The notes under the pieces were generated by a model. The model was not told where the DNA came from and did not search any database. It saw nothing but the letters and a program-made list of their open reading frames with translations. A stretch of 57,835 bases of DNA. Source: Candidatus Krumholzibacteriia bacterium. Lineage in GTDB: Bacteria > Krumholzibacteriota > Krumholzibacteriia > JAJRXK01. The stretch is taken from contig JAOZPE010000004.1 of NCBI GenBank assembly GCA_029932915.1, positions 71,873 through 129,707 of the forward strand, given 5' to 3'. Made by a program: the position numbers and the translations under genes. Shown piece after piece: positions 1 to 57,835 of this stretch. Within the stretch, counting starts at the first letter, position 1; each line of letters starts with the position of its first letter.

Positions 1-147
1 TGGAGCCTCCGGAGAGATCCGGTCGACCCGGCCGCGCAGGAAACGGTCGAGCATGGTGTCACCGACCACCGCCACCTTCACCGGGGCAAGGGCGTCGAGA
101 CTGCGCAGACCTTCCTGATAGATATGGGAATCGAGGGGACCAAGCAT
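1..147 (-). CDS. hldE: D-glycero-beta-D-manno-heptose-7-phosphate kinase, 5' end only
   Basis: Only the first 49 codons are in the window; the gene runs off the left edge. The translation reads MLGPLDSHIYQEG..., then VAVVGDTMLDRF at residues 25-36 and RVDRISPEAP at 40-49. This is the N-terminal signature of the PfkB-family heptose kinase RfaE/HldE (VVGDxMLDRY...RISPEAP). The enzyme phosphorylates heptose-7-phosphate to the 1,7-bisphosphate in ADP-heptose synthesis for the LPS inner core, in the cytosol. The ATG at 147 is chosen because it gives the usual short leader before the GD motif; no strong ribosome binding site is seen. Whether the protein is the bifunctional HldE or the separate kinase (RfaE1/HldA) cannot be told from this fragment. 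It is divergent from the DUF3467 gene. Confidence 0.85.
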   Translation of the reverse strand, partial: MLGPLDSHIYQEGLRSLDALAPVKVAVVGDTMLDRFLRGRVDRISPEAP

Positions 148-256
148 GCTTTCGACCGCGGTGTGTGGAATCGGGGAAAACGGGCCGCCGCCGGACGGAG
201 GCGCTGTCCTGCACAATAGGCGGCCGGTGACAGTGTGTCAACGAAGCCCCCTGCTC

Positions 257-285
257 TTGACCCTTCGCTCCGACGGGGCTAGCTT
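257..285 (+). promoter_or_regulatory. Putative sigma-70-type promoter for the DUF3467 gene
   Basis: TTGACC (257-262) and TAGCTT (280-285) are separated by 17 bp and lie about 30 bp before the plus-strand start codon. The -35 match is good and the -10 is partial. It lies in the 169-bp divergent gap between hldE and the DUF3467 gene. Confidence 0.45.
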
Positions 286-316
286 GCCGCCATAGCCCGC
301 ACCAAGGGAGCCGGAA

Positions 317-643
317 ATGACACAACAGGGTCCGCAGATCAAGGTGGACATCGACCCCAAGGAGGTCGAGGGCACCTATTCCAACCTGGCCTTCTGCCAC
401 CTCAGTCCCAGTGAGTTCATCCTGGACTTCGCGCGCCTGATGCCCGGGCCACCGCAGGCCAAGGTCCATGCCCGTATCATTCTCACTCCCCAGGCCGCCA
501 AGGCGGTCTCGCGCCTCCTGGAGGAGAACGTCCGCCGCTACGAGAAGCAGCACGGCGAGATCCATCTGCCCGGAGGCGGCTCCTCCAATCCCATCGGCTT
601 CGCGGCCGGCGCAGCGGAGAGCCCCGAGGAGAACCGTCCGTAG
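317..643 (+). CDS. DUF3467 family protein
   Basis: A 108-residue soluble protein and the only plus-strand gene in the window. It opens MTQQGPQIKVDIDPKEVEGTY, continues with SNLAFCHLSPSEFILDFARLMPG, and has an LTPQAAKAVSRLLEENVRRYE helix at residues 55-76. This layout is typical of DUF3467: a beta-hairpin, the xSNxxxxxxSxxEFxxDF core and a C-terminal helix. The biochemical function is unknown. A GGGAG ribosome binding site sits 7 nt before the ATG. The C-terminal 25 residues (Gly/Ser/Pro/Ala-rich) look disordered. It is convergent with lpxL. Confidence 0.8.
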   Translation: MTQQGPQIKVDIDPKEVEGTYSNLAFCHLSPSEFILDFARLMPGPPQAKVHARIILTPQAAKAVSRLLEENVRRYEKQHGEIHLPGGGSSNPIGFAAGAAESPEENRP

Positions 644-658
644 GCGAGCCGCATGATC

Positions 659-681
659 GGTGGGGCTTCCCCCTCCCCACC
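659..681. terminator. Hairpin between convergent genes
   Basis: GGTGGGG (659-665) pairs with CCCCACC (675-681) across a 9-nt C/T-rich loop. It lies between the DUF3467 stop and the converging lpxL stop. No T-run follows on either strand, so it is at best a weak bidirectional terminator. Confidence 0.4.
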
Positions 682-751
682 ACCGGACCGGACCATCCAG
701 ACGGCGCCACCGGCAGACCATCCAGGCCGGCCCACTTCCACTCCCAGCGGC

Positions 752-1708
752 TCAGCCGGCCGCCTCCACGTCGCCTTCGGTCGAGCGTCCGCGCCGGGCG
801 ACGTCCTCCGGGCGGGTCTTCCACCGCCGGTGCACCCAGTAGTAGTTCTCCGGGTAGCGGCGCACCCAGCGCTCGAGGTCGTCGGTGAAGAGCTGGGTGA
901 GACGCCGCACCTCCTCCTCTTCCGGCGCTTCGGGGTGGGGGTAGATGGCAGGCATCATCTGGCCCACGTGACGCCCGTCAGGCAGACGCCGCACATAGCC
1001 CTGGATGATGGGCACGTTCGCCTTCCACGCGAAGAAGGCCGGGCCCTTGAAGGTGGAGGCCGGCCGGCCCATGAAGTCGACGAAGACTCCGTGACGACCG
1101 GCGTCCTGGTCGGGAAGGATGCCCACCAGGTGCCCGTTCTGCAGGGCGCGCAACACGCCGCGCGCCACCAGGGGCCCCTGTTTGACGATCTCGATGCCGC
1201 CCATCGCCCGCAGGCGGTTCTGCATGCGCGAGGCCAGGGGATTCGACTGCTCCTTCACCAGGAAGGTGGTCGGATACCCGTTGGCCACGAAAGCCGCCCC
1301 GAAGAGTTCCCAGTTGCCGAAGTGTCCGGTGACGAGGATCACCCCCCTCCCGTCCACCTCCAGTGCCCGGTCGAGGTGCTCGAGTCCGAGGATCTCCACC
1401 TCCTCGAGCAGTTCCTTGCGGCCCATGCGCGAGAGCGAGGCGAACTCGAGCATGGTTCCCCCGAGCTGGGCGTAGGAACGCCGGGCCAGTTCGACCAGCT
1501 CCTTCTCGCTCTTCTCGCCGCCGAACACGAAGCGCAGGTTGTCCAGGGCGACGCGCCGGCGCACCCGCAGCACGTCGAAGACGAAACGCCCCACTGCCTC
1601 ACCCACCTTCACGAAGAGACGGCGGGGCAGGAAGCGGCCCATCAGATAGAGCAGGTAGAGCCCCACGTACTCCAGGCGATGCTTCCAGGTGGGTCGCTTC
1701 TCGCTCAT
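752..1708 (-). CDS. lpxL: Lipid A biosynthesis acyltransferase (LpxL/HtrB family)
   Basis: A 318-residue member of the lysophospholipid/lipid A acyltransferase family, which transfers a secondary acyl chain onto Kdo-lipid A at the inner face of the cytoplasmic membrane. The HX4E catalytic motif is visible as GHFGNWE (His129, Glu134). Downstream are the usual substrate-side blocks GILPDQDAGRHGVFVDFMGRPA and GPAFFAWKANVPIIQGYV. An N-terminal hydrophobic segment (LYLLYLMGRFL, residues 17-27) is the probable membrane anchor. The length matches the family (about 300 residues). Together with the heptose kinase it shows that the cell makes LPS. Whether it adds laurate, myristate or another acyl chain cannot be read from sequence. 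Confidence 0.88.
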   Translation of the reverse strand: MSEKRPTWKHRLEYVGLYLLYLMGRFLPRRLFVKVGEAVGRFVFDVLRVRRRVALDNLRFVFGGEKSEKELVELARRSYAQLGGTMLEFASLSRMGRKELLEEVEILGLEHLDRALEVDGRGVILVTGHFGNWELFGAAFVANGYPTTFLVKEQSNPLASRMQNRLRAMGGIEIVKQGPLVARGVLRALQNGHLVGILPDQDAGRHGVFVDFMGRPASTFKGPAFFAWKANVPIIQGYVRRLPDGRHVGQMMPAIYPHPEAPEEEEVRRLTQLFTDDLERWVRRYPENYYWVHRRWKTRPEDVARRGRSTEGDVEAAG

Positions 1709-1756
1709 CGTCTCTCTTCTCTGGTCCGGGACGAACGCCCCCGGCAGGAGGGCGCC

Positions 1757-2818
1757 TCACACACTAGGGTCCGGCGGCGGCGGGGAGCAAGCGGGGAATC
1801 CGCTGGATTCCGACTCGAGCGCCACGTAACGTCCCCCTTCGACCCGGCGCACCCGCCCCTCCAGTTGCAACTGGGCCAACTCGGCCAGCACCCTTCCCAG
1901 CTCCATTCCCTGCAGACGTGCGATCTCCGCCGGCCGCCGAGGCCGGTCCAGGCCCAGCGGCGCCCGCTCCAGGGGAAGCTCATCGAAGCGTCCCAGCTCC
2001 TCCAGCACGTCGCGGGCATCGCGGACCAGCCGGGCCCCGTCCCGCAGGATCTGCAGCGAGCCCCGGTAGCTCTCGTCCTCGACCGCACCGGGGAAGGCGG
2101 CCACCTCCCGGCCCAATTCCTGCGCGAAGTCGACGGTGATGAGCGCCCCACTGCGCCGGCCCGCCTCGACCACCACCACCACACGCGAGAGGGCGGCGAT
2201 GATGCGGTTGCGCGCGACGAAGCACCACGGCCGGGCGCCCTCACCGGGCGGGAATTCCGTGACCACACAACCCTGCCGGGCCACCTCCTCCTGCAGTTCC
2301 TCGTGCCCCGAGGGATAGACCGCGTCGAGACCGGTGCCCAGGACGGCGACGGGCCGGCCTCCGGCCTCCAGGCATCCCTCGTGCACCGCGGCGTCCACCC
2401 CTCGAGCCAGGCCGGAGATCACCGGGATCCCCGAACGGGCCAGGTTCGAGCCCAGGCGCCGGGCGCGGTCCAATGCCGCCTGCGACGCCCGGCGTGCACC
2501 CACCACCGCAATGGCATCCTCCACTGCCAGCCAACGCACCTCACCCCGTGCGAAGAGCACCGGAGGGGGCTGTTGCAACTGGAGGAGGCGCCGCGGATAG
2601 GCGACCTCGACCGGAGTGAGGATGAGCCCACCCAGGGCATCGACCCTCTTGCGTACCGCATCGATCCATCGCTGGCGCCAGGCGCGCGTGCCCCGCTTCG
2701 ACCAGGCGCGCCGGGCCCGCTCCGTCGGCGGCCGTCCCGAGAGCCTTCCCTCGATGAACGCCTTCCACTGCGAAGAGGGCAACAGACAGCCCTCCAGCCA
2801 TTCATCCAACGGCTCCAT
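1757..2818 (-). CDS. dprA: DNA-processing protein DprA
   Basis: About 353 residues. DprA loads RecA onto incoming single-stranded DNA during natural transformation. The Rossmann-like DprA fold is clear: IAVVGARRAS, the GIPVISGLARGVDAAVHEGCL block, GGRPVAVLGTGLDAVYP, a basic/FP-rich stretch FPPGEGARPWCFVARNRIIAALS and SGALITVDFAQELGREVAAFPG. A C-terminal winged-helix-like segment follows. The ATG at 2818 is preferred over an in-frame TTG at 2854 because GAGGGG sits 6 nt upstream of it. Together with comEA and the type IV pilus genes it suggests DNA-uptake competence, which is an inference. Confidence 0.92.
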   Translation of the reverse strand: MEPLDEWLEGCLLPSSQWKAFIEGRLSGRPPTERARRAWSKRGTRAWRQRWIDAVRKRVDALGGLILTPVEVAYPRRLLQLQQPPPVLFARGEVRWLAVEDAIAVVGARRASQAALDRARRLGSNLARSGIPVISGLARGVDAAVHEGCLEAGGRPVAVLGTGLDAVYPSGHEELQEEVARQGCVVTEFPPGEGARPWCFVARNRIIAALSRVVVVVEAGRRSGALITVDFAQELGREVAAFPGAVEDESYRGSLQILRDGARLVRDARDVLEELGRFDELPLERAPLGLDRPRRPAEIARLQGMELGRVLAELAQLQLEGRVRRVEGGRYVALESESSGFPACSPPPPDPSV

Positions 2819-2872
2819 GGCCGTCCCCTCACCGGGAGGCGTGTCTTCTTCCAATGGGAGAGCCGGAAGCGA

Positions 2873-3856
2873 TCACTCCGCCTCGGCCAGGATCCTTCCG
2901 AGCGCCCGCCGCAGGAGATCCATGCCCCGGCCGGTCACCGCCGACAGCGGGATGATCTCCTCGGCCTCGACGCCCTTCAGTTCGGGCAGTGCCTCGCCAT
3001 CGGCGAGCAGGTCGATCTTGCTCAAGCACACGATACGGGGAAGCGACAGGAGGGTCGTCCCGTAGCGCGACAGCTCCGAGAGAAGGGTGTCCAGATGCTC
3101 CTGGGGCCGGTCGGCCACGTCGAGCAGGAAGACCAGGACCCGGGTGCGCTCCAGGTGACGGAGGAAGGCATGGCCCAGTCCCTTCCCCTCGCTCGCCCCC
3201 TCGATGAGACCGGGCACGTCGGCCATGGTGCACGAGCGATAGCCCCCGAGATCGACGATCCCCAGATTGGGCACCAGGGTGGTGAAGGGATAGTCGGCGA
3301 CCTTCGGGCGCGCACTGGACAGCACCGACAGCAGGGTGCTCTTGCCGGCGTTGGGGAAGCCCACCAGCCCCACGTCGGCCAGGAGCTTCAACTCCAGGCG
3401 CAGACGCCGTTCCTCTCCGGGCATCCCGCGGTCCGCCTGCCGGGGCGCCCGGTTCGTCGGGCTGGCGAAGCGCACGTTGCCCCGTCCTCCCTTGCCTCCG
3501 GCGGCGACCACCAGGGTCTGCCCCTCCTCGACCAGGTCACCCAGCAATTCGCCGGTCTCGTCGTCGTACACCAGGGTGCCTCGCGGCACCTCGATCACGA
3601 GGTCCTTGCCCGAGGCCCCGTTGCGCCGTTGGCCCTCGCCCGGCCGTCCCGGCCGGGCCTTGTACTTCCGGCGATAACGGAAGTCGAGCAGGGTCTGCAC
3701 GTTGCCCGCGGCCCGCAACACGATCGACCCACCGCGCCCGCCGTCACCCCCGTCGGGACCGCCCTTGGGCACATAGGGCTCCCGCCGGAAGGAGACACAT
3801 CCGGGCCCGCCGTGGCCTGCGGCCACCTCGATTCGTACCTGGTCGACGAAAGGCAT
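2873..3856 (-). CDS. obg: Obg/CgtA family GTPase
   Basis: 327 residues. Obg is a ribosome-associated GTPase involved in 50S assembly and stress signalling. The glycine-rich Obg fold occupies residues 1 to about 157 ([41 protein letters not shown]). The G domain follows: GFPNAGKST (G1), DVPGL (G3), SKIDLL (G4), SAVTGRG (G5). The protein ends right after the G domain, so the variable C-terminal OCT/TGS extension is absent. The ATG at 3856 is chosen because MPFVDQVRI is the conserved N-terminus; upstream sequence in the same frame does not look like Obg. Confidence 0.95.
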
Positions 3857-3879
3857 GACACCCAAGGGGGAAGCGGGGA

Positions 3880-5064
3880 CTACAGCTGGGCGAACGCCTC
3901 GTCCAGCCGCTGGAAGGCCTCGTCCAACACCGCATCGGAGGCGGCGAAACTCAGCCGGAGATGTCCCGAAGCGCCGAAGGCCTCTCCCGGGACCACTGCC
4001 AGATGATGACGTTCCAGGAGCCATTCCGCCAGTGCCTTCGAATCGTCCATCGCCGAGCTGCCTGCGATCAGCTCCTTCACGTCCAAGAAGAGATAGAAGG
4101 CGCCCTCCGGGTCGAAGAGGGAGGTGCCGGGCAGGGTCCGTGCCTGCGGCACGACCCGCTTCCGGCGCCGGCGGAAGACCTCGACCAGACCCTCGACGAG
4201 GTCACGCCGGCCCAGGGCGGTGATCGCGGTCTGCTGGCAGGTGGCGGCGATGTGACTGGTGGTGTGACCCTGCAGACGGATCATCGCCTGGGTCCACCAC
4301 GTCGGGGCGATGGAGAAGCCGATCCGCCATCCGGTCATCGCGAAGCCCTTGGACAGCCCGGTCACCACGCAGCAGCGCTCACGCAGTTCGGGACGGACGT
4401 GGAGGGGGCTGACATGACCCTCGGGGCCGTAGACGATGTCCTCGTAGATCTCGTCGCTGATGAGCACCGCACCGCTCTGGAGGATGAGGTCGGCGAGACG
4501 GGCCATCTCCTCGCGGTCGTAGGCGGCGCCGGTGGGATTGCTGGGTGAGTTGAGGATGACCGCTTTCACCCCATCGTCGAGCGCTGCCTTCAGCGCGTCC
4601 AGATCGGGCCGGAAACGATTCTCGGCCGGGCATGGCACGATCACCGGCTCCAGATCGAGGGCGTGCGCCTGCTCCAGATACGACACCCAGTAGGGCTGCA
4701 GGATCGCCACCTTGTCGCCGGCGTCGGTCACCGTGGCCAGGGCCTGATAGAGCGCCTGCTTGCCCCCCTGGGTGGCCATGGTCATCGAGGGATCGACCTC
4801 GACCCCCAGACGCTCCGTGTACACCCGGGCGATGGCCTCCCGCAGGGGCATGACCCCGGCCGTGGGGGTATAGCCGAAATGCCCCTCGTCCAGCGCCCGG
4901 TGGGCGGCCTCCACCACCGGCGCGGGGGTGGGCAGATCGGGCTCGCCCAGGCTGAGGTCGAGGATGGGCTCACCACGGGCCTTCAATTCCTTGGCCTTGG
5001 TGCTCAGGGCGAAGGTCGCACTGGGTTGGATCGCTTGGGCCCGTCGGCTCAGAAAGTCGGTCAT
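3880..5064 (-). CDS. aspC: Pyridoxal-phosphate aminotransferase, class I (aspartate aminotransferase-like)
   Basis: 394 residues. Cytosolic fold-type I aminotransferase, probably converting aspartate and 2-oxoglutarate to oxaloacetate and glutamate. Visible landmarks are [13 protein letters not shown] near the N-terminus, the [13 protein letters not shown] block, [11 protein letters not shown], and the PLP-lysine motif [15 protein letters not shown]. Substrate preference (aspartate versus aromatic or prephenate) cannot be fixed by eye. The start at 5064 has GGACGAGAGAAG just upstream. The next gene upstream is coaD, 43 bp away, so it may be cotranscribed with coaD-rsmD-aroK-aroC. Confidence 0.88.
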
Positions 5065-5107
5065 GCTTCTCTCGTCCTTGATTGGAGCTGAGTGCCGTTC
5101 CCCACCG

Positions 5108-5611
5108 TCATCCCCGGGGAGGACTTCCATCGGCCGTCTTCCTTCGTTCATCCATGCGTCTCTCGACGGCCGGCGGAACGAGCTGCGAGACATCGCCGCC
5201 GTGGGCATGGATCTCCCGCACCAGCGTCGCACTCACACTGAGGAACTCGGCGCTGGGCATCAGGAACAACACCTCGAAGCTGGAACATAGCCGCCGGTTC
5301 ATCAAGGCCATCATGTATTCGTACTCGAAATCCTGGAAGAGCCTCACCCCACGCACCACCACGTCCACCTTCTGGCGCTCGAACTCGTGTGCCAGCAGGC
5401 CGCGGAAGGCGATGACTTCGACTCCTTCTCGATCGGCCACCACCTCACGGAACATCTCCACCCTCTCCTCCAGGGTGAACATCGTTCCCTTCTCCGTCGA
5501 CGAGGCCACCGCGACGATCACCCGATCGAAGAGGCTGCAGGCCCGGTCGAGGAGATCGAGATGACCCAGGGTGAGGGGGTCGAAGGTGCCCGGGTACAGT
5601 GCAGTCTTCAT
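5108..5611 (-). CDS. coaD: Pantetheine-phosphate adenylyltransferase
   Basis: 167 residues, normal for CoaD. It adenylylates 4'-phosphopantetheine to dephospho-CoA, the penultimate step of CoA synthesis. The nucleotidyltransferase motif TFDPLTLGH is at residues 9-17. GVRLFQDFEYEYMMALMNR and the late SVSATLVREI block (family ISSxxVRE) are both present. The start codon overlaps the rsmD stop in ATGA (5608-5611), so the two are probably translationally coupled. The rsmD-coaD order is common in bacteria. Confidence 0.95.
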   Translation of the reverse strand: MKTALYPGTFDPLTLGHLDLLDRACSLFDRVIVAVASSTEKGTMFTLEERVEMFREVVADREGVEVIAFRGLLAHEFERQKVDVVVRGVRLFQDFEYEYMMALMNRRLCSSFEVLFLMPSAEFLSVSATLVREIHAHGGDVSQLVPPAVERRMDERRKTADGSPPRG

Positions 5612-6183
5612 GGCTTTGCCCTTTCCAGGATACTGAAGGCCGAGTGCCCGTGGCGCCGGGTGACCACCCGCAGCCCTTCCCCCACTTCTTCGAAGGGGGT
5701 CAGACGGGCGGAATGTTCCAGGGCCACCAGGTCGATCATCCCACCGGTGACCAGAGCCCGGGCCGATCCAAGTATAGACTCCAGATCGCCGGAAGCGTAG
5801 GGCGGGTCCATGAGCACGACTTCCACCCTCTCCCCTTCGTCCACCGCACCGTGCTGGAGGCGCCGCAGCCAACGTCCTGCATCCATCCGGCGCAGCATCG
5901 CCTCTTCCTCTCCCACACCCAGCTCCTGCAGGTTCGAGCGGATGATCTTCAGGGCGCCCGGCTCGAACTCGACGAACACCACCCTGCGGGCACCCCGCGA
6001 GAGGGCCTCGATGCCCAGGGCTCCCGAACCCGAGTACAGGTCGGCCACGATCCTGCCCTCGATGCGCCGTCCCAGCGAGGAGAACATCGCCTCCTTGATC
6101 CTCCCGGTGGTCGGGCGCGTGACCGATCCGGCCGGCGTCCTCAGGCGGCGCCCCTTGAAGCGCCCGGCCACAACCCGGATCAT
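5608..6183 (-). CDS. rsmD: 16S rRNA (guanine(966)-N2)-methyltransferase RsmD
   Basis: 191 residues. SAM-dependent methyltransferase acting on G966 of 16S rRNA. It begins MIRVVAGRFKGRRLRTP and has the RPTTGRIKEAMFSSL block, the SAM motif DLYSGSGALGIEALSRGA, and the catalytic VLMDPPYASG. Length and motif order match the family. It overlaps aroK by 4 bp upstream and coaD by 4 bp downstream. Confidence 0.95.
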   Translation of the reverse strand: MIRVVAGRFKGRRLRTPAGSVTRPTTGRIKEAMFSSLGRRIEGRIVADLYSGSGALGIEALSRGARRVVFVEFEPGALKIIRSNLQELGVGEEEAMLRRMDAGRWLRRLQHGAVDEGERVEVVLMDPPYASGDLESILGSARALVTGGMIDLVALEHSARLTPFEEVGEGLRVVTRRHGHSAFSILERAKP

Positions 6184-6722
6184 CTCGCGCCTCCCGCAGG
6201 GTCCATCTCCATCCGCTCCAACGCATCCTCCACATTGCGGGCCACACGGGAGGGAATCTCCCCGGAGGTCTCTATCCGCAGGTGCGCCGCGGCGGCGTAG
6301 TACCGCCGGCGCGATTCGAAGAGAGCGACGAGTTCCTCGAGCCCGCGATCGGCGGCCAGGGGGCGCTCCTGCCGCTCAGTGGGCGTCAGGCGGGCGAGCA
6401 CGTCCTCCAGTCTCAGATCGAGCCACACCACGGCCGCACGCTCGCGCAGACGCCGCCGGTTCTCCGGCGACAGGACCGTGCCTCCGCCGGTGGCCAGCAC
6501 ACCGGTGTCCTGGCCGAGGACCTCGTCGAGGATCTTGCTCTCCAGCCGACGGAAGCGGGCCTCCCCCAGTTCGCGGAGAAGCTCGGACACCGGCCTGTGT
6601 TCGTGCTTGGCGATCTGTTGGTCGAGGTCGACGAAGGGCAGGCCGAGACGAGCGGCGAGGAGCTGGCCCACCACGGTCTTCCCGGCGCCCATGAATCCCA
6701 CCAGCGCGGTGATCGTCCTCAC
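6180..6722 (-). CDS. aroK: Shikimate kinase
   Basis: 180 residues. Phosphorylates shikimate at the 3-OH in the chorismate pathway. The P-loop is GFMGAGKT (residues 9-16), followed by the shikimate-binding FVDLDQQI, the FRRLESKIL segment and the GGGTVLS motif. It overlaps aroC by 4 bp upstream and rsmD by 4 bp downstream, placing two steps of aromatic amino-acid synthesis in one transcription unit. Confidence 0.95.
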   Translation of the reverse strand: MRTITALVGFMGAGKTVVGQLLAARLGLPFVDLDQQIAKHEHRPVSELLRELGEARFRRLESKILDEVLGQDTGVLATGGGTVLSPENRRRLRERAAVVWLDLRLEDVLARLTPTERQERPLAADRGLEELVALFESRRRYYAAAAHLRIETSGEIPSRVARNVEDALERMEMDPAGGAR

Positions 6723-7906
6723 TTCCGTCCACCCTCCCCGGCCCGCCGCATCCTCTCGTTCAGCTCCTCCCGGTACGCTCCGACCGAATCCTCCAGCCGC
6801 TTCATCGTGTCCGACGAGAAGGCCCGCAGGAAGGCGTCGGTCAGGACCTGCATCACCACCGCCTCGGCGATGACCCCCGCCGCCGGTACCGCGCAGACAT
6901 CACTGCGCTCGAAAGCCGCCTCCATGGGAAGATTCGTCTCCAGGTCGATCGAGCGCAGGGGACGCCGCAAGGTCGACAGGGGCTTCATCGCCCCGCGCAC
7001 CACCAGCGCCTCGCCGTTGGTCATGCCCCCCTCGAGTCCGCCGGCGCGGTTCCCCGTGCGCCGGGGCAGTCCGGAGGGACGGGGCAGGATCTCGTCATGC
7101 ACCCGCGAGCCCCTCCGGCCGGCGTTCTCCAGTGCGGGACCGATCTCCACTCCCTTCACCGCGGGAATGGACAGCAGCGCGAAACCGAGCGCGGCATCCA
7201 GCCGGCGGTCGGGCGCCATGGACGAACCGAGCCCGGGGGGCAAGCCCTCCGCCACCACCTCGAAGACCCCTCCGACCGTGTCCCCGTCCGCCATGGCGGA
7301 CTCGATCTCCCGTCGCATCTCCTCGTAGCCGGCGGCGCAACGCAGGTCGTTCGCCTCCGCCCGCCCGGCGATCTCCTCCGGTGGCACCGCCTGGAGATCG
7401 GCCTTCGCCTGGCCGATCTGGATGACGTGCGAATACACCCGGACCGACAGGGCAGCCAGGAGGGCCCGAAGGATCTCCCCCGCCGCCACCCGGCCCACAC
7501 TCTCCCTTGCGCTGGCTCGCTCGAGCACATCCCGGGCGTCGTGATGGTCGTACTTGAACATCCCCGCCAGGTCCGCGTGCCCGGGACGCGGCCGTGAGAT
7601 CCGCTGCGGGATTCCAGCCTCCGGATCGCCGAAGGCGGAGAGGGTCTGGGCCCACTCGCCGGCCTCATTGTTGGTGACCACCAGGGTGACCGGAGCGCCG
7701 GTGGTGTGCCCGAAACGCACGCCCGAGAGCACCTGAACCTCGTCGGTCTCGAGCCCCTGCCGGGGGCCCCGCCCGTAGCCCACCCTGCGGCGGGCCATGC
7801 CCTGGGCCAGGGCCTCTCGATCGATCCTCAGACCCGAGGGAAGCCCGTCGAGGATGGTGGTGATCTGACGCCCGTGGCTTTCCCCGGCGGTGAGCAGTCG
7901 CAGCAC
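6719..7906 (-). CDS. aroC: Chorismate synthase
   Basis: 395 residues. FMN-dependent enzyme converting EPSP to chorismate. Signature blocks are visible: LTAGESHGRQ at the N-terminus, MARRRVGYGRGPRQGLETDEVQVLSGV, RPGHADLAGMFKYDHHDARDVLERASARES, then GLPRRTGNRAGGLEGGMTNGE. The start is a GTG at 7906 with AGGAGG 4 nt upstream. It is the first gene of the aroC-aroK-rsmD-coaD cluster. The 167-bp gap upstream holds the pilQ terminator. Confidence 0.96.
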   Translation of the reverse strand: MLRLLTAGESHGRQITTILDGLPSGLRIDREALAQGMARRRVGYGRGPRQGLETDEVQVLSGVRFGHTTGAPVTLVVTNNEAGEWAQTLSAFGDPEAGIPQRISRPRPGHADLAGMFKYDHHDARDVLERASARESVGRVAAGEILRALLAALSVRVYSHVIQIGQAKADLQAVPPEEIAGRAEANDLRCAAGYEEMRREIESAMADGDTVGGVFEVVAEGLPPGLGSSMAPDRRLDAALGFALLSIPAVKGVEIGPALENAGRRGSRVHDEILPRPSGLPRRTGNRAGGLEGGMTNGEALVVRGAMKPLSTLRRPLRSIDLETNLPMEAAFERSDVCAVPAAGVIAEAVVMQVLTDAFLRAFSSDTMKRLEDSVGAYREELNERMRRAGEGGRK

Positions 7907-8012
7907 GATTCCTCCTGGGTATGGGAGACGGTGGACGAGCCCCGCCAGGGTAGGCCATGCGATGGGGCCGCGGCAATCCCGGCTTGCAAGAAGGGGCGAT
8001 CGCGGCCACGGA

Positions 8013-8050
8013 CAAAAAGAGGCGCCGGACCGAAGTCCGGCGCCTCTCTT
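8013..8050 (-). terminator. Strong intrinsic terminator after pilQ
   Basis: AGAGGCGCCGGAC (8018-8030) pairs perfectly over 13 bp with GTCCGGCGCCTCT (8035-8047) around a CGAA loop. On the minus strand it is followed by TTTTT. It ends the pilMNOPQ transcript and separates it from aroC. It is the cleanest terminator in the window. Confidence 0.93.
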
Positions 8051-8073
8051 CTCCGGCTCGACCTGGATGGGTC

Positions 8074-9903
8074 CTACAGTCCCAGACCGTGGACCTCCTG
8101 GTGTGCGCGCTCCTCCTGGAGCTCCTTGAAGATACCGTCTTCACGCTGATCCATCATGTCACTGGGATCGCCCAGGATCGTCGGGGTGATGAAGACGATG
8201 AGCTCACGCTTGGCCTTGGCGGTCGACGTGCTCTTGAAGAGATTTCCCAGCAGAGGAATGTCCTTCAGGATGGGAACACCCGAGGTCAGCCTGCTCTCGA
8301 CGTTGCGGATCAACCCGGCGATGACCGCCGTCTCTCCATTGTTCACGAGGACGCGCGTGTCGGCCTCGCTGGTGTTGATGATCACACCACCCTGGACGGT
8401 GGCCTCGCTCGACAGATCGGAGACCTCCGGATGGATGTCCAGGGTGATCTGCCGGTCACTGTTGATGTGAGGCGTCACGATGAGACGGATACCGATGGTG
8501 GTGAGCTGGGTCACCGCGTTGCCCGCCTCGTCGGCCACGATCAAGGGAATCTTCTGACCGACGAGGATCTCCGCCTCGCGGTTGTCGGTGGTGGTGACCG
8601 CCGGATTCGAGATGATCTGGGCCTTGTTCTCCTTCTCCAGAGCCTGCAAGGTCATCTGCAGTGCACCCCAATCCTGGATCCCACCGATGCGGATCTGGCC
8701 CAGCGGGTTCTCGATCCCCCCGTTGAAGGCCACGTCACCGCTGATGTTCGAGCCCGATCCCTTGAAGTCCTTCATGCCCCACTCGATGCCCAGGGAACGC
8801 CCGATACGGCTGTCCAGATCGAGCAGCATCGCGTCGATGTGGACCTGGGGCGTCCGGGTGTCGAGGTGACGCGCCATGTCCGCAACGAGATCGACCACCG
8901 ACGGGATGTCGGTGACGACCAGGCTGTTCGTGCGCGGCTCGACCTCGACCGACCCGCGATTGCTCATCATGTTCTTCATCGCGTCGCGCACCTCATCGGC
9001 ATTCGCGAAGTCGATGCGCACGACACGGGTGGTGAGCTTCTCGATCTGATCGACGCGCTGTTGGGCCGTCTTCTGCGCCAGCTCCTCTTCGCGAAGCTTC
9101 TTGAGCGTGTCGACACGGATGACACCGTGCTCCTCGACATACCCGAAACCGTTCGCGCGAAGGATGACGTCGAGCGCCTCCCGCCACGGGACATCGGTCA
9201 AGCTGGCGGTGACATTGCCCTCGACCTCCGGAGAGGCGATGATGTTCTTCCCGCTGAACTTGGCGATGCTGCGCAGGATGGTCTGGATGTCGGCGTTCTG
9301 GACGTTCACGCTGAACATCCGGGCATAGCTGGCGTCGGTCTCCCTGCGGACCGGCTGGGCCACCCGAGGCTCGTCCGCCTGGGCCTGCCAGTGGTCCATG
9401 GGAAGGCTTCCGTAGGCTTCGCTCGGATACACCGAGGCCTCCGGATCGACCTGGTCGGGAACCTGGCTCTGCGAAGCGACGAACACCACCAGCCCGTTCT
9501 CGGTCTCCTCGACGCTGCACTGCGCGGGTTGGGTCAGATCGATGACCACCCGGGTGACCGGAAGAGGATTGATGCTGAACTGCGCCACTCTCACCTGGCT
9601 GACCAGTTGTCCATCACCTTTCAACGGGGTCGTATCACCGCGCAGAATGCCGCCCGGCAGGTCGACCACGAAGCGGTCGGGGCCCGTCAACTGGGTTTCC
9701 CGGTGGCTCAAGTTCCCTTGAGCGTTGATCTCCACGCGGACACCGCTCCCGCCGTTCACGAGATTGACACCCACGATGTCGGCCGTTTTCGAGGAGCTGG
9801 GGCCGTCTTCAGCCGCGGAGCTCAAACCCGCGAAGGAAGCCAGACACAGGACCAGGACCAGAGTGCCGACGAACCCTGCTTTGCCGTTGAGGATCGTGAT
9901 CAT
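8074..9903 (-). CDS. pilQ: Type IV pilus secretin PilQ
   Basis: 609 residues. Forms the outer-membrane pore through which the pilus passes. Signal peptide at residues 1 to about 30 (LVLVLCLASFAGLSSA), then an AMIN domain (VRVEINAQGNLSHRETQLTG...), then an STN/N0 domain (NVQNADIQTILRSIAKFSG), an N1-type domain (TRVVRIDFANADEVRDAM, TNSLVVTDIPSVVDLVADM), and the C-terminal secretin domain with VGQKIPLIV, SDRQITLDIHPEVS and the conserved VPILKDIPLLGNLFK. Its ATG overlaps the pilP stop (ATGA). It is the last gene of pilMNOPQ. Only one AMIN domain is evident, whereas many PilQ proteins have two. Confidence 0.95.
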   Translation of the reverse strand: MITILNGKAGFVGTLVLVLCLASFAGLSSAAEDGPSSSKTADIVGVNLVNGGSGVRVEINAQGNLSHRETQLTGPDRFVVDLPGGILRGDTTPLKGDGQLVSQVRVAQFSINPLPVTRVVIDLTQPAQCSVEETENGLVVFVASQSQVPDQVDPEASVYPSEAYGSLPMDHWQAQADEPRVAQPVRRETDASYARMFSVNVQNADIQTILRSIAKFSGKNIIASPEVEGNVTASLTDVPWREALDVILRANGFGYVEEHGVIRVDTLKKLREEELAQKTAQQRVDQIEKLTTRVVRIDFANADEVRDAMKNMMSNRGSVEVEPRTNSLVVTDIPSVVDLVADMARHLDTRTPQVHIDAMLLDLDSRIGRSLGIEWGMKDFKGSGSNISGDVAFNGGIENPLGQIRIGGIQDWGALQMTLQALEKENKAQIISNPAVTTTDNREAEILVGQKIPLIVADEAGNAVTQLTTIGIRLIVTPHINSDRQITLDIHPEVSDLSSEATVQGGVIINTSEADTRVLVNNGETAVIAGLIRNVESRLTSGVPILKDIPLLGNLFKSTSTAKAKRELIVFITPTILGDPSDMMDQREDGIFKELQEERAHQEVHGLGL

Positions 9904-10358
9904 CGCTTGTCCTTCTTCTGCTCGAGTCGGAGAACGACCCGCGAGGTGATACCGTAGAGCGAGATGGAAGCCACCACGCTGTCGTCATTGATCGCGACGA
10001 TGCGGCCGTTGCGGACCTTATCGCCGACTCGGAGAATGAATCCGTTTCCGTGTCCATCCTCCAGGAGCGCGAACTTCTCGTTCGCTCCCCACATCACGCC
10101 GACCAGGGTCGCGGCGTTCACGTCCGCGAGGTCGGCTTTCGGAGCAGCCTCGAACTCTCCCGTCACCAAGGCGCGGAAGGGATCGACTCGCCCATAGGAT
10201 TGATAGAAGTACTCGTTCCGCCGGATCGAACGGATGCGCGCCTGCGCTTCGTCCGAAGGCGTCGCGGCCATCGCTTCACTCTGGGCGGCCGCCTCGACGG
10301 CAAAGCCCATCAGCAGCAGGCCGACGCCGAGAGTCGCGGTGAGGATTCGCTTCTTCAT
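9900..10358 (-). CDS. pilP: Type IV pilus assembly protein PilP
   Basis: 152 residues. A periplasmic link between the PilNO inner-membrane pair and the PilQ secretin. An N-terminal signal sequence (LTATLGVGLLLMGFAVEAAA) is followed by the PilP domain: YQSYGRVDPFRALV, AATLVGVMWGANEKFALLEDG, FILRVGDKVRNGRIVAI, YGITSRVVLRL. No lipobox cysteine is present, unlike the classical PilP lipoprotein. The start at 10358 has AAAGGAG upstream. Its stop overlaps the pilQ start by 4 bp. Confidence 0.9.
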   Translation of the reverse strand: MKKRILTATLGVGLLLMGFAVEAAAQSEAMAATPSDEAQARIRSIRRNEYFYQSYGRVDPFRALVTGEFEAAPKADLADVNAATLVGVMWGANEKFALLEDGHGNGFILRVGDKVRNGRIVAINDDSVVASISLYGITSRVVLRLEQKKDKR

Positions 10359-10378
10359 GCTCTGCAACTCCTTTGCGA

Positions 10379-11059
10379 CTAGTGGGCCGCGGCCTTGGCC
10401 GCCGCCTTCCGGTTGGTGGAACGCCCCAGTCGCTGCCGGGCGGTGTCGAGATTCTGCTTGGCGCTGTCGGTCTGAGGCGGGCGGTTCGGGACGGTGTACG
10501 CCACGATCTGCATGGAGCCGGACAGGGAGTGGGTGTTGTCCTCCTTGCCCTGATCCTCCGGCCGAACGCCTTCCAGCTCCACGTTGCGGACGTTGACGAT
10601 GCGGTTGAGGTTGGCGACCTGGCCGAGGAAGGTGCCCACCTGATGGAAGTTGCCCTCCACCTTGATATCGATGGGATTCTCCGTGTAGAACTCGCGCTGA
10701 ATCGGCTGCTGCGGACGATACTCCACCCACACCAGGCCGGCCTGCTGCGCCGCGGCCGAGATCTTCCTCAGCAGCGGCTCCATCTCATTCTGCTCGGGAA
10801 GCAGATTGCGGGCGATCAACCACTGCTGATGCAGATACTCGTACTCCTGCTCGAGCTTGGGGAGATTGCGGGCGGTGATGCGCGCCCTCTCCAGATCGCG
10901 GTTGAGAGCGTCACTCTGGGACTGGAGCTCAGCGATCTGGGCCTTCTTGGCCCGGTAGGAGAAGCTGAGCATCGCCGTTCCGAAGAACAGGTACAGAATC
11001 AACACACTCACCAGAGATGAGATGAGGATTCGCTGTACCTTGGGACTCTGAAGATCCAT
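10379..11059 (-). CDS. pilO: Type IV pilus inner-membrane protein PilO
   Basis: 226 residues. A bitopic inner-membrane protein: one TM segment (ISSLVSVLILYLFFGTAML, about residues 12-30), a coiled coil (KAQIAELQSQSDALNRDLERA...), then the periplasmic ferredoxin-like domain (LPEQNEMEPLLRKISAAAQQAGL, IDIKVEGNFHQVGTFLGQVANLNRIVNV), which is typical PilO. It pairs with PilN to form the alignment complex. The tail is Ala/Lys-rich. It is 19 bp from pilN and 20 bp from pilP. Confidence 0.93.
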   Translation of the reverse strand: MDLQSPKVQRILISSLVSVLILYLFFGTAMLSFSYRAKKAQIAELQSQSDALNRDLERARITARNLPKLEQEYEYLHQQWLIARNLLPEQNEMEPLLRKISAAAQQAGLVWVEYRPQQPIQREFYTENPIDIKVEGNFHQVGTFLGQVANLNRIVNVRNVELEGVRPEDQGKEDNTHSLSGSMQIVAYTVPNRPPQTDSAKQNLDTARQRLGRSTNRKAAAKAAAH

Positions 11060-11078
11060 TTCTCGCTTCCTCCCGTGG

Positions 11079-11657
11079 CTACATTCCGGTGGCCACGTCG
11101 GTGGCGGGCTGACCCACCTGCGCCGTCAGGCCGAACTTGAGAACGTCGATATCACCGATCTTGCCGCGCTCGATGTACTCGAGATCGACGGCGCGGTAGT
11201 TGTCGCTGGTGACCTGATCGCGCATGAAATCGGCGATGAGGAAGTTGCTGAAGGTGATCCCTTCCAGACGCACACTCGTGTTTCCGACTTCCTCGTAGCG
11301 AGTCAACCAGGTGTTCTCCGGCATGTGACGGCTGAGTTCACTCATGAGCCGAACCCGGAAGTACCGGTTCTTGTCGAGCATGGTGATGGCATCGAGGCGC
11401 CGATCGACTTCATCGCGCTCCTTCGTGAGCTGCTTGATGCGGGCGATCTGGGGAGCGAGACGCTGGGTCTCCTCCTTGGCCACCTCGATATCCTTCTGCA
11501 GCTTCACCACCTGGCCGTGCTGCAGGAAGCCGACGACGATGCACAGGGCCAGCAGGCCGACCGCCACGAAGACGGGAATGAAGCTCGCCACGGGCGGCAA
11601 CTTTACCTGTACGCTCTTGGGGACCTCGTCCTTGGGAAGGAGATTGATGCGAATCAT
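11079..11657 (-). CDS. pilN: Type IV pilus inner-membrane protein PilN
   Basis: 192 residues. The N-terminal MIRINLLP is the conserved cytoplasmic peptide that docks into PilM. One TM helix (VASFIPVFVAVGLLALCIVVGFL), a coiled coil and a small periplasmic domain with NTSVRLEGITFSNFLIADFMRDQ follow. The start overlaps the pilM stop by 4 bp (ATGA). Confidence 0.93.
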   Translation of the reverse strand: MIRINLLPKDEVPKSVQVKLPPVASFIPVFVAVGLLALCIVVGFLQHGQVVKLQKDIEVAKEETQRLAPQIARIKQLTKERDEVDRRLDAITMLDKNRYFRVRLMSELSRHMPENTWLTRYEEVGNTSVRLEGITFSNFLIADFMRDQVTSDNYRAVDLEYIERGKIGDIDVLKFGLTAQVGQPATDVATGM

Positions 11658-12724
11658 TGTTTGTCCCCCTGGGTACGAAGACCGAGTCCGACTCCCACGG
11701 TGAGCAGAGGCGACAGGGCTTCGACACTCTCCTCGCCGAATACCTCAGGGTCGTATGCAACGCCGGAGAGAGGATCTCCCACTTCCACCTCGTACTGATC
11801 GTGCTCGGCGAGCAGATCCTTCAACCCGGGGAAGCGGGCTCCCCCACCGCTGAGCACGACCCGGTCGATCGACTCGGCATCACCGGAGGTACGCAGGTAG
11901 GAGATGCTTCGATCGATGCCGGTGGACAGGTCGTGGGCGACGCCACGAACGATCTCCACCAGACGATCGGCGTCCGCTTCGTCCACCTTGTCCGGATGGG
12001 CGACGAAGTCGCGGGCCTCATCGAAGCTCACGCCGAATTCCTTCTGGAACTCCTCGACCAGTCGATTGGTCCCCACGTTGAGATCGCGGGTGAAGTACGG
12101 GGTTCCATTCTGGATCACGCACAGGCTGGTGACGTCGGCGCCCACGTTCATGAGCCCGATCACCTCGTCGCTGGGGCCGCCGTTGGTGGCTTCCCAGGCG
12201 TTCTGTACGGCGAAGGCATCCACATCGACCAGGACCGGACGAAGATCCGCCTCGCGGATCAGTTCGGCCTGGGCCTGGACGGTTTCCTTCTTGGCCGCGA
12301 CCAGGAGGATCTCCATCTGGTTCGCGCCGATGTCCTCGCGGACGATCTGGAAGTCCAGACAGATGTCGTCGATGTCGAAGGGAACGTGCTGCTCGGCCTC
12401 CCAGAAAATGGCTTCCTCGGCATCCGCCGAAGCCATCTTGTCCATGATGATCTTCTTGACGATGACCGAGCGGCCGCCGATGGAGGTCGATACATCCTCA
12501 TCCTTGATGTTCGCCTGGTTCACGACTTCGCGGATGGCTTCGACGACCATCTCGCGGTCCATGATTTCGCCCTCGACGATGGCATCGGGCATCAGCTCGA
12601 CCATCGCGAAGTTCGTGATGAGCGGTTGTTCACCGGAGTGATCGATACGCAGACACTTGACGACGTTGGATCCGATATCCAGAGCCACCGTCGCCTTACT
12701 GCGCTTGCGAAGGAGCGAGATCAT
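11654..12724 (-). CDS. pilM: Type IV pilus assembly actin-like ATPase PilM
   Basis: 356 residues. A cytoplasmic actin/FtsA-like protein that binds PilN. Visible motifs are VALDIGSNVVKCLRID (phosphate 1), the SIGGRSVIVKKIIMDKM 1C-type region, DDICLDFQIVRED, VLVDVDAFAVQNAWEA, LMNVGADVTSLCVIQNG and the adenosine loop VLSGGGARFPGLKDLLAE. The ATG at 12724 (MISLLRKRSK) is chosen by homology and a GGAGGT 11 nt upstream; no PilM-like sequence lies further up. It begins pilMNOPQ, which probably starts from the sigma-54 promoter at 12858-12874. Confidence 0.94.
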   Translation of the reverse strand: MISLLRKRSKATVALDIGSNVVKCLRIDHSGEQPLITNFAMVELMPDAIVEGEIMDREMVVEAIREVVNQANIKDEDVSTSIGGRSVIVKKIIMDKMASADAEEAIFWEAEQHVPFDIDDICLDFQIVREDIGANQMEILLVAAKKETVQAQAELIREADLRPVLVDVDAFAVQNAWEATNGGPSDEVIGLMNVGADVTSLCVIQNGTPYFTRDLNVGTNRLVEEFQKEFGVSFDEARDFVAHPDKVDEADADRLVEIVRGVAHDLSTGIDRSISYLRTSGDAESIDRVVLSGGGARFPGLKDLLAEHDQYEVEVGDPLSGVAYDPEVFGEESVEALSPLLTVGVGLGLRTQGDKQ

Positions 12725-12807
12725 CGAAGTTGCCGACCTCCAGCTGCCTGGCGCGCTTTCCGCCCCCCCAAAGGGCGCGGTGACGCAACTCAGTCCATGA
12801 TGGAAGG

Positions 12808-12833
12808 CCCCACGAGGGGACCACCCCGTGGGG
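12808..12833 (-). promoter_or_regulatory. Hairpin in the predicted pilM leader
   Basis: CCCCAC (12808-12813) pairs with GTGGGG (12828-12833) and GGGG (12816-12819) pairs with CCCC (12824-12827) around an ACCA loop, with two unpaired bases on one arm. It lies about 14 nt downstream of the predicted sigma-54 start site and about 84 nt before the pilM ATG. No T-run follows, so an attenuator or RNA-stability element is more likely than a terminator. Confidence 0.45.
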
Positions 12834-12857
12834 TTCTGCGATTCCCTGGCGGTCAAA

Positions 12858-12874
12858 GGCAAGGGCCATGCCAA
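12858..12874 (-). promoter_or_regulatory. Putative sigma-54 promoter of pilMNOPQ
   Basis: On the minus strand: TTGGCATGGCCCTTGC. GG at 12872-12871 (-24) and GC at 12860-12859 (-12) have the exact GG-N10-GC spacing, close to the consensus TGGCACG-N4-TTGCA. The predicted start near 12847 leaves a leader of about 120 nt. PilR in this locus is the obvious activator. Confidence 0.7.
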
Positions 12875-12896
12875 GAGGGAATCCCGTCGGAGGCTC

Positions 12897-12906
12897 CAAC
12901 TCGTTG
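12897..12906. promoter_or_regulatory. Dyad CAAC-N2-GTTG upstream of the pilM promoter
   Basis: On the minus strand: CAACGAGTTG, an interrupted palindrome centred about 30 bp upstream of the -24 GG. The same dyad with a different spacer dinucleotide sits at the same distance from the pilin promoter (17799-17808). Candidate PilR binding site. Confidence 0.4.
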
Positions 12907-13069
12907 AGCGGTAAGGCATTGAGAAATCGACCGGCGGGGCGACTTTCCGGCCGGCGGGCGAGGCGACCGTCCTGCACGCCTTTTCGCATCGTGCATGCAA
13001 TGGAGGAAGTCTTTGGGAATTCTCGGTTGCAAGCGATCCGCAGGCGGTCGCACCGGCGGAGGGGTGGGG

Positions 13070-13885
13070 CTAAGTGCTCAATCCGCTTGCGCGTAGATAC
13101 CAATCGATCAGATCCGGACCGAAGAACACCACGACCAGCGCCGCCGCCGAGAGGAAGGTTCCGAAGGCGATGCGCGCGTCCCTGCCACGTCCCCCCACCA
13201 CGAGTCCCCAGACGGCGCCCAGGAAGGATCCGAGAAAGATCACCATGAGCGCCGGGACGAGACCCAGGAAGGCACCGACCGCCGCCATCAACTTGATGTC
13301 GCCTCCACCCATGGCCTGGATTCCCCGCGCCTTCTCCCACATCCACCCCACCACGAGCAGGAGTCCCCCCGCTCCAAGGGCTCCGATGAGGGCGTTGACG
13401 ATGCCCGTGCCACTCAGGGGTGCCAATACGAGTCCCAAAGCCAGGAATCCCAGACTGATCGAGTCGGGAATGATCATGTGCTGCCAGTCGATGACCGCGA
13501 CCGCGCCGAGGGCGGCCAGCAGGGCGAAGAAGACCAGCCCCTGCAGGGTGGGTCCGTAGCGCCACAGACAGGCGGTCGCGAGCAGTCCACCGCCGAGTTC
13601 GACCAGCAGATAGCGTGCGGGAATGGACGCGCCGCACCAGCGGCAACGTCCCCGAAGGAGGACCCATGACACCAGGGGAAGATTCCACCAGGGAGGGATC
13701 CGGTGTCCGCAGACCGGACACGACGAAGGCGGGGTGACCACGGAGAGTCCCCGGGGAAGGCGGTAGATCACCACGTTCAGGAAGCTTCCCACGCAGGCTC
13801 CCACCGCGAAGACCAGGGCGTAGAGCCAGGGCACGGGCAACGCCCTCCAGCCCTCGACGAAGTCGGCGACGAAGTCATGCACCAT
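13070..13885 (-). CDS. pilD: Prepilin peptidase/N-methyltransferase PilD
   Basis: 271 residues. A polytopic inner-membrane aspartyl protease that cleaves type IV prepilin leaders and N-methylates the new N-terminus. The N-terminal domain has the paired zinc cysteines CPVCGHR and CRWCGAS typical of bifunctional PilD. The protease motifs include GGGDIKLMAAVGAFLG (catalytic Asp196 in the GxGD motif) and the earlier VIDWQHMIIPD aspartate. About seven TM segments are visible. Its substrates should include the two pilins at 16708-17675. Its start overlaps the upstream TPR gene by 11 bp. Confidence 0.94.
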   Translation of the reverse strand: MVHDFVADFVEGWRALPVPWLYALVFAVGACVGSFLNVVIYRLPRGLSVVTPPSSCPVCGHRIPPWWNLPLVSWVLLRGRCRWCGASIPARYLLVELGGGLLATACLWRYGPTLQGLVFFALLAALGAVAVIDWQHMIIPDSISLGFLALGLVLAPLSGTGIVNALIGALGAGGLLLVVGWMWEKARGIQAMGGGDIKLMAAVGAFLGLVPALMVIFLGSFLGAVWGLVVGGRGRDARIAFGTFLSAAALVVVFFGPDLIDWYLRASGLST

Positions 13886-14675
13886 CTCCGCCCTCCCGGC
13901 TCCGGGCCTTCCTCTCCTTCCGACGTCTCTCCAGTTCTTCGAGACTCTGGATCCCCGGGTCGACCTTGCCGTCGGCGTAGCGCCTCCGCTTGATCCACTC
14001 GGGAATGGGACCGTCCCCGCGGATGGCCGCCTCCAGCTCCTTCACCTTCCTTAGCGCGTCCTCCCTCTGGTACTTGTCCGAGGTGGTCTCGGCCAGGGTG
14101 CGGTACAGGACCAGACTCACCTGGAGGTCGCCGGCCCGGCCGGAGACGAAGGCGGCGAAGCGGCGTGGGAATTCCGGCGCGTTGGGCACGTCGGCCGCTC
14201 GCTTGAACCAGTGGAACGCCTCTTCGTCGTCCACGCAGGTGACGTACTCGATGAAGCCGGCCTCGAAGGGAAGCCACCACTCCTCGGGCATCGCTCTCAT
14301 TCCCTTCTCCAGGAAGGCGATCCCCTCCTGGGGATTCCCCATATCCTGGGAGATCACCAGGGCGGGGAAGCGATACCCTTCGACGAAGAGTGGATCGAGG
14401 GTGATGATGGTCTCGGCCAACTGCTCGAAGAAAGCCAGCGAATGCTGACCCTTGCGACTCTCACCATAGTAGAGGATCAGCTTCAACCACAGAGCGTCGG
14501 CCACCAGTTCGTCGTACCCGAAGGAAGCGATCCTCATCACCTCGGGCTGAGGAAGGTAGCGGATGGTGTTCTCCACCGAATGCTCCTGGGTCTGGCGCGC
14601 CGCGCGCGCCGCCAGACCGCTCAGCCCGAACAGGACCACGGTGACGACCACCATCCAACGACCGGAGAGCCTCAC
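13875..14675 (-). CDS. Membrane-anchored TPR-like protein in the pil locus (PilG position)
   Basis: 266 residues. One N-terminal TM/signal-anchor (VVVTVVLFGLSGLAARAA), then a conserved-looking segment IRYLPQPEVMRIASFGYDELVADALWLKLILYYGE, then TPR-like helices (VEGYRFPALVISQDMGNPQEGIAFLEKGMRA...) and a highly charged C-terminus. The YLP...ASLGYxxLxADxLWLxxIQYYG pattern is seen in TPR proteins next to ABC transporters in other bacteria. The start is a GTG at 14675 overlapping the permease stop in GTGA, so coupling with the ABC genes is likely. It may be the functional counterpart of M. xanthus PilG, by position only. Confidence 0.75.
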   Translation of the reverse strand: MRLSGRWMVVVTVVLFGLSGLAARAARQTQEHSVENTIRYLPQPEVMRIASFGYDELVADALWLKLILYYGESRKGQHSLAFFEQLAETIITLDPLFVEGYRFPALVISQDMGNPQEGIAFLEKGMRAMPEEWWLPFEAGFIEYVTCVDDEEAFHWFKRAADVPNAPEFPRRFAAFVSGRAGDLQVSLVLYRTLAETTSDKYQREDALRKVKELEAAIRGDGPIPEWIKRRRYADGKVDPGIQSLEELERRRKERKARSREGGDGA

Positions 14676-15439
14676 TTGAAATCCCTCCGGCTGAAGACCC
14701 AGGAAGCCACCACCAGGCAGACGGTGGAGTAGAGAAGGGCGTAGACGCCGGCCCAGATCAGATGAGCCGAATGGATCGGCAGACCGTGCACTGCGGCGTT
14801 GCGGATGTTGAAGAGTTCCAGGTCGGGGAGGATCCACCGGACGACATCGATCGCCCACACCGTCCCCTGGTTGCCCGACATCGCCGCGAAGCTCTGCAGG
14901 TCGCCCAGGGTGTGGCCCGCCAGGAAGACGCCCAGGGTGAACAGGCTGGTCAGAACCGGCGTGGTGAAGGCGCTGAAGAGCATCACCACCGCCGTCACCA
15001 CCACCATCTCACAGCCGGCGGTGTACAGCGACTTGATGAACGCCGGATCGAAGACCGTCGGGGTGACCCACACCGACAGGAAGAAGAGGACACTCATGCT
15101 GGCCATGATCACCAACAGGGTGATGAGCAGGCCCAGGTACTTGCCCAGCATGTAGTCGGTACGTGTGATGGGCTTGCTCAGCATGGTCATGATCGTCCGT
15201 TTGTCGATCTCCTTGTGGACCATCCCGCTTCCCATCAACAGCACGATCAACAACCCGAAGATACTGATGGACGACAGGCCGACATCGGCCACCATCTTGG
15301 TCTGCGCGCCGATGGTCAATGGACTCAACACCACCGACGACGCCACCAGCACCACACCAAAGGCCCCGACCAGGGCGAAGATCTTGTCGCGAACGGCTTC
15401 ACGGAAGGTATTCCGCGCGATTGCCAGCACTCCCATCAT
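14672..15439 (-). CDS. ABC-2 type transporter permease in the pil locus (PilI-like)
   Basis: 255 residues with six predicted TM helices. The N-terminus AIARNTFREAVRDKIF and the GMVHKEIDKRTIMTMLSKPITRTDYMLGKYLG loop are typical of ABC-2 permeases. It overlaps the ATPase gene by 1 bp (TGATG) and the TPR gene by 4 bp, so the three form a tight unit. In Myxococcus xanthus the pil cluster holds an ABC transporter (PilH ATPase, PilI permease) needed for pilus assembly between pilA and pilD, the same place as here. The substrate is unknown. Confidence 0.85.
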   Translation of the reverse strand: MMGVLAIARNTFREAVRDKIFALVGAFGVVLVASSVVLSPLTIGAQTKMVADVGLSSISIFGLLIVLLMGSGMVHKEIDKRTIMTMLSKPITRTDYMLGKYLGLLITLLVIMASMSVLFFLSVWVTPTVFDPAFIKSLYTAGCEMVVVTAVVMLFSAFTTPVLTSLFTLGVFLAGHTLGDLQSFAAMSGNQGTVWAIDVVRWILPDLELFNIRNAAVHGLPIHSAHLIWAGVYALLYSTVCLVVASWVFSRRDFK

Positions 15440-16458
15440 CAGCGCACCTCCTGCACGTCCCGAACCGCCTCGACCACTTCATCGGTGGCTTCCTGTATCG
15501 ACGAGGAATGCTCAGGTTCCGGTTTCGTGGCCGGTGACGGACGAATTCCGATCTCGGCCAGGAAGATCTCTTCGAGCGAGGAACGAAGGGGCTCGACGCG
15601 AAGGAGCCTCCCTCCCTCGGAATGGATGAGCTGCAAGACGTCGGGCAGCTTCCCCTCGTCATCCACGGCGATGGACGCCAGGTCGCCACGGATCTGCACC
15701 GCGTATCCCTCCCGGCGCAGACGATCGACGGCGGACGGACCGAGCTCGCGGCAGCGCACGGCCTTCGCCACTCCGACCCCTTCGAGATCCCTCATGTCCA
15801 CCACCCTCTTGAGTCTTCCTCCGTCGAGGATCGCAACCCGATCGGCGAGGCTCTCGACGTCACTGAGGATGTGGGAACTCATGAAGATGGTCTTCCCCTG
15901 CTCCTTCAGGCCGGTCAGCAAGGTGCGGATCTGATGGCGGCCCACCGGATCGAGTCCACCCATGGGCTCGTCCAGGATGAGCAGCTCGGGATCGTTGACC
16001 AGCGCCTGACCCAGTCCCATCCGCTGGAGCATTCCCTTCGAAAAGGTCCGCAGACGCCGGTCCGCGTTCTCGGTCATTCCCACCAGCTCGAGGACCTCAT
16101 CGACCCTGCGCCGGGACTTCGACCGGGGCAGACGGTGGAGATCGGCCACGAGGTGGAGGAACTCACGTCCGGTGAGATGGTCGTAGAACCATGGATTCTC
16201 GGGGAGATAGCCGAGGCGGGCCAGGGCGGCGGGGTCACCCGCGCGGTGGCCGAAGACCTCGACGCGCCCCGAATCGACCCGGATCAGGCCCAGCAGGGCC
16301 TTGATGGTCGTGGTCTTGCCGGCGCCGTTGTGCCCCAGGTAGGCCAGGGTCTCGCCCTCGGCGAGCTCGAGCTGGACACCTTGGAGCACCGGCTTGCGCC
16401 GGCGCAGGAAATCGGAGCGGTAGCTCTTGTGGACATCATGGAGACGGAAGATCGACAC
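15439..16458 (-). CDS. ABC transporter ATP-binding protein in the pil locus (PilH-like)
   Basis: 339 residues. Cytoplasmic ATPase partner of the adjoining permease. Walker A is GHNGAGKTTT, the signature is FSKGMLQRMGLGQAL, Walker B is LLILDEP, and the H-loop is FMSSHILSD. The approximately 100-residue C-terminal extension (after about residue 220) resembles that of ABC-2 drug/gliding-type ATPases. The start is a GTG at 16458 with AAGGGAT upstream. Placement after the pilins and before pilD matches PilH of M. xanthus. Confidence 0.88.
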   Translation of the reverse strand: MSIFRLHDVHKSYRSDFLRRRKPVLQGVQLELAEGETLAYLGHNGAGKTTTIKALLGLIRVDSGRVEVFGHRAGDPAALARLGYLPENPWFYDHLTGREFLHLVADLHRLPRSKSRRRVDEVLELVGMTENADRRLRTFSKGMLQRMGLGQALVNDPELLILDEPMGGLDPVGRHQIRTLLTGLKEQGKTIFMSSHILSDVESLADRVAILDGGRLKRVVDMRDLEGVGVAKAVRCRELGPSAVDRLRREGYAVQIRGDLASIAVDDEGKLPDVLQLIHSEGGRLLRVEPLRSSLEEIFLAEIGIRPSPATKPEPEHSSSIQEATDEVVEAVRDVQEVR

Positions 16459-16516
16459 GATCGGATCCCTTTCGATCTGGTTTCCGGGCGAAATGGCCGA
16501 AAACCGGCCGCCTCGA

Positions 16517-16551
16517 ACGTGAAAACGCTACACCAGGTAGCGTTTTGCACG
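16517..16551 (-). terminator. Intrinsic terminator after the pilin pair
   Basis: AAAACGCTAC (16522-16531) pairs perfectly with GTAGCGTTTT (16537-16546) around a 5-nt loop, so the 3' arm on the minus strand ends in TTTT. Flanking CGTG/CACG extends the pairing with one bulge. It lies between the second pilin and the ABC ATPase gene, so ABC-pilD expression may depend on read-through or a separate promoter. The 156 bp from here to the pilin stop hold only a short run of ACCGGTCC-like repeats. Confidence 0.8.
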
Positions 16552-16707
16552 TTGGGTGCCATTTCCACGGATGCCGGTCCGGGCGCCGGTCCACCGGTCC
16601 ACCGGTCCGCCGGCTCTCGGCCGCCGGGTACGTGCCCGAGGTCCCCCAGCGCGCGTGGCGTCGGCCCGCAGGCGGGGACGTCCGGGGCTTCCAATCCGGC
16701 CACGGTG

Positions 16708-17148
16708 CTACTGCCCGCTGGTGAGGACGATCAGGGTCCCCAGAGCGGCGTCGCGACCGATGCCGTCGATGGTGTAGCCGACGTTGACCCCGTTCTCCAC
16801 GAGCGGCACGTAACCGGTCTCCCCCGCCTGGGCCGCATGGGCCCCCCACTGGGGCTCGGTGTCCTGCTTGGTGAAGGGATTGGTCAGAAGGGCGCCCCCA
16901 GGCAGCAGATCCGTCAGGGTCGTCCCGTTGGCCAGGGCGTCGGCACCGCTGCTGTAGACGCCGTCGTTGCGGATGGCGAAGTCCTCGGCCGTGAGCTGGA
17001 CGGTGTGGCAGTTCGACTTCACCGCGGCTTCCTTGGCCGTGGCCTGCATCGAGAGCCAGTTGGAGAACGCCATACTGGCCAGGATCCCGATGATCACCAC
17101 GACGACCATGAGCTCGATGAGAGTGAATCCTTCACAGCGCTTGAACAT
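16708..17148 (-). CDS. Type IV pilin-like protein (second pilin)
   Basis: 146 residues. Short class III leader MFKRCEG, cleaved before Phe, then FTLIELMVVVVIIGILASM with the essential Glu5. It is strongly similar to the neighbouring pilin over its whole length: SNCHTVQLTAEDFAIRNDGVY, the LLPGGALLTNPFTKQDTEP block and the LTSGQ end are shared. The mature part has a single cysteine (SNCHT), so no intramolecular C-terminal disulfide loop is possible. It differs from its neighbour in the shaft region (AFSNW versus IPNFI), losing the Pro22-equivalent. It lies 98 bp downstream of the first pilin with two hairpins between and no sigma-54 promoter of its own. It could be a minor pilin or an alternative major one. 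Confidence 0.9.
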   Translation of the reverse strand: MFKRCEGFTLIELMVVVVIIGILASMAFSNWLSMQATAKEAAVKSNCHTVQLTAEDFAIRNDGVYSSGADALANGTTLTDLLPGGALLTNPFTKQDTEPQWGAHAAQAGETGYVPLVENGVNVGYTIDGIGRDAALGTLIVLTSGQ

Positions 17149-17186
17149 GGGCGTGTCACCTCGGGCGCGGATAAGAGAAGAGGCGG

Positions 17187-17240
17187 GCGGGGCTGACCCC
17201 GCACGGCTCTCCCGTCTGCACCAATCTCCGTCAGGAGATC
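17187..17240 (-). terminator. Two small hairpins between the pilin genes
   Basis: ATCTCC-GTCA-GGAGAT (17224-17239) and GCGGGG-CTGA-CCCCGC (17187-17202) each form a 6-bp perfect stem with a 4-nt loop. Neither has a T-run. They could reduce read-through or protect the 3' end of the first pilin mRNA, giving unequal expression of the two pilins. Confidence 0.4.
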
Positions 17241-17246
17241 CGTACT

Positions 17247-17675
17247 CTACTGACCGCTGGTCAGGGTGATGATCAGGTCTTCCTTGCCATAACCGGTGAT
17301 GGTGTAGCCGACGTTGGTATTGTTCTGCGTCACCACAACGTAACCGGTCTCACCGGGCTGAGCCGCAGTCTGGTCGACGGGCTCGGTGTCCTGCTTGGTG
17401 AACGGGTTGGTCAGCAGAGCGCCACCCGGCAACAGATCGATCATCGTGTCACCGTTGCCCAGGGCATCGTTGGTGTCGGCGGCATAGACACCGTCGTTGC
17501 GCACACCGAAGTCCTCAGCGGCGAGCTGCACGGTGTGGCAATTGGACTTGGTCGACGCCTCCTTGGCGCGATCCTGCATCGAGATGAAGTTCGGGATGGC
17601 GATCGCAGCCAGGATACCGATGATCACGACGACGATCATGAGCTCGATCAGGGTAAAACCGGAGTTGTTCTTCAC
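17247..17675 (-). CDS. pilA: Type IV major pilin PilA (first pilin)
   Basis: 142 residues. Leader MKNNSG, cleaved before Phe, then FTLIELMIVVVIIGILAAIAIPNF, the canonical type IVa pilin helix with Glu5 and Pro22. The globular part contains NCHTVQLAAEDFGVRNDGVYA and LLPGGALLTNPFTKQDTEP, and ends in LTSGQ. Only one cysteine is present. The start is a GTG at 17675 with GAGGAGG 10 nt upstream; no ATG is available nearby. It follows a sigma-54 promoter at 17758-17774, consistent with PilSR control and with being the main pilus subunit. Confidence 0.93.
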   Translation of the reverse strand: MKNNSGFTLIELMIVVVIIGILAAIAIPNFISMQDRAKEASTKSNCHTVQLAAEDFGVRNDGVYAADTNDALGNGDTMIDLLPGGALLTNPFTKQDTEPVDQTAAQPGETGYVVVTQNNTNVGYTITGYGKEDLIITLTSGQ

Positions 17676-17757
17676 TTTTCTTGGCCTCCTCGAGAGTTTC
17701 CCACCCCCGAGCGAGAACCGCCGGGGATACTGGGTGACTTACGGCTGTCTGGGTCAA

Positions 17758-17774
17758 AGCAGAGGACGTGCCAA
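17758..17774 (-). promoter_or_regulatory. pilA: Putative sigma-54 promoter of pilA
   Basis: On the minus strand: TTGGCACGTCCTCTGC, with GG at 17772-17771 and GC at 17760-17759 in exact -24/-12 spacing and a perfect TGGCACG. Start predicted near 17747, about 70 nt before the pilA GTG. TTTGACC directly follows the -12 element, as it nearly does at the pilM promoter. Confidence 0.82.
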
Positions 17775-17798
17775 CCACCGTCAAAGCGCGGACCTTCA

Positions 17799-17808
17799 CA
17801 ACTTGTTG
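17799..17808. promoter_or_regulatory. Dyad CAAC-N2-GTTG upstream of the pilA promoter
   Basis: On the minus strand: CAACAAGTTG, centred about 32 bp upstream of the -24 GG in an unusually A/T-rich patch (17795-17822). Same dyad and nearly same distance as at pilM. Candidate PilR site. Confidence 0.42.
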
Positions 17809-17822
17809 CCATTATTGTACTT

Positions 17823-17855
17823 GAAGGCCCGGGTCCATGGAGGTCCCGGGCCTTC
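17823..17855 (-). terminator. Hairpin terminator after pilR
   Basis: GAAGGCCCGGG (17823-17833) pairs perfectly over 11 bp with CCCGGGCCTTC (17845-17855). It lies between the pilR stop and the pilA promoter. There is no T-run on the minus strand. It separates the pilBTCSR transcript from pilA. Confidence 0.65.
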
Positions 17856-17932
17856 CCTGCCCCTTGCGGTAAGCACATTGCAGCCTGGGGCTGGCAACTC
17901 GCCACTGCGCCGGCAAGCCCGCAAGCTCTCAC

Positions 17933-19363
17933 TCACACCTCGACCACCTCTTCCTCGCTCTCCTCGGCCCCTTCCGATTCGCCCTGCATCGAATGAGGCG
18001 GCGTCAATCCATAGGTCTTGATCTTCCGGTACAGAGTGGACGGGTTGATCCCGAGGATTTCCGCTGCTCGCTTCTTGTGCCATCCCGTTTCCGCCAGCAC
18101 CTTGATCATGTATTTCTTCTCGAGTTCTTCGAGGGTGATGCCCGATTCCCTCAAGGGGGTGGCCCCTTCCATGACCTCGCTGCGGCACAGCTTCTCGGGA
18201 AGATCTTCGCGGGTGATCATCTCCTCGTTCTCCTGGAGGATCACCGCGCGTTCGATGACATTCTCCAATTCACGCACATTCCCCGGCCACGAGTAGTTCT
18301 GCAGGGTCTCCAGCGCATCGGGGCTCATGACGCTCTTGATCATGCCCTCGTATCCGGGCTTGTAGCGGCGGAGGAAGTAGTCGATGAGCAGGGGAATGTC
18401 GTCGGGCCGATCGCGCAGCGGCGGCAAGGTCACCTGGATGACATTGAGGCGGTAATAGAGGTCGGCCCTGAAGTTCCCCAGTTGAACTTCCTTCTCCAGG
18501 TCACGGTTGGTGGCGGCGATGATACGGGTGTCCACCTTGATGGGCTTGGTCCCGCCGACGGGGATGATTTCCCGCTCCTGGATCGCCCGCAACAGCTTCA
18601 CCTGGATCGCCGGGCTGGTCTCCCCGATCTCGTCGAGGAAGAAGGTCCCGCCCGAGGCCACCTTGAACAGTCCATCCTTGTCACGGATGGCGTTGGTGAA
18701 CGAACCCTTCACGTGGCCGAAGAGCTCGCTCTCCAGCAGACTCTCGGGCAACGCGCCGCAATTGATGGTGACGAAGGGACCGTTGGCCCGGTGGCTCTGA
18801 TCGTGCACCGAGCGCGCGATCAGCTCCTTCCCCGTCCCGCTCTCGCCATAGATCAACACGTTGCTCTCGGCGATGGCGATCTTCTCCACCAGGTGCAGGA
18901 CCTTGCGGATCTCCTCGCTCTTGCCCACCAGCCGGGGCGCACTCTTGGCGTTCTTCGACAGGGCATGCTTGAGTTGGACGTTCTCCGTCTTCACCTGGCG
19001 CACTTCCACCGCGTTGCGCACCACCATCTTGATCTCGTCGTTCTTGGCGTGCTTGTTCAGGTAATGGAAAGCGCCCTTGTTGACCGCCTCGATCGCCGTC
19101 TTCTGGCTGGAATAGGCGGTCATGATGATCACCGGGACCGACGGATCGATGGCCTTCACTCCACTGAGAACCTGGATGCCATCCATCTTGGGCATCTGGA
19201 TATCGGTCATCACCACATCGAACCCCCCCCTCTTCATCTCCCTCAGAGCCTCGACGCCGCTGTTGGCCGTGGTCACTTCGAAGCCTTCCTTGCCCAGCAT
19301 GATGGCAAGGAACTCACACATGCTTCTCTCGTCGTCCACAATCAGGATTTTTCCGTGACTCAT
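17933..19363 (-). CDS. pilR: NtrC-family sigma-54-dependent response regulator PilR
   Basis: 476 residues. An N-terminal receiver domain (ILIVDDE, phospho-acceptor Asp54 in VMTDIQMP, Lys104), an AAA+ domain with Walker A GESGTGKE (173-180) and a C-terminal Fis-type HTH (WHKKRAAEILGINPSTLYRKI). The sigma-54-contacting loop reads GSFTNA (220-225) rather than GAFTGA. An acidic tail (GESEGAEESEEEVVEV) follows the HTH, which is unusual. The second ATG of an ATGATG pair (19363) is preferred, with AAAGGA 6 nt upstream. It probably activates the sigma-54 promoters of pilB, pilA and pilM after phosphorylation by PilS (19437-21158). Confidence 0.93.
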   Translation of the reverse strand: MSHGKILIVDDERSMCEFLAIMLGKEGFEVTTANSGVEALREMKRGGFDVVMTDIQMPKMDGIQVLSGVKAIDPSVPVIIMTAYSSQKTAIEAVNKGAFHYLNKHAKNDEIKMVVRNAVEVRQVKTENVQLKHALSKNAKSAPRLVGKSEEIRKVLHLVEKIAIAESNVLIYGESGTGKELIARSVHDQSHRANGPFVTINCGALPESLLESELFGHVKGSFTNAIRDKDGLFKVASGGTFFLDEIGETSPAIQVKLLRAIQEREIIPVGGTKPIKVDTRIIAATNRDLEKEVQLGNFRADLYYRLNVIQVTLPPLRDRPDDIPLLIDYFLRRYKPGYEGMIKSVMSPDALETLQNYSWPGNVRELENVIERAVILQENEEMITREDLPEKLCRSEVMEGATPLRESGITLEELEKKYMIKVLAETGWHKKRAAEILGINPSTLYRKIKTYGLTPPHSMQGESEGAEESEEEVVEV

Positions 19364-19436
19364 CATCGGTCCTTTCACGCAGGCGGCATCACCGCTCCAC
19401 GGCTGGGTTCATGCGCCGGCCCCGGCCGGCTCTCGA

Positions 19437-21158
19437 TCAAACGTGCAGTACCATCGTCTCCCGGCGGATCAACGCCCACGCTTCATCTCCCTCGACGAGG
19501 CGTCCGTCCAGCCAGACGCCGGCGAGAGGCAGGCGTACCAGGAATTCCGCGCCCCCTCTCCTGCGATTGCGCACCTCGATCCGTCCCTCATGGTTGTGCA
19601 CGATCCGATTCGCCATCGACAGTCCCAGGCCGGTACCATCGCTCTTGGTGGTGAAGAAGGGATCGAAGAGATGATCGATCGATTCCTCGTCGATTCCGGG
19701 CCCCTCGTCGGCGAACCGGATCACCGCTTCCCACTTCCCGTCGTTCAGCTCGGCCTGCGAGCTGAGCGTCAGGGTGCCCTTCCCCTCCATGGCCTGGATC
19801 GCATTCAGGGAGAGATTCAGGAAGACCTGGGTCATCTGCTCGTCATCCACTTCCACGACCAGATCCACCGGGGAACTCATGAGTTCGATCGTGGTCTCCC
19901 CACCCAGATCGTCCCGGCGACGCAGCATGGTGCACAGCTCCTCGAGAAGCACCCTCAGGTGGTTGCGCCGCGGTGACTGGGGCCTCAGCCGCGCATATTC
20001 GAGGAAATCCTCGATGATCCGGTTGAGGCGTTCGCTCTCCTTCTGGATGAGATCCATCAGGTGACGGTTCTCACCCTCCACCGCCAGTTCGGACGCGAGC
20101 ATCTCGACCGATCCACGGATGCTCGCCAGTGGATTGCGGATCTCGTGGGCGATACCCGCGGACAGCTCGCCGACTGCGGCCAGCCGGTCGCTGGCCCGCA
20201 TGCGCTCGCGCATCCGCAACACCTCGGTGAGGTCCTGGAAGACCGCGATGATGCCGTTGTTGCCGCCCTCCTCGTCCAGTTGCTGGCTGATGCTGACCCC
20301 GATGGGCACCACCGTGGTGTCCTGGCGCAGGATGTTCAATTCGACGCGCTGCACCACCCGGCCCTCACGCAGCGACTCCATCAGATAGGAGACGAACGAG
20401 GGCATGATCGTTCCCAGGGCCTCGGCGATGGGCCTTCCCCGGATGCTCGACTCGTCGACCCCGAGGATCAACCCCGCCGCCGGATTCATCCGCAGGACCC
20501 TTCCATCCGCGTCGAGGGTCAACACGCCGCTGCTCATGTTGTCGAGGATCCCCTGTACCTCCAGACGGTGCCGGGCCAGCTCCTCGCGCTTGTCCGCCAA
20601 CAGATGCGCCTGCCGGTCGACCCGCCGCCCCAACTCGGCCGCCAGGTAACCGATGATCAGGAACAGGCCGACGGCGAACTGCACCTGCAGCAGCTCAGGG
20701 CTGTGGCCGGGGCCGCCGTGGAAGCGGATGGACACCGGGTGGACGACTCCTGCCGCCACCAGGAGTTCGTAGCCCAACAGGGAGATCGAACTGAGGATGG
20801 CGGTGGCCAGGGCTCCCCGCCGGCGCCCGGAAATGGAGGCGAGAAGGATGGGAAAGAAGTAGAGCAGGGTGAAGGTGCTGCCGACCCCACCGGTGAGATG
20901 GACACAGGCGGTGATCAGAACGACATCGAGGATGATCTCGGCCGTCTGCACCCGGACCCGGGACACCCCCATCCGCAGCGCGGCGTAGCCTCCAGCCAGT
21001 CCCAGGTATTGAACGGCGAGAACGGTGAACAGAGCCAGACGCGGCACCTTGTCCGCGCTGAGCGACAGCAGGATCACGCCGGCGGAGACGACGAGCGTCG
21101 CCACCGCCAGGCGCAGGAAGAACCACTGTTGGAGGGCTGAATCCCTCTGCTCCGTCAC
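19437..21158 (-). CDS. pilS: Membrane sensor histidine kinase PilS
   Basis: 573 residues. An N-terminal block of about six TM helices (residues 15-180), a PAS domain (about 205-310: VQGILDNMSSGVLTLDADGRVLRMN...), a HisKA domain with the phospho-accepting His338 in AGIAHEIRNPLASIRGS, and an HATPase with N-box LNLSLNAIQAM, DEGPGIDEES and FFTTKSDGTGLGLSMA. This architecture matches PilS. The GTG at 21158 is chosen (TGGGGGGA upstream); an in-frame TTG 30 nt earlier is the alternative. It lies 51 bp after pilC and 70 bp before pilR, consistent with one transcript. Confidence 0.92.
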   Translation of the reverse strand: MTEQRDSALQQWFFLRLAVATLVVSAGVILLSLSADKVPRLALFTVLAVQYLGLAGGYAALRMGVSRVRVQTAEIILDVVLITACVHLTGGVGSTFTLLYFFPILLASISGRRRGALATAILSSISLLGYELLVAAGVVHPVSIRFHGGPGHSPELLQVQFAVGLFLIIGYLAAELGRRVDRQAHLLADKREELARHRLEVQGILDNMSSGVLTLDADGRVLRMNPAAGLILGVDESSIRGRPIAEALGTIMPSFVSYLMESLREGRVVQRVELNILRQDTTVVPIGVSISQQLDEEGGNNGIIAVFQDLTEVLRMRERMRASDRLAAVGELSAGIAHEIRNPLASIRGSVEMLASELAVEGENRHLMDLIQKESERLNRIIEDFLEYARLRPQSPRRNHLRVLLEELCTMLRRRDDLGGETTIELMSSPVDLVVEVDDEQMTQVFLNLSLNAIQAMEGKGTLTLSSQAELNDGKWEAVIRFADEGPGIDEESIDHLFDPFFTTKSDGTGLGLSMANRIVHNHEGRIEVRNRRRGGAEFLVRLPLAGVWLDGRLVEGDEAWALIRRETMVLHV

Positions 21159-21209
21159 GACCGATCCCCCCAGTCGATGGCCGTTCAATGAAGGTGAACG
21201 CGGTTTGGC

Positions 21210-22421
21210 TCAGCCGCCGATGACGCTTGCCATCTTGAACATCGGCAAGTACATCGCGACCAGCATGCCACCCACCAACGCACCCATGACCACGATCATG
21301 ATGGGCTCGATCGCAGCGGTGAGCTGCTCGACCGCCGTATCCACTTCGTCGTCGTAGAAATCGGCGATCTTGTTGAGCATCTCGTCGAGAGCCCCCGTCT
21401 GCTCCCCGACCGCGATCATCTGGACGACCATCGGCGGGAATACATCGCACCTGCGCAGGGGTTCGGAGATGGTGTCACCCTGACTGATGCTCTCCCGGGT
21501 GCTCTGGATGGCCTCGGTGATGATGAGATTCCCCGCCGTCTTGGCGGTGATCTCCAGGCCCTGGAGAATCGGAACACCGGAACTGACGAGCGTCCCGAGG
21601 GTACGGGTGAAGCGGGCGACGCCGCCCTTGCGCAGAACGTTGCCCACGATGGGGATCTTCAGCATGAACGCGTCGATCGCGCGGGAGGCCTTGTAGTTCT
21701 TGCGTGCCGCCTTGTAGGCGACGACCGATCCCACGCCGAGGCCGGCCAGCAACCACCACCAGGTCCTCAGGAATCCGGACAGGCCCATGACGATGCGCGT
21801 GGGCGCCGGCAACTCGCCTCCGAAGTCGGAGAACATCTTGGCGAAAACGGGGATCACGAACATCAGCATGAAGATCGTCGCGCCCCCGGCCACGACCATC
21901 ACGATCGTGGGATAGGTCATGGCGCTCTTGACCTTCCGCTGCAGGGCATCGGCCTTCTCCAGATACACCGCCAGACGTTGAAGGATGACGTCGAGGATAC
22001 CGCCCTGCTCACCGGCGTCGACCATGTTGCAGTACAGATCGCTCCAGATCGACTTGTGCTTGCCCAACCCTTCGGCCAGGGTGGCACCGCCCTCGACATC
22101 ACTCATCACATCGAGGATGGCCTTCCGGAAGATCGGGTGCTCGGTCTGCTTCCCCAGGATGTCCAGGCACTGCACCAGAGGAAGACCGGCATTCACCATG
22201 GTGGAGAACTGCCGGGTGAAGATGGAGAGATCCTTCACCTTCACGCCCTTCTTGAACATCGGAAGACGGATCTCCCTGCTCTTCCCATGGATCGACTCGA
22301 TCACGATCCGGCGTTTGCGAAGATCGGTGATGGCCGCCTGTTTGCTGGGCGCTTCCAGCTCGCCACTGACCGTCTGACCGTTCGTCGTCCGGCCCTTCCA
22401 GACAAAAGTAGTCGTCGCCAC
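21210..22421 (-). CDS. pilC: Type IV pilus inner-membrane platform protein PilC
   Basis: 403 residues. A GspF/PilC-family inner-membrane platform protein that works with PilB and PilT. The N-terminus TFVWKGRTTNGQTVSGELEAPS is family typical. Two GspF domains follow (DLSIFTRQFSTMVNAGLPLVQCLDIL; ARFTRTLGTLVSSGVPILQGLEI), with three TM helices and the conserved VVQMIAVGEQTGALDEML. The start is a GTG at 22421 with AGGAGG 7 nt upstream. Confidence 0.95.
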   Translation of the reverse strand: MATTTFVWKGRTTNGQTVSGELEAPSKQAAITDLRKRRIVIESIHGKSREIRLPMFKKGVKVKDLSIFTRQFSTMVNAGLPLVQCLDILGKQTEHPIFRKAILDVMSDVEGGATLAEGLGKHKSIWSDLYCNMVDAGEQGGILDVILQRLAVYLEKADALQRKVKSAMTYPTIVMVVAGGATIFMLMFVIPVFAKMFSDFGGELPAPTRIVMGLSGFLRTWWWLLAGLGVGSVVAYKAARKNYKASRAIDAFMLKIPIVGNVLRKGGVARFTRTLGTLVSSGVPILQGLEITAKTAGNLIITEAIQSTRESISQGDTISEPLRRCDVFPPMVVQMIAVGEQTGALDEMLNKIADFYDDEVDTAVEQLTAAIEPIMIVVMGALVGGMLVAMYLPMFKMASVIGG

Positions 22422-22442
22422 GTCTTATCCTCCTGGTTAGGC

Positions 22443-23513
22443 TCAGACCTCGATGGTCTCGCCGATCATTCGGAGCAACTCGTCCTGATCCGCCGAGCGA
22501 TTCACTGCCTCTTCATAGCTGATCTCACGGTTGGTGTAGGCCCGGTACAACGCCTGGTTCATCGTCTGCATCCCGAACTTCTGCCCCGCCTGCATGATTC
22601 CGTAGATCTGATGGATCTTCGAATCGCGGATGAGAGCCCGGATGGCCGGAGTGACCACCATGACCTCCGCGGCCAGGACCCGGCCCTTCGAACGGTGCCT
22701 GGGAATCAACTGCTGGGTGATGACTCCCTCGAGAACGAACGCCAACTGGGCTCGGATCTGACTCTGTTGGTTCTCGGGGAAGACATCCACGATACGGTTG
22801 ATCGATTCGTAGGTTGAATTGGTGTGCAGGGTCGCGAAGGCCAGGTGTCCCGTCTCGGCGATGGTCAAGGCGGCCGCGATGGTCTCGCGGTCGCGCATCT
22901 CCCCGATGAGGATGACGTCCGGATCCTGCCGCAGCACGTACTTCAGGGCGTTGCCGAAGGAATCGGTGTCCGTGTGCACTTCCCTCTGGTTCACGATGCT
23001 CTTCTGGTGATGGTGCACATACTCGATGGGATCCTCGATGGTGAGGATGTGACAGGAACGATGGGCATTGATCCAGTCGAGCATGCTGGCCAGCGTCGTC
23101 GATTTACCCGAACCGGTCGGCCCGGTCACCAGCACCAGCCCGCGCGGCAACTCGGCGAAGGTCTTCACCACCGGCGGCAGGCCCAGCTTGTCGAAGCCCA
23201 GGATCTCGTACGGGATCTTCCGGATCGCGGCGGTGGTCACTCCACGCTGCAGGAAGATGTTGGCGCGGAAACGGCTGATTCCCTGCACCCCGAAGCTCAG
23301 GTCGAGCTCCTTGTTGTTCTCGAAGAGCTTCTTCTGTTCGTCGTTCAACACGGAATACGCCAGGGCGCGCGTGTCGTCCGCGGACAGGACGTCGAAGCTG
23401 GAATTGACGATCTCGCCGTCGATCCGGTATTGCGGGGGCAATCCGGCGGTCAAGTGCAGATCGCTGGCGTTCTTGCTGACCATGTCCTCGAGAAGCTCAC
23501 GCAGACTGATCAT
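22443..23513 (-). CDS. pilT: Type IV pilus retraction ATPase PilT
   Basis: 356 residues. A hexameric motor for pilus retraction. Walker A is GPTGSGKST with Lys137, EDPIEY is the Asp-box region, Walker B is ILIGEMRDRETI, and the His box is GHLAFATLHTNS. AIRALIRDSKIHQIYGIM corresponds to the AIRNLIRE retraction motif. The ATG at 23513 (MISLREL) is preferred because GGAGG lies 5 nt upstream; an ATG 12 nt earlier overlaps the pilB stop (TAATG) but has no ribosome binding site. Its presence implies retractile pili (twitching, DNA uptake). Confidence 0.96.
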   Translation of the reverse strand: MISLRELLEDMVSKNASDLHLTAGLPPQYRIDGEIVNSSFDVLSADDTRALAYSVLNDEQKKLFENNKELDLSFGVQGISRFRANIFLQRGVTTAAIRKIPYEILGFDKLGLPPVVKTFAELPRGLVLVTGPTGSGKSTTLASMLDWINAHRSCHILTIEDPIEYVHHHQKSIVNQREVHTDTDSFGNALKYVLRQDPDVILIGEMRDRETIAAALTIAETGHLAFATLHTNSTYESINRIVDVFPENQQSQIRAQLAFVLEGVITQQLIPRHRSKGRVLAAEVMVVTPAIRALIRDSKIHQIYGIMQAGQKFGMQTMNQALYRAYTNREISYEEAVNRSADQDELLRMIGETIEV

Positions 23514-23524
23514 CGCGTCCTCCA

Positions 23525-25201
23525 TTACATGTTGGCCGTCTCACGGAGGACCTCCTCGATGGTGGTCACTCCCTTTTCGATGTTTCGAAGACCATCCTGA
23601 CGGAGGGTCAACATGCCCTCTTCGATGGCCGCCTGACGGATCTCCGTCGTGGTGCCGCGGTCCAGGATGATCTCGCGGATCGTCGGCGTGATGGGCATGA
23701 CCTCGTACAGGCCCTGCCGTCCCTTGTAGCCGGTGCCGTTGCATTCGGGGCATCCTTCGCCCTCGTACACCTCGGCGTCCGGACTCAGCCCGAGTTCTTC
23801 CTTGCGCTCCGCGCTGATGTCCACCTTGCGCTTGCAATGCTTGCAGATGCGGCGTACCAGGCGCTGGGCCATGATGAGGTTGGTCGATGAAGCCACCAGG
23901 AAGGGTTCGATCCCCATGTCGATCATACGGTTGACGGTGGCCGGAGCGTCGTTGGTGTGCAGGGTGCTCAAGACCAGATGCCCGGTCAGGGCCGCCTTCA
24001 CCGCAATCGAACCGGTCTCGAGGTCACGGATCTCACCGACCATGACGATGTTGGGGTCCTGGCGCAGGAACGACTTCAAGGCCGCAGCGAAGGTCAAACC
24101 CACCTCGTCCCGCACCGCCACCTGGTTGATCCCGTCGAGGTTGTACTCGACCGGATCCTCGGCGGTCATGATGTTCACTTCGGGAGTGTTGAGCCGATTG
24201 AGGCACGAATACAGGGTGGTGGTCTTTCCCGAACCGGTCGGACCGGTGACCAGGACCATCCCGTAGGGAGCCGACACGGCGGCCAGGACGTTGCGGATGG
24301 CGTTCTCCTCCATCCCGAAACCCTCCAGATCGAACTGGAGATTCCCCTTGTCCAGGATACGCATCACGACCTTCTCGCCGTGGATGCAGGGCAGGGTCGA
24401 CACACGCAGATCGATCTTCTTCTCGCCGATCTTCAACTTGATGCGCCCGTCCTGGGGTACCCGTCGTTCGGCGATGTCCAGCTCGGACATGATCTTCAGA
24501 CGCGAGATGATGGCCGCCCGCATCTTGTACGGCGGATTCATCATCTCCTGCAGGACACCGTCGATGCGGTAGCGCACCCGCATGCTCTTCTCGTAGCTCT
24601 CGATGTGGATGTCGCTGGCTCCGCGCTTGACCGCATCGGACAGCAGCGAGTTCACCAGCTTCACCACCGGTGCGTTCTCCGACGCCGCCGACAGGGCGTT
24701 CGGATCTTCCTCTTCCTGCTCCTCGACGACCTCGATGTCCTCCTCGAGACCTTCGAGGACCTCCTTCAGGCTGTCGGCCGAGTCGTAGAACTTGTCGATG
24801 GCGGCCCGGATGTCACTCTCGGTGCAGACCACGGGCTGCACCTCGAGCCCGGTGATGAACTTGATGTCATCGATGGCGAAGACGTTCGAGGGATTGGACA
24901 TCGCCACCTTGAGAACGCGACCCTGCCTCTCCAGGGGAACCACCTGGAAGCGGGTGGCGACATCGGCAGGGATGAGGGCGGTGACCTCGGCGTCGACTTC
25001 CTTGCCCTCGAGACTGACGATGGGCAGGTCGTAGAGTTTACCCAGGAAGCCCGCATACGCGGTCTCGGACAGGGCGCCCGTCTTGACGAGGTTGATCCCG
25101 AGGGATCCCCCTTCCTTCTGTTGCTGTTGAATGGCCTTCTGGAGTTGCTCCTGGCTGATCAGGTCCGCTTCCAGGAGTTTCCCGGCAATCTTGTCCTTCA
25201 A
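23525..25201 (-). CDS. pilB: Type IV pilus extension ATPase PilB
   Basis: 558 residues. An assembly motor of the GspE/PilB family. The N-terminal GspE-N domain (KLLEADLISQEQLQKAIQQQQ...) is followed by the ATPase core with Walker A GPTGSGKTTT (Lys326), EDPVEYN, Walker B GEIRDLETG, the His box GHLVLSTLHTND, and the tetracysteine zinc motif CKHCKRK...CPECNGTG. The start is a TTG at 25201 with GAGGT about 8 nt upstream; no ATG exists nearby. It is the first gene of pilBTCSR, with a sigma-54 promoter about 70 bp upstream. Confidence 0.95.
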   Translation of the reverse strand: MKDKIAGKLLEADLISQEQLQKAIQQQQKEGGSLGINLVKTGALSETAYAGFLGKLYDLPIVSLEGKEVDAEVTALIPADVATRFQVVPLERQGRVLKVAMSNPSNVFAIDDIKFITGLEVQPVVCTESDIRAAIDKFYDSADSLKEVLEGLEEDIEVVEEQEEEDPNALSAASENAPVVKLVNSLLSDAVKRGASDIHIESYEKSMRVRYRIDGVLQEMMNPPYKMRAAIISRLKIMSELDIAERRVPQDGRIKLKIGEKKIDLRVSTLPCIHGEKVVMRILDKGNLQFDLEGFGMEENAIRNVLAAVSAPYGMVLVTGPTGSGKTTTLYSCLNRLNTPEVNIMTAEDPVEYNLDGINQVAVRDEVGLTFAAALKSFLRQDPNIVMVGEIRDLETGSIAVKAALTGHLVLSTLHTNDAPATVNRMIDMGIEPFLVASSTNLIMAQRLVRRICKHCKRKVDISAERKEELGLSPDAEVYEGEGCPECNGTGYKGRQGLYEVMPITPTIREIILDRGTTTEIRQAAIEEGMLTLRQDGLRNIEKGVTTIEEVLRETANM

Positions 25202-25279
25202 AGGCGTGACCTCGAGATGCTAGAGGCGTGCAGAATCCGAGCCCGCGGCGTTTCGCGCGTGAGCACCAGCGGCCACGGT

Positions 25280-25295
25280 GCAATGCCCGTGCCTT
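25280..25295 (-). promoter_or_regulatory. Putative sigma-54 promoter of pilBTCSR
   Basis: On the minus strand: AAGGCACGGGCATTGCA, with GG at 25293-25292 and GC at 25281-25280. Spacing is exact and only the T before GG deviates from consensus. Start near 25268, about 67 nt before the pilB TTG. It lacks the CAAC-N2-GTTG dyad seen at the other two. If real, the operon encoding PilS and PilR is itself under sigma-54 control. The remaining 250-bp gap back to comEA shows no other feature. Confidence 0.75.
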
Positions 25296-25452
25296 GCCGG
25301 CGATCCCTTCGAAATCGGATTCGCCCGGCTTTCCGCCGGTTTCCCACCATTTTCCATCGGATCCGCAGATGGCGGCTCCAGCCGGAGACACCAACCGGCG
25401 GTGCAGTTTGCAAGGCCCGGGCCCAAACCGGCCTCATCGGAGCGGATCGGCA

Positions 25453-25836
25453 TCAATGCAGACGGATGAGCGGGGTGAGCCGCTGGAGGGTTCGCGGCCC
25501 CACCCCCTTGACCGCCAGCAATTCCTCCTTCCGGTGGAAACCACCCACCGAATCGCGGAGGGCCACGATACGGGCGGCCAGAACCGGCCCGACGCCGGGA
25601 AGCGCGGTCAGGGCCGCGGCATCCGCATGGTTGATGTCCAGGGGTTGGTCAGCCGTGACCAGGGGCGGACCAGGGGCGCCCGCGGCCTCGTTCTCCTCCT
25701 CCTCGGCCGAGGCATCGAGTCCGAAGGGGTGGACGATGGGATCGTCCCGGATCCAGTCCGGCGGGCGGCGGGAGAGGATCTCGGCCAGCCACCCCAGCAC
25801 GAAGAGCAGCACCAGAAGGAACATCCTTCGCCGCAT
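25453..25836 (-). CDS. comEA: ComEA-like helix-hairpin-helix protein
   Basis: 127 residues. An N-terminal TM/signal-anchor (MFLLVLLFVLGWLAEIL) and acidic linker, then a ComEA-type double HhH domain at about residues 67-125: LDINHADAAALTALPGVGPVLAARIVALRD and LLAVKGVGPRTLQRL. ComEA proteins are periplasmic or membrane-anchored DNA receptors in transformation. Here it lies just upstream of the pilus operon, and dprA is in the same window. No strong ribosome binding site precedes the ATG. Confidence 0.87.
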   Translation of the reverse strand: MRRRMFLLVLLFVLGWLAEILSRRPPDWIRDDPIVHPFGLDASAEEEENEAAGAPGPPLVTADQPLDINHADAAALTALPGVGPVLAARIVALRDSVGGFHRKEELLAVKGVGPRTLQRLTPLIRLH

Positions 25837-25863
25837 CGTTCCAACCTGTCCGGGAGACGAGGT

Positions 25864-25881
25864 GCCCCGCTTCGTCGGGGC
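25864..25881 (-). terminator. Short GC hairpin before comEA
   Basis: GCCCCG (25864-25869) pairs with CGGGGC (25876-25881) around a 6-nt loop, between the outer-membrane protein stop and the comEA start. No T-run follows; weak terminator at best. Confidence 0.4.
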
Positions 25882-25914
25882 GGCAATACCGGGTGTGCGC
25901 GAAGCGCGACGGCC

Positions 25915-28014
25915 TCAGTTCCAGAACGGCCACGAAAGACCCCACTGGAGATCGCGGTTGCGGCGCCGCGTTCCGGCCACTTCCTGAAGATGGGCGTCCA
26001 TGAAATTGTGGACTTCCAGATAGAGTTCGGCATCGCGCAGCTTCAGGGCCACGCGTAGATCCTGCCGGGTCGTGTAGGGGAGCAGATCGCCCTCCTCACT
26101 GAACACTCCCACCCGGTCGCCGTAGTGCTCTCCGGCGTGGACCACGCGGTAGAAGATCCGGACCTGGTCGTAGGAGCTGAAGAGATCGTGCCACCAGCTC
26201 AGGGTGAGCTGGGCCTGGCTCTTCGGCCATCCTCCGCCCCGGCTGGCGTCGCGAGGAAGATCACCGAGCACCCATCCCCCCTGGACGCGCCACTGCGCGC
26301 CGTGGTGCACGTTCCCCATCGGCCATTTCAGTTCGCAGTCGAGTTGCTGGAGATCGTAGTGAAGACCTCCCACCGTGCGGGCCTTGCCGTCGGTGGCCGT
26401 GTACGAGTCGGGAACCCAGCCGATGCCGTCGCGCAGCCACCAGCTCTCCGCCCCCACCACCAGGCGGCCGCGGGAACCCACCTTCAGCCCGCTCTCCACC
26501 CGCAGCCGATCGTGCACTTCGAAGGGCAGATCGGGGTGGGGCATGCGGTGCAGCGTGAAGCCACCGGCCAGGTCGAAGGAGGCATGGCCCGAGGTCTCCA
26601 GCAAGGTCGGTGTCCGGGGCTGCCGGCCGGCGCGAAGACCCAGCCACCACGAACCGCCCGCTCGCCACCGAAGACGCGCATCGGCGGCCGGCGCCCAGCG
26701 GCCCTGGGCCAGTTCGGCCCAGTTCGCCCCCAGCTGGGCGCTCCAGGACCACTTCGAGGTGGGATCGTTTCGCCAACCCAGACGAGTCTGTCCCACCAGG
26801 GTCGTCGCCTGGCTGCGGTACAGATTGGTGTGGAAGAGAGCCGACCAGCGCTCGAAGTCGAGCTGGACCAGGGGACCCGCCCCTTCGGCGCTCCAGCTCA
26901 AGCGCCCCCCCAGCCGCGACGCGTCACGCTTCTCCTGGTGGATGGAATCGACGTCGTTCCAGTCGAGGTGGTACAGACGCACCCTCAGATGATGCGTCCC
27001 GTCCTGCCGGTCCAGCCCCGTCCACAACTGGCCGGTCCAGCGCTCGACGGCACCGGCATGGGCGACCGTCCCGTCGTGGTAGCGCCGCCCCCGGCCGAAG
27101 CCCACACTCCATCGGCCCAGACCGGTGTTGACCGCACCGGACAGAACCCACCGTCGCATCTTCGACCTTCCGAAGCCGGCGATCGCCCCCAGGTTGGGAT
27201 CGCTGCTGAAACCATCCCCGTCCTCGGTCTTCCACTCCTCATAGTCCAGGCGCAGGGTCCGTGGAGCACGGGGAGTGGTCACGGACAGTCCCCGCAGGTA
27301 GGTCTCCAGCCTCGATCTCTGGAAATGGGTCCGGAAGAGGGTGCGGCCCCATACCGCAGGATCGCGTTCCATCTGCACCGCACTGCCCCCCAGACTCGAC
27401 GCTGCCTCGCCCCTTGCGGCCTGAGCCCACGCGGTCCCGACCGCGGTGACGTCCCAGACTCCCGGATCGAGGTCGGCGGGCGAGCGGGTGGGAACACCAT
27501 CGTAGAGGATCTCCGCCGAGCCCCCGTCCAGAGGACCCAGATCGAGGAAGGCATCGAAGCCCCGGTCGCCGGCCACACGCAGCGAGGATCGGGGCAGGGC
27601 TTCGACCACGTCGTCCGCCCCGCGCGGACGCAGGTGCTCCACTTCGACCGGCCCCAGCCACGCACCGTGGGTCCACGGGGGCAGCAGGGGACCCGGGTCG
27701 CTCAGCAGGGCCGAGTCGTGCTCGACCTCGCTCCCGTCGCCACCGGTGGAATCGGCGGCGGCCGGTGTTCGTGTGTCCATGGAATCGCGGAGGGCCGGTG
27801 TCTCCGTGACGACGGAATCACGGACGGCCAGGGATGGACGCAGCGAATCGGCGGCGGCCGACGCGGCCATGGAATCGCGGACGGCCGGCGCGGCGGCGGA
27901 ACTGGAGTCCGGTGACGTGGGATGCTGGCCCCGTGCCGGCGTCGCCATCACCGCCACGAACACGAGGGCGATGAGGGGCGGCACCCGGAAGTGGTGAGTT
28001 GAAGACCGGATCAC
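25915..28014 (-). CDS. Outer-membrane beta-barrel protein with TonB-receptor-like plug
   Basis: 699 residues. Signal peptide (PPLIALVFVAVMATPARG), then a low-complexity Ser/Ala/Asp stretch (about residues 30-100) with repeated xVRDS/xLRDS units. A plug-like region follows (DDVVEALPRSSLRVAGDRGFDAFLDLGPL, AEILYDGVPTRSP), then alternating aromatic strands to the end (LRVALKLRDAELYLEVHNFMD...LQWGLSWPFWN). The terminal aromatic-Asn and strand pattern fit an outer-membrane barrel of the TonB-dependent receptor/porin type. No clear TonB box is seen. The start is a GTG at 28014 without a good ribosome binding site. The transported substrate is unknown. Confidence 0.7.
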   Translation of the reverse strand: MIRSSTHHFRVPPLIALVFVAVMATPARGQHPTSPDSSSAAAPAVRDSMAASAAADSLRPSLAVRDSVVTETPALRDSMDTRTPAAADSTGGDGSEVEHDSALLSDPGPLLPPWTHGAWLGPVEVEHLRPRGADDVVEALPRSSLRVAGDRGFDAFLDLGPLDGGSAEILYDGVPTRSPADLDPGVWDVTAVGTAWAQAARGEAASSLGGSAVQMERDPAVWGRTLFRTHFQRSRLETYLRGLSVTTPRAPRTLRLDYEEWKTEDGDGFSSDPNLGAIAGFGRSKMRRWVLSGAVNTGLGRWSVGFGRGRRYHDGTVAHAGAVERWTGQLWTGLDRQDGTHHLRVRLYHLDWNDVDSIHQEKRDASRLGGRLSWSAEGAGPLVQLDFERWSALFHTNLYRSQATTLVGQTRLGWRNDPTSKWSWSAQLGANWAELAQGRWAPAADARLRWRAGGSWWLGLRAGRQPRTPTLLETSGHASFDLAGGFTLHRMPHPDLPFEVHDRLRVESGLKVGSRGRLVVGAESWWLRDGIGWVPDSYTATDGKARTVGGLHYDLQQLDCELKWPMGNVHHGAQWRVQGGWVLGDLPRDASRGGGWPKSQAQLTLSWWHDLFSSYDQVRIFYRVVHAGEHYGDRVGVFSEEGDLLPYTTRQDLRVALKLRDAELYLEVHNFMDAHLQEVAGTRRRNRDLQWGLSWPFWN

Positions 28015-28124
28015 GGAGGATTCTCGGGAATGAGGCCATCAGCGGGAAGGCTTTCACCGGATGGAGGCATTGAAACACGCTCCACCGCGGTGGGCAACCC
28101 CCAAGCCGTTCCCCCCTGCCGCCT

Positions 28125-29522
28125 TCAGTTGCGCTGGCGAAGCTGTTCGAGGCGTTCGCGGACGTCGAGGAAGGATCCGTCGATGGCCGCCACGCGCTCG
28201 AAGTACTCGGCGCTCTCGTCCAGGCGGCCCAGCCCTTCCAGGGTCGAACCGAGCTCGTAGATCAGTCCCAGGTATTCCGTGGGACTGTGTCCGACCGTGG
28301 CCAGGCCTTCCTGATAGGCGGTCAGGGCCTCTTCCGGCCGGCCCAGTTTCCGCAGGCAGTTCCCCTTCATCTCCAGGGCCTTCAGGCGCGTCTCCTCGCC
28401 CTCGGAGGCCTTGGTGAAGGAGGCCAGGGCCTGCTCGATCATCCCCATGTCCAGGTAGACCAGTCCGAGTTCGTAGTGACCCTGGTGGTCGTGCTCGGCG
28501 ACCTCCCCTCCGATCTGTCCCTCCAGGTCCTGCCGGATGGTCTCCACCTGGCTCTCCTCGGCCTGGGAGAGATCGATCTCTCCGTCGGCCAGGATCTCCT
28601 CGAGCAGGTTGATGCCCTGCTCGACGATCTCGTTCTCCTCGTGTTCCTCGTCCTGCCCACTCTCCGGGGCGGCCTCGCTGCCGGCGAAGGGGTCGACCGT
28701 TCCGCTCTCCTCGGGGACGTCGAAATCCAGATCGAGGCTGAACTCCTTGGAATCGAAGGAAGGGGTGTCGTCGATCTCGATCTCGATGACCTTCGTCTCG
28801 TCCTCGTCCGGGTCGATGTCTTCCGCCTCCACCTGGGAGTCATCGGCCGTCCCGCCTGCCGCGGCGTCCTCGGCCGGAGCACTCTCCCCGGCGAGTTTCT
28901 GGTACTCGGGAATGGTCTCCAGGGTCGTGGTCATGGCGCGGGCCCGGTCGAGATAGCGCTCGACGATGTCCTCTTCTCCGGCCTCCCGGGCGACGACCGC
29001 CTTGCACACGAGGATGCGCGCCCGCTCGGTGGGCATGTCCCAGTCCTCGTAGAGCTGATCGAGCCGTCCGAGGATGTCCAGATCACCGGGGAGCACCTCC
29101 AGGAGGACCGCGCAGCGGTCGAGGAAACGCTCGCGGGTGTCGTCGGTGATCTCCGCCGCGCAGTCGAGGAACTGCAGGTAGTGGGTGCTGGCCTCGGCGC
29201 CGAGTCCCTGCTTCCGCCGCGTCTCACCCAGCTTCCACAGGCTCTCCATGTGGGCGGGTTCGTAGCGCAGGATCTTCTTGAGGACGGCGACGGCGTTGTT
29301 GTTCAAGCCCACGGCGTTGTACAGCTCGACGGCCTTCTCGAAATGGGAGATGGCCTGGGGGATGTCGCCCATCTTGGCGTAGATGTCCCCCAACTCGTTG
29401 CGGTAGCCCGCATTGGAGCCTTCGAGGTCGCAGATCCGCTCGTAGAGCCGGATCGCCTCGTCCCACTTGCGATTGCGGCCGGCCTCGGTGGCTTTGCGCC
29501 TGAGATCCGTGATCTTGCTCAC
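28125..29522 (-). CDS. Cytosolic tetratricopeptide-repeat protein
   Basis: 465 residues with no signal peptide or TM helix. TPR units run through the N-terminal half (WDEAIRLYERICDLEGSNAGYRNELGDIYAKMGDIPQAISHFEKAVELY...) and the C-terminal third (YELGLVYLDMGMIEQALASFTKASE..., GRPEEALTAYQEGLATVGH, LGRLDESAEYFERVAAID). Between them is a very acidic low-complexity linker (about residues 225-345, many Asp/Glu). The start is a GTG at 29522 with GGGAGG 4 nt upstream. Sequence upstream in the same frame (to 29765) is Arg/Ser-rich and looks non-coding. Function unknown; probably a protein-interaction scaffold. Confidence 0.85.
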   Translation of the reverse strand: MSKITDLRRKATEAGRNRKWDEAIRLYERICDLEGSNAGYRNELGDIYAKMGDIPQAISHFEKAVELYNAVGLNNNAVAVLKKILRYEPAHMESLWKLGETRRKQGLGAEASTHYLQFLDCAAEITDDTRERFLDRCAVLLEVLPGDLDILGRLDQLYEDWDMPTERARILVCKAVVAREAGEEDIVERYLDRARAMTTTLETIPEYQKLAGESAPAEDAAAGGTADDSQVEAEDIDPDEDETKVIEIEIDDTPSFDSKEFSLDLDFDVPEESGTVDPFAGSEAAPESGQDEEHEENEIVEQGINLLEEILADGEIDLSQAEESQVETIRQDLEGQIGGEVAEHDHQGHYELGLVYLDMGMIEQALASFTKASEGEETRLKALEMKGNCLRKLGRPEEALTAYQEGLATVGHSPTEYLGLIYELGSTLEGLGRLDESAEYFERVAAIDGSFLDVRERLEQLRQRN

Positions 29523-29841
29523 ACGTCCTCCCGCCGAACGGAACGCCCCGCCCCGACCGGGGTGCAGTGTCATCAGGGGAAGGGGGAAATCAGCGCCGCC
29601 CTTCCCGCAGTCGTGCGTTCTGCGCACTTCCAGGGGCTTTCCATGGGCGCTCTGCGAACGCCGCAAGACCCCTCGAGCAGGCAGTACGCCCGAATATCGG
29701 GAGCCAGAGGCTCTCCGGGCGCCGGAAACGGTGTCCCCGGAACTCCTTAGCAAGTCCTTGACCATTCCGCTGCGCGCGGCGAAATGTCGGTGGAGAAGAA
29801 GAAGGGCAGCCCGGATGAGGCCACCCCCGTCGGGTACGCCC
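29523..29841. other. Intergenic region between hutI and the TPR gene (319 bp)
   Basis: No convincing gene. It holds two adjacent small hairpins, CCCGA-ATA-TCGGG (29689-29701) and GAGCC-AGA-GGCTC (29701-29713), which could act as a weak end signal for hutI. A TTGCTAA on the minus strand resembles a tRNA-Ser(GCT) anticodon loop, but its flanks do not pair, so no tRNA is called. Confidence 0.6.
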
Positions 29842-31125
29842 TCAGTCGGCCACGATGCGGCCGTCCTGCACCACGGTTTCGATCTCGTCGGCGCCCATGT
29901 GCTGGACCAGTTCGTCGATGGTCTCGGTCCGAAGCACCAGGAGGTCGCAGCGCTTCCCCACCCGCAGACTTCCCACCGAATCGGGCCGCCGCAGGGCCCA
30001 GGCGGCCTGGATGGTGGCCATCACCAGGGTCTCGTGCGGATGCAGGTGCATGCGGGTACAGGCGATCGCCATGGTCAGCGGTATCGAGGAACAGTAGTTC
30101 GATCCGGGGTTGAAATCAGTGGCCAGGGCCACGGCCACCCCGGCCTCGATCATCGTCCTCGCCGGTGCGAAGCGATCGAGCCCGAGACTGAAGATGGTTC
30201 CCGGAAGCAGCACCCCCACCGTCGGGGCCGCGGCCAGGGCCTCGATCCCCTCCGGCGCGATGGCTCCGAGGTGATCGGCGCTGGCCGCACCGAGCTCCGC
30301 CGCCAGTTCACTGCCCCCACCTCCTTCGAGCTCGTCGGCGTGGATGCACGCGTCCAGCCCCAGCTCCATGCCCCGGCTCAACACCCGTCGCGCCTGTTCC
30401 ACCGTGTACACGCCCGGTTCACAGAAGACGTCCACCCGCTCGGCGAGGCCTTCAGCCACGGCCTGGGGCAGGATCGTCTCACACACCAGATCGACGTACG
30501 CGTCGCGGCGGTCGCGGTACTCGTCGGGGAACTCGTGGGCCGCCAGACAGGTGGGAACGATCCGGGGCAGACCGCTCTCGCCGGAGAGATCGCGGAGCAC
30601 CCGCAAGGCCTTCAGCTCGGCCTCCAGCTCCAGTCCGTAGCCGCTCTTGACCTCGATCGTGGTGGTCCCGCTGCGCAGGGCCTCCCGCAGACGGCCCCGG
30701 GTGAGCGTCACCAGCTCCCGGCGGTCCCGGCGGCGGAAGTCGCGCACACTGGCGCGGATCCCGCCCCCGCTGGCGGCGATGGACTGGTAGCTCTCGCCCA
30801 CCAGACGGCGGCCGAATTCCTCGGGCCGGGAGCGTCCGAAGACCGCATGGGTGTGCGGATCGACGAAGCCGGGCACGACGGCCCTTCCCCCGGCATCCAG
30901 GTAAGCTCCGCCGGGCAGCAGCCGGACTGCACGGTGCACCTCATCCTGCGGGCCCACCGCGACGATCTCCCCCTGGTAGGCGGCGACCGCAGCGTCCTCG
31001 ACGAGGCCCACGTCGGACAACGCGTCGGGGCCCCGCCGCGGGCCCTTCTCGTCGCCCGGGCGATGGCAGGTGTAGAGCCGGCCGATACCGTCCACCAGCA
31101 GGTCACAGGCGATGGGATGGGTCAT
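29842..31125 (-). CDS. hutI: Imidazolonepropionase
   Basis: 427 residues. An amidohydrolase-family metalloenzyme hydrolysing 4-imidazolone-5-propionate to N-formimino-L-glutamate in histidine degradation. Metal ligands are seen in PGFVDPHTHAVFG and IHADELEGGGG. Substrate-binding blocks are RRLVGESYQSIAASGGGI, EVKSGYGLELEAELKALRV and LATDFNPGSNYC. Length fits the family. It starts 5 bp after the hutU stop, so the two are one operon. Confidence 0.94.
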   Translation of the reverse strand: MTHPIACDLLVDGIGRLYTCHRPGDEKGPRRGPDALSDVGLVEDAAVAAYQGEIVAVGPQDEVHRAVRLLPGGAYLDAGGRAVVPGFVDPHTHAVFGRSRPEEFGRRLVGESYQSIAASGGGIRASVRDFRRRDRRELVTLTRGRLREALRSGTTTIEVKSGYGLELEAELKALRVLRDLSGESGLPRIVPTCLAAHEFPDEYRDRRDAYVDLVCETILPQAVAEGLAERVDVFCEPGVYTVEQARRVLSRGMELGLDACIHADELEGGGGSELAAELGAASADHLGAIAPEGIEALAAAPTVGVLLPGTIFSLGLDRFAPARTMIEAGVAVALATDFNPGSNYCSSIPLTMAIACTRMHLHPHETLVMATIQAAWALRRPDSVGSLRVGKRCDLLVLRTETIDELVQHMGADEIETVVQDGRIVAD

Positions 31126-31130
31126 GGCGC

Positions 31131-32801
31131 TCAGCTCTCCCGCGGCGGCATGGGGAAGTGCAGATCCCTCTGCCGGGCGAACTCGATGGCCTCCGGGTAG
31201 CCCGCATCGTAGTGACGGGCCACGCCACTGAGGGGATCGGTGGTGAGCACGCGCTCCAGCCGCCGCGCCGCCGCCTCACTGCCGTCGGCCACGATGACCT
31301 GGCCGGCATGGATCGCCAGTCCCATGCCCACTCCGCCTCCGTGATGGATGCTCACCCACGAGGCGCCGTTGACCGCGTTGATCAGCGCGTTCAACAGCGG
31401 CCAGTCGGCCACCGCGTCGCTGCCGTCGCGCATCGATTCGGTCTCGCGGTACGGGGAGGCCACGCTTCCGCTGTCCAGGTGATCGCGGCCGATCACGATC
31501 GGCGCCTTCACCTTCCCCGTGCGCACCAGCTCGTTGAAGGCCAGACCCGCGCGGGCGCGCTGTCCGTAGCCCAGCCAACAGATCCTCGAGGGCAGACCCT
31601 GGAACTTCACCTGTTCGCGAGCCATCTCGATCCAGCGCTTCAGATGGGGTTCCTCTTCGCCGAAGAGTTCGATCATGACCCGATCGGTCTCGTAGATGTC
31701 CTCCGGATCACCGGACAGGGCGACCCAGCGGAAGGGACCCTTGCCCTCGCAGAACAGCGGCCGGATGTAGGCGGGAACGAAACCGGGGTAGGCGAATGCA
31801 TCCTCGAAGCCGGCATCGCGGGCCATCCCCCGCAGGTTGTTGCCGTAGTCGAAGACCACCGAGCCGGCCTTCTGCAGACCCACCATCGCCTCACAGTGCT
31901 CGCGCATGGCCCGCATCGCCTCGCGCCGGTAGGCCTCGGTGTCGCGCGCACGAAGATCGAGGGCCTCCTCCAGACTCATCTCGTTGGGAATGTAGCCGGC
32001 GGTGGGATCGTGGGCGGAGGTCTGGTCGGTGACGACGTCGATCCTCTCGCCCCGGCGCAGGATCTCCGGCACGACGTCGGCGCAGTTGCCCAACAGGCCC
32101 ACCGAGTAGGGCCGGCCCTCGGCCGCCGCGGCCCGGCAGCGCCGCAGGGCCTCGTCGAGGTCCTCGGTGCTGTCCATGAGATATCCGGTCTCCAGGCGCC
32201 TCTCGATGCGGCGGGGGTCGACCTCCACCACCAGCGCCACGCCCTCGTTCATGGTGACCGACAGGGGCTGGGCTCCTCCCATCCCCCCCAGGCCGCCGGT
32301 GAGCACGATCTTCCCCTTCAGGTCGCCCCAACCCTCCTTGCGCGCCAGAGCGGCGAAGGTCTCGTAGGTTCCCTGCAGGATGCCCTGGGTGCCGATGTAG
32401 ATCCACGAGCCCGCGGTCATCTGGCCGTACATCATCAGACCCTTGCGGTCGAGCTCGTCGAAGTGTTCCCAGTTGGCCCAACGCGGAACCAGGTTCGAGT
32501 TGGCGATCAGCACGCGCGGAGCGTCCGGATGGCTGGGCATCACCGCAACGGGTTTGCCGCTCTGCACCAGCAGGGTCTCATCGTCCTCGAGCCGTTCCAG
32601 TTCGGAGAGGATGGCATCGAAGGATTCCCAGTTCCTCGCCGCCCGACCCCGGCCTCCGTACACCACCAGCTCTTCGGGGATCTCGGCCACCTCAGGGTCG
32701 AGATTGTGTTGGATCATTCTCCACGCCGCTTCCTGTACCCAGCCCTTGCAGTGAAGCTGGGTGCCCCGCGGGGCATGGACCGTCGGATGCGTCTTCGCCA
32801 T
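31131..32801 (-). CDS. hutU: Urocanate hydratase
   Basis: 556 residues. NAD+-dependent hydration of urocanate to imidazolonepropionate. Family signatures are [21 protein letters not shown], the NAD-binding [72 protein letters not shown] and HHGGGVGMG. Length is typical. The ATG at 32801 is preceded by AAGGAG at 6 nt. It is the first gene of a hutU-hutI operon; hutH (histidase) and hutG/hutF are not in the window. Confidence 0.97.
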
Positions 32802-32833
32802 GGCTGACTCCTTGGGTGGAAAAACCGGAAAGC

Positions 32834-32862
32834 AAGATAGCGCGCCGGCGCGCTCTTGGTAA
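32834..32862 (-). promoter_or_regulatory. Putative hutU promoter with a palindrome between -35 and -10
   Basis: On the minus strand, TTACCA (32862-32857) and TATCTT (32839-32834) are 17 bp apart. The spacer contains the perfect 16-bp palindrome AGCGCGCCGGCGCGCT (32839-32854). A dyad in that position is a typical repressor site, so this is a candidate hut operator. GC-only palindromes are also more likely by chance in this GC-rich genome. Confidence 0.5.
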
Positions 32863-32877
32863 GACCGAAGTGCGGGC

Positions 32878-35550
32878 TCAGGAACCCAGGAAGGCAATCA
32901 CCCGATCGGCCATCTCCGCCCGCGTGGAGACCCATTCGCACGAGCGGGGCATCGATTGCAGGAAGGTCACCCCGTAGCTGTGCTGTTGCAGGCGCTGATC
33001 GAGCAGGAGGATGACGCCACGGTCGTCCCCGCTGCGCAGGAGTCTTCCCACCCCCTGCCGCAGCTTCAGGACCGCATCGGCCAGAGCCACCTCCTGGAAG
33101 GGATCCTTCCCCAGACGCCGGGCCCGCTCGTAGCGGCCCTGGGTGATCGGCTCGGTGGGAACGGCGAAGGGCATGCGCGGGACCACCAGCACCTCCAGTT
33201 CCTCACCGGGGAAATCCACCCCTTCCCAGAAGGAGCCGGTGGCCAGGAGGATCGCCGCCGGCGCCTGACGAAACGCGGCCATCAACTGCTCTCGGCTGCC
33301 GGTGGGGGTCTGACGCAGGAGCACCGTCGACGAACGGTACGTACGGCTCTCGAAGAGATCCTCCTCGACGATCTGGAAGACCGGACGCAACAGTTCCCAG
33401 ACCCGGTCGATGAACTGATAGCTCGTGGACAGCATCAGGGTCTTGGTCGCCAGCTCCAGACCGATACGCTCGAGGATCTCGGCCACGATCTCCGCGAAAC
33501 GATCGTCCTTGGGGTCGACCAGTTCGGGCGTGGTCAACACCAGCGCCTGTTCCTCGAAGCGGAAGGGAGACGGGATCTGGAGACTGTGGGTCATGCGGGA
33601 GACCCTGGAGAAGCCCACACTCTCGGCGAAGGGAGTGAAGTCACCGGCCACGGTCAGGGTGGCGCTGGTCATCACCACCGACTTGTAGTGCTCGTCCCAC
33701 AGCTCAGCCAGCGGATCCTCCAGGGTCAGGGGAGCGGCCACCACCGCGATCAGTCCCCGGTTTCCTCCCCACTCGAACCAGTACACCCAGTCCTCGTCGT
33801 CGGCCGCCAGACAGAAACGGATGGACTCCACCAGATCGGTGTGGAAGGAGAGCAGCGAAGCCAGCCCTTCCCTCTCGTCCTGCACCTGGGGAAGGAGATC
33901 GGCGAAATCGCCGCTGACGTCGATCAGGTCGGCCAGGCTGCGGCGCAGTTCCTCCGCTGCCTCCATCAGGCGCCCGGTCTGTGGCCGCACTTCACCGAAT
34001 GCCTCGTCTCCGTCGTGATAGCGGTGACGTCCGGCACGCCCATGACTCTCCTCCTGCAGCCGCTGCCGGCAGACTCCCTCCACCGCATCGAACCAATGGA
34101 TGAAGGCGTTCAACCAGCCGTCGAGAGCGCGGTCGAAACTCCTGGCCGCTTCGAGCAGACGATCCGATCCCGGACGCTGCTGCACCGCGCGAACCAGATT
34201 GTCCACCACTTCCCTCAAACCGCCGGGGGTCTTCTCCCCGCAGAGATTCCGGTACACGTCGAGACGCTCGCGGCGGACCCACCGGCTCAGTGCCTGGGTG
34301 GCCACCGCTTCGAGTTCGTGCGCCTCGTCGACGATGAGGAGTTTCGACGGACCGAGAAGACTCTGCGCGCTCCGCAGGTCCATCATGAGCAACGAGTGGT
34401 TGACCACCACCACGGGTGCCTCGCGGGCCCGGCGCCGGGCCGCCACCACGAAACACAGGGGCTCGCGATGACAGATGTGGGGCGAGCAGGGTTCGACCGA
34501 TTCGAAGTAGCTCTTCCAGTGCCGCAGGAAGAAGGGGTGATCGTTCAGCTCCTCCCTTCGACCGTCCGCGCTCTGGTATCTCCAACAGAAGAGGGCCAAC
34601 TGGGCCAGGGCCGATTCCCGGTCCTCGGGCCGCTGGTGCATGGCCCGCCGGAATTGCCTCGTGCACAGGTAGTTGTTGCGTCCCAACAGCAGACGAGGGT
34701 GGCCCGGATAACCGAAGCGCTTCAACAGGGGCAGATCGCCTTCCATCAGTTGGTGCTGCAGCGCCTTGGTCCAGGTGGAGATGACCACGCGCTCCCTCTC
34801 GCGCGCGCCGTGCAACAGCGCGGGAACCAGGTAGGCGAGGGTCTTGCCGATGCCGGTTCCCGCCTCGACCATGAGGTGCTCGTCGCGCTCGAGCACCTCG
34901 GCCACCTTCCGGGCCATCTCGAGTTGCCCTTCCCGCGTCTCGAAACCCTCACCGAGGACACGGGACAGGGCACCCCCCTCGCCGAGGACCTCGTCGACCC
35001 CGCGACTGGACCAAGCCTCCCACGCTTCCCCATCGGCCGCCGGCTCGCCGGGCGCCGGTTCGTCGAACCAGCCGGGCACGAGTTCCCACGGAGCGTGCCC
35101 CGTGTACGGTCCCTTCGTCCGGGCCCCCGCCGGGACGGGCGATTCGAGCAGCTCGGCCAGAAGCGGGCTGAACGCCCGCAACACCCTCAGCCGCGGATGC
35201 CGTGTCCTCTCCTCCAGATCGTTCCACCACGAGAGGAGCGCCAGGAGCAGATCGGCCCCGGCGGCCAGGCGTTCCTCCAGGTCGACGCGGTTGTCGCTCT
35301 CGAAGGTCGCCTCCAGCCACTTGGCCATCGCGCCGAAGCCAGCCGGCCACAACACCTGGAAGACCTCGTGCAGGGACAGCGCATCCTCGGTCCCGACCGC
35401 GTCACCCACTGCCAGCAGATCCACATCGGCCGGCAACGGCTCGCCTTCCTCGATGAATCGCGTGTCGGGGCCGGGCACGAGGGGAAGGACGAGCCGGATC
35501 CCTCCGGGCCGGTTCACCCTGGCCGTCAAGGCGAAGGATCTGGTGCTCAT
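32878..35550 (-). CDS. dinG: DinG/XPD-type ATP-dependent DNA helicase
   Basis: 890 residues. Superfamily 2 iron-sulfur helicase. Walker [10 protein letters not shown] (Lys236), DEAH in [11 protein letters not shown], a late helicase motif [14 protein letters not shown] and [22 protein letters not shown] (motif VI). Cysteines placed for a 4Fe-4S cluster lie in [13 protein letters not shown] and REPLC. About 200 N-terminal residues before the helicase core match no exonuclease motif I can see. The ATG at 35550 (MSTRSFAL) is chosen for the AGAGGAAGGG upstream; reading further up would run into ligA. It lies 46 bp after ligA. Confidence 0.88.
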
Positions 35551-35596
35551 CCCTTCCTCTCCCCAGGCGGAAGCCGGTTCGGCGAAGCGCTTCCTC

Positions 35597-39445
<3,849 letters not shown>

Positions 39446-39446
<1 letters not shown>

Positions 39447-42400
39447 CAGAACCTCGCCCTCGTTTCGACGCTCAGATCGTGCAGCGCACGCCGCTGCGAC
39501 TCGTCGCGCACCTGGTAACGGAAGGTGAGCGAGAGCACCTTGCCCAGGGTCCACTGCGCCACCAGGGACAGCCGCCGATTCGATCCCGGGCGTTCGAGGA
39601 AATAGGGACGCCGCAAAGGATCACCCTCCTCTTCGGTGACCCCTGCCCACCGGAACTCGGCGGTCCATCGCCCCCGCAACAGGTCGGTGGTCACGGCGGG
39701 CGTGAGTTCCCACACCTTCTGACGGATGCCGCTGTACGCATCGCGGCGGCGGGTCGCTCGTACCTCCAGACGTCCGCGGCTGCGGGAGCTGGGCCGGTAG
39801 CTCAACTCCAATCCGGCGAAGACATCACTCACCTGGTAGGTGTTCACTTCGATCGAGATGCGGTCGCCGCCCTGCCGCGAGCGTTCGCGATCGCCGCCGT
39901 CGAGACGCAGTCCCCAACCCCGCAAGAGGTCACGGTCGATCCGCAGGACCCTCTCCCTCCGGTAGAGTTCGACCGCGTCCGCGGAGAACCTGCGGTCGAG
40001 GCCCTGGATCTCATCATAGCTCAGCCGCAGATCGGTGCGCCGCTGATTGCGCAGCAGGGTCACGTCGGCCCTTGCCTGTTGCTGACCGAAGATCGTGGTC
40101 GTCGGATCGCGCAGTACCGATGGGTTCAGGCTGAGCACCTTCCTCACCTCATCGCTCTGCGAGCGTTCCTCGACACTGAACTGTCCGCTGAAGACGAGAC
40201 CGCCGACCAGCGGTGCGCCGTTCCACTGCGTATCCAGCTTCGCCCGCAGCCGCACATCCACCGCCGCGGTCAAGCTGTCCCCGGCGGTGTAGATGACGTT
40301 GTAGTCGCCCAGGTTCTTCCCCACCTGGTTGCCGTCGCGGTCGTAGTCTCCCTGGCGTTCACCGACGAAGACGATCCGGCGCTGGATCACCCGCGAACGA
40401 TCGTTGCCCGCGCGGTATTCCAGGTCGGCGCTGGTGAGCCCCCCTCCGGGACGCCATCCCAACCCGAACCTTCCCAGACGGGTCCTCTCCTCGAGCTCAC
40501 CGGAGAGAAGGCTCTCCCTCCATGTGCCGTCGAGGTTCCAGCGGAAAACCCCGGTGATTCCATCGGCGGCCGCCTTCCACTCGCGCAGATCCTGCTGGAA
40601 TCGCCAGTGCGTCCCGTCGGTCGAGAGGCTGTCGGCGAGACGGCGGCGGAACTCCACCTTGCCGTCGGCCATCGAATGGGTGCTCACGAGGCCCGCGCCC
40701 CACTCCTGGCTCTGGTATCCCCTCTTCTGCAGATCGGGTCCGTCGTCGTAGCGCTCGTCCGTCCACCGCAGATAGGGTTCGACGCGGCCCAGATCCAGTC
40801 CGAGGCGGAAGAGGCGGTCACGACGGTGGCCTTTCGACACCCCTGCGTTCTCGTTGCTGGTGAAGGCCAGATCGTGACGCCAGCGCAGCGGACCCCACAG
40901 CGGACCGGCCGCCGCCCACCGCGCCCGGGAACCGTCGTAACCACCGTGGCGGTGCAGCCGCTCGATGCTGGCGTTGCTCGAACGCTCGGTGCCGCGCGCC
41001 AGCACTTCGAAGGTCTCGTGTCCCTCCCACTGCGTACGGGGCTGGTTCTGGAGATTCCATGCGTCGTAGAAGAAGGGAAGGCGGATGCGCCCCAGTTCGT
41101 GGAAGTCGGGTCCGATCCCTTCGGCCGAGCCCCGCAAGCGCAAGCCCATGCCCTCGGCCGCGGACAACAGCCATCCGGTGGCGCCGGCGACCCTCCACGC
41201 CATTCCGTCGTTGTCACCGTCGTCCAGTTGGGAAAGGGTGTTCTCATCCCTTCGGGTGAAGTCGGCCTCGGCCCGCAGGTATCCCTCCTGCCCCGGGTCG
41301 GCCGAACCCAGACGGAATCCGATGACCGCGGCCTCGGTGCTCGAAGGCAGGGCCAGCCGCCGTCCGATGCGATGGTCGCCGTTGCCGGGTCCGACGTACT
41401 GGAAGATGCGGTTCCCATCGCGGTCGACATCGACCAGACGGTAGTCTCCCTGGCCTTCGCCCACCCGCTCGAAGTCGACGAAGTAGTTCGCCATGGAATC
41501 TCCGGGAGCGTAGACGTAGATCTCCACCCCCAGGGAATCGCGGCGGACATAGAGGCCCGATCCCTCATCGCCCGCCCCGACCCGGGTGATCCCCGAGCCC
41601 AGGGCCCGGTTCGGATCGTCGCCGGCCTGCCGCAGTACCTCCTCGTCCTCGCCGCTCAGGGGCCCTCCCAACGGACGGCTGGAATCGTCGGCCTCCCGGA
41701 TCCATGAGGTATGGAAACTCAGGGGACCCACCCGCAGGCTATCGACCATCGCGCCCAGCACCGTGCGCGCATAGCCGGTCTGCGAGACCTCGAAGTCGAC
41801 CGCGATGCGATTCTCCGGCCCGATGGGTCGGACCTCGGTGAAGGTGATGGTTCCGCGGATGTAGTCGATGGTGTACTGGTTGTTCACCCCGCGCACCTGG
41901 GGCACGCCATCCACCCAGACCCGCTCGCTGCCGGCCACGATGAAACTCTGGTCGCTGCGCAGACCGTCGAGCAGTTCGTACGGACCCTGCACACCCTCCT
42001 TCCCCCTGAACTCGATCTCCATGCGCCTTCCCCGGGGAGAGCCGGCCAGGAGGGTTCCCGTCCCGTGCGGGTCGCGTCCGTGCAACCACAGCCCCTGCAG
42101 CTTCCTCTGGTAGGGAACGAAGACGCCCAGAGGCTCGGAGATCTCGAAGTCGCCCAACAGCGCCGATCCCCGGGGGCCGTACAACTGGATCCTCACCTGG
42201 TCGACATCCTGCAGTTCCTCGGTGTTCCCCTCCGGGGTGATGGGCAGGTTCTCATCGGAGATCTCCGCGCGGACCCAGGTGTTCTCGGTGATCCGTCCGT
42301 TGACCTGCAGGTGCAGTCCCTGATCGACCGTGGCCTCCCGATGGGTCCCTCCCTGCACGGAGATGGTCTTCGAGCCCTTCACCTGCAGGCCCTCCCGCGA

Positions 42401-42982
42401 AGGCGCCGTCGATTCCACCCCACCTTCCAACCGTCCTTCCCCGACCGCCGGCTCCGCCTCCGCAACGGCGGCGAGCTGCGGCTCCTTCCCACTCTCCCGT
42501 CTCAACGGATGCAGTTGAACCCGTGGAGGAGCCGCCACTGCGGCGAAGTGGTATTCCACCACCAGATCGGCGGACGACTCCGGAGCCGATTCGAGAACGA
42601 GGATGCCGCGGACCGTGTCCATCCGGTACTCCGTCCACTCCGAAAGGAGACGGCCATCGAGCCATACCCTCTGGGAGTCACCCAGTTGGCTGTGGGAGAG
42701 GAGGAATCTCTTCTGTCCCGCACGCACGATGAAGGAGTCGCGGGCGACAGCCAGCTCGTCGGCTCCCAGCCAGTGCCATCCACTCGAGTCGGCAGGCGCG
42801 AGCGGTGACACCGCTTCCGGCGCAGAGGCATCCGGCGAGGAGGAGACCAACGGGAGGGAGTCGGCAACCGAAGCCGTAGAGGAGGACGGCGGCGGATCCG
42901 CCGCGTGCGAAGATACGGCGTTCACCGGTGGAAACACCGTTGCCGACAACAGAGCCCACACAATGAGAGATCGCCGGGGCAC
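39446..42982 (-). CDS. Giant predicted outer-membrane beta-barrel protein, function unknown
   Basis: 1178 residues. N-terminal signal sequence (SLIVWALLSATVFPPVNA), a Ser/Ala/Pro-rich linker, a beta-rich domain with VRAEISDENLPITPEGNTEELQDVDQ and GDFEISEPLGVFVPYQRKLQG, and a long C-terminal part of alternating amphipathic strands ending VETRARF (terminal Phe), typical of outer-membrane barrels. Two G-E-x-Q-G-D-Y motifs followed by Asp-rich D-x-D-x-D-G-N-like loops lie near residues 508-525 and 873-890. I do not recognise the family with certainty. The GTG at 42982 (GGGAG about 8 nt upstream) is preferred, since a start further up would overlap the NHL gene. Coupled to the Omp85 gene. Confidence 0.75.
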
Positions 42983-42996
42983 GCGCCCGCTCCCTC

Positions 42997-43989
42997 TCAG
43001 GGGAAGACGATCTGGTAGACGAGAAGCGCGTTCCGTCCCGCGTCCACCACGTACAGACGGTCCTTGGGACCGACGCAACAGTCGACGGGATTGATGAGAT
43101 GATCCTCCGCGAACTCGTCGCCTCCCACCGTAGCGAGCAGAACCAGATCGGGAGCCCAGACATGGACCACCCCCATGCCCGGATCACAGACATAGAGGTT
43201 GCCGAAACGATCGGTGTCCATCCCCGACGGAGCCGTCATCGGAGGATGCGGAGCATCGATCCCCTCGGTGGCGGCCAGCGGCTGACCGGTGGCATCGAAG
43301 ACCTCCACCCTGCCGTTGCCCCGGTCCGCCACGTAGAGGAAACCCTGCTGTCCGAAGGCGACTCCCCAGGGACGGTTCAGTTGACCCAGGAAACGCCCGT
43401 ATTCTCCCACCGAGTACTCCAGATCGAGGAACGGACTGGTGACCAGTACCCGGTGACCCGCCTCATCGGCCAGGGCGAGACGGCCGTCACGGTCGATGTC
43501 GATGGCGCTCACGCGCACCGGCCGGTCCCGGTCGAGGAGATCGATGTCGACGATGATGTCCCGCAGCGCACCGTCCTGGTTGAAACGGACGATCCTCTGC
43601 TGTCCCCGGTCGAGCACATAGAGATGGAATCCCAGGCTCACCATGTCCAGCGGGGCGAAACCTCCGCCCGGATCGTCGGTGGTTCCCAGATAGGCGCCGT
43701 CGGCGTCGAAGCGATGGATGCGCCCACTCCCCAGGTCGCTGTAGAAGAGCGTGCCGTCGGGCAGGACCGCCACCGACGAGACACGGCTCAGGGGAGCGTA
43801 GGGCTCGCTCTTGCGGTTCTCCAGGGCCCCGATGTAGGTGAACGAGCGCGGCGCAGGCGCCGAGAGCTTCTCCAGCCCCCAACTGCGTGGAGCCGGCGCC
43901 GGCCCACATCCCGGGGCGAGAAGCAGCACCACCGCGACGGCCGCCAGCCATCCGCGCAGATCGTGGGCGAGAGCGGCAGGGCGGACCAT
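42997..43989 (-). CDS. NHL-repeat beta-propeller lipoprotein
   Basis: 330 residues. The N-terminus has a lipobox (VVLLLAPGC, Cys28), so it is probably lipid-anchored. NHL/six-bladed propeller repeats follow: VSSVAVLPDGTLFYSDLGSGRIHRFDADG, LYVLDRGQQRIVRFNQDG, NRPWGVAFGQQGFLYVADRGNGRVEVFDATG, PSGMDTDRFGNLYVCDPGMGVVHVW, PVDCCVGPKDRLYVVDAGRNALLVY. Such propellers usually serve as binding platforms. It lies 14 bp before the giant barrel gene and 6 bp after the 262-residue envelope gene, in one operon. Confidence 0.85.
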   Translation of the reverse strand: MVRPAALAHDLRGWLAAVAVVLLLAPGCGPAPAPRSWGLEKLSAPAPRSFTYIGALENRKSEPYAPLSRVSSVAVLPDGTLFYSDLGSGRIHRFDADGAYLGTTDDPGGGFAPLDMVSLGFHLYVLDRGQQRIVRFNQDGALRDIIVDIDLLDRDRPVRVSAIDIDRDGRLALADEAGHRVLVTSPFLDLEYSVGEYGRFLGQLNRPWGVAFGQQGFLYVADRGNGRVEVFDATGQPLAATEGIDAPHPPMTAPSGMDTDRFGNLYVCDPGMGVVHVWAPDLVLLATVGGDEFAEDHLINPVDCCVGPKDRLYVVDAGRNALLVYQIVFP

Positions 43990-43995
43990 CGGTGC

Positions 43996-44784
43996 TCAGA
44001 AGCTGCGGCTGAGGGTGAACGAAGAGGCCACGCCGCCGTTCCAGTCGGGGCCCACCTGCACGTCCATGCCGAAACCGGCGGCGTTGAGCATGTGCTCCTC
44101 GCCCGATCCCTCCCCGTCGTAGTCGGGAGGCCCGCTGCGCATGGCGTCGACGAAGGCGATGAGGCGATTCACCAGCGCGAGGACCAGGACGAAATCGGCG
44201 TTCTCGTAGGCGCCGTTGGCATCGCGCCGGAGGAAATTGTACTCGTCGTAGCGGGTCTCGCTCTGCCACCGCCAGGCATCCGATCCGGTGTACTCCGGAC
44301 CTTCCGGATCGAGACCCGCGCGCAGATCGCGGCGCCGGTCCTCGTTGTATTCCTCGCTGCTGCGGTAATTGCCCACGGTCCGCCAGTAGTCGTCGTCCCG
44401 GTCGGCCGCGGTCACACCGGCGAATCGCTCGGCGTACTCCTGGTAGCGGTCCTCCCGGCTGTGGCCCTGGATCTCGAAGACCGCGTAGGAGGTCCAGATG
44501 GCCGCCTCGACGGTGAGGAAGAAAGCGGCGCGGTAGTTGTGGTGCGAACGCAGTTGCGACCAGCCCGGCAGGACCAGCGAGAGCGAAGCGTGTTTGAGCC
44601 GTCCACCCAGATCTCCGCCGAAGACCGGCGCGGTCTCGGTCGAGGCGTTCGTTGCCGACGGATCGAGGGCGATCTCGGTGCTCTCGCGCATCACATGATC
44701 GATGGATCCGCCCGCGTGGGCCGGCGGCGCGGCCAGGCCCACCAGAACGGCCAACGACACCATGGAGAAGAAAGCCGTGCGCAT
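43996..44784 (-). CDS. Small envelope protein, DUF5683-like (paralogue A)
   Basis: 262 residues. Signal peptide (AFFSMVSLAVLVGLAAPPAHA). A hydrophobic hairpin region begins ASLSLVLPGWSQL, resembling the P-G-x-GQ motif of DUF5683-like membrane proteins, followed by an acidic middle part rich in Asp, Glu, Tyr and Arg (EYNEDRRRDLRAG...) and a second hydrophobic segment (VLVLALVNRLIAFVDAMRSG). It ends in alternating strand-like residues (SSFTLSRSF). The gene upstream (44787-45824) has the same plan. The ATG at 44784 with GAGGT at 7 nt is preferred over a TTG overlapping the previous stop. Function unknown. Confidence 0.65.
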   Translation of the reverse strand: MRTAFFSMVSLAVLVGLAAPPAHAGGSIDHVMRESTEIALDPSATNASTETAPVFGGDLGGRLKHASLSLVLPGWSQLRSHHNYRAAFFLTVEAAIWTSYAVFEIQGHSREDRYQEYAERFAGVTAADRDDDYWRTVGNYRSSEEYNEDRRRDLRAGLDPEGPEYTGSDAWRWQSETRYDEYNFLRRDANGAYENADFVLVLALVNRLIAFVDAMRSGPPDYDGEGSGEEHMLNAAGFGMDVQVGPDWNGGVASSFTLSRSF

Positions 44785-44786
44785 GG

Positions 44787-45824
44787 TCAATACCTCACTT
44801 GAAGCCCCAGGCGGGCCTGGCGGATGCTGCCGGCGTCGACGAACCAGTTCACCTGGGCCCCGTGGCTCTCTTCCAGATGGGCCAGCGAACCGCCTACTCC
44901 GGGGCCTTCGTAGTCGCTCTTGTAGCGGCCGCCGACGAAGCCCTCCAGATAGGCCACCTGCACCACGCTGAACACCCGCAGGATGAGGGAGATCGAGCGG
45001 AAGGTGTTGCTCTTGTCATAGGCGTCGTTCGAGGCGGTACGCATGTCCAGGTACTGATCGCGCAGAGGAGTCATGAACTCTGCCGGTGGGTGAGCCCAGT
45101 CCCAATCGACGGGATCGGTGATGCTGCGCGGCTTCGAATCCTCCCAGCCATACCAGAAGATGTCCCACTTGCCCAGGTTCTCGTAGTACTCGCGCGCGTC
45201 CTCTTCCCTGGAGACGTACAAGGGCACCTCGTCCTTGCTCTGGTAGTCGGTGCCGAACCACTCAGCTTGATCCTCCGTCCTTAGAGCCTCTTCCCACCGG
45301 TCCTCGCTCCAGTGGGCGTCGGCGAAGGCGATGTACTCGTCCTCGCGGTCGTCTCCCACCTGGTCGTAGTGGACGCTGGCCCCGATGGAGGCCACGTCGG
45401 CAGCCATCAGGAAGTACCCCCGCATGTGGCCGGTCACTGCTTCCCCCAGTCCGGGCAGGACGGCCGACATCACGAGCGGCCACCAGCGGCGCGGCGCCCC
45501 GGCCGCTCCGCTCGTCTCCCAGTCGGGTGTCACCTCCTCGCCCTCGGCCACGACCCGGTCCGCCTCCGATGCGCTCAGCAGGAAACGCATCCGGCTTGAG
45601 CTGGGATCGGAGAGCGCGGCGAGCTCTCCCACAGCACCCTGCCCGCCGGAGCCGAGCAGCTCCGCCGCCGGGTCGAAGGGGTGGATCCCGAGCGATACCG
45701 TCGCCTTCATCGAGCCCGGATCGAGCACGCCTTGGCCGGCGATGGTCGAAGCCAACGAAGGAGAGGCTCCTCCTGCCAGCGACGCGGCCACGAGTCCGGC
45801 AATCGTCCATTTCATCCAGCGCAT
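44787..45824 (-). CDS. Small envelope protein, DUF5683-like (paralogue B)
   Basis: 345 residues. Signal peptide (WTIAGLVAASLAGGASPSLA), then WWPLVMSAVLPGLGEAVTGHMRGYFLMAADV, a hydrophobic hairpin like that of its neighbour (PGLGEA versus PGWSQL). A Tyr/Trp/Asp/Glu-rich central stretch follows (DAREYYENLGKWDIFWYGWED), then SLILRVFSVVQVAYLEGFVGG and a C-terminal strand region ending LGLQVRY. It shares layout with the downstream gene; the pair look like ancient tandem duplicates. It lies 14 bp after the M6 protease gene. Function unknown. Confidence 0.65.
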   Translation of the reverse strand: MRWMKWTIAGLVAASLAGGASPSLASTIAGQGVLDPGSMKATVSLGIHPFDPAAELLGSGGQGAVGELAALSDPSSSRMRFLLSASEADRVVAEGEEVTPDWETSGAAGAPRRWWPLVMSAVLPGLGEAVTGHMRGYFLMAADVASIGASVHYDQVGDDREDEYIAFADAHWSEDRWEEALRTEDQAEWFGTDYQSKDEVPLYVSREEDAREYYENLGKWDIFWYGWEDSKPRSITDPVDWDWAHPPAEFMTPLRDQYLDMRTASNDAYDKSNTFRSISLILRVFSVVQVAYLEGFVGGRYKSDYEGPGVGGSLAHLEESHGAQVNWFVDAGSIRQARLGLQVRY

Positions 45825-45838
45825 GCCTGATCCACCTC

Positions 45839-48800
45839 TCAATTCTCGATGTAGAAGGGAATGATCTCGACCCGCCGCCCCGACGGAGAGAGGTAGTCGA
45901 GACGACAGAGATAGGCGCCCGACGCCAGGGTCTCGATCGGCAGATCGATCTCCGAGATGCCTTCCCCGTCGATCACCTTGTGGGTGCTGTAGCGGGTCTG
46001 ACCCTCCAGGTTCATCAGCGCGGCCGACGCGCTCTGCGACCCCCCGCTGACGAAGCGAACCCGAACCAGGTGAGTGGCCGTCGCGGGGTTCGGATAGACG
46101 AAGGGCCGGAACTCGGTGAGAGCGATCGCCCCATCCTCGCCCGGAGCCACACCCTCGCTCGCCCGGCCCTGCCGGACCACGCTCCCGAGCAGACCGCTCC
46201 ACTCGGCGAAGCGTGCCCGCGGAGTTGCCTGCGGCGGCGGCGGAACCTCCAGCTTCTGCAGACGAGGGCTGCGCACCGCCCCACCCTGGCGGATGGTGTC
46301 ACCCTCGGCCTCGAAGAAGAGCAGCGCGCGACGGGGGCTGCTCCCGTCGAGGTAGTCGACCACCAGCGGGGAGAGGACGTCTCCCCCGGTGAGTTTGCGC
46401 GGATAGCCCTCACTGGTGCGCCCATCGGCCTCCAGCGAATAGAGCAGGCCCATCTTGCTCTCGAAGACCAGCTCGTTGCGTCCGTCGCCGTCCACGTCGG
46501 CGATCACCGCACTGCCCTTGGGCTCGTCGATCTGCCGTTCGCCAGGACTCACCAGGAACTGATCGCGCAGGGGGATGGGAAAACCCCGCAACGAGGTGCC
46601 GTGCGCACCGCTGAAGGCCCAGATCCGTTCGCGATCGAAGAGCACCACGTCGCGGTGGCCGTCGCCGTCGAGATCCCCCAGCGCAACCGGTCCGGTCGCC
46701 GGCAGGGGAAGCAGTTCACCGAGACGCCGCAGACTCCAGTCGCCTTCATCGCTGACCGCCTCGAGCAACATGGTGTTCGCCTCGTCCTCGGAGGTATCGC
46801 AGAAGAGGAGAAGAACGCGGTCCGCCCCCTGCCGTCCCTCGGCCGGCCAGGAGGTCAGACTCCAGAAGGTCGCGCTGGAGGAAGGAGGCAAGAGAGCGGC
46901 GGTGGACAGATCGAAGACCCGCTGGGGAGCGGACGCGGAGAAGTCGTAAGCCAGCAGACGGCCGCTCACCACGAAGGCCAGCGACTCGACGCGGCCATCG
47001 CCGTCCAGATCGGCCGCGACCGGCGCGCTCTGAAGGCTGTCGGCCCCGGTCAGACCCAGTCCCCCTTCCCAGTCGGTCCAGTCATCGCGCACCCTTCCGT
47101 CCTCCTGCACCACGTAGAGACGGCTGCGGGAGAGATGCGCTCCGGCCAGGAGGACCATGTCCCCCCGCTCGAACATCACCGGACCGGTCTGGATCGAATC
47201 GCCCACCGAGACCGGGAACGCGGTGACCGGCTGGGCGCCGCCGGAGAGATCGGCCCGCAGCACCTCGACCGTTCCGTCGACGGTCATCAGCCCGAAGGCC
47301 TCCACTCCACCGAAGTGCGGCAGATAGCAGATGGGTCCGGTGGTCGGTGCGGGAAGGTCCAGGATCTTCGGGTCGGCCGCGGCGGGCCGGCCATCGAAGC
47401 CGTAGGCATAGAGCGCCGCGCCGGGTGAACCGTCGGCGGGCCAGGCGCTGACGACGATGCGGGGGCCCACTCCCGAGGAGGCGACGGGCCCCTCCAGGTG
47501 GCAGATGCTGCGCGCGTCACCCCGCAGGGGGACGACGCCGTCCGCAGTGGAGAGGGTGGGGAGCAACACGGGGAAGGCAGAGTCGTCGGCCACCGGCGAG
47601 GGCCGTACCATCGCCGACACGTTCATCATGGTGTCGCTGCGGCTCAAGCCCCAGAACGCCGCGCCGGTGGGAACGCGCATGGCGCTCTCACTGGACGGCG
47701 TCGTGTCCGGGGTCAGGGCGGTGGCGGTCGAGTCGACCTCGATGATCAGGGGCGGATCGCGCAGTTTGTCCTTGTAGGTGCCCGAGGCCCGGAAACAGTC
47801 GGTCTCGCTGCCGATGAAACCGACGGTGCGGAAGTCATAGTGTCCGATGTCCTGGATACCGTCGGCCTCGATGATCTCCAGCGAGAAATCGCCGACCACC
47901 CCCTGGATCTCGTTGGCGGCGATCCTCTGTTCGAGCAGATCCTCGCGGACCCGCCACACCATTGCGCCTCCCATCCATGGCAGGAAGAAGTCGTAGAGAT
48001 GCGTGTTCGGCGGACGAAGTTCATTGGTGTTGCGGCCCAGGTACAGGACCACCCCGGTGGACTGGTCGCGGATCAGGGCCCATTGCGGATTGCCCAGGGC
48101 ATCGACCGGAACGAAGGGAGGAACCCAGCGGTTCTCCACCAGGAAGAACTCGTCACTCCCGCTGTCCAGCAACAAGCCCTTGTCGTCGCGACTCTGCAGG
48201 TAGGAAGCCGGGATCCGGAGTTGACGGGGCTCGGCCCCCACGCGGATGGGATCGACCCAACCGAGGAACCACTTCGACCACAGGCCGATGCTCGGCGGCA
48301 GCAGTCCGGTGACCTGGATGGGCTCGCCGCCCGCCTCGAGCTGGACCACCGCGGGAAGATTGGTTCCGCTGTCCATCAGCTCCCACCAACCCGCGGTCGG
48401 CAGACCGGTGATGGTGCTGTAGATGTCCGGCAGGCCCAGCGAATGCCCGAACTCGTGGTACAGCGCGGCGGCGATGCTCCCCAGCAGGCCGTCCTGGGTG
48501 GTGCTCTCGGGAATGACACTGCACTCGGTCATCCGCCCCTGGGTCCCGGTCACGCTGTCGACCGACTCGAGGGTGACCGCGTCGTCATCGCCCAGCTGGA
48601 CGAAGAAGGTGGGGATGTCGTTGGGAGAATAGCCGTCGGCCCCCGGTTGCCACACCAGGTTGCTCTGCAGGTCGCCCCCGGCATGGGCGAAGATCACGTA
48701 GGCGTTGGGATTGTCGAAGTCGAAGTCGGCCAGGTTCACCGCCGGGTCGTCCAGGCTCGCCTGGTCGGCCGCGGTGATCATGTCCTGCACCAGCTTGACA

Positions 48801-49531
48801 AGCTCGTCGATGGTCCAGTAGCCCCCGTATCCAGGACCGTAGTCGGCGATGTCGCTCAAGCTGATGGCATTGCATGGATAGCGCTCGGCCTCGGGGTCGG
48901 CCGGTGGAAACACTTGCGCGTTCACCACCAGGCGGCCCCGGCTCATCGACGACCAGAAGCGCCCGAGACCCTCGATGTGCGAGTTGAAGAAGTTCTCGTC
49001 GTGCGGCGGCGGGTCGAAGATGATCGACGGGTCGGGCTCGCGCATGAAACCGCCGTCCTCGGTGACGCTGGTCAACGTTCCTGAACGGTCGGTCTCGAAG
49101 TCGATGAGAACCACGAGCACGTTGAGGGTGTCCGGAGCGACGGCCTCGATCCCCTTGGCCGCGACCTCCGCCCGGCGGCGCTGGGCCCGTTCCAGCCCCT
49201 TGCGGGAGATCCCGTGTGGACCCAGTTGCCGGCGGATCAGCTCTTCGGTCTCCTCCCGCCGGGCGAGCTTCTCCATCTGTTTCGCGGTGAGTTGCTTCCA
49301 CGAACGCACCGGTGCCACGCGCAGATTGGGGTAACGCGCCGTACCCGCCGGAACCGCATTCTCCAATTCGACGGCCGAGGCGTCCTCCACCGCACACGGC
49401 CAGGGAAAGGAGACGGCGAGAAGCAGCCATGCGCCCAACACGGCGGCCAGGAACAGATGTCCCCGGCGACGGACTCCACCCCCGAGGGCCGGGCCCGTCA
49501 TTCCATCTGCTGTGGACAAGTCGACCGACAT
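45839..49531 (-). CDS. Secreted M6-family metalloprotease with integrin-like repeats and T9SS-type C-terminal domain
   Basis: About 1230 residues. A hydrophobic signal region (HLFLAAVLGAWLLLAVSFPWP) is followed by an M6 (immune inhibitor A-like) catalytic domain: VLVVLIDFETDRSG, zinc site HEFGHSLGLPD (His359, Glu360, His363, then Gly/Asp) and Met-turn WWELMDSGT. The second half holds FG-GAP/VCBS-type Ca-binding repeats (VAADLDGDGRVE, ALGDLDGDGHRD, VIADVDGDGRNE). The last about 85 residues form an Ig-like domain opening FRPFVYPNPATATH, the pattern of T9SS sorting domains. It is next to porV and porU, so it is a likely T9SS cargo. The start is uncertain (ATG 49531 or GTG 49543). Confidence 0.85.
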   Translation of the reverse strand: MSVDLSTADGMTGPALGGGVRRRGHLFLAAVLGAWLLLAVSFPWPCAVEDASAVELENAVPAGTARYPNLRVAPVRSWKQLTAKQMEKLARREETEELIRRQLGPHGISRKGLERAQRRRAEVAAKGIEAVAPDTLNVLVVLIDFETDRSGTLTSVTEDGGFMREPDPSIIFDPPPHDENFFNSHIEGLGRFWSSMSRGRLVVNAQVFPPADPEAERYPCNAISLSDIADYGPGYGGYWTIDELVKLVQDMITAADQASLDDPAVNLADFDFDNPNAYVIFAHAGGDLQSNLVWQPGADGYSPNDIPTFFVQLGDDDAVTLESVDSVTGTQGRMTECSVIPESTTQDGLLGSIAAALYHEFGHSLGLPDIYSTITGLPTAGWWELMDSGTNLPAVVQLEAGGEPIQVTGLLPPSIGLWSKWFLGWVDPIRVGAEPRQLRIPASYLQSRDDKGLLLDSGSDEFFLVENRWVPPFVPVDALGNPQWALIRDQSTGVVLYLGRNTNELRPPNTHLYDFFLPWMGGAMVWRVREDLLEQRIAANEIQGVVGDFSLEIIEADGIQDIGHYDFRTVGFIGSETDCFRASGTYKDKLRDPPLIIEVDSTATALTPDTTPSSESAMRVPTGAAFWGLSRSDTMMNVSAMVRPSPVADDSAFPVLLPTLSTADGVVPLRGDARSICHLEGPVASSGVGPRIVVSAWPADGSPGAALYAYGFDGRPAAADPKILDLPAPTTGPICYLPHFGGVEAFGLMTVDGTVEVLRADLSGGAQPVTAFPVSVGDSIQTGPVMFERGDMVLLAGAHLSRSRLYVVQEDGRVRDDWTDWEGGLGLTGADSLQSAPVAADLDGDGRVESLAFVVSGRLLAYDFSASAPQRVFDLSTAALLPPSSSATFWSLTSWPAEGRQGADRVLLLFCDTSEDEANTMLLEAVSDEGDWSLRRLGELLPLPATGPVALGDLDGDGHRDVVLFDRERIWAFSGAHGTSLRGFPIPLRDQFLVSPGERQIDEPKGSAVIADVDGDGRNELVFESKMGLLYSLEADGRTSEGYPRKLTGGDVLSPLVVDYLDGSSPRRALLFFEAEGDTIRQGGAVRSPRLQKLEVPPPPQATPRARFAEWSGLLGSVVRQGRASEGVAPGEDGAIALTEFRPFVYPNPATATHLVRVRFVSGGSQSASAALMNLEGQTRYSTHKVIDGEGISEIDLPIETLASGAYLCRLDYLSPSGRRVEIIPFYIEN

Positions 49532-49593
49532 GCTTCCGTTCACCCCGTCGGCAGAAAGGCACCTCGCCGGATCGCTTCTGACGATCCGGTCGG

Positions 49594-50586
49594 TCAGAAC
49601 AAGAAGCCCAGGGAGATCCGGTTCACCCGGTCCAGATCCTTGGCTTGCGGAACGCTGGCGTAGTCCACGGTGATGGCCTGCCCGGTCCAGCGCGTGAGAT
49701 CGACACCGAGGCCCCAGGTATAGTCCTGGATCTCCCCTTCACTGTCATCCTTGTAGCCGAGACGGACGAAGAGGCTCTCCGAGTAGTTCCATTCGAGGCC
49801 CACTCCGAAGATCTGGGTGTTGTCCTCGCTCACCAGGCTGTTCAGGTAGTCGCCCACGAGCAGGAAGCCCATGTACTGGCTCTGGTAGAGCTTCCACGAC
49901 AGGCCCACGCGCCAGCTCAGCGGCATCGGATCGGACTGGTCGGCATCGATGAAGGTGATGTCCGGACCCCAGTTGGAGAGCTGGGTCCCCAGACGAATGG
50001 AGTCGGTGATGCGGTAGTGCAGACCGAGGTCGACCGCCCAGGTCGACCCGGTTCCCGAGCCGCGGTCCTGCGTGACCTCGTCCGGAGCCAGCTCGTTGCG
50101 GAAGTACTTCACCCCGACGCCTACGCCCAGATTCGAGGTGACCTTCACCCCGTAGGCCAGACCGACGGCGAACTCGTACGAACTGAAGGTCCCCAATTCG
50201 TTTCCACCCTCGTCGGTGCGCGTCTGCTCACCGTTGTTGAGATAGTTCACGTAGATGCCGAGCATGCCCCAGCCATTCACGTATTGGCCGTAACCGAGGA
50301 AATCCAGGCGGACGTCGTCGGCCAGGTCGGGCACCAACTTGGTGTCCATGAAGTGGAAGCCGTGACGACGGCCTCCGTCGGCGGCGAAGGCGAAGCCGCC
50401 GACGTTCCACCACATGGCGGTGATGTCGGTGCTGAGCGCGGTCCCCGACTCTCCCAGCGCGTTGTATCGAGCACCGATGGGAAAGGTCAGCGAGATCGCG
50501 CCGGCCTGGCTCACCGCGGCGGCCTCGTGCGTCACCGCGGTCAGCAGGGTGAGTACGGCCAGAGCGGCCAATAGGGAGCGGTTCAC
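49594..50586 (-). CDS. porV: PorV/PorQ-family outer-membrane protein
   Basis: 330 residues. Signal peptide (SLLAALAVLTLLTAVTHEAAA), then the PorV/PorQ hallmark SLTFPIGARYNALGESGTALSTDITAMWWNVGGFAF, followed by barrel strands (LNNGEQTRTDE, GVGLEWNYSESLFVRLGYKDD) and a C-terminal Phe (ISLGFLF), as in FadL-like barrels. In characterised T9SS, PorV shuttles cargo from the translocon to the PorU sortase. The start is a GTG at 50586 with AGGAGG 8 nt upstream. It lies between the porU-like gene and the M6 protease gene. Confidence 0.88.
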   Translation of the reverse strand: MNRSLLAALAVLTLLTAVTHEAAAVSQAGAISLTFPIGARYNALGESGTALSTDITAMWWNVGGFAFAADGGRRHGFHFMDTKLVPDLADDVRLDFLGYGQYVNGWGMLGIYVNYLNNGEQTRTDEGGNELGTFSSYEFAVGLAYGVKVTSNLGVGVGVKYFRNELAPDEVTQDRGSGTGSTWAVDLGLHYRITDSIRLGTQLSNWGPDITFIDADQSDPMPLSWRVGLSWKLYQSQYMGFLLVGDYLNSLVSEDNTQIFGVGLEWNYSESLFVRLGYKDDSEGEIQDYTWGLGVDLTRWTGQAITVDYASVPQAKDLDRVNRISLGFLF

Positions 50587-50663
50587 GTTTTCGTCCTCCT
50601 GTGTCGTATCGGTCGGCGCTCCAACGATGAGATCGAAGGGCCTTCCTGCTGAGACTCCAGATC

Positions 50664-53600
50664 TCAACGCATCTTCACCACCCGGCCGGTCCGGCTCAAG
50701 GTGAGCGATTGCGTCGAGGTCTGAAGGAAGGTGGCGCGCACCGTGTACAGATACGCGCCGTTGGCGATTTCGTCCCCCCGGAAGTCCAGACCGTCCCACT
50801 CGATGACCAGCACTCCGCGCCGGGGCTGGACGCCCTTCAGGCGGCGGATGACCCGGCCGTCGAGCGAATAGATCTGGATCTCCACTGCCGCGGCGTCGGT
50901 GAGATCGACCACGAAACGCGTCGCATCCGAGAATGGACTCGGTACGGCCAGAGCGTCCCTGATCTCCAATGAACCCGCGGCCTGCAGCGTGAACGAGATG
51001 GTCGCAGTGGAGAGATTCCCCCGCGTATCGCTCGCGCTCAAGATCATGGTGTGATCGCCCGGATCGAGATCACCGGGCAGGGCATAGGCAAGACTTCCCC
51101 GGTCATAACGGCCGTCGTCCAGGTGGAAGAGACTCGTCACATCCAGGGGGAAGTCCGAATCGTCGAAATCGAGGTTGATCCGGCTGGCCGGAGAGTTCCC
51201 CAGCACATTGATGCCGCTGGGATCGCTGAGGACCGCGACCAGGGTATCCCCGGGGATCACCACCGGCGAAGGCGAGGAGAAGGCGAGCTGGATCTGCGGA
51301 CCGTCCAGGTCGTCGCTGTCGGTGGCACGCAGGACCACTGGAACCGGCTCGGCGTAGCCCGACAACATCCCGTGGGGATCGAGATCGGGCGAATAGAGGA
51401 TACGGACCCGTCCGTCGGGACCCGGCCGCAGAGCCACCGGAGCGGGAGCCTCCACCCGCAGAGTGTCCCCCACCACCGAACCCTCTCCCCGGAAGAAGGA
51501 CGCTCCATCGAGGACGTAGTCGATGTGGAAGATCGTGGTGTCGTTGTCCACGCGGCTGTAGCCCGAGTGATCGCGCGCCTCTTCGAGGCGGACCCGGTAG
51601 CGCCCGGAGAAGGGATGTCCGTCGGCGGTGAGCGCGGCCACGTTCCCCAGCACCCCGGTCTGGATGCTGTCGGCGAAGGCGCCGGACACCTGCAGTCCCA
51701 GCCCTGGAGCGGCCAGACTCAGGGCCGGGTCTCCGAAGAGGACGTACTTGCGGCTGTTGTTGTCGGTGAACGCGCTGCCGCCGAGCCCGGCCCGGGCGCT
51801 GCGCAGGACGGCTCCCACCGGCGGCGTGTCGGCCGGATCGTCGCTGGGGAACAACCACTCGTAGAGTTCGTCGGTCAGACTGTTGTTCGAGCCGACGAAG
51901 GTGACCTGGGTGGCGGCGATGGTCGCAATGGCCCCCCCTCCCGAATGGAGGACGAGCTGTTCGGACATGCTCTTCTCCGTCGGCGAGTCGAAGATGGACA
52001 CGTCGCACGAGAGCGCCATCATCAAGGGAAGCCGATCCTCGTTGGTGAGCGTGCCCACATCCTCGATGAGGAAGACCTTCTCGTCGGCCATCTGCTTGGG
52101 CGAACCGTGCCCGATGTAGTGGACGATGAGTTTGCCCGCCGACCACTGACGCTTCATCTCCGCCCGCGCCGCGGGCTTGTTGCGGGGCCCGGGGGGATTC
52201 GGGTACTCGGTCAGATACAGCTTGTTCACATCGAGCACCGGCGGCACGTATTCCTCAGCCAGCCGTTCTCCCTGGTCGATGTGGAAGCTCTCGGTCGTGC
52301 TTCCGGAGGCCAGGGACACCTCATCGTCACAGACCAGGAGGATGTCGTTGCGCCAGGTGCCGTCGGCCGGCGAACGCTGGTACTCCACCAGGCGGCGGGC
52401 CACCATGCGCGCCTCGGCGGCGTTGGCCACCGGCAGCCGGCCGATCGCCAGCTCGGCCAGATCGTAGGGAGCGAGCCCTTCGGTATTGCTGCTGTCGGGC
52501 GCGTCGAAGGCTCCCAACCAGTCGTCCGAGGGGAAGGGCACCCACTTCTCGCCGCCCCGCGAATAGAACGAGTTGCTGTGCGGCCAATGGGTCTGGATGT
52601 AGGTGGGGCAACGGTCGCGTTCCTGTTCGCCGATGCTCGAGGGCAAGCGGCTGCGGTAGTCGCGGCTGGCGTCCCCCACCAGCAGGACGTACTCGGTCTG
52701 GCGTCCCGATTCTCCGGCGACCTCGTGCAGATAGCTGAACTTCAGGAAATTGCGCAGGGCCGCCGGTTCCTTCACCCCGTACCCGAAGCTGTCCCACACG
52801 TCCTGCAGATCGACGACCCCAACCCGCGGGGCCACGAGGGGATCGCCGGCGCCGTCGTCCAGTTCCATCCGGTGGAAGTCGGCCAGATCGCCCACCCCGT
52901 CGAGCAGCTCGGAGGGACCGACCACCACGTAGTCCCATCCCCCCTGCTGGAAGACCTCGCTCCGCAGATGACGCGGATCGGCCAGGCTCAAGGCCAATGG
53001 CTGCCGCACTCCGCGCGGCTGGTAGACCGCCAGATGCAGGTTCGGCCGGGCCAGGGTCTCGATCCTCAGGGTCATGCCACTGCCGTCCACCGTGACCGCG
53101 GTGAGCCGGACCGGATGCAGCGGGTCGCTGGTGTCCAGCACCACCGTCCCGTCCTCGAAACCGGTCGAAGCGGTTTCATCGTCCCCGACGACGAAGGTGC
53201 GGCCCACCGGTGAGGTGTACTCATCGGGAAAGATCATCCACTCCAGGCGGCCTCCCCGTACGAAGAGCCGGCGGCGATAGCTCAGGTCCACCAGGTCGAG
53301 GTCGATGCGCGTGCCGGTCGAGCGGTTCACCACCTGGATCTCGTTGAGGCCCTCCACAGGAGCGGGCATCGACATCCCGAAGCGGATGGGTTCGCTGTTC
53401 CAGACCTGCTGGTTGAAGCTCCAGGTGAAGGTCCCCAGATCGTGTCCGTTGGACAGGACCTGGACGCGGGGCGTGCCGCTCACCCACAGGGTCACCGGAT
53501 TCACGTACAGCCGGCCGTCCGCGTCCACCACATGATCGGCCGCCCATTGGAGGCGTTCGGCTTCTCCCTCCTGCAGGGGGATCGCCGTCTGGGTCCAGTT

Positions 53601-54731
53601 GTCCTGGACGATGCCGTAGCGCATCGCCTTGGCGTCCTCCCGGTGGACACGCTCCCGACAGGTGGACACCTCCCCGTCGACAGACGGTGGAGCACCGCTC
53701 TCCTCCATGCGCAGGGGCGGGTCGTCGAAGGAGGTATCGTCCTCGCCCACCCTCTCCCAGCACAACCACAGGGCCAGGCGATCGGCGTACTCGTGCTCGA
53801 TGTGGTCGAAGGACGCGGCCGAGGGATCGTGCCGGTCGAGCCAGGTGTCGATCCCCCCGTTGTAGAACAGGAACTCGTCTCCCGGCCCCATGCCCACCAG
53901 CGGCTGCGCCGCCCACACGAGCAGGGGACGCTCGACGAGTCCGTAATCGGACTCCCAGCTCTGCTCCCCCACGTTCGGGTCGATCGACTGCAGCAGATGC
54001 GGGGAAGCGAAGAGACGCAGGGTCGCCGGATCGATCGACGATGCCTCCGACAGCAACACGGCCTCGAGATCCTCGAAGCGCACGCGGTACAGCCCGGTCT
54101 CGGAGATCTCCAGGCGCAACCAGCGCGGAGAGCGGGCAAAGGTGTCCTCCTGGCCGGGCGCCCGTTTGGCCGCGCTCTCCAGCTGTGCCACCTGGGCCCG
54201 GCGGAAGGCCCGGGCCGCTTCGGGGTTGATCAGGCCCGCGGTGGGAAGGTGGCGGGCCGGATCCATCGCCCAGTCGGCGGGCGGAGGCAGGAATTCCCCC
54301 GCCAGGGCCGGGTGTTCGAAGTCCAGACGCAGGCCGCGCAGACGCAGGGGACGGCCCTGCTGGTCGAGGTAGTGCAGACGGACGGTGGCCACCACGCGCC
54401 ATACCCCGCGTACCCGCACCGGAGGACCCAGTTCGACCAGTTCGCGGTCGCTGGAGACCTGGGGCAGCCCCTCCCGCCGGGCGGCGGGTTCCGAGCGCCG
54501 CTCGTCCACCCTGAGCTGCGGCAAGCGGTTCGAGGGCAAGGCGATCACCAGCCGAGCGGTCTGTGCCTCGTTGGATCCCGCTTCCCAACGTAGATGCACC
54601 ACGGTGCGGTCCGGACCCTGCTCGAGCACCTGTATCCGCGGACGTGCAAGAGCACCGGACACACCGCCGAGGAGAACCAACGCAACGATGGCTCCCACCC
54701 CAAGACGGCAGGTCACGGATACGGCTCTCAT
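50664..54731 (-). CDS. porU: PorU-like type IX secretion C25 cysteine sortase
   Basis: 1355 residues. Signal peptide (VGAIVALVLLGGVSGALA), a long N-terminal beta-rich region, then the gingipain-type C25 domain: YVLLVGDASRDYRSR, AIGRLPVANAAEARMV, catalytic His875 in IVHYIGHGS, catalytic Cys909 in LMMALSCDVS, and YVLFGDPALSL. The His-Cys distance (34 residues) is like that of gingipains. The C-terminus is a FlgD/Ig-like sorting domain (IQIYSLDGRVIRRLKG...EWDGLDFRGDEIANGAYLYTV). PorU cleaves T9SS cargo domains and attaches the protein to the surface. The ATG at 54731 gives a clean signal peptide; no strong ribosome binding site. Confidence 0.87.
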   Translation of the reverse strand: MRAVSVTCRLGVGAIVALVLLGGVSGALARPRIQVLEQGPDRTVVHLRWEAGSNEAQTARLVIALPSNRLPQLRVDERRSEPAARREGLPQVSSDRELVELGPPVRVRGVWRVVATVRLHYLDQQGRPLRLRGLRLDFEHPALAGEFLPPPADWAMDPARHLPTAGLINPEAARAFRRAQVAQLESAAKRAPGQEDTFARSPRWLRLEISETGLYRVRFEDLEAVLLSEASSIDPATLRLFASPHLLQSIDPNVGEQSWESDYGLVERPLLVWAAQPLVGMGPGDEFLFYNGGIDTWLDRHDPSAASFDHIEHEYADRLALWLCWERVGEDDTSFDDPPLRMEESGAPPSVDGEVSTCRERVHREDAKAMRYGIVQDNWTQTAIPLQEGEAERLQWAADHVVDADGRLYVNPVTLWVSGTPRVQVLSNGHDLGTFTWSFNQQVWNSEPIRFGMSMPAPVEGLNEIQVVNRSTGTRIDLDLVDLSYRRRLFVRGGRLEWMIFPDEYTSPVGRTFVVGDDETASTGFEDGTVVLDTSDPLHPVRLTAVTVDGSGMTLRIETLARPNLHLAVYQPRGVRQPLALSLADPRHLRSEVFQQGGWDYVVVGPSELLDGVGDLADFHRMELDDGAGDPLVAPRVGVVDLQDVWDSFGYGVKEPAALRNFLKFSYLHEVAGESGRQTEYVLLVGDASRDYRSRLPSSIGEQERDRCPTYIQTHWPHSNSFYSRGGEKWVPFPSDDWLGAFDAPDSSNTEGLAPYDLAELAIGRLPVANAAEARMVARRLVEYQRSPADGTWRNDILLVCDDEVSLASGSTTESFHIDQGERLAEEYVPPVLDVNKLYLTEYPNPPGPRNKPAARAEMKRQWSAGKLIVHYIGHGSPKQMADEKVFLIEDVGTLTNEDRLPLMMALSCDVSIFDSPTEKSMSEQLVLHSGGGAIATIAATQVTFVGSNNSLTDELYEWLFPSDDPADTPPVGAVLRSARAGLGGSAFTDNNSRKYVLFGDPALSLAAPGLGLQVSGAFADSIQTGVLGNVAALTADGHPFSGRYRVRLEEARDHSGYSRVDNDTTIFHIDYVLDGASFFRGEGSVVGDTLRVEAPAPVALRPGPDGRVRILYSPDLDPHGMLSGYAEPVPVVLRATDSDDLDGPQIQLAFSSPSPVVIPGDTLVAVLSDPSGINVLGNSPASRINLDFDDSDFPLDVTSLFHLDDGRYDRGSLAYALPGDLDPGDHTMILSASDTRGNLSTATISFTLQAAGSLEIRDALAVPSPFSDATRFVVDLTDAAAVEIQIYSLDGRVIRRLKGVQPRRGVLVIEWDGLDFRGDEIANGAYLYTVRATFLQTSTQSLTLSRTGRVVKMR

Positions 54732-54811
54732 TCTACTGCTCGTTGTTCTGGGGGGTCCGCGGCGGCCGGAGAACCCTGCCGACGGCGCCAACCCATCCCG
54801 GACGACCGAGA

Positions 54812-55075
54812 TCAAGCCTCGTGGTGAGCCTCCAGCGAGATCGATTCGCCGATGAGCAGGACCGGAATGCCATCGCGTACCGGATAGAGAACCGCTCCGT
54901 CGAGGGTGACCAGGGCCTCTTCGATGGGCTCGGTCACCTCCTGACCATCGCGGTTGCGCAGGTCACCGCGCGCAATGCGCTCATTGACCTTCTCCAGTAC
55001 GCTGCGGTCCGCTTGTCGAAGCGGCTGTTTCGTTTCCGGACAGACCAGGATCTTCAACAGATCTTCGGCGATCAA
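54812..55075 (-). CDS. Trm112-family small protein
   Basis: 87 residues. It begins LIAEDLLKILVCPETKQPLRQ and ends with DGAVLYPVRDGIPVLLIGESI, the conserved frame of bacterial Trm112/UPF0434 proteins. Only one cysteine (CPETK) is left of the usual zinc pairs, as in the CPETK-type subgroup. Trm112 proteins act as methyltransferase partners in other organisms; its role here is unknown. The start is a TTG at 55075 with AGAGGAG 4 nt upstream; no ATG or GTG is available. Confidence 0.82.
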   Translation of the reverse strand: MIAEDLLKILVCPETKQPLRQADRSVLEKVNERIARGDLRNRDGQEVTEPIEEALVTLDGAVLYPVRDGIPVLLIGESISLEAHHEA

Positions 55076-55225
55076 GACGCTCCTCTTTCCACCGGCAGCC
55101 CCTGCGGGCGGCGTGGATGAGACACACAAACACGCTGACGAAGTTCTTCGCCGGCGCGCGCGGGAGGTTGGGAAGGGGGGTCGACAGAAACGGACCCTCC
55201 GCATCCCTCGATGGTTGGCGGATAC

Positions 55226-55255
55226 AGGATAACCGAGCCGGCGAGGCCGCGTCAA
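55226..55255 (-). promoter_or_regulatory. Putative sigma-70-type promoter for the Trm112-porU direction
   Basis: On the minus strand, TTGACG (55255-55250) and TATCCT (55231-55226) are separated by 18 bp. It is one of the best -35/-10 pairs in the window. A start near 55219 leaves a leader of about 145 nt before the Trm112 gene. It could serve that gene and porU, which follows 80 bp later. Confidence 0.55.
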
Positions 55256-55265
55256 GCTGCGTTGG

Positions 55266-56246
55266 TCAGGAACCCTCCTCCTCCCAGACTCCCATGTTCA
55301 GGAACTTGGCCAGCCGGTTGTCCAGCAAGGCCTGCACCGAAAACGCGGAAAGCTCCTCGAGAGCCTCGTTCAGCCGCTTGCGAATGGTGTCGGCGGTGGC
55401 CTGGGGATCGCGGTGGGCCCCGCCGAGGGGCTCGGGCAGGACCCCGTCGACCACTCCCCGCTCATACACCTGGCGGGCGGTCACGCACATGGCTTCGGCC
55501 GCCTGAGGGGCCTTGGCCCGGTCGTTCCACAGGATGGCCGCGCAACCCTCCGGACTGATCACCGAGTAGATGGAATTCTCCAGCATGTAGACTCGATCGC
55601 CCACGGCCAGGGCCAGGGCGCCCCCGCTGCCTCCCTCACCGGTGATGAACACCACGATGGGCACGGGCAATCTCGACATCACCTTCAGGTTGCGGGCGAT
55701 GGCCTCGGCCTGCCCCCGCTCCTCGGCACCGACGCCGGGAAAGGCCCCCGGAGTGTCGATGAAGGTGACGACGGGAATGGAGAACTTCGCCGCCAGTTCC
55801 ATCAGACGCAGAGCCTTGCGGTATCCCTCGGGATGGGGCATCCCGAAGTTGCGGTGGATGTTGCTCTTGGTGTCGCGCCCCTTCTGATGGCCCAGCACCA
55901 TGACCGCCCGGCCGTCCAGGTGCGCCATGCCGCCGACGATGCTGGCGTCGTCGCGGTAGGCCCGGTCGCCGTGCAGCTCACGGAAGTCGTCGAAGATCAT
56001 CCCGATGTAGTCGAGGGTATAGGGGCGGCGCGGATGACGGGCCAATTGCACTCGTTGCCAGGGATCGAGCTTCGAGAAGATCTGCACCCCGAGCTTGTTC
56101 ACCCGTTCGCGCAGTTGCTCGATTTCACGGCTCACGTCGAGATCGGTGCCCTTGGCCGACTCCTGGAGCGCCTGGATGCGCTCCTCGAGTTCGACGATGG
56201 GCTTCTCGAAATCGAGATGAATCCCCGCCTTCTTCGGATCGACCAT
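55266..56246 (-). CDS. accA: Acetyl-CoA carboxylase carboxyltransferase subunit alpha
   Basis: 326 residues, family length. With AccD it transfers CO2 from carboxybiotin to acetyl-CoA, the first committed step of fatty-acid synthesis. Conserved blocks: [102 protein letters not shown] and [36 protein letters not shown]. It lies next to dnaE, an association seen in many bacteria. Confidence 0.97.
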
Positions 56247-56338
56247 GGTGAAACTCTCCTCGCGACGGCTGCGCGGATCCCCTCGGTGCTCGTCCGGCCT
56301 GTGGCCTCGTCCCAGCTAAGAGCCAAGCGGGCCGATTG

Positions 56339-57835
56339 TCAATGGGAGCCCCCTTGCAGTGCCCTTCCCGCCCGCGAGGGCCGGCCACCCTTCCTCCGCC
56401 CCTGCGGCACGCTGTCCACCGCGTTCAGGCAGACCGGAGCCACCGCATCCTCTCCGAAGATCTCCACCAGACCCAGCAGAAGGGTGGGAACGGGTGAGAC
56501 CGTGGCGCGGGTCGCATCCACCTCGGCCTCGAAATCGTCGCCGTGGATACGCAGATGCAAGGGGGTCCGTCCGGGATGCCGGTGGACCAGATCCACCAGG
56601 GCCTCGGCCTTCTCCTGGGACAGGCCGGCCGGGACCCTCACCACCAGGGAACGGATGAAGGTGGAACAGGCCTGCGGCAGGCTGTAGGCCTTCTCCAGGA
56701 TCACCTTCGCCTCCTCGCCGCTTCGCGAACTCACCCTGCCGGCGACGAAGAGGATCTCCTCGCCGGAGGTGAACAGGGCGCGGTGCTCCTCGTAGGCATC
56801 GGGGAAACAGATCACCTCGCAGGAGCCGTTGAAGTCCTCCAGCTGCAGGAAGGCCATCAGCCGTCCACTCGAACGGGTGGTGACGGTCTTCAGCCCGTGC
56901 AGGACCCCGCAGATGGTCACCGCCTGGTCGTCCCCGCGCTCGGCGACCGAGCGGCACTCGCCCGGACCGAGCCAATCGACGACGCGGCGATACTGGTTCA
57001 GGGGATGACCGGTGAGGTAGAGTCCGAGCACCTCCTTCTCCCTGGCCAGTCTCTCACCCTCGGTCCACTCGGGAACCTCGGGCAGGGGTTCCTCGTGGGT
57101 GGCCTCGTCCTGGCTCGCTTCGAAGAGCGCCCGCTGCCCCCGCTGCTGATCCCGCTGCCGGCGGGCCGCCCACCGCATGGCGGCGTCCAGGCCGGCCAGC
57201 TTCTGTTCCCGCGAGCCCGGAAGGGAATCCATCGCCCCGGCCAGGATCAGGCTCTCGATGACCCGCCGGTTCACCCGCGCGCCGTCGACCTTCTCACAGA
57301 ACTCGTAGAGGCCGTGGAAGCCGCCGTCGAGTTTCTCCCGCGCCTCGACGATGGCTTCGATCGCGCCGCGTCCGACGTTCTTCACTGCGCCCAGGCCGAA
57401 GCGGACACTGTCACCCTGCGCCTTGAAATCGGCGGTGCAGGTGTTCACGTCCGGGGGCAGGATGGAGATCCCGAGCTTGCGCGCCTCGTCCACCAGGGTG
57501 ACGATGCGATCGGTGTTGTTCATCTCGCTGGTGAGGGTGGCGGCCAGGAAGGCGGCGGGGAAGTGCGCCTTGAGCCAGGCGGTGCGCACCGACAGGACGG
57601 CGTAGCTCGCGCTGTGACTCTTGTTGAAGCCATAGCCGGCGAACTTGGCTATCAGGTCGAAGATCTCTTCGGCCACTTCCCGGCGCACGCCACGCTGTAC
57701 CGCCCCGTCGACGAAGAGCTTGGTCACATCCTCCATCACCCCCTTCTTCTTCTTCCCCATCGCCTTGCGCAGGATGTCGGCCTGGCCCATGCTGAAGCCG
57801 GCCAACTGCCCGGCGATCTGCATCACCTGCTCCTG
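56339..57835 (-). CDS. dnaE: DNA polymerase III subunit alpha, C-terminal part (gene cut by window end)
   Basis: 498 residues are in the window; the 5' part is beyond the right edge. The catalytic-palm end and fingers are visible as QIAGQLAGFSMGQADILRKAMGKKK and FAGYGFNKSHSASYAVLSVRTAWLKAHFPAAFLAATLTSEM. Then come the HhH region (LGAVKNVGRGAIEAIVEARE), the beta-clamp vicinity and the OB-fold (VTICGVLHGLKTVTTRSSGRLMAFLQLED) with the C-terminal tau-interacting part. It is the main replicative polymerase. The tail after about residue 470 is basic and Gly-rich. Confidence 0.95.
   Translation of the reverse strand, partial: QEQVMQIAGQLAGFSMGQADILRKAMGKKKKGVMEDVTKLFVDGAVQRGVRREVAEEIFDLIAKFAGYGFNKSHSASYAVLSVRTAWLKAHFPAAFLAATLTSEMNNTDRIVTLVDEARKLGISILPPDVNTCTADFKAQGDSVRFGLGAVKNVGRGAIEAIVEAREKLDGGFHGLYEFCEKVDGARVNRRVIESLILAGAMDSLPGSREQKLAGLDAAMRWAARRQRDQQRGQRALFEASQDEATHEEPLPEVPEWTEGERLAREKEVLGLYLTGHPLNQYRRVVDWLGPGECRSVAERGDDQAVTICGVLHGLKTVTTRSSGRLMAFLQLEDFNGSCEVICFPDAYEEHRALFTSGEEILFVAGRVSSRSGEEAKVILEKAYSLPQACSTFIRSLVVRVPAGLSQEKAEALVDLVHRHPGRTPLHLRIHGDDFEAEVDATRATVSPVPTLLLGLVEIFGEDAVAPVCLNAVDSVPQGRRKGGRPSRAGRALQGGSH

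Follow-up and report, generated by a model that had tools for sequence, protein, structure and literature searches.

Does the candidate phylum Krumholzibacteriota encode PorU, the sortase of type 9 secretion systems (T9SS), and does this sortase carry a C-terminal domain (CTD) of a separate sorting type? Both questions are raised by an open reading frame in a stretch of 57,835 nucleotides from a Candidatus Krumholzibacteriia bacterium, the whole of which is called the window in the following. A PorU-type sortase itself is already known, and the window protein adds a member. Literature searches naming the phylum gave, among the matches listed, no paper on a T9SS in Krumholzibacteriota, and no paper came up for type IX secretion in combination with FlgD and sorting domain; in a paper on Cloacimonadota (PMC8542988), T9SS and type IX secretion each occur a single time, among the references. 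The results presented here place a sortase-shuttle gene pair plus a type 9 translocon in this candidate phylum.

The C25 protein and its gene neighbourhood

According to the first-pass annotation, the window contains a C25 open reading frame with H875, C909, and an FlgD-Ig-like CTD. All of these were confirmed at the positions claimed (Table 1): in the numbering from ATG, GHGS is located at residue 874, ALSCDVS at 906, and ANGAYLYTV at 1323. The Peptidase_C25 domain reaches 247.6 bits (Pfam cut-off 23). If translation is read from a TTG at 54815 instead, the protein is longer (1383 aa), and in it the same PF01364 match comprises residues 629-1034. The protein consists of a signal-peptide-like N-terminus (judged by eye), N-terminal domains, the C25 catalytic domain, Ig-like domains, and the CTD.

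Table 1. Position of porU, its domains, and the neighbouring genes in the window
Feature	Position	Strand	Description
porU	50664..54731	-	PorU orthologue, 1355 aa from ATG
C25 catalytic domain of PorU	51714..52931	-	Pfam PF01364, residues 601-1006 (ATG numbering), with H875 and C909
CTD of PorU	50664..50942	-	from P1264; FlgD_ig match; tail of NGAY followed by 28 residues
porV	49594..50586	-	PorV/PorQ family, 330 aa; NF033709 188.3 bits (cut-off 90)
M6-family metalloprotease	45839..49543	-	predicted beta-propeller and TIGR04183-type CTD; encoded third in the porU-porV block
Small protein (frame as read)	44787..45665	-	in related loci, relatives follow the porU-porV block

The protein is an orthologue of PorU. 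It matches the PorU equivalog model NF033707 with 427.5 bits, which is barely over the cut-off of 420, and the match extends over model positions 4-1085 of 1095, with the CTD included. All 69 genomes of the phylum contain a match to this model; it lies over the cut-off in 50 of them, and among the matches of the other 19 several are fragments. A profile made from 27 phylum rows detected the P. gingivalis PorU (6za2) with 396.7 bits, whereas the next C25 protein, gingipain R, scored 48.1 bits; 6za2 is the best PDB relative both by profile and by Foldseek. H875, C909, and E884 are identical in all 27 phylum rows, the window protein being counted in. In a wider alignment of 43 rows, H and E are found in 43 rows and C in 42, as L146, a tree row of the wider set, has a serine in the column of C909. 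H875 and C909 align with the H and C of 6za2. By the NF033707 match, the profile match to 6za2, and the kept catalytic residues, the annotation as a PorU-like sortase, probably active, is supported.

For residues 200-1355 an AlphaFold2 model was available, with a mean pLDDT of 87.3 and a pTM of 0.83; Foldseek listed 6za2 as its first match (E 2e-54, 1240 columns). The whole superposition of the two structures was poor, both in Foldseek (TM 0.44, rmsd 19.4) and in a second structure comparison (Z 25.3, 821 residues, rmsd 13.5); therefore, the domain arrangement of the window protein may differ. The similarities to P. gingivalis PorU are the long profile and fold match, the catalytic pair, an own CTD with NGxYLY, and the length of the junction preceding it (see below). 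The differences are an identity of 17-19 % in the structure alignments, the other phylum, and a genome in which GldL, GldM, and GldN were not found.

Relatives of PorU were collected by an alignment scan with 352 matches, from which 79 loci were kept (named L100-L178); a scan with the single PorU protein gave 26 pattern matches, none of which was a relative. A quick tree, computed without bootstrap, places the window protein among relatives from Krumholzibacteriota (91; 6 rows 98), with tentative joining points for the paralogues and P. gingivalis PorU. Long branches lead to own_C64 (4.5), own_C12 (2.7), and P. gingivalis PorU (2.4), and the C77 pair has a long stem (2.2).

The start of porV is a GTG behind AGGAGG, 77 nt past the porU stop, the longest open reading frame extending to 50799. 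porV is located directly downstream of porU in the window as well as in 61 of the 67 named loci whose sequence continues for 1300 nt or more past porU; PorU may form a complex with PorV. The M6 protein contains HEFGHSLGLPD at 363 and YPNP at 1150; its TIGR04183 score is 23.1 bits (cut-off 23). It matches NF052323, the NCBIfam model of a T9SS-dependent M6-like inactivated metalloprotease, for which the Ignavibacterium relative L161 reaches 1016.5 bits. In contrast to this family, the M6 protein of the window has an intact HExxHxxGxxD, and its score of 152.4 bits falls short of the cut-off (600); the active site of the M6-propeller-CTD protein is lost in Ignavibacteria and some other rows. The PorZ model NF052228 did not match the window M6 protein at E 0.1 or two of its relatives at E 0.001. 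With the M6 structure model, Foldseek listed PorZ (5m11) first with E 6e-10, but with a TM of 0.12-0.17, and this match may be based on the shared propeller and Ig fold. VIA-align found many unrelated propellers at Z 24-28 for the M6 propeller and no PorZ among the matches listed. For the small protein, tblastn gave a match in 27 of the 79 named loci, no Pfam match was found, and one NCBIfam match was far below the cut-off.

Secretion components in the genome and the phylum

The presence of a T9SS in the genome was supported for the translocon, the PorV-type shuttle, and the cargo-type domains. SprA (TIGR04189) was detected in the genome with 547.3 bits and, at E 1e-10, in every one of the 69 phylum genomes, 65 of them over the cut-off. 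The PorV family is represented by 11 places in the genome, 5 of them over the cut-off, and CTD models match at 74 places (E 0.1). The outcome named beforehand as speaking against the PorU assignment, namely secreted C25 proteases as closest relatives in a genome without T9SS, did not occur. In this genome, sprA adjoins two LptF/LptG genes.

The known motor proteins gave a different picture. GldM was found in none of the 69 phylum genomes by a profile search; the GldM model was over the cut-off in 28 of 118 genomes of another phylum, which are also the control for a further GldM search that gave no match anywhere. In this further search, the genome of the Melioribacter roseus record L175, a cultured relative, combined sprA, porU, and porV with the lack of a GldM match. 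The searches for GldL and GldN covered 57 of the 69 phylum genomes (the twelve left out are all <85 % complete) and ten control genomes chosen for having GldM found. The control genomes presumably are Bacteroidota, the phylum in which GTDB places Ignavibacterium. Each of GldL and GldN was over the cut-off in 0/57 phylum genomes vs 10/10 controls. Weak GldL fragments below the cut-off occurred in 3/57 phylum genomes (E 0.0009 to 0.007, in frames of 548-894 aa) and in one of 13 other genomes; a weak GldN fragment was likewise seen in one of the 13. Profiles for GldM, GldL, and GldN derived from the control loci matched none of the 2336 ORFs, even at E 1, in 86 loci taken from around porU (79) and sprA (7).

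The T9SS of Flavobacterium and Porphyromonas, which possess GldKLMN (PorKLMN), resemble that of Krumholzibacteriota with respect to SprA, PorU, the PorV family, and type A-like domains, whereas GldL, GldM, and GldN were unfound in the Krumholzibacteriota genomes searched. Consequently, its mode of operation may differ from that in Bacteroidota; judged by these searches, it looks like a T9SS without the known motor, although a distant homologue may have escaped them. A wider proposal, which we put forward with more doubt than conviction, is that in Krumholzibacteriota, and probably in other FCB groups beyond the studied classes, the T9SS consists of SprA, PorV-type shuttles, and PorU without the GldL/GldM motor and GldN, that cargo release from SprA draws its power from another source, and that the M6-propeller-CTD protein of the third gene might be a PorZ-like structural partner of PorU. 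With SprA and PorU retained throughout the phylum and no motor recognised, the question of whether GldLM is dispensable for type 9 export becomes testable.

The C-terminal domain of PorU

The first-pass annotation had contrasted the FlgD-Ig-type CTD of PorU with the YPNP-type CTD of the neighbouring protease, proposing that two sorting-domain types may coexist. The suggested profile search did find both types in the genome, but not as separate ones: 58 of the 74 places are matched by TIGR04183 as well as by FlgD_ig, the scores being correlated (rho 0.51), and 42 lie over the cut-offs of both models. Both motifs, counted with simple patterns, are present in 54 of the 73 CTDs read to the stop codon. 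The contrast also fails for PorU itself, since P-S-P (1264-1266) of the window protein stands where PNP is found in the remaining 26 of 27 phylum rows. With models that overlap and motifs that co-occur, the claim is unsupported as stated; at the level of sequence, TIGR04183 and FlgD_ig represent one continuum. The 74 places include one or more that are unlike a CTD, among them L293 (16 bits).

Two sorting systems with separate recognition, an FlgD-Ig type for PorU and a YPNP (TIGR04183) type for the protease, would be in line with several observations. The CTD of PorU is over the cut-off of FlgD_ig (PF13860; 31.2 bits as protein, 35.7 in the genome search, cut-off 27) and under that of TIGR04183 (14.8 and 20.2 bits, respectively, cut-off 23), and the CTD of the M6 protein matches TIGR04183, not FlgD_ig. 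In addition, with this number of PorV-family places there could be several shuttles, and PorV paralogues follow closely downstream of three CTD places. The shared places, the score correlation, and the joint occurrence of the motifs nevertheless make such a division highly unlikely, and two separate sorting-domain types were rejected on the shared model matches and motifs.

What can be distinguished at the sequence level is a subtype, as a property of PorU, which is characterized by NGxY, by a last hairpin of greater length, and by a junction of 17 residues. The CTD is linked to the TIGR04183/PF18962 and PF13860 domains by matches of its region to these families and by the all-beta domain of the structure model, whose seven strands are predicted in the CTD region and just ahead of it; it differs from the T9SS type A sorting domain in the TIGR04183 score under the cut-off and in the longer tail past the NGxY tyrosine. 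This tail comprises 26-28 residues in nearly all phylum PorU rows and 18-20 residues in 63 of the 71 other CTDs of the genome; the full ranges, 21-35 residues in 86 distinct PorU tails and 18-26 in the other CTDs, overlap. The motif reads NGTY in 28 and NGVY and FGTY in one each of the 30 loci L070-L099, which are free of pattern bias but are the best-scoring PorU matches, not a random draw, and in part are the same genes as L100-L178 (e.g. L094 and L102). In L100-L178, NGTY counts are biased, as one of the two scan patterns contained ANGTY. The distance from F1247 to P1264 is 17 residues in 27/27 phylum rows (A1) and in 39/43 wider rows (A2), and the same number was counted by eye in the alignment for 6za2. 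A fixed distance means that no variable linker precedes the PorU CTD.

Proposed mode of action and alternatives

We consider it highly probable that the gene is the porU of a T9SS in Krumholzibacteriota, with an explanation that includes export, a retained CTD, and the cutting of cargo. The protein would be exported by Sec, and its own CTD would take it across the outer membrane through SprA. Left uncut, the CTD would hold PorU on the cell surface, where it probably docks on PorV encoded by the next gene. The Cys909/His875 pair would cut the CTDs off cargo delivered by PorV-type shuttles, and the cut cargo would be either released or joined to a surface glycolipid.

Alternatively, the protein could be an ordinary secreted C25 protease, i.e. 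gingipain-like cargo with a cleavable CTD sorting signal. There are other C25 proteins in the genome (6 places including PorU, 5 over the cut-off), and the catalytic domains of gingipains outscore 6za2 in the comparison with the structure model, whose catalytic domain they match with Z 37.1-40.5. However, the NF033707 match spans both ends of the protein, and four C25 paralogues reach 50 to 139 bits vs the PorU cut-off of 420, three of them being cut by locus ends or without a start. Moreover, the porU-porV order, the fixed junction, and the longer tail are unlike cargo. Due to the model span, the paralogue scores, and the rank of 6za2 over gingipain R, this alternative was rejected; its probability is very low. 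A weightier one concerns the fate of the cargo: PorU might be only a signal peptidase that releases cargo, without sortase attachment to lipopolysaccharide, which we regard as a serious possibility, if below an even chance. In P. gingivalis, according to PMC8545088, PorZ delivers the A-LPS that takes part in attachment. In this genome, the sole match to the PorZ model among the proteins scanned with NCBIfam is the CTD of paralogue L005 (20.5 bits vs cut-off 260). Release alone is opposed by the fact that both reactions share a single active site in P. gingivalis; the neighbourhood of sprA and the LptF/LptG genes shows nothing directly.

For a PorU sortase, an own CTD is not unusual, as this is the known architecture in P. 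gingivalis: passages in PMC11285876 describe PorU as carrying its own CTD, which is kept uncut, and a passage in PMC5562754 agrees. The fixed junction and the likeness to the P. gingivalis protein indirectly suggest that the CTD of the window protein may stay uncut as well. In the same passages of the 2024 work (PMC11285876), the features that tell retained from cut CTDs are said to remain to be determined. The mark of a retained CTD now becomes testable, and the data point to the rigid junction.

Identity and fold of PorU

The porU gene consists of a single open frame of 1355 amino acids, counted from ATG. Re-reading the sequence confirmed H875, C909, GHGS, ALSCDVS, and ANGAYLYTV at the positions listed in the first-pass annotation. 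Pfam assigned Peptidase_C25 (247.6 bits) and FlgD_ig (PF13860; 31.2 bits), and the NCBIfam PorU equivalog NF033707 matched with 427.5 bits (cut-off 420). As this match spans model positions 4-1085 of 1095, the C-terminal domain (CTD) is part of the PorU model itself. H875 and C909 each occur in 27/27 rows of a phylum alignment (A1, including the window protein), and in 43/43 and 42/43 rows, respectively, of a wider one (A2). A Latescibacterota-labelled PorU-like protein (L146) has serine in the column of the catalytic cysteine; the neighbouring M6 protein has no zinc motif.

With the A1 profile, P. gingivalis PorU (6za2) scored 396.7 bits, whereas gingipain R, the next C25 protein, reached 48.1; the window sequence alone gave 124.3 bits for 6za2. 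Four C25 paralogues, some of them incomplete, scored 50 to 139 bits against NF033707, and a quick tree grouped the window PorU with relatives from its own phylum. For an AlphaFold2 model of residues 200-1355 (mean pLDDT 87.3, pTM 0.83), Foldseek ranked 6za2 top (E 2e-54) at a low global TM of 0.44. VIA-align gave Z values of 37.1-40.5 over about 330 residues for gingipain catalytic domains, but Z 25.3 with an rmsd of 13.5 over 821 residues for 6za2; these values suggest that the individual domains of the modeled PorU and 6za2 agree, whereas the domain arrangement does not. As regards PorU, a known architecture has been soundly identified in a phylum new to it; the surrounding system is of greater interest. 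The genome also encodes a second PorU-like C25 protein (138.7 bits with NF033707), whose tail resembles PorU (NGTY plus 25 residues); several phylum genomes contain PorU-model matches of similar extent.

Coordinates of the features (positions within the window or on contigs of the same genome, G000)
Feature	Location	Strand
PorU	window 50664-54731	minus
M6 metalloprotease, third gene of the block	window 45839-49543	minus
Two small genes beyond the M6 gene	window 43996-45665	
accA-like gene (named by eye), upstream of porU	window 55266-56246	
Second PorU-like C25 protein (L004)	C12:63097-67371	
CTD match; PorV-family match beyond it	C9:20525-20755; C9:20956	
CTD match; PorV-family match beyond it	C55:36810-37076; C55:37343	
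CTD match; PorV-family match beyond it	C70:38421-38585; C70:38801	
sprA (L191)	C95	

Sorting domains and the tail of PorU

It had been suggested that two sorting-domain types coexist, one in PorU and the other in the neighbouring protease. A search of the genome with both models at E 0.1 did not bear this out. TIGR04183, the type A sorting-domain model, matched 62 places and FlgD_ig 70; of the 74 places in their union, 58 were common to both, 4 (among them the M6 neighbour) were found by TIGR04183 only and 12 by FlgD_ig only. By place score, 42 of the 74 exceeded both cut-offs. All 74 places were fetched, and among the 73 readable to the stop codon, PNP or PSP occurred in 66, WxGxD in 58, and both in 54. 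Given this overlap, the score correlation across places (rho 0.51) and the common motifs, the two labels are, judged by sequence, two models of one domain family.

A real difference separates the PorU CTD from the other domains. In 71 CTDs of the genome other than PorU, the median number of residues after the tyrosine of the last GxY is 19 (18-20 in 63; range 18-26). This tail comprises 28 residues in the window PorU, and 26 or 27 in 28 of the 30 best-scoring phylum PorU proteins, the other two having 32 and 35. The residue before the glycine is asparagine in 29 of these 30; in the 71 other CTDs it is serine in 57 and asparagine in 4. According to PMC11285876, P. gingivalis PorU and PorZ keep their own CTDs uncut and possess an extra hairpin beyond the fifth strand, which is absent from cut domains; when this hairpin was inserted into a cargo, cutting continued. 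The junction before the PorU CTD, F1247 to P1264, comprises 17 residues in 27/27 A1 rows, in 39/43 A2 rows (16 to 20 in the other four), and in 6za2, as counted by eye in the printed alignment. We propose that this linker-free junction may stop PorU from cutting its own CTD. Most likely, PorU would be exported via SprA and held by PorV through its uncut CTD, while C909 and H875 would cut the CTDs of cargo; PorU may also attach the cargo to a glycolipid.

At three places, a CTD match stops 201-267 nt short of a PorV-family match located downstream, a spacing resembling porU-porV; these are perhaps dedicated cargo-shuttle pairs.

Secretion components and the apparent lack of the known motor

The genome (2.92 Mb, 98 contigs, 98 % complete) contains SprA (547 bits) and 11 PorV-family places, 5 of them over the cut-off, one being the gene directly after porU. 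In 69 phylum genomes of at least 80 % completeness, SprA was matched in all (65 over the cut-off); the PorU model at E 1e-10 also matched in all, possibly a paralogue (50 over the cut-off). The phylum is taken to be Krumholzibacteriota; some records of the window's class bear Latescibacterota in their titles. These SprA, PorU, and PorV-family matches show that the contrary case named beforehand, secreted C25 proteases in a genome with no type 9 secretion system (T9SS), did not occur. The sprA gene and two permease genes, LptF/LptG by Pfam, are arranged head to head, and six further loci (L192-L197) have a similar layout, judged by eye; in most of these, rimP- and nusA-like genes, named by eye, lie on the other side, and in L192 and L195 an M28 peptidase lies in between.

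GldM was found in 0/69 phylum genomes and in 0/26 genomes comprising our own and 25 reached via named loci; among 118 control genomes belonging to the same phylum as an Ignavibacterium (G069), 28 were over the cut-off and 31 had any match. GldL and GldN were each over the cut-off in 0/57 phylum genomes and 0/13 others, and in 10/10 controls drawn from these 118. This pattern has already been tabulated in another group: a 2020 survey (PMC7323717) lists, of 11 components, Sov, PorU, PorV, PorQ, and PorZ without PorK, L, M, and N for Bacteroidetes incertae sedis. In a 2016 genome survey (PMC4793230), a model including GldK to GldN detected T9SS in Bacteroidetes only; for Fibrobacter succinogenes, a T9SS is proposed as well (PMC6851124). 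The motor role in the phylum could possibly be taken by distant motor homologues or by an unrelated power source.

The porU-porV-M6 gene block

For 67 named loci, the sequence extends 1300 nt or more beyond porU, and 61 of them encode PorV directly downstream (exceptions L133, L137, L143, L145, L154, L159). An M6-family gene follows on the same strand in 43 of the 49 loci with at least 5000 nt (exceptions L111, L115, L131, L143, L145, L159). Loci that have both genes are labelled, among others, as Krumholzibacteriota, Latescibacterota, Eisenbacteria, Gemmatimonadota, and Ignavibacteria. The HExxHxxG motif is intact in the window's M6 protein and present in 29 of 58 M6 proteins or fragments. 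In 9 of 35 alignment rows (five Ignavibacteria/Melioribacteraceae, two Bacteroidetes, one Latescibacterota, one unlabelled) the two histidines are not both kept; NF052323, the NCBIfam model of an inactive M6 form, scores L161 with 1016.5 bits. In the M6 model (residues 101-1234; pLDDT 82.2, pTM 0.84), the protease motif sits in an N-terminal part; the other parts are a propeller-like one, which matches a designed propeller (Z 27.7, rmsd 2.8 over 313 residues), and a seven-strand CTD. Its position in the gene order and its architecture make the M6 protein a possible partner of PorU.

PorZ was the first PDB match of the M6 model in Foldseek, at low TM; judged by the sequence model, the M6 protein is not PorZ.

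The second of the two small genes beyond the M6 gene has a weak DUF5683 match. Downstream of the porU-porV block, relatives of the two genes occur in 27/79 and 14/79 named loci, including L111, L115, and L131, in which an M6 gene was not detected. The accA-like gene has a match in 27/79 named porU loci.
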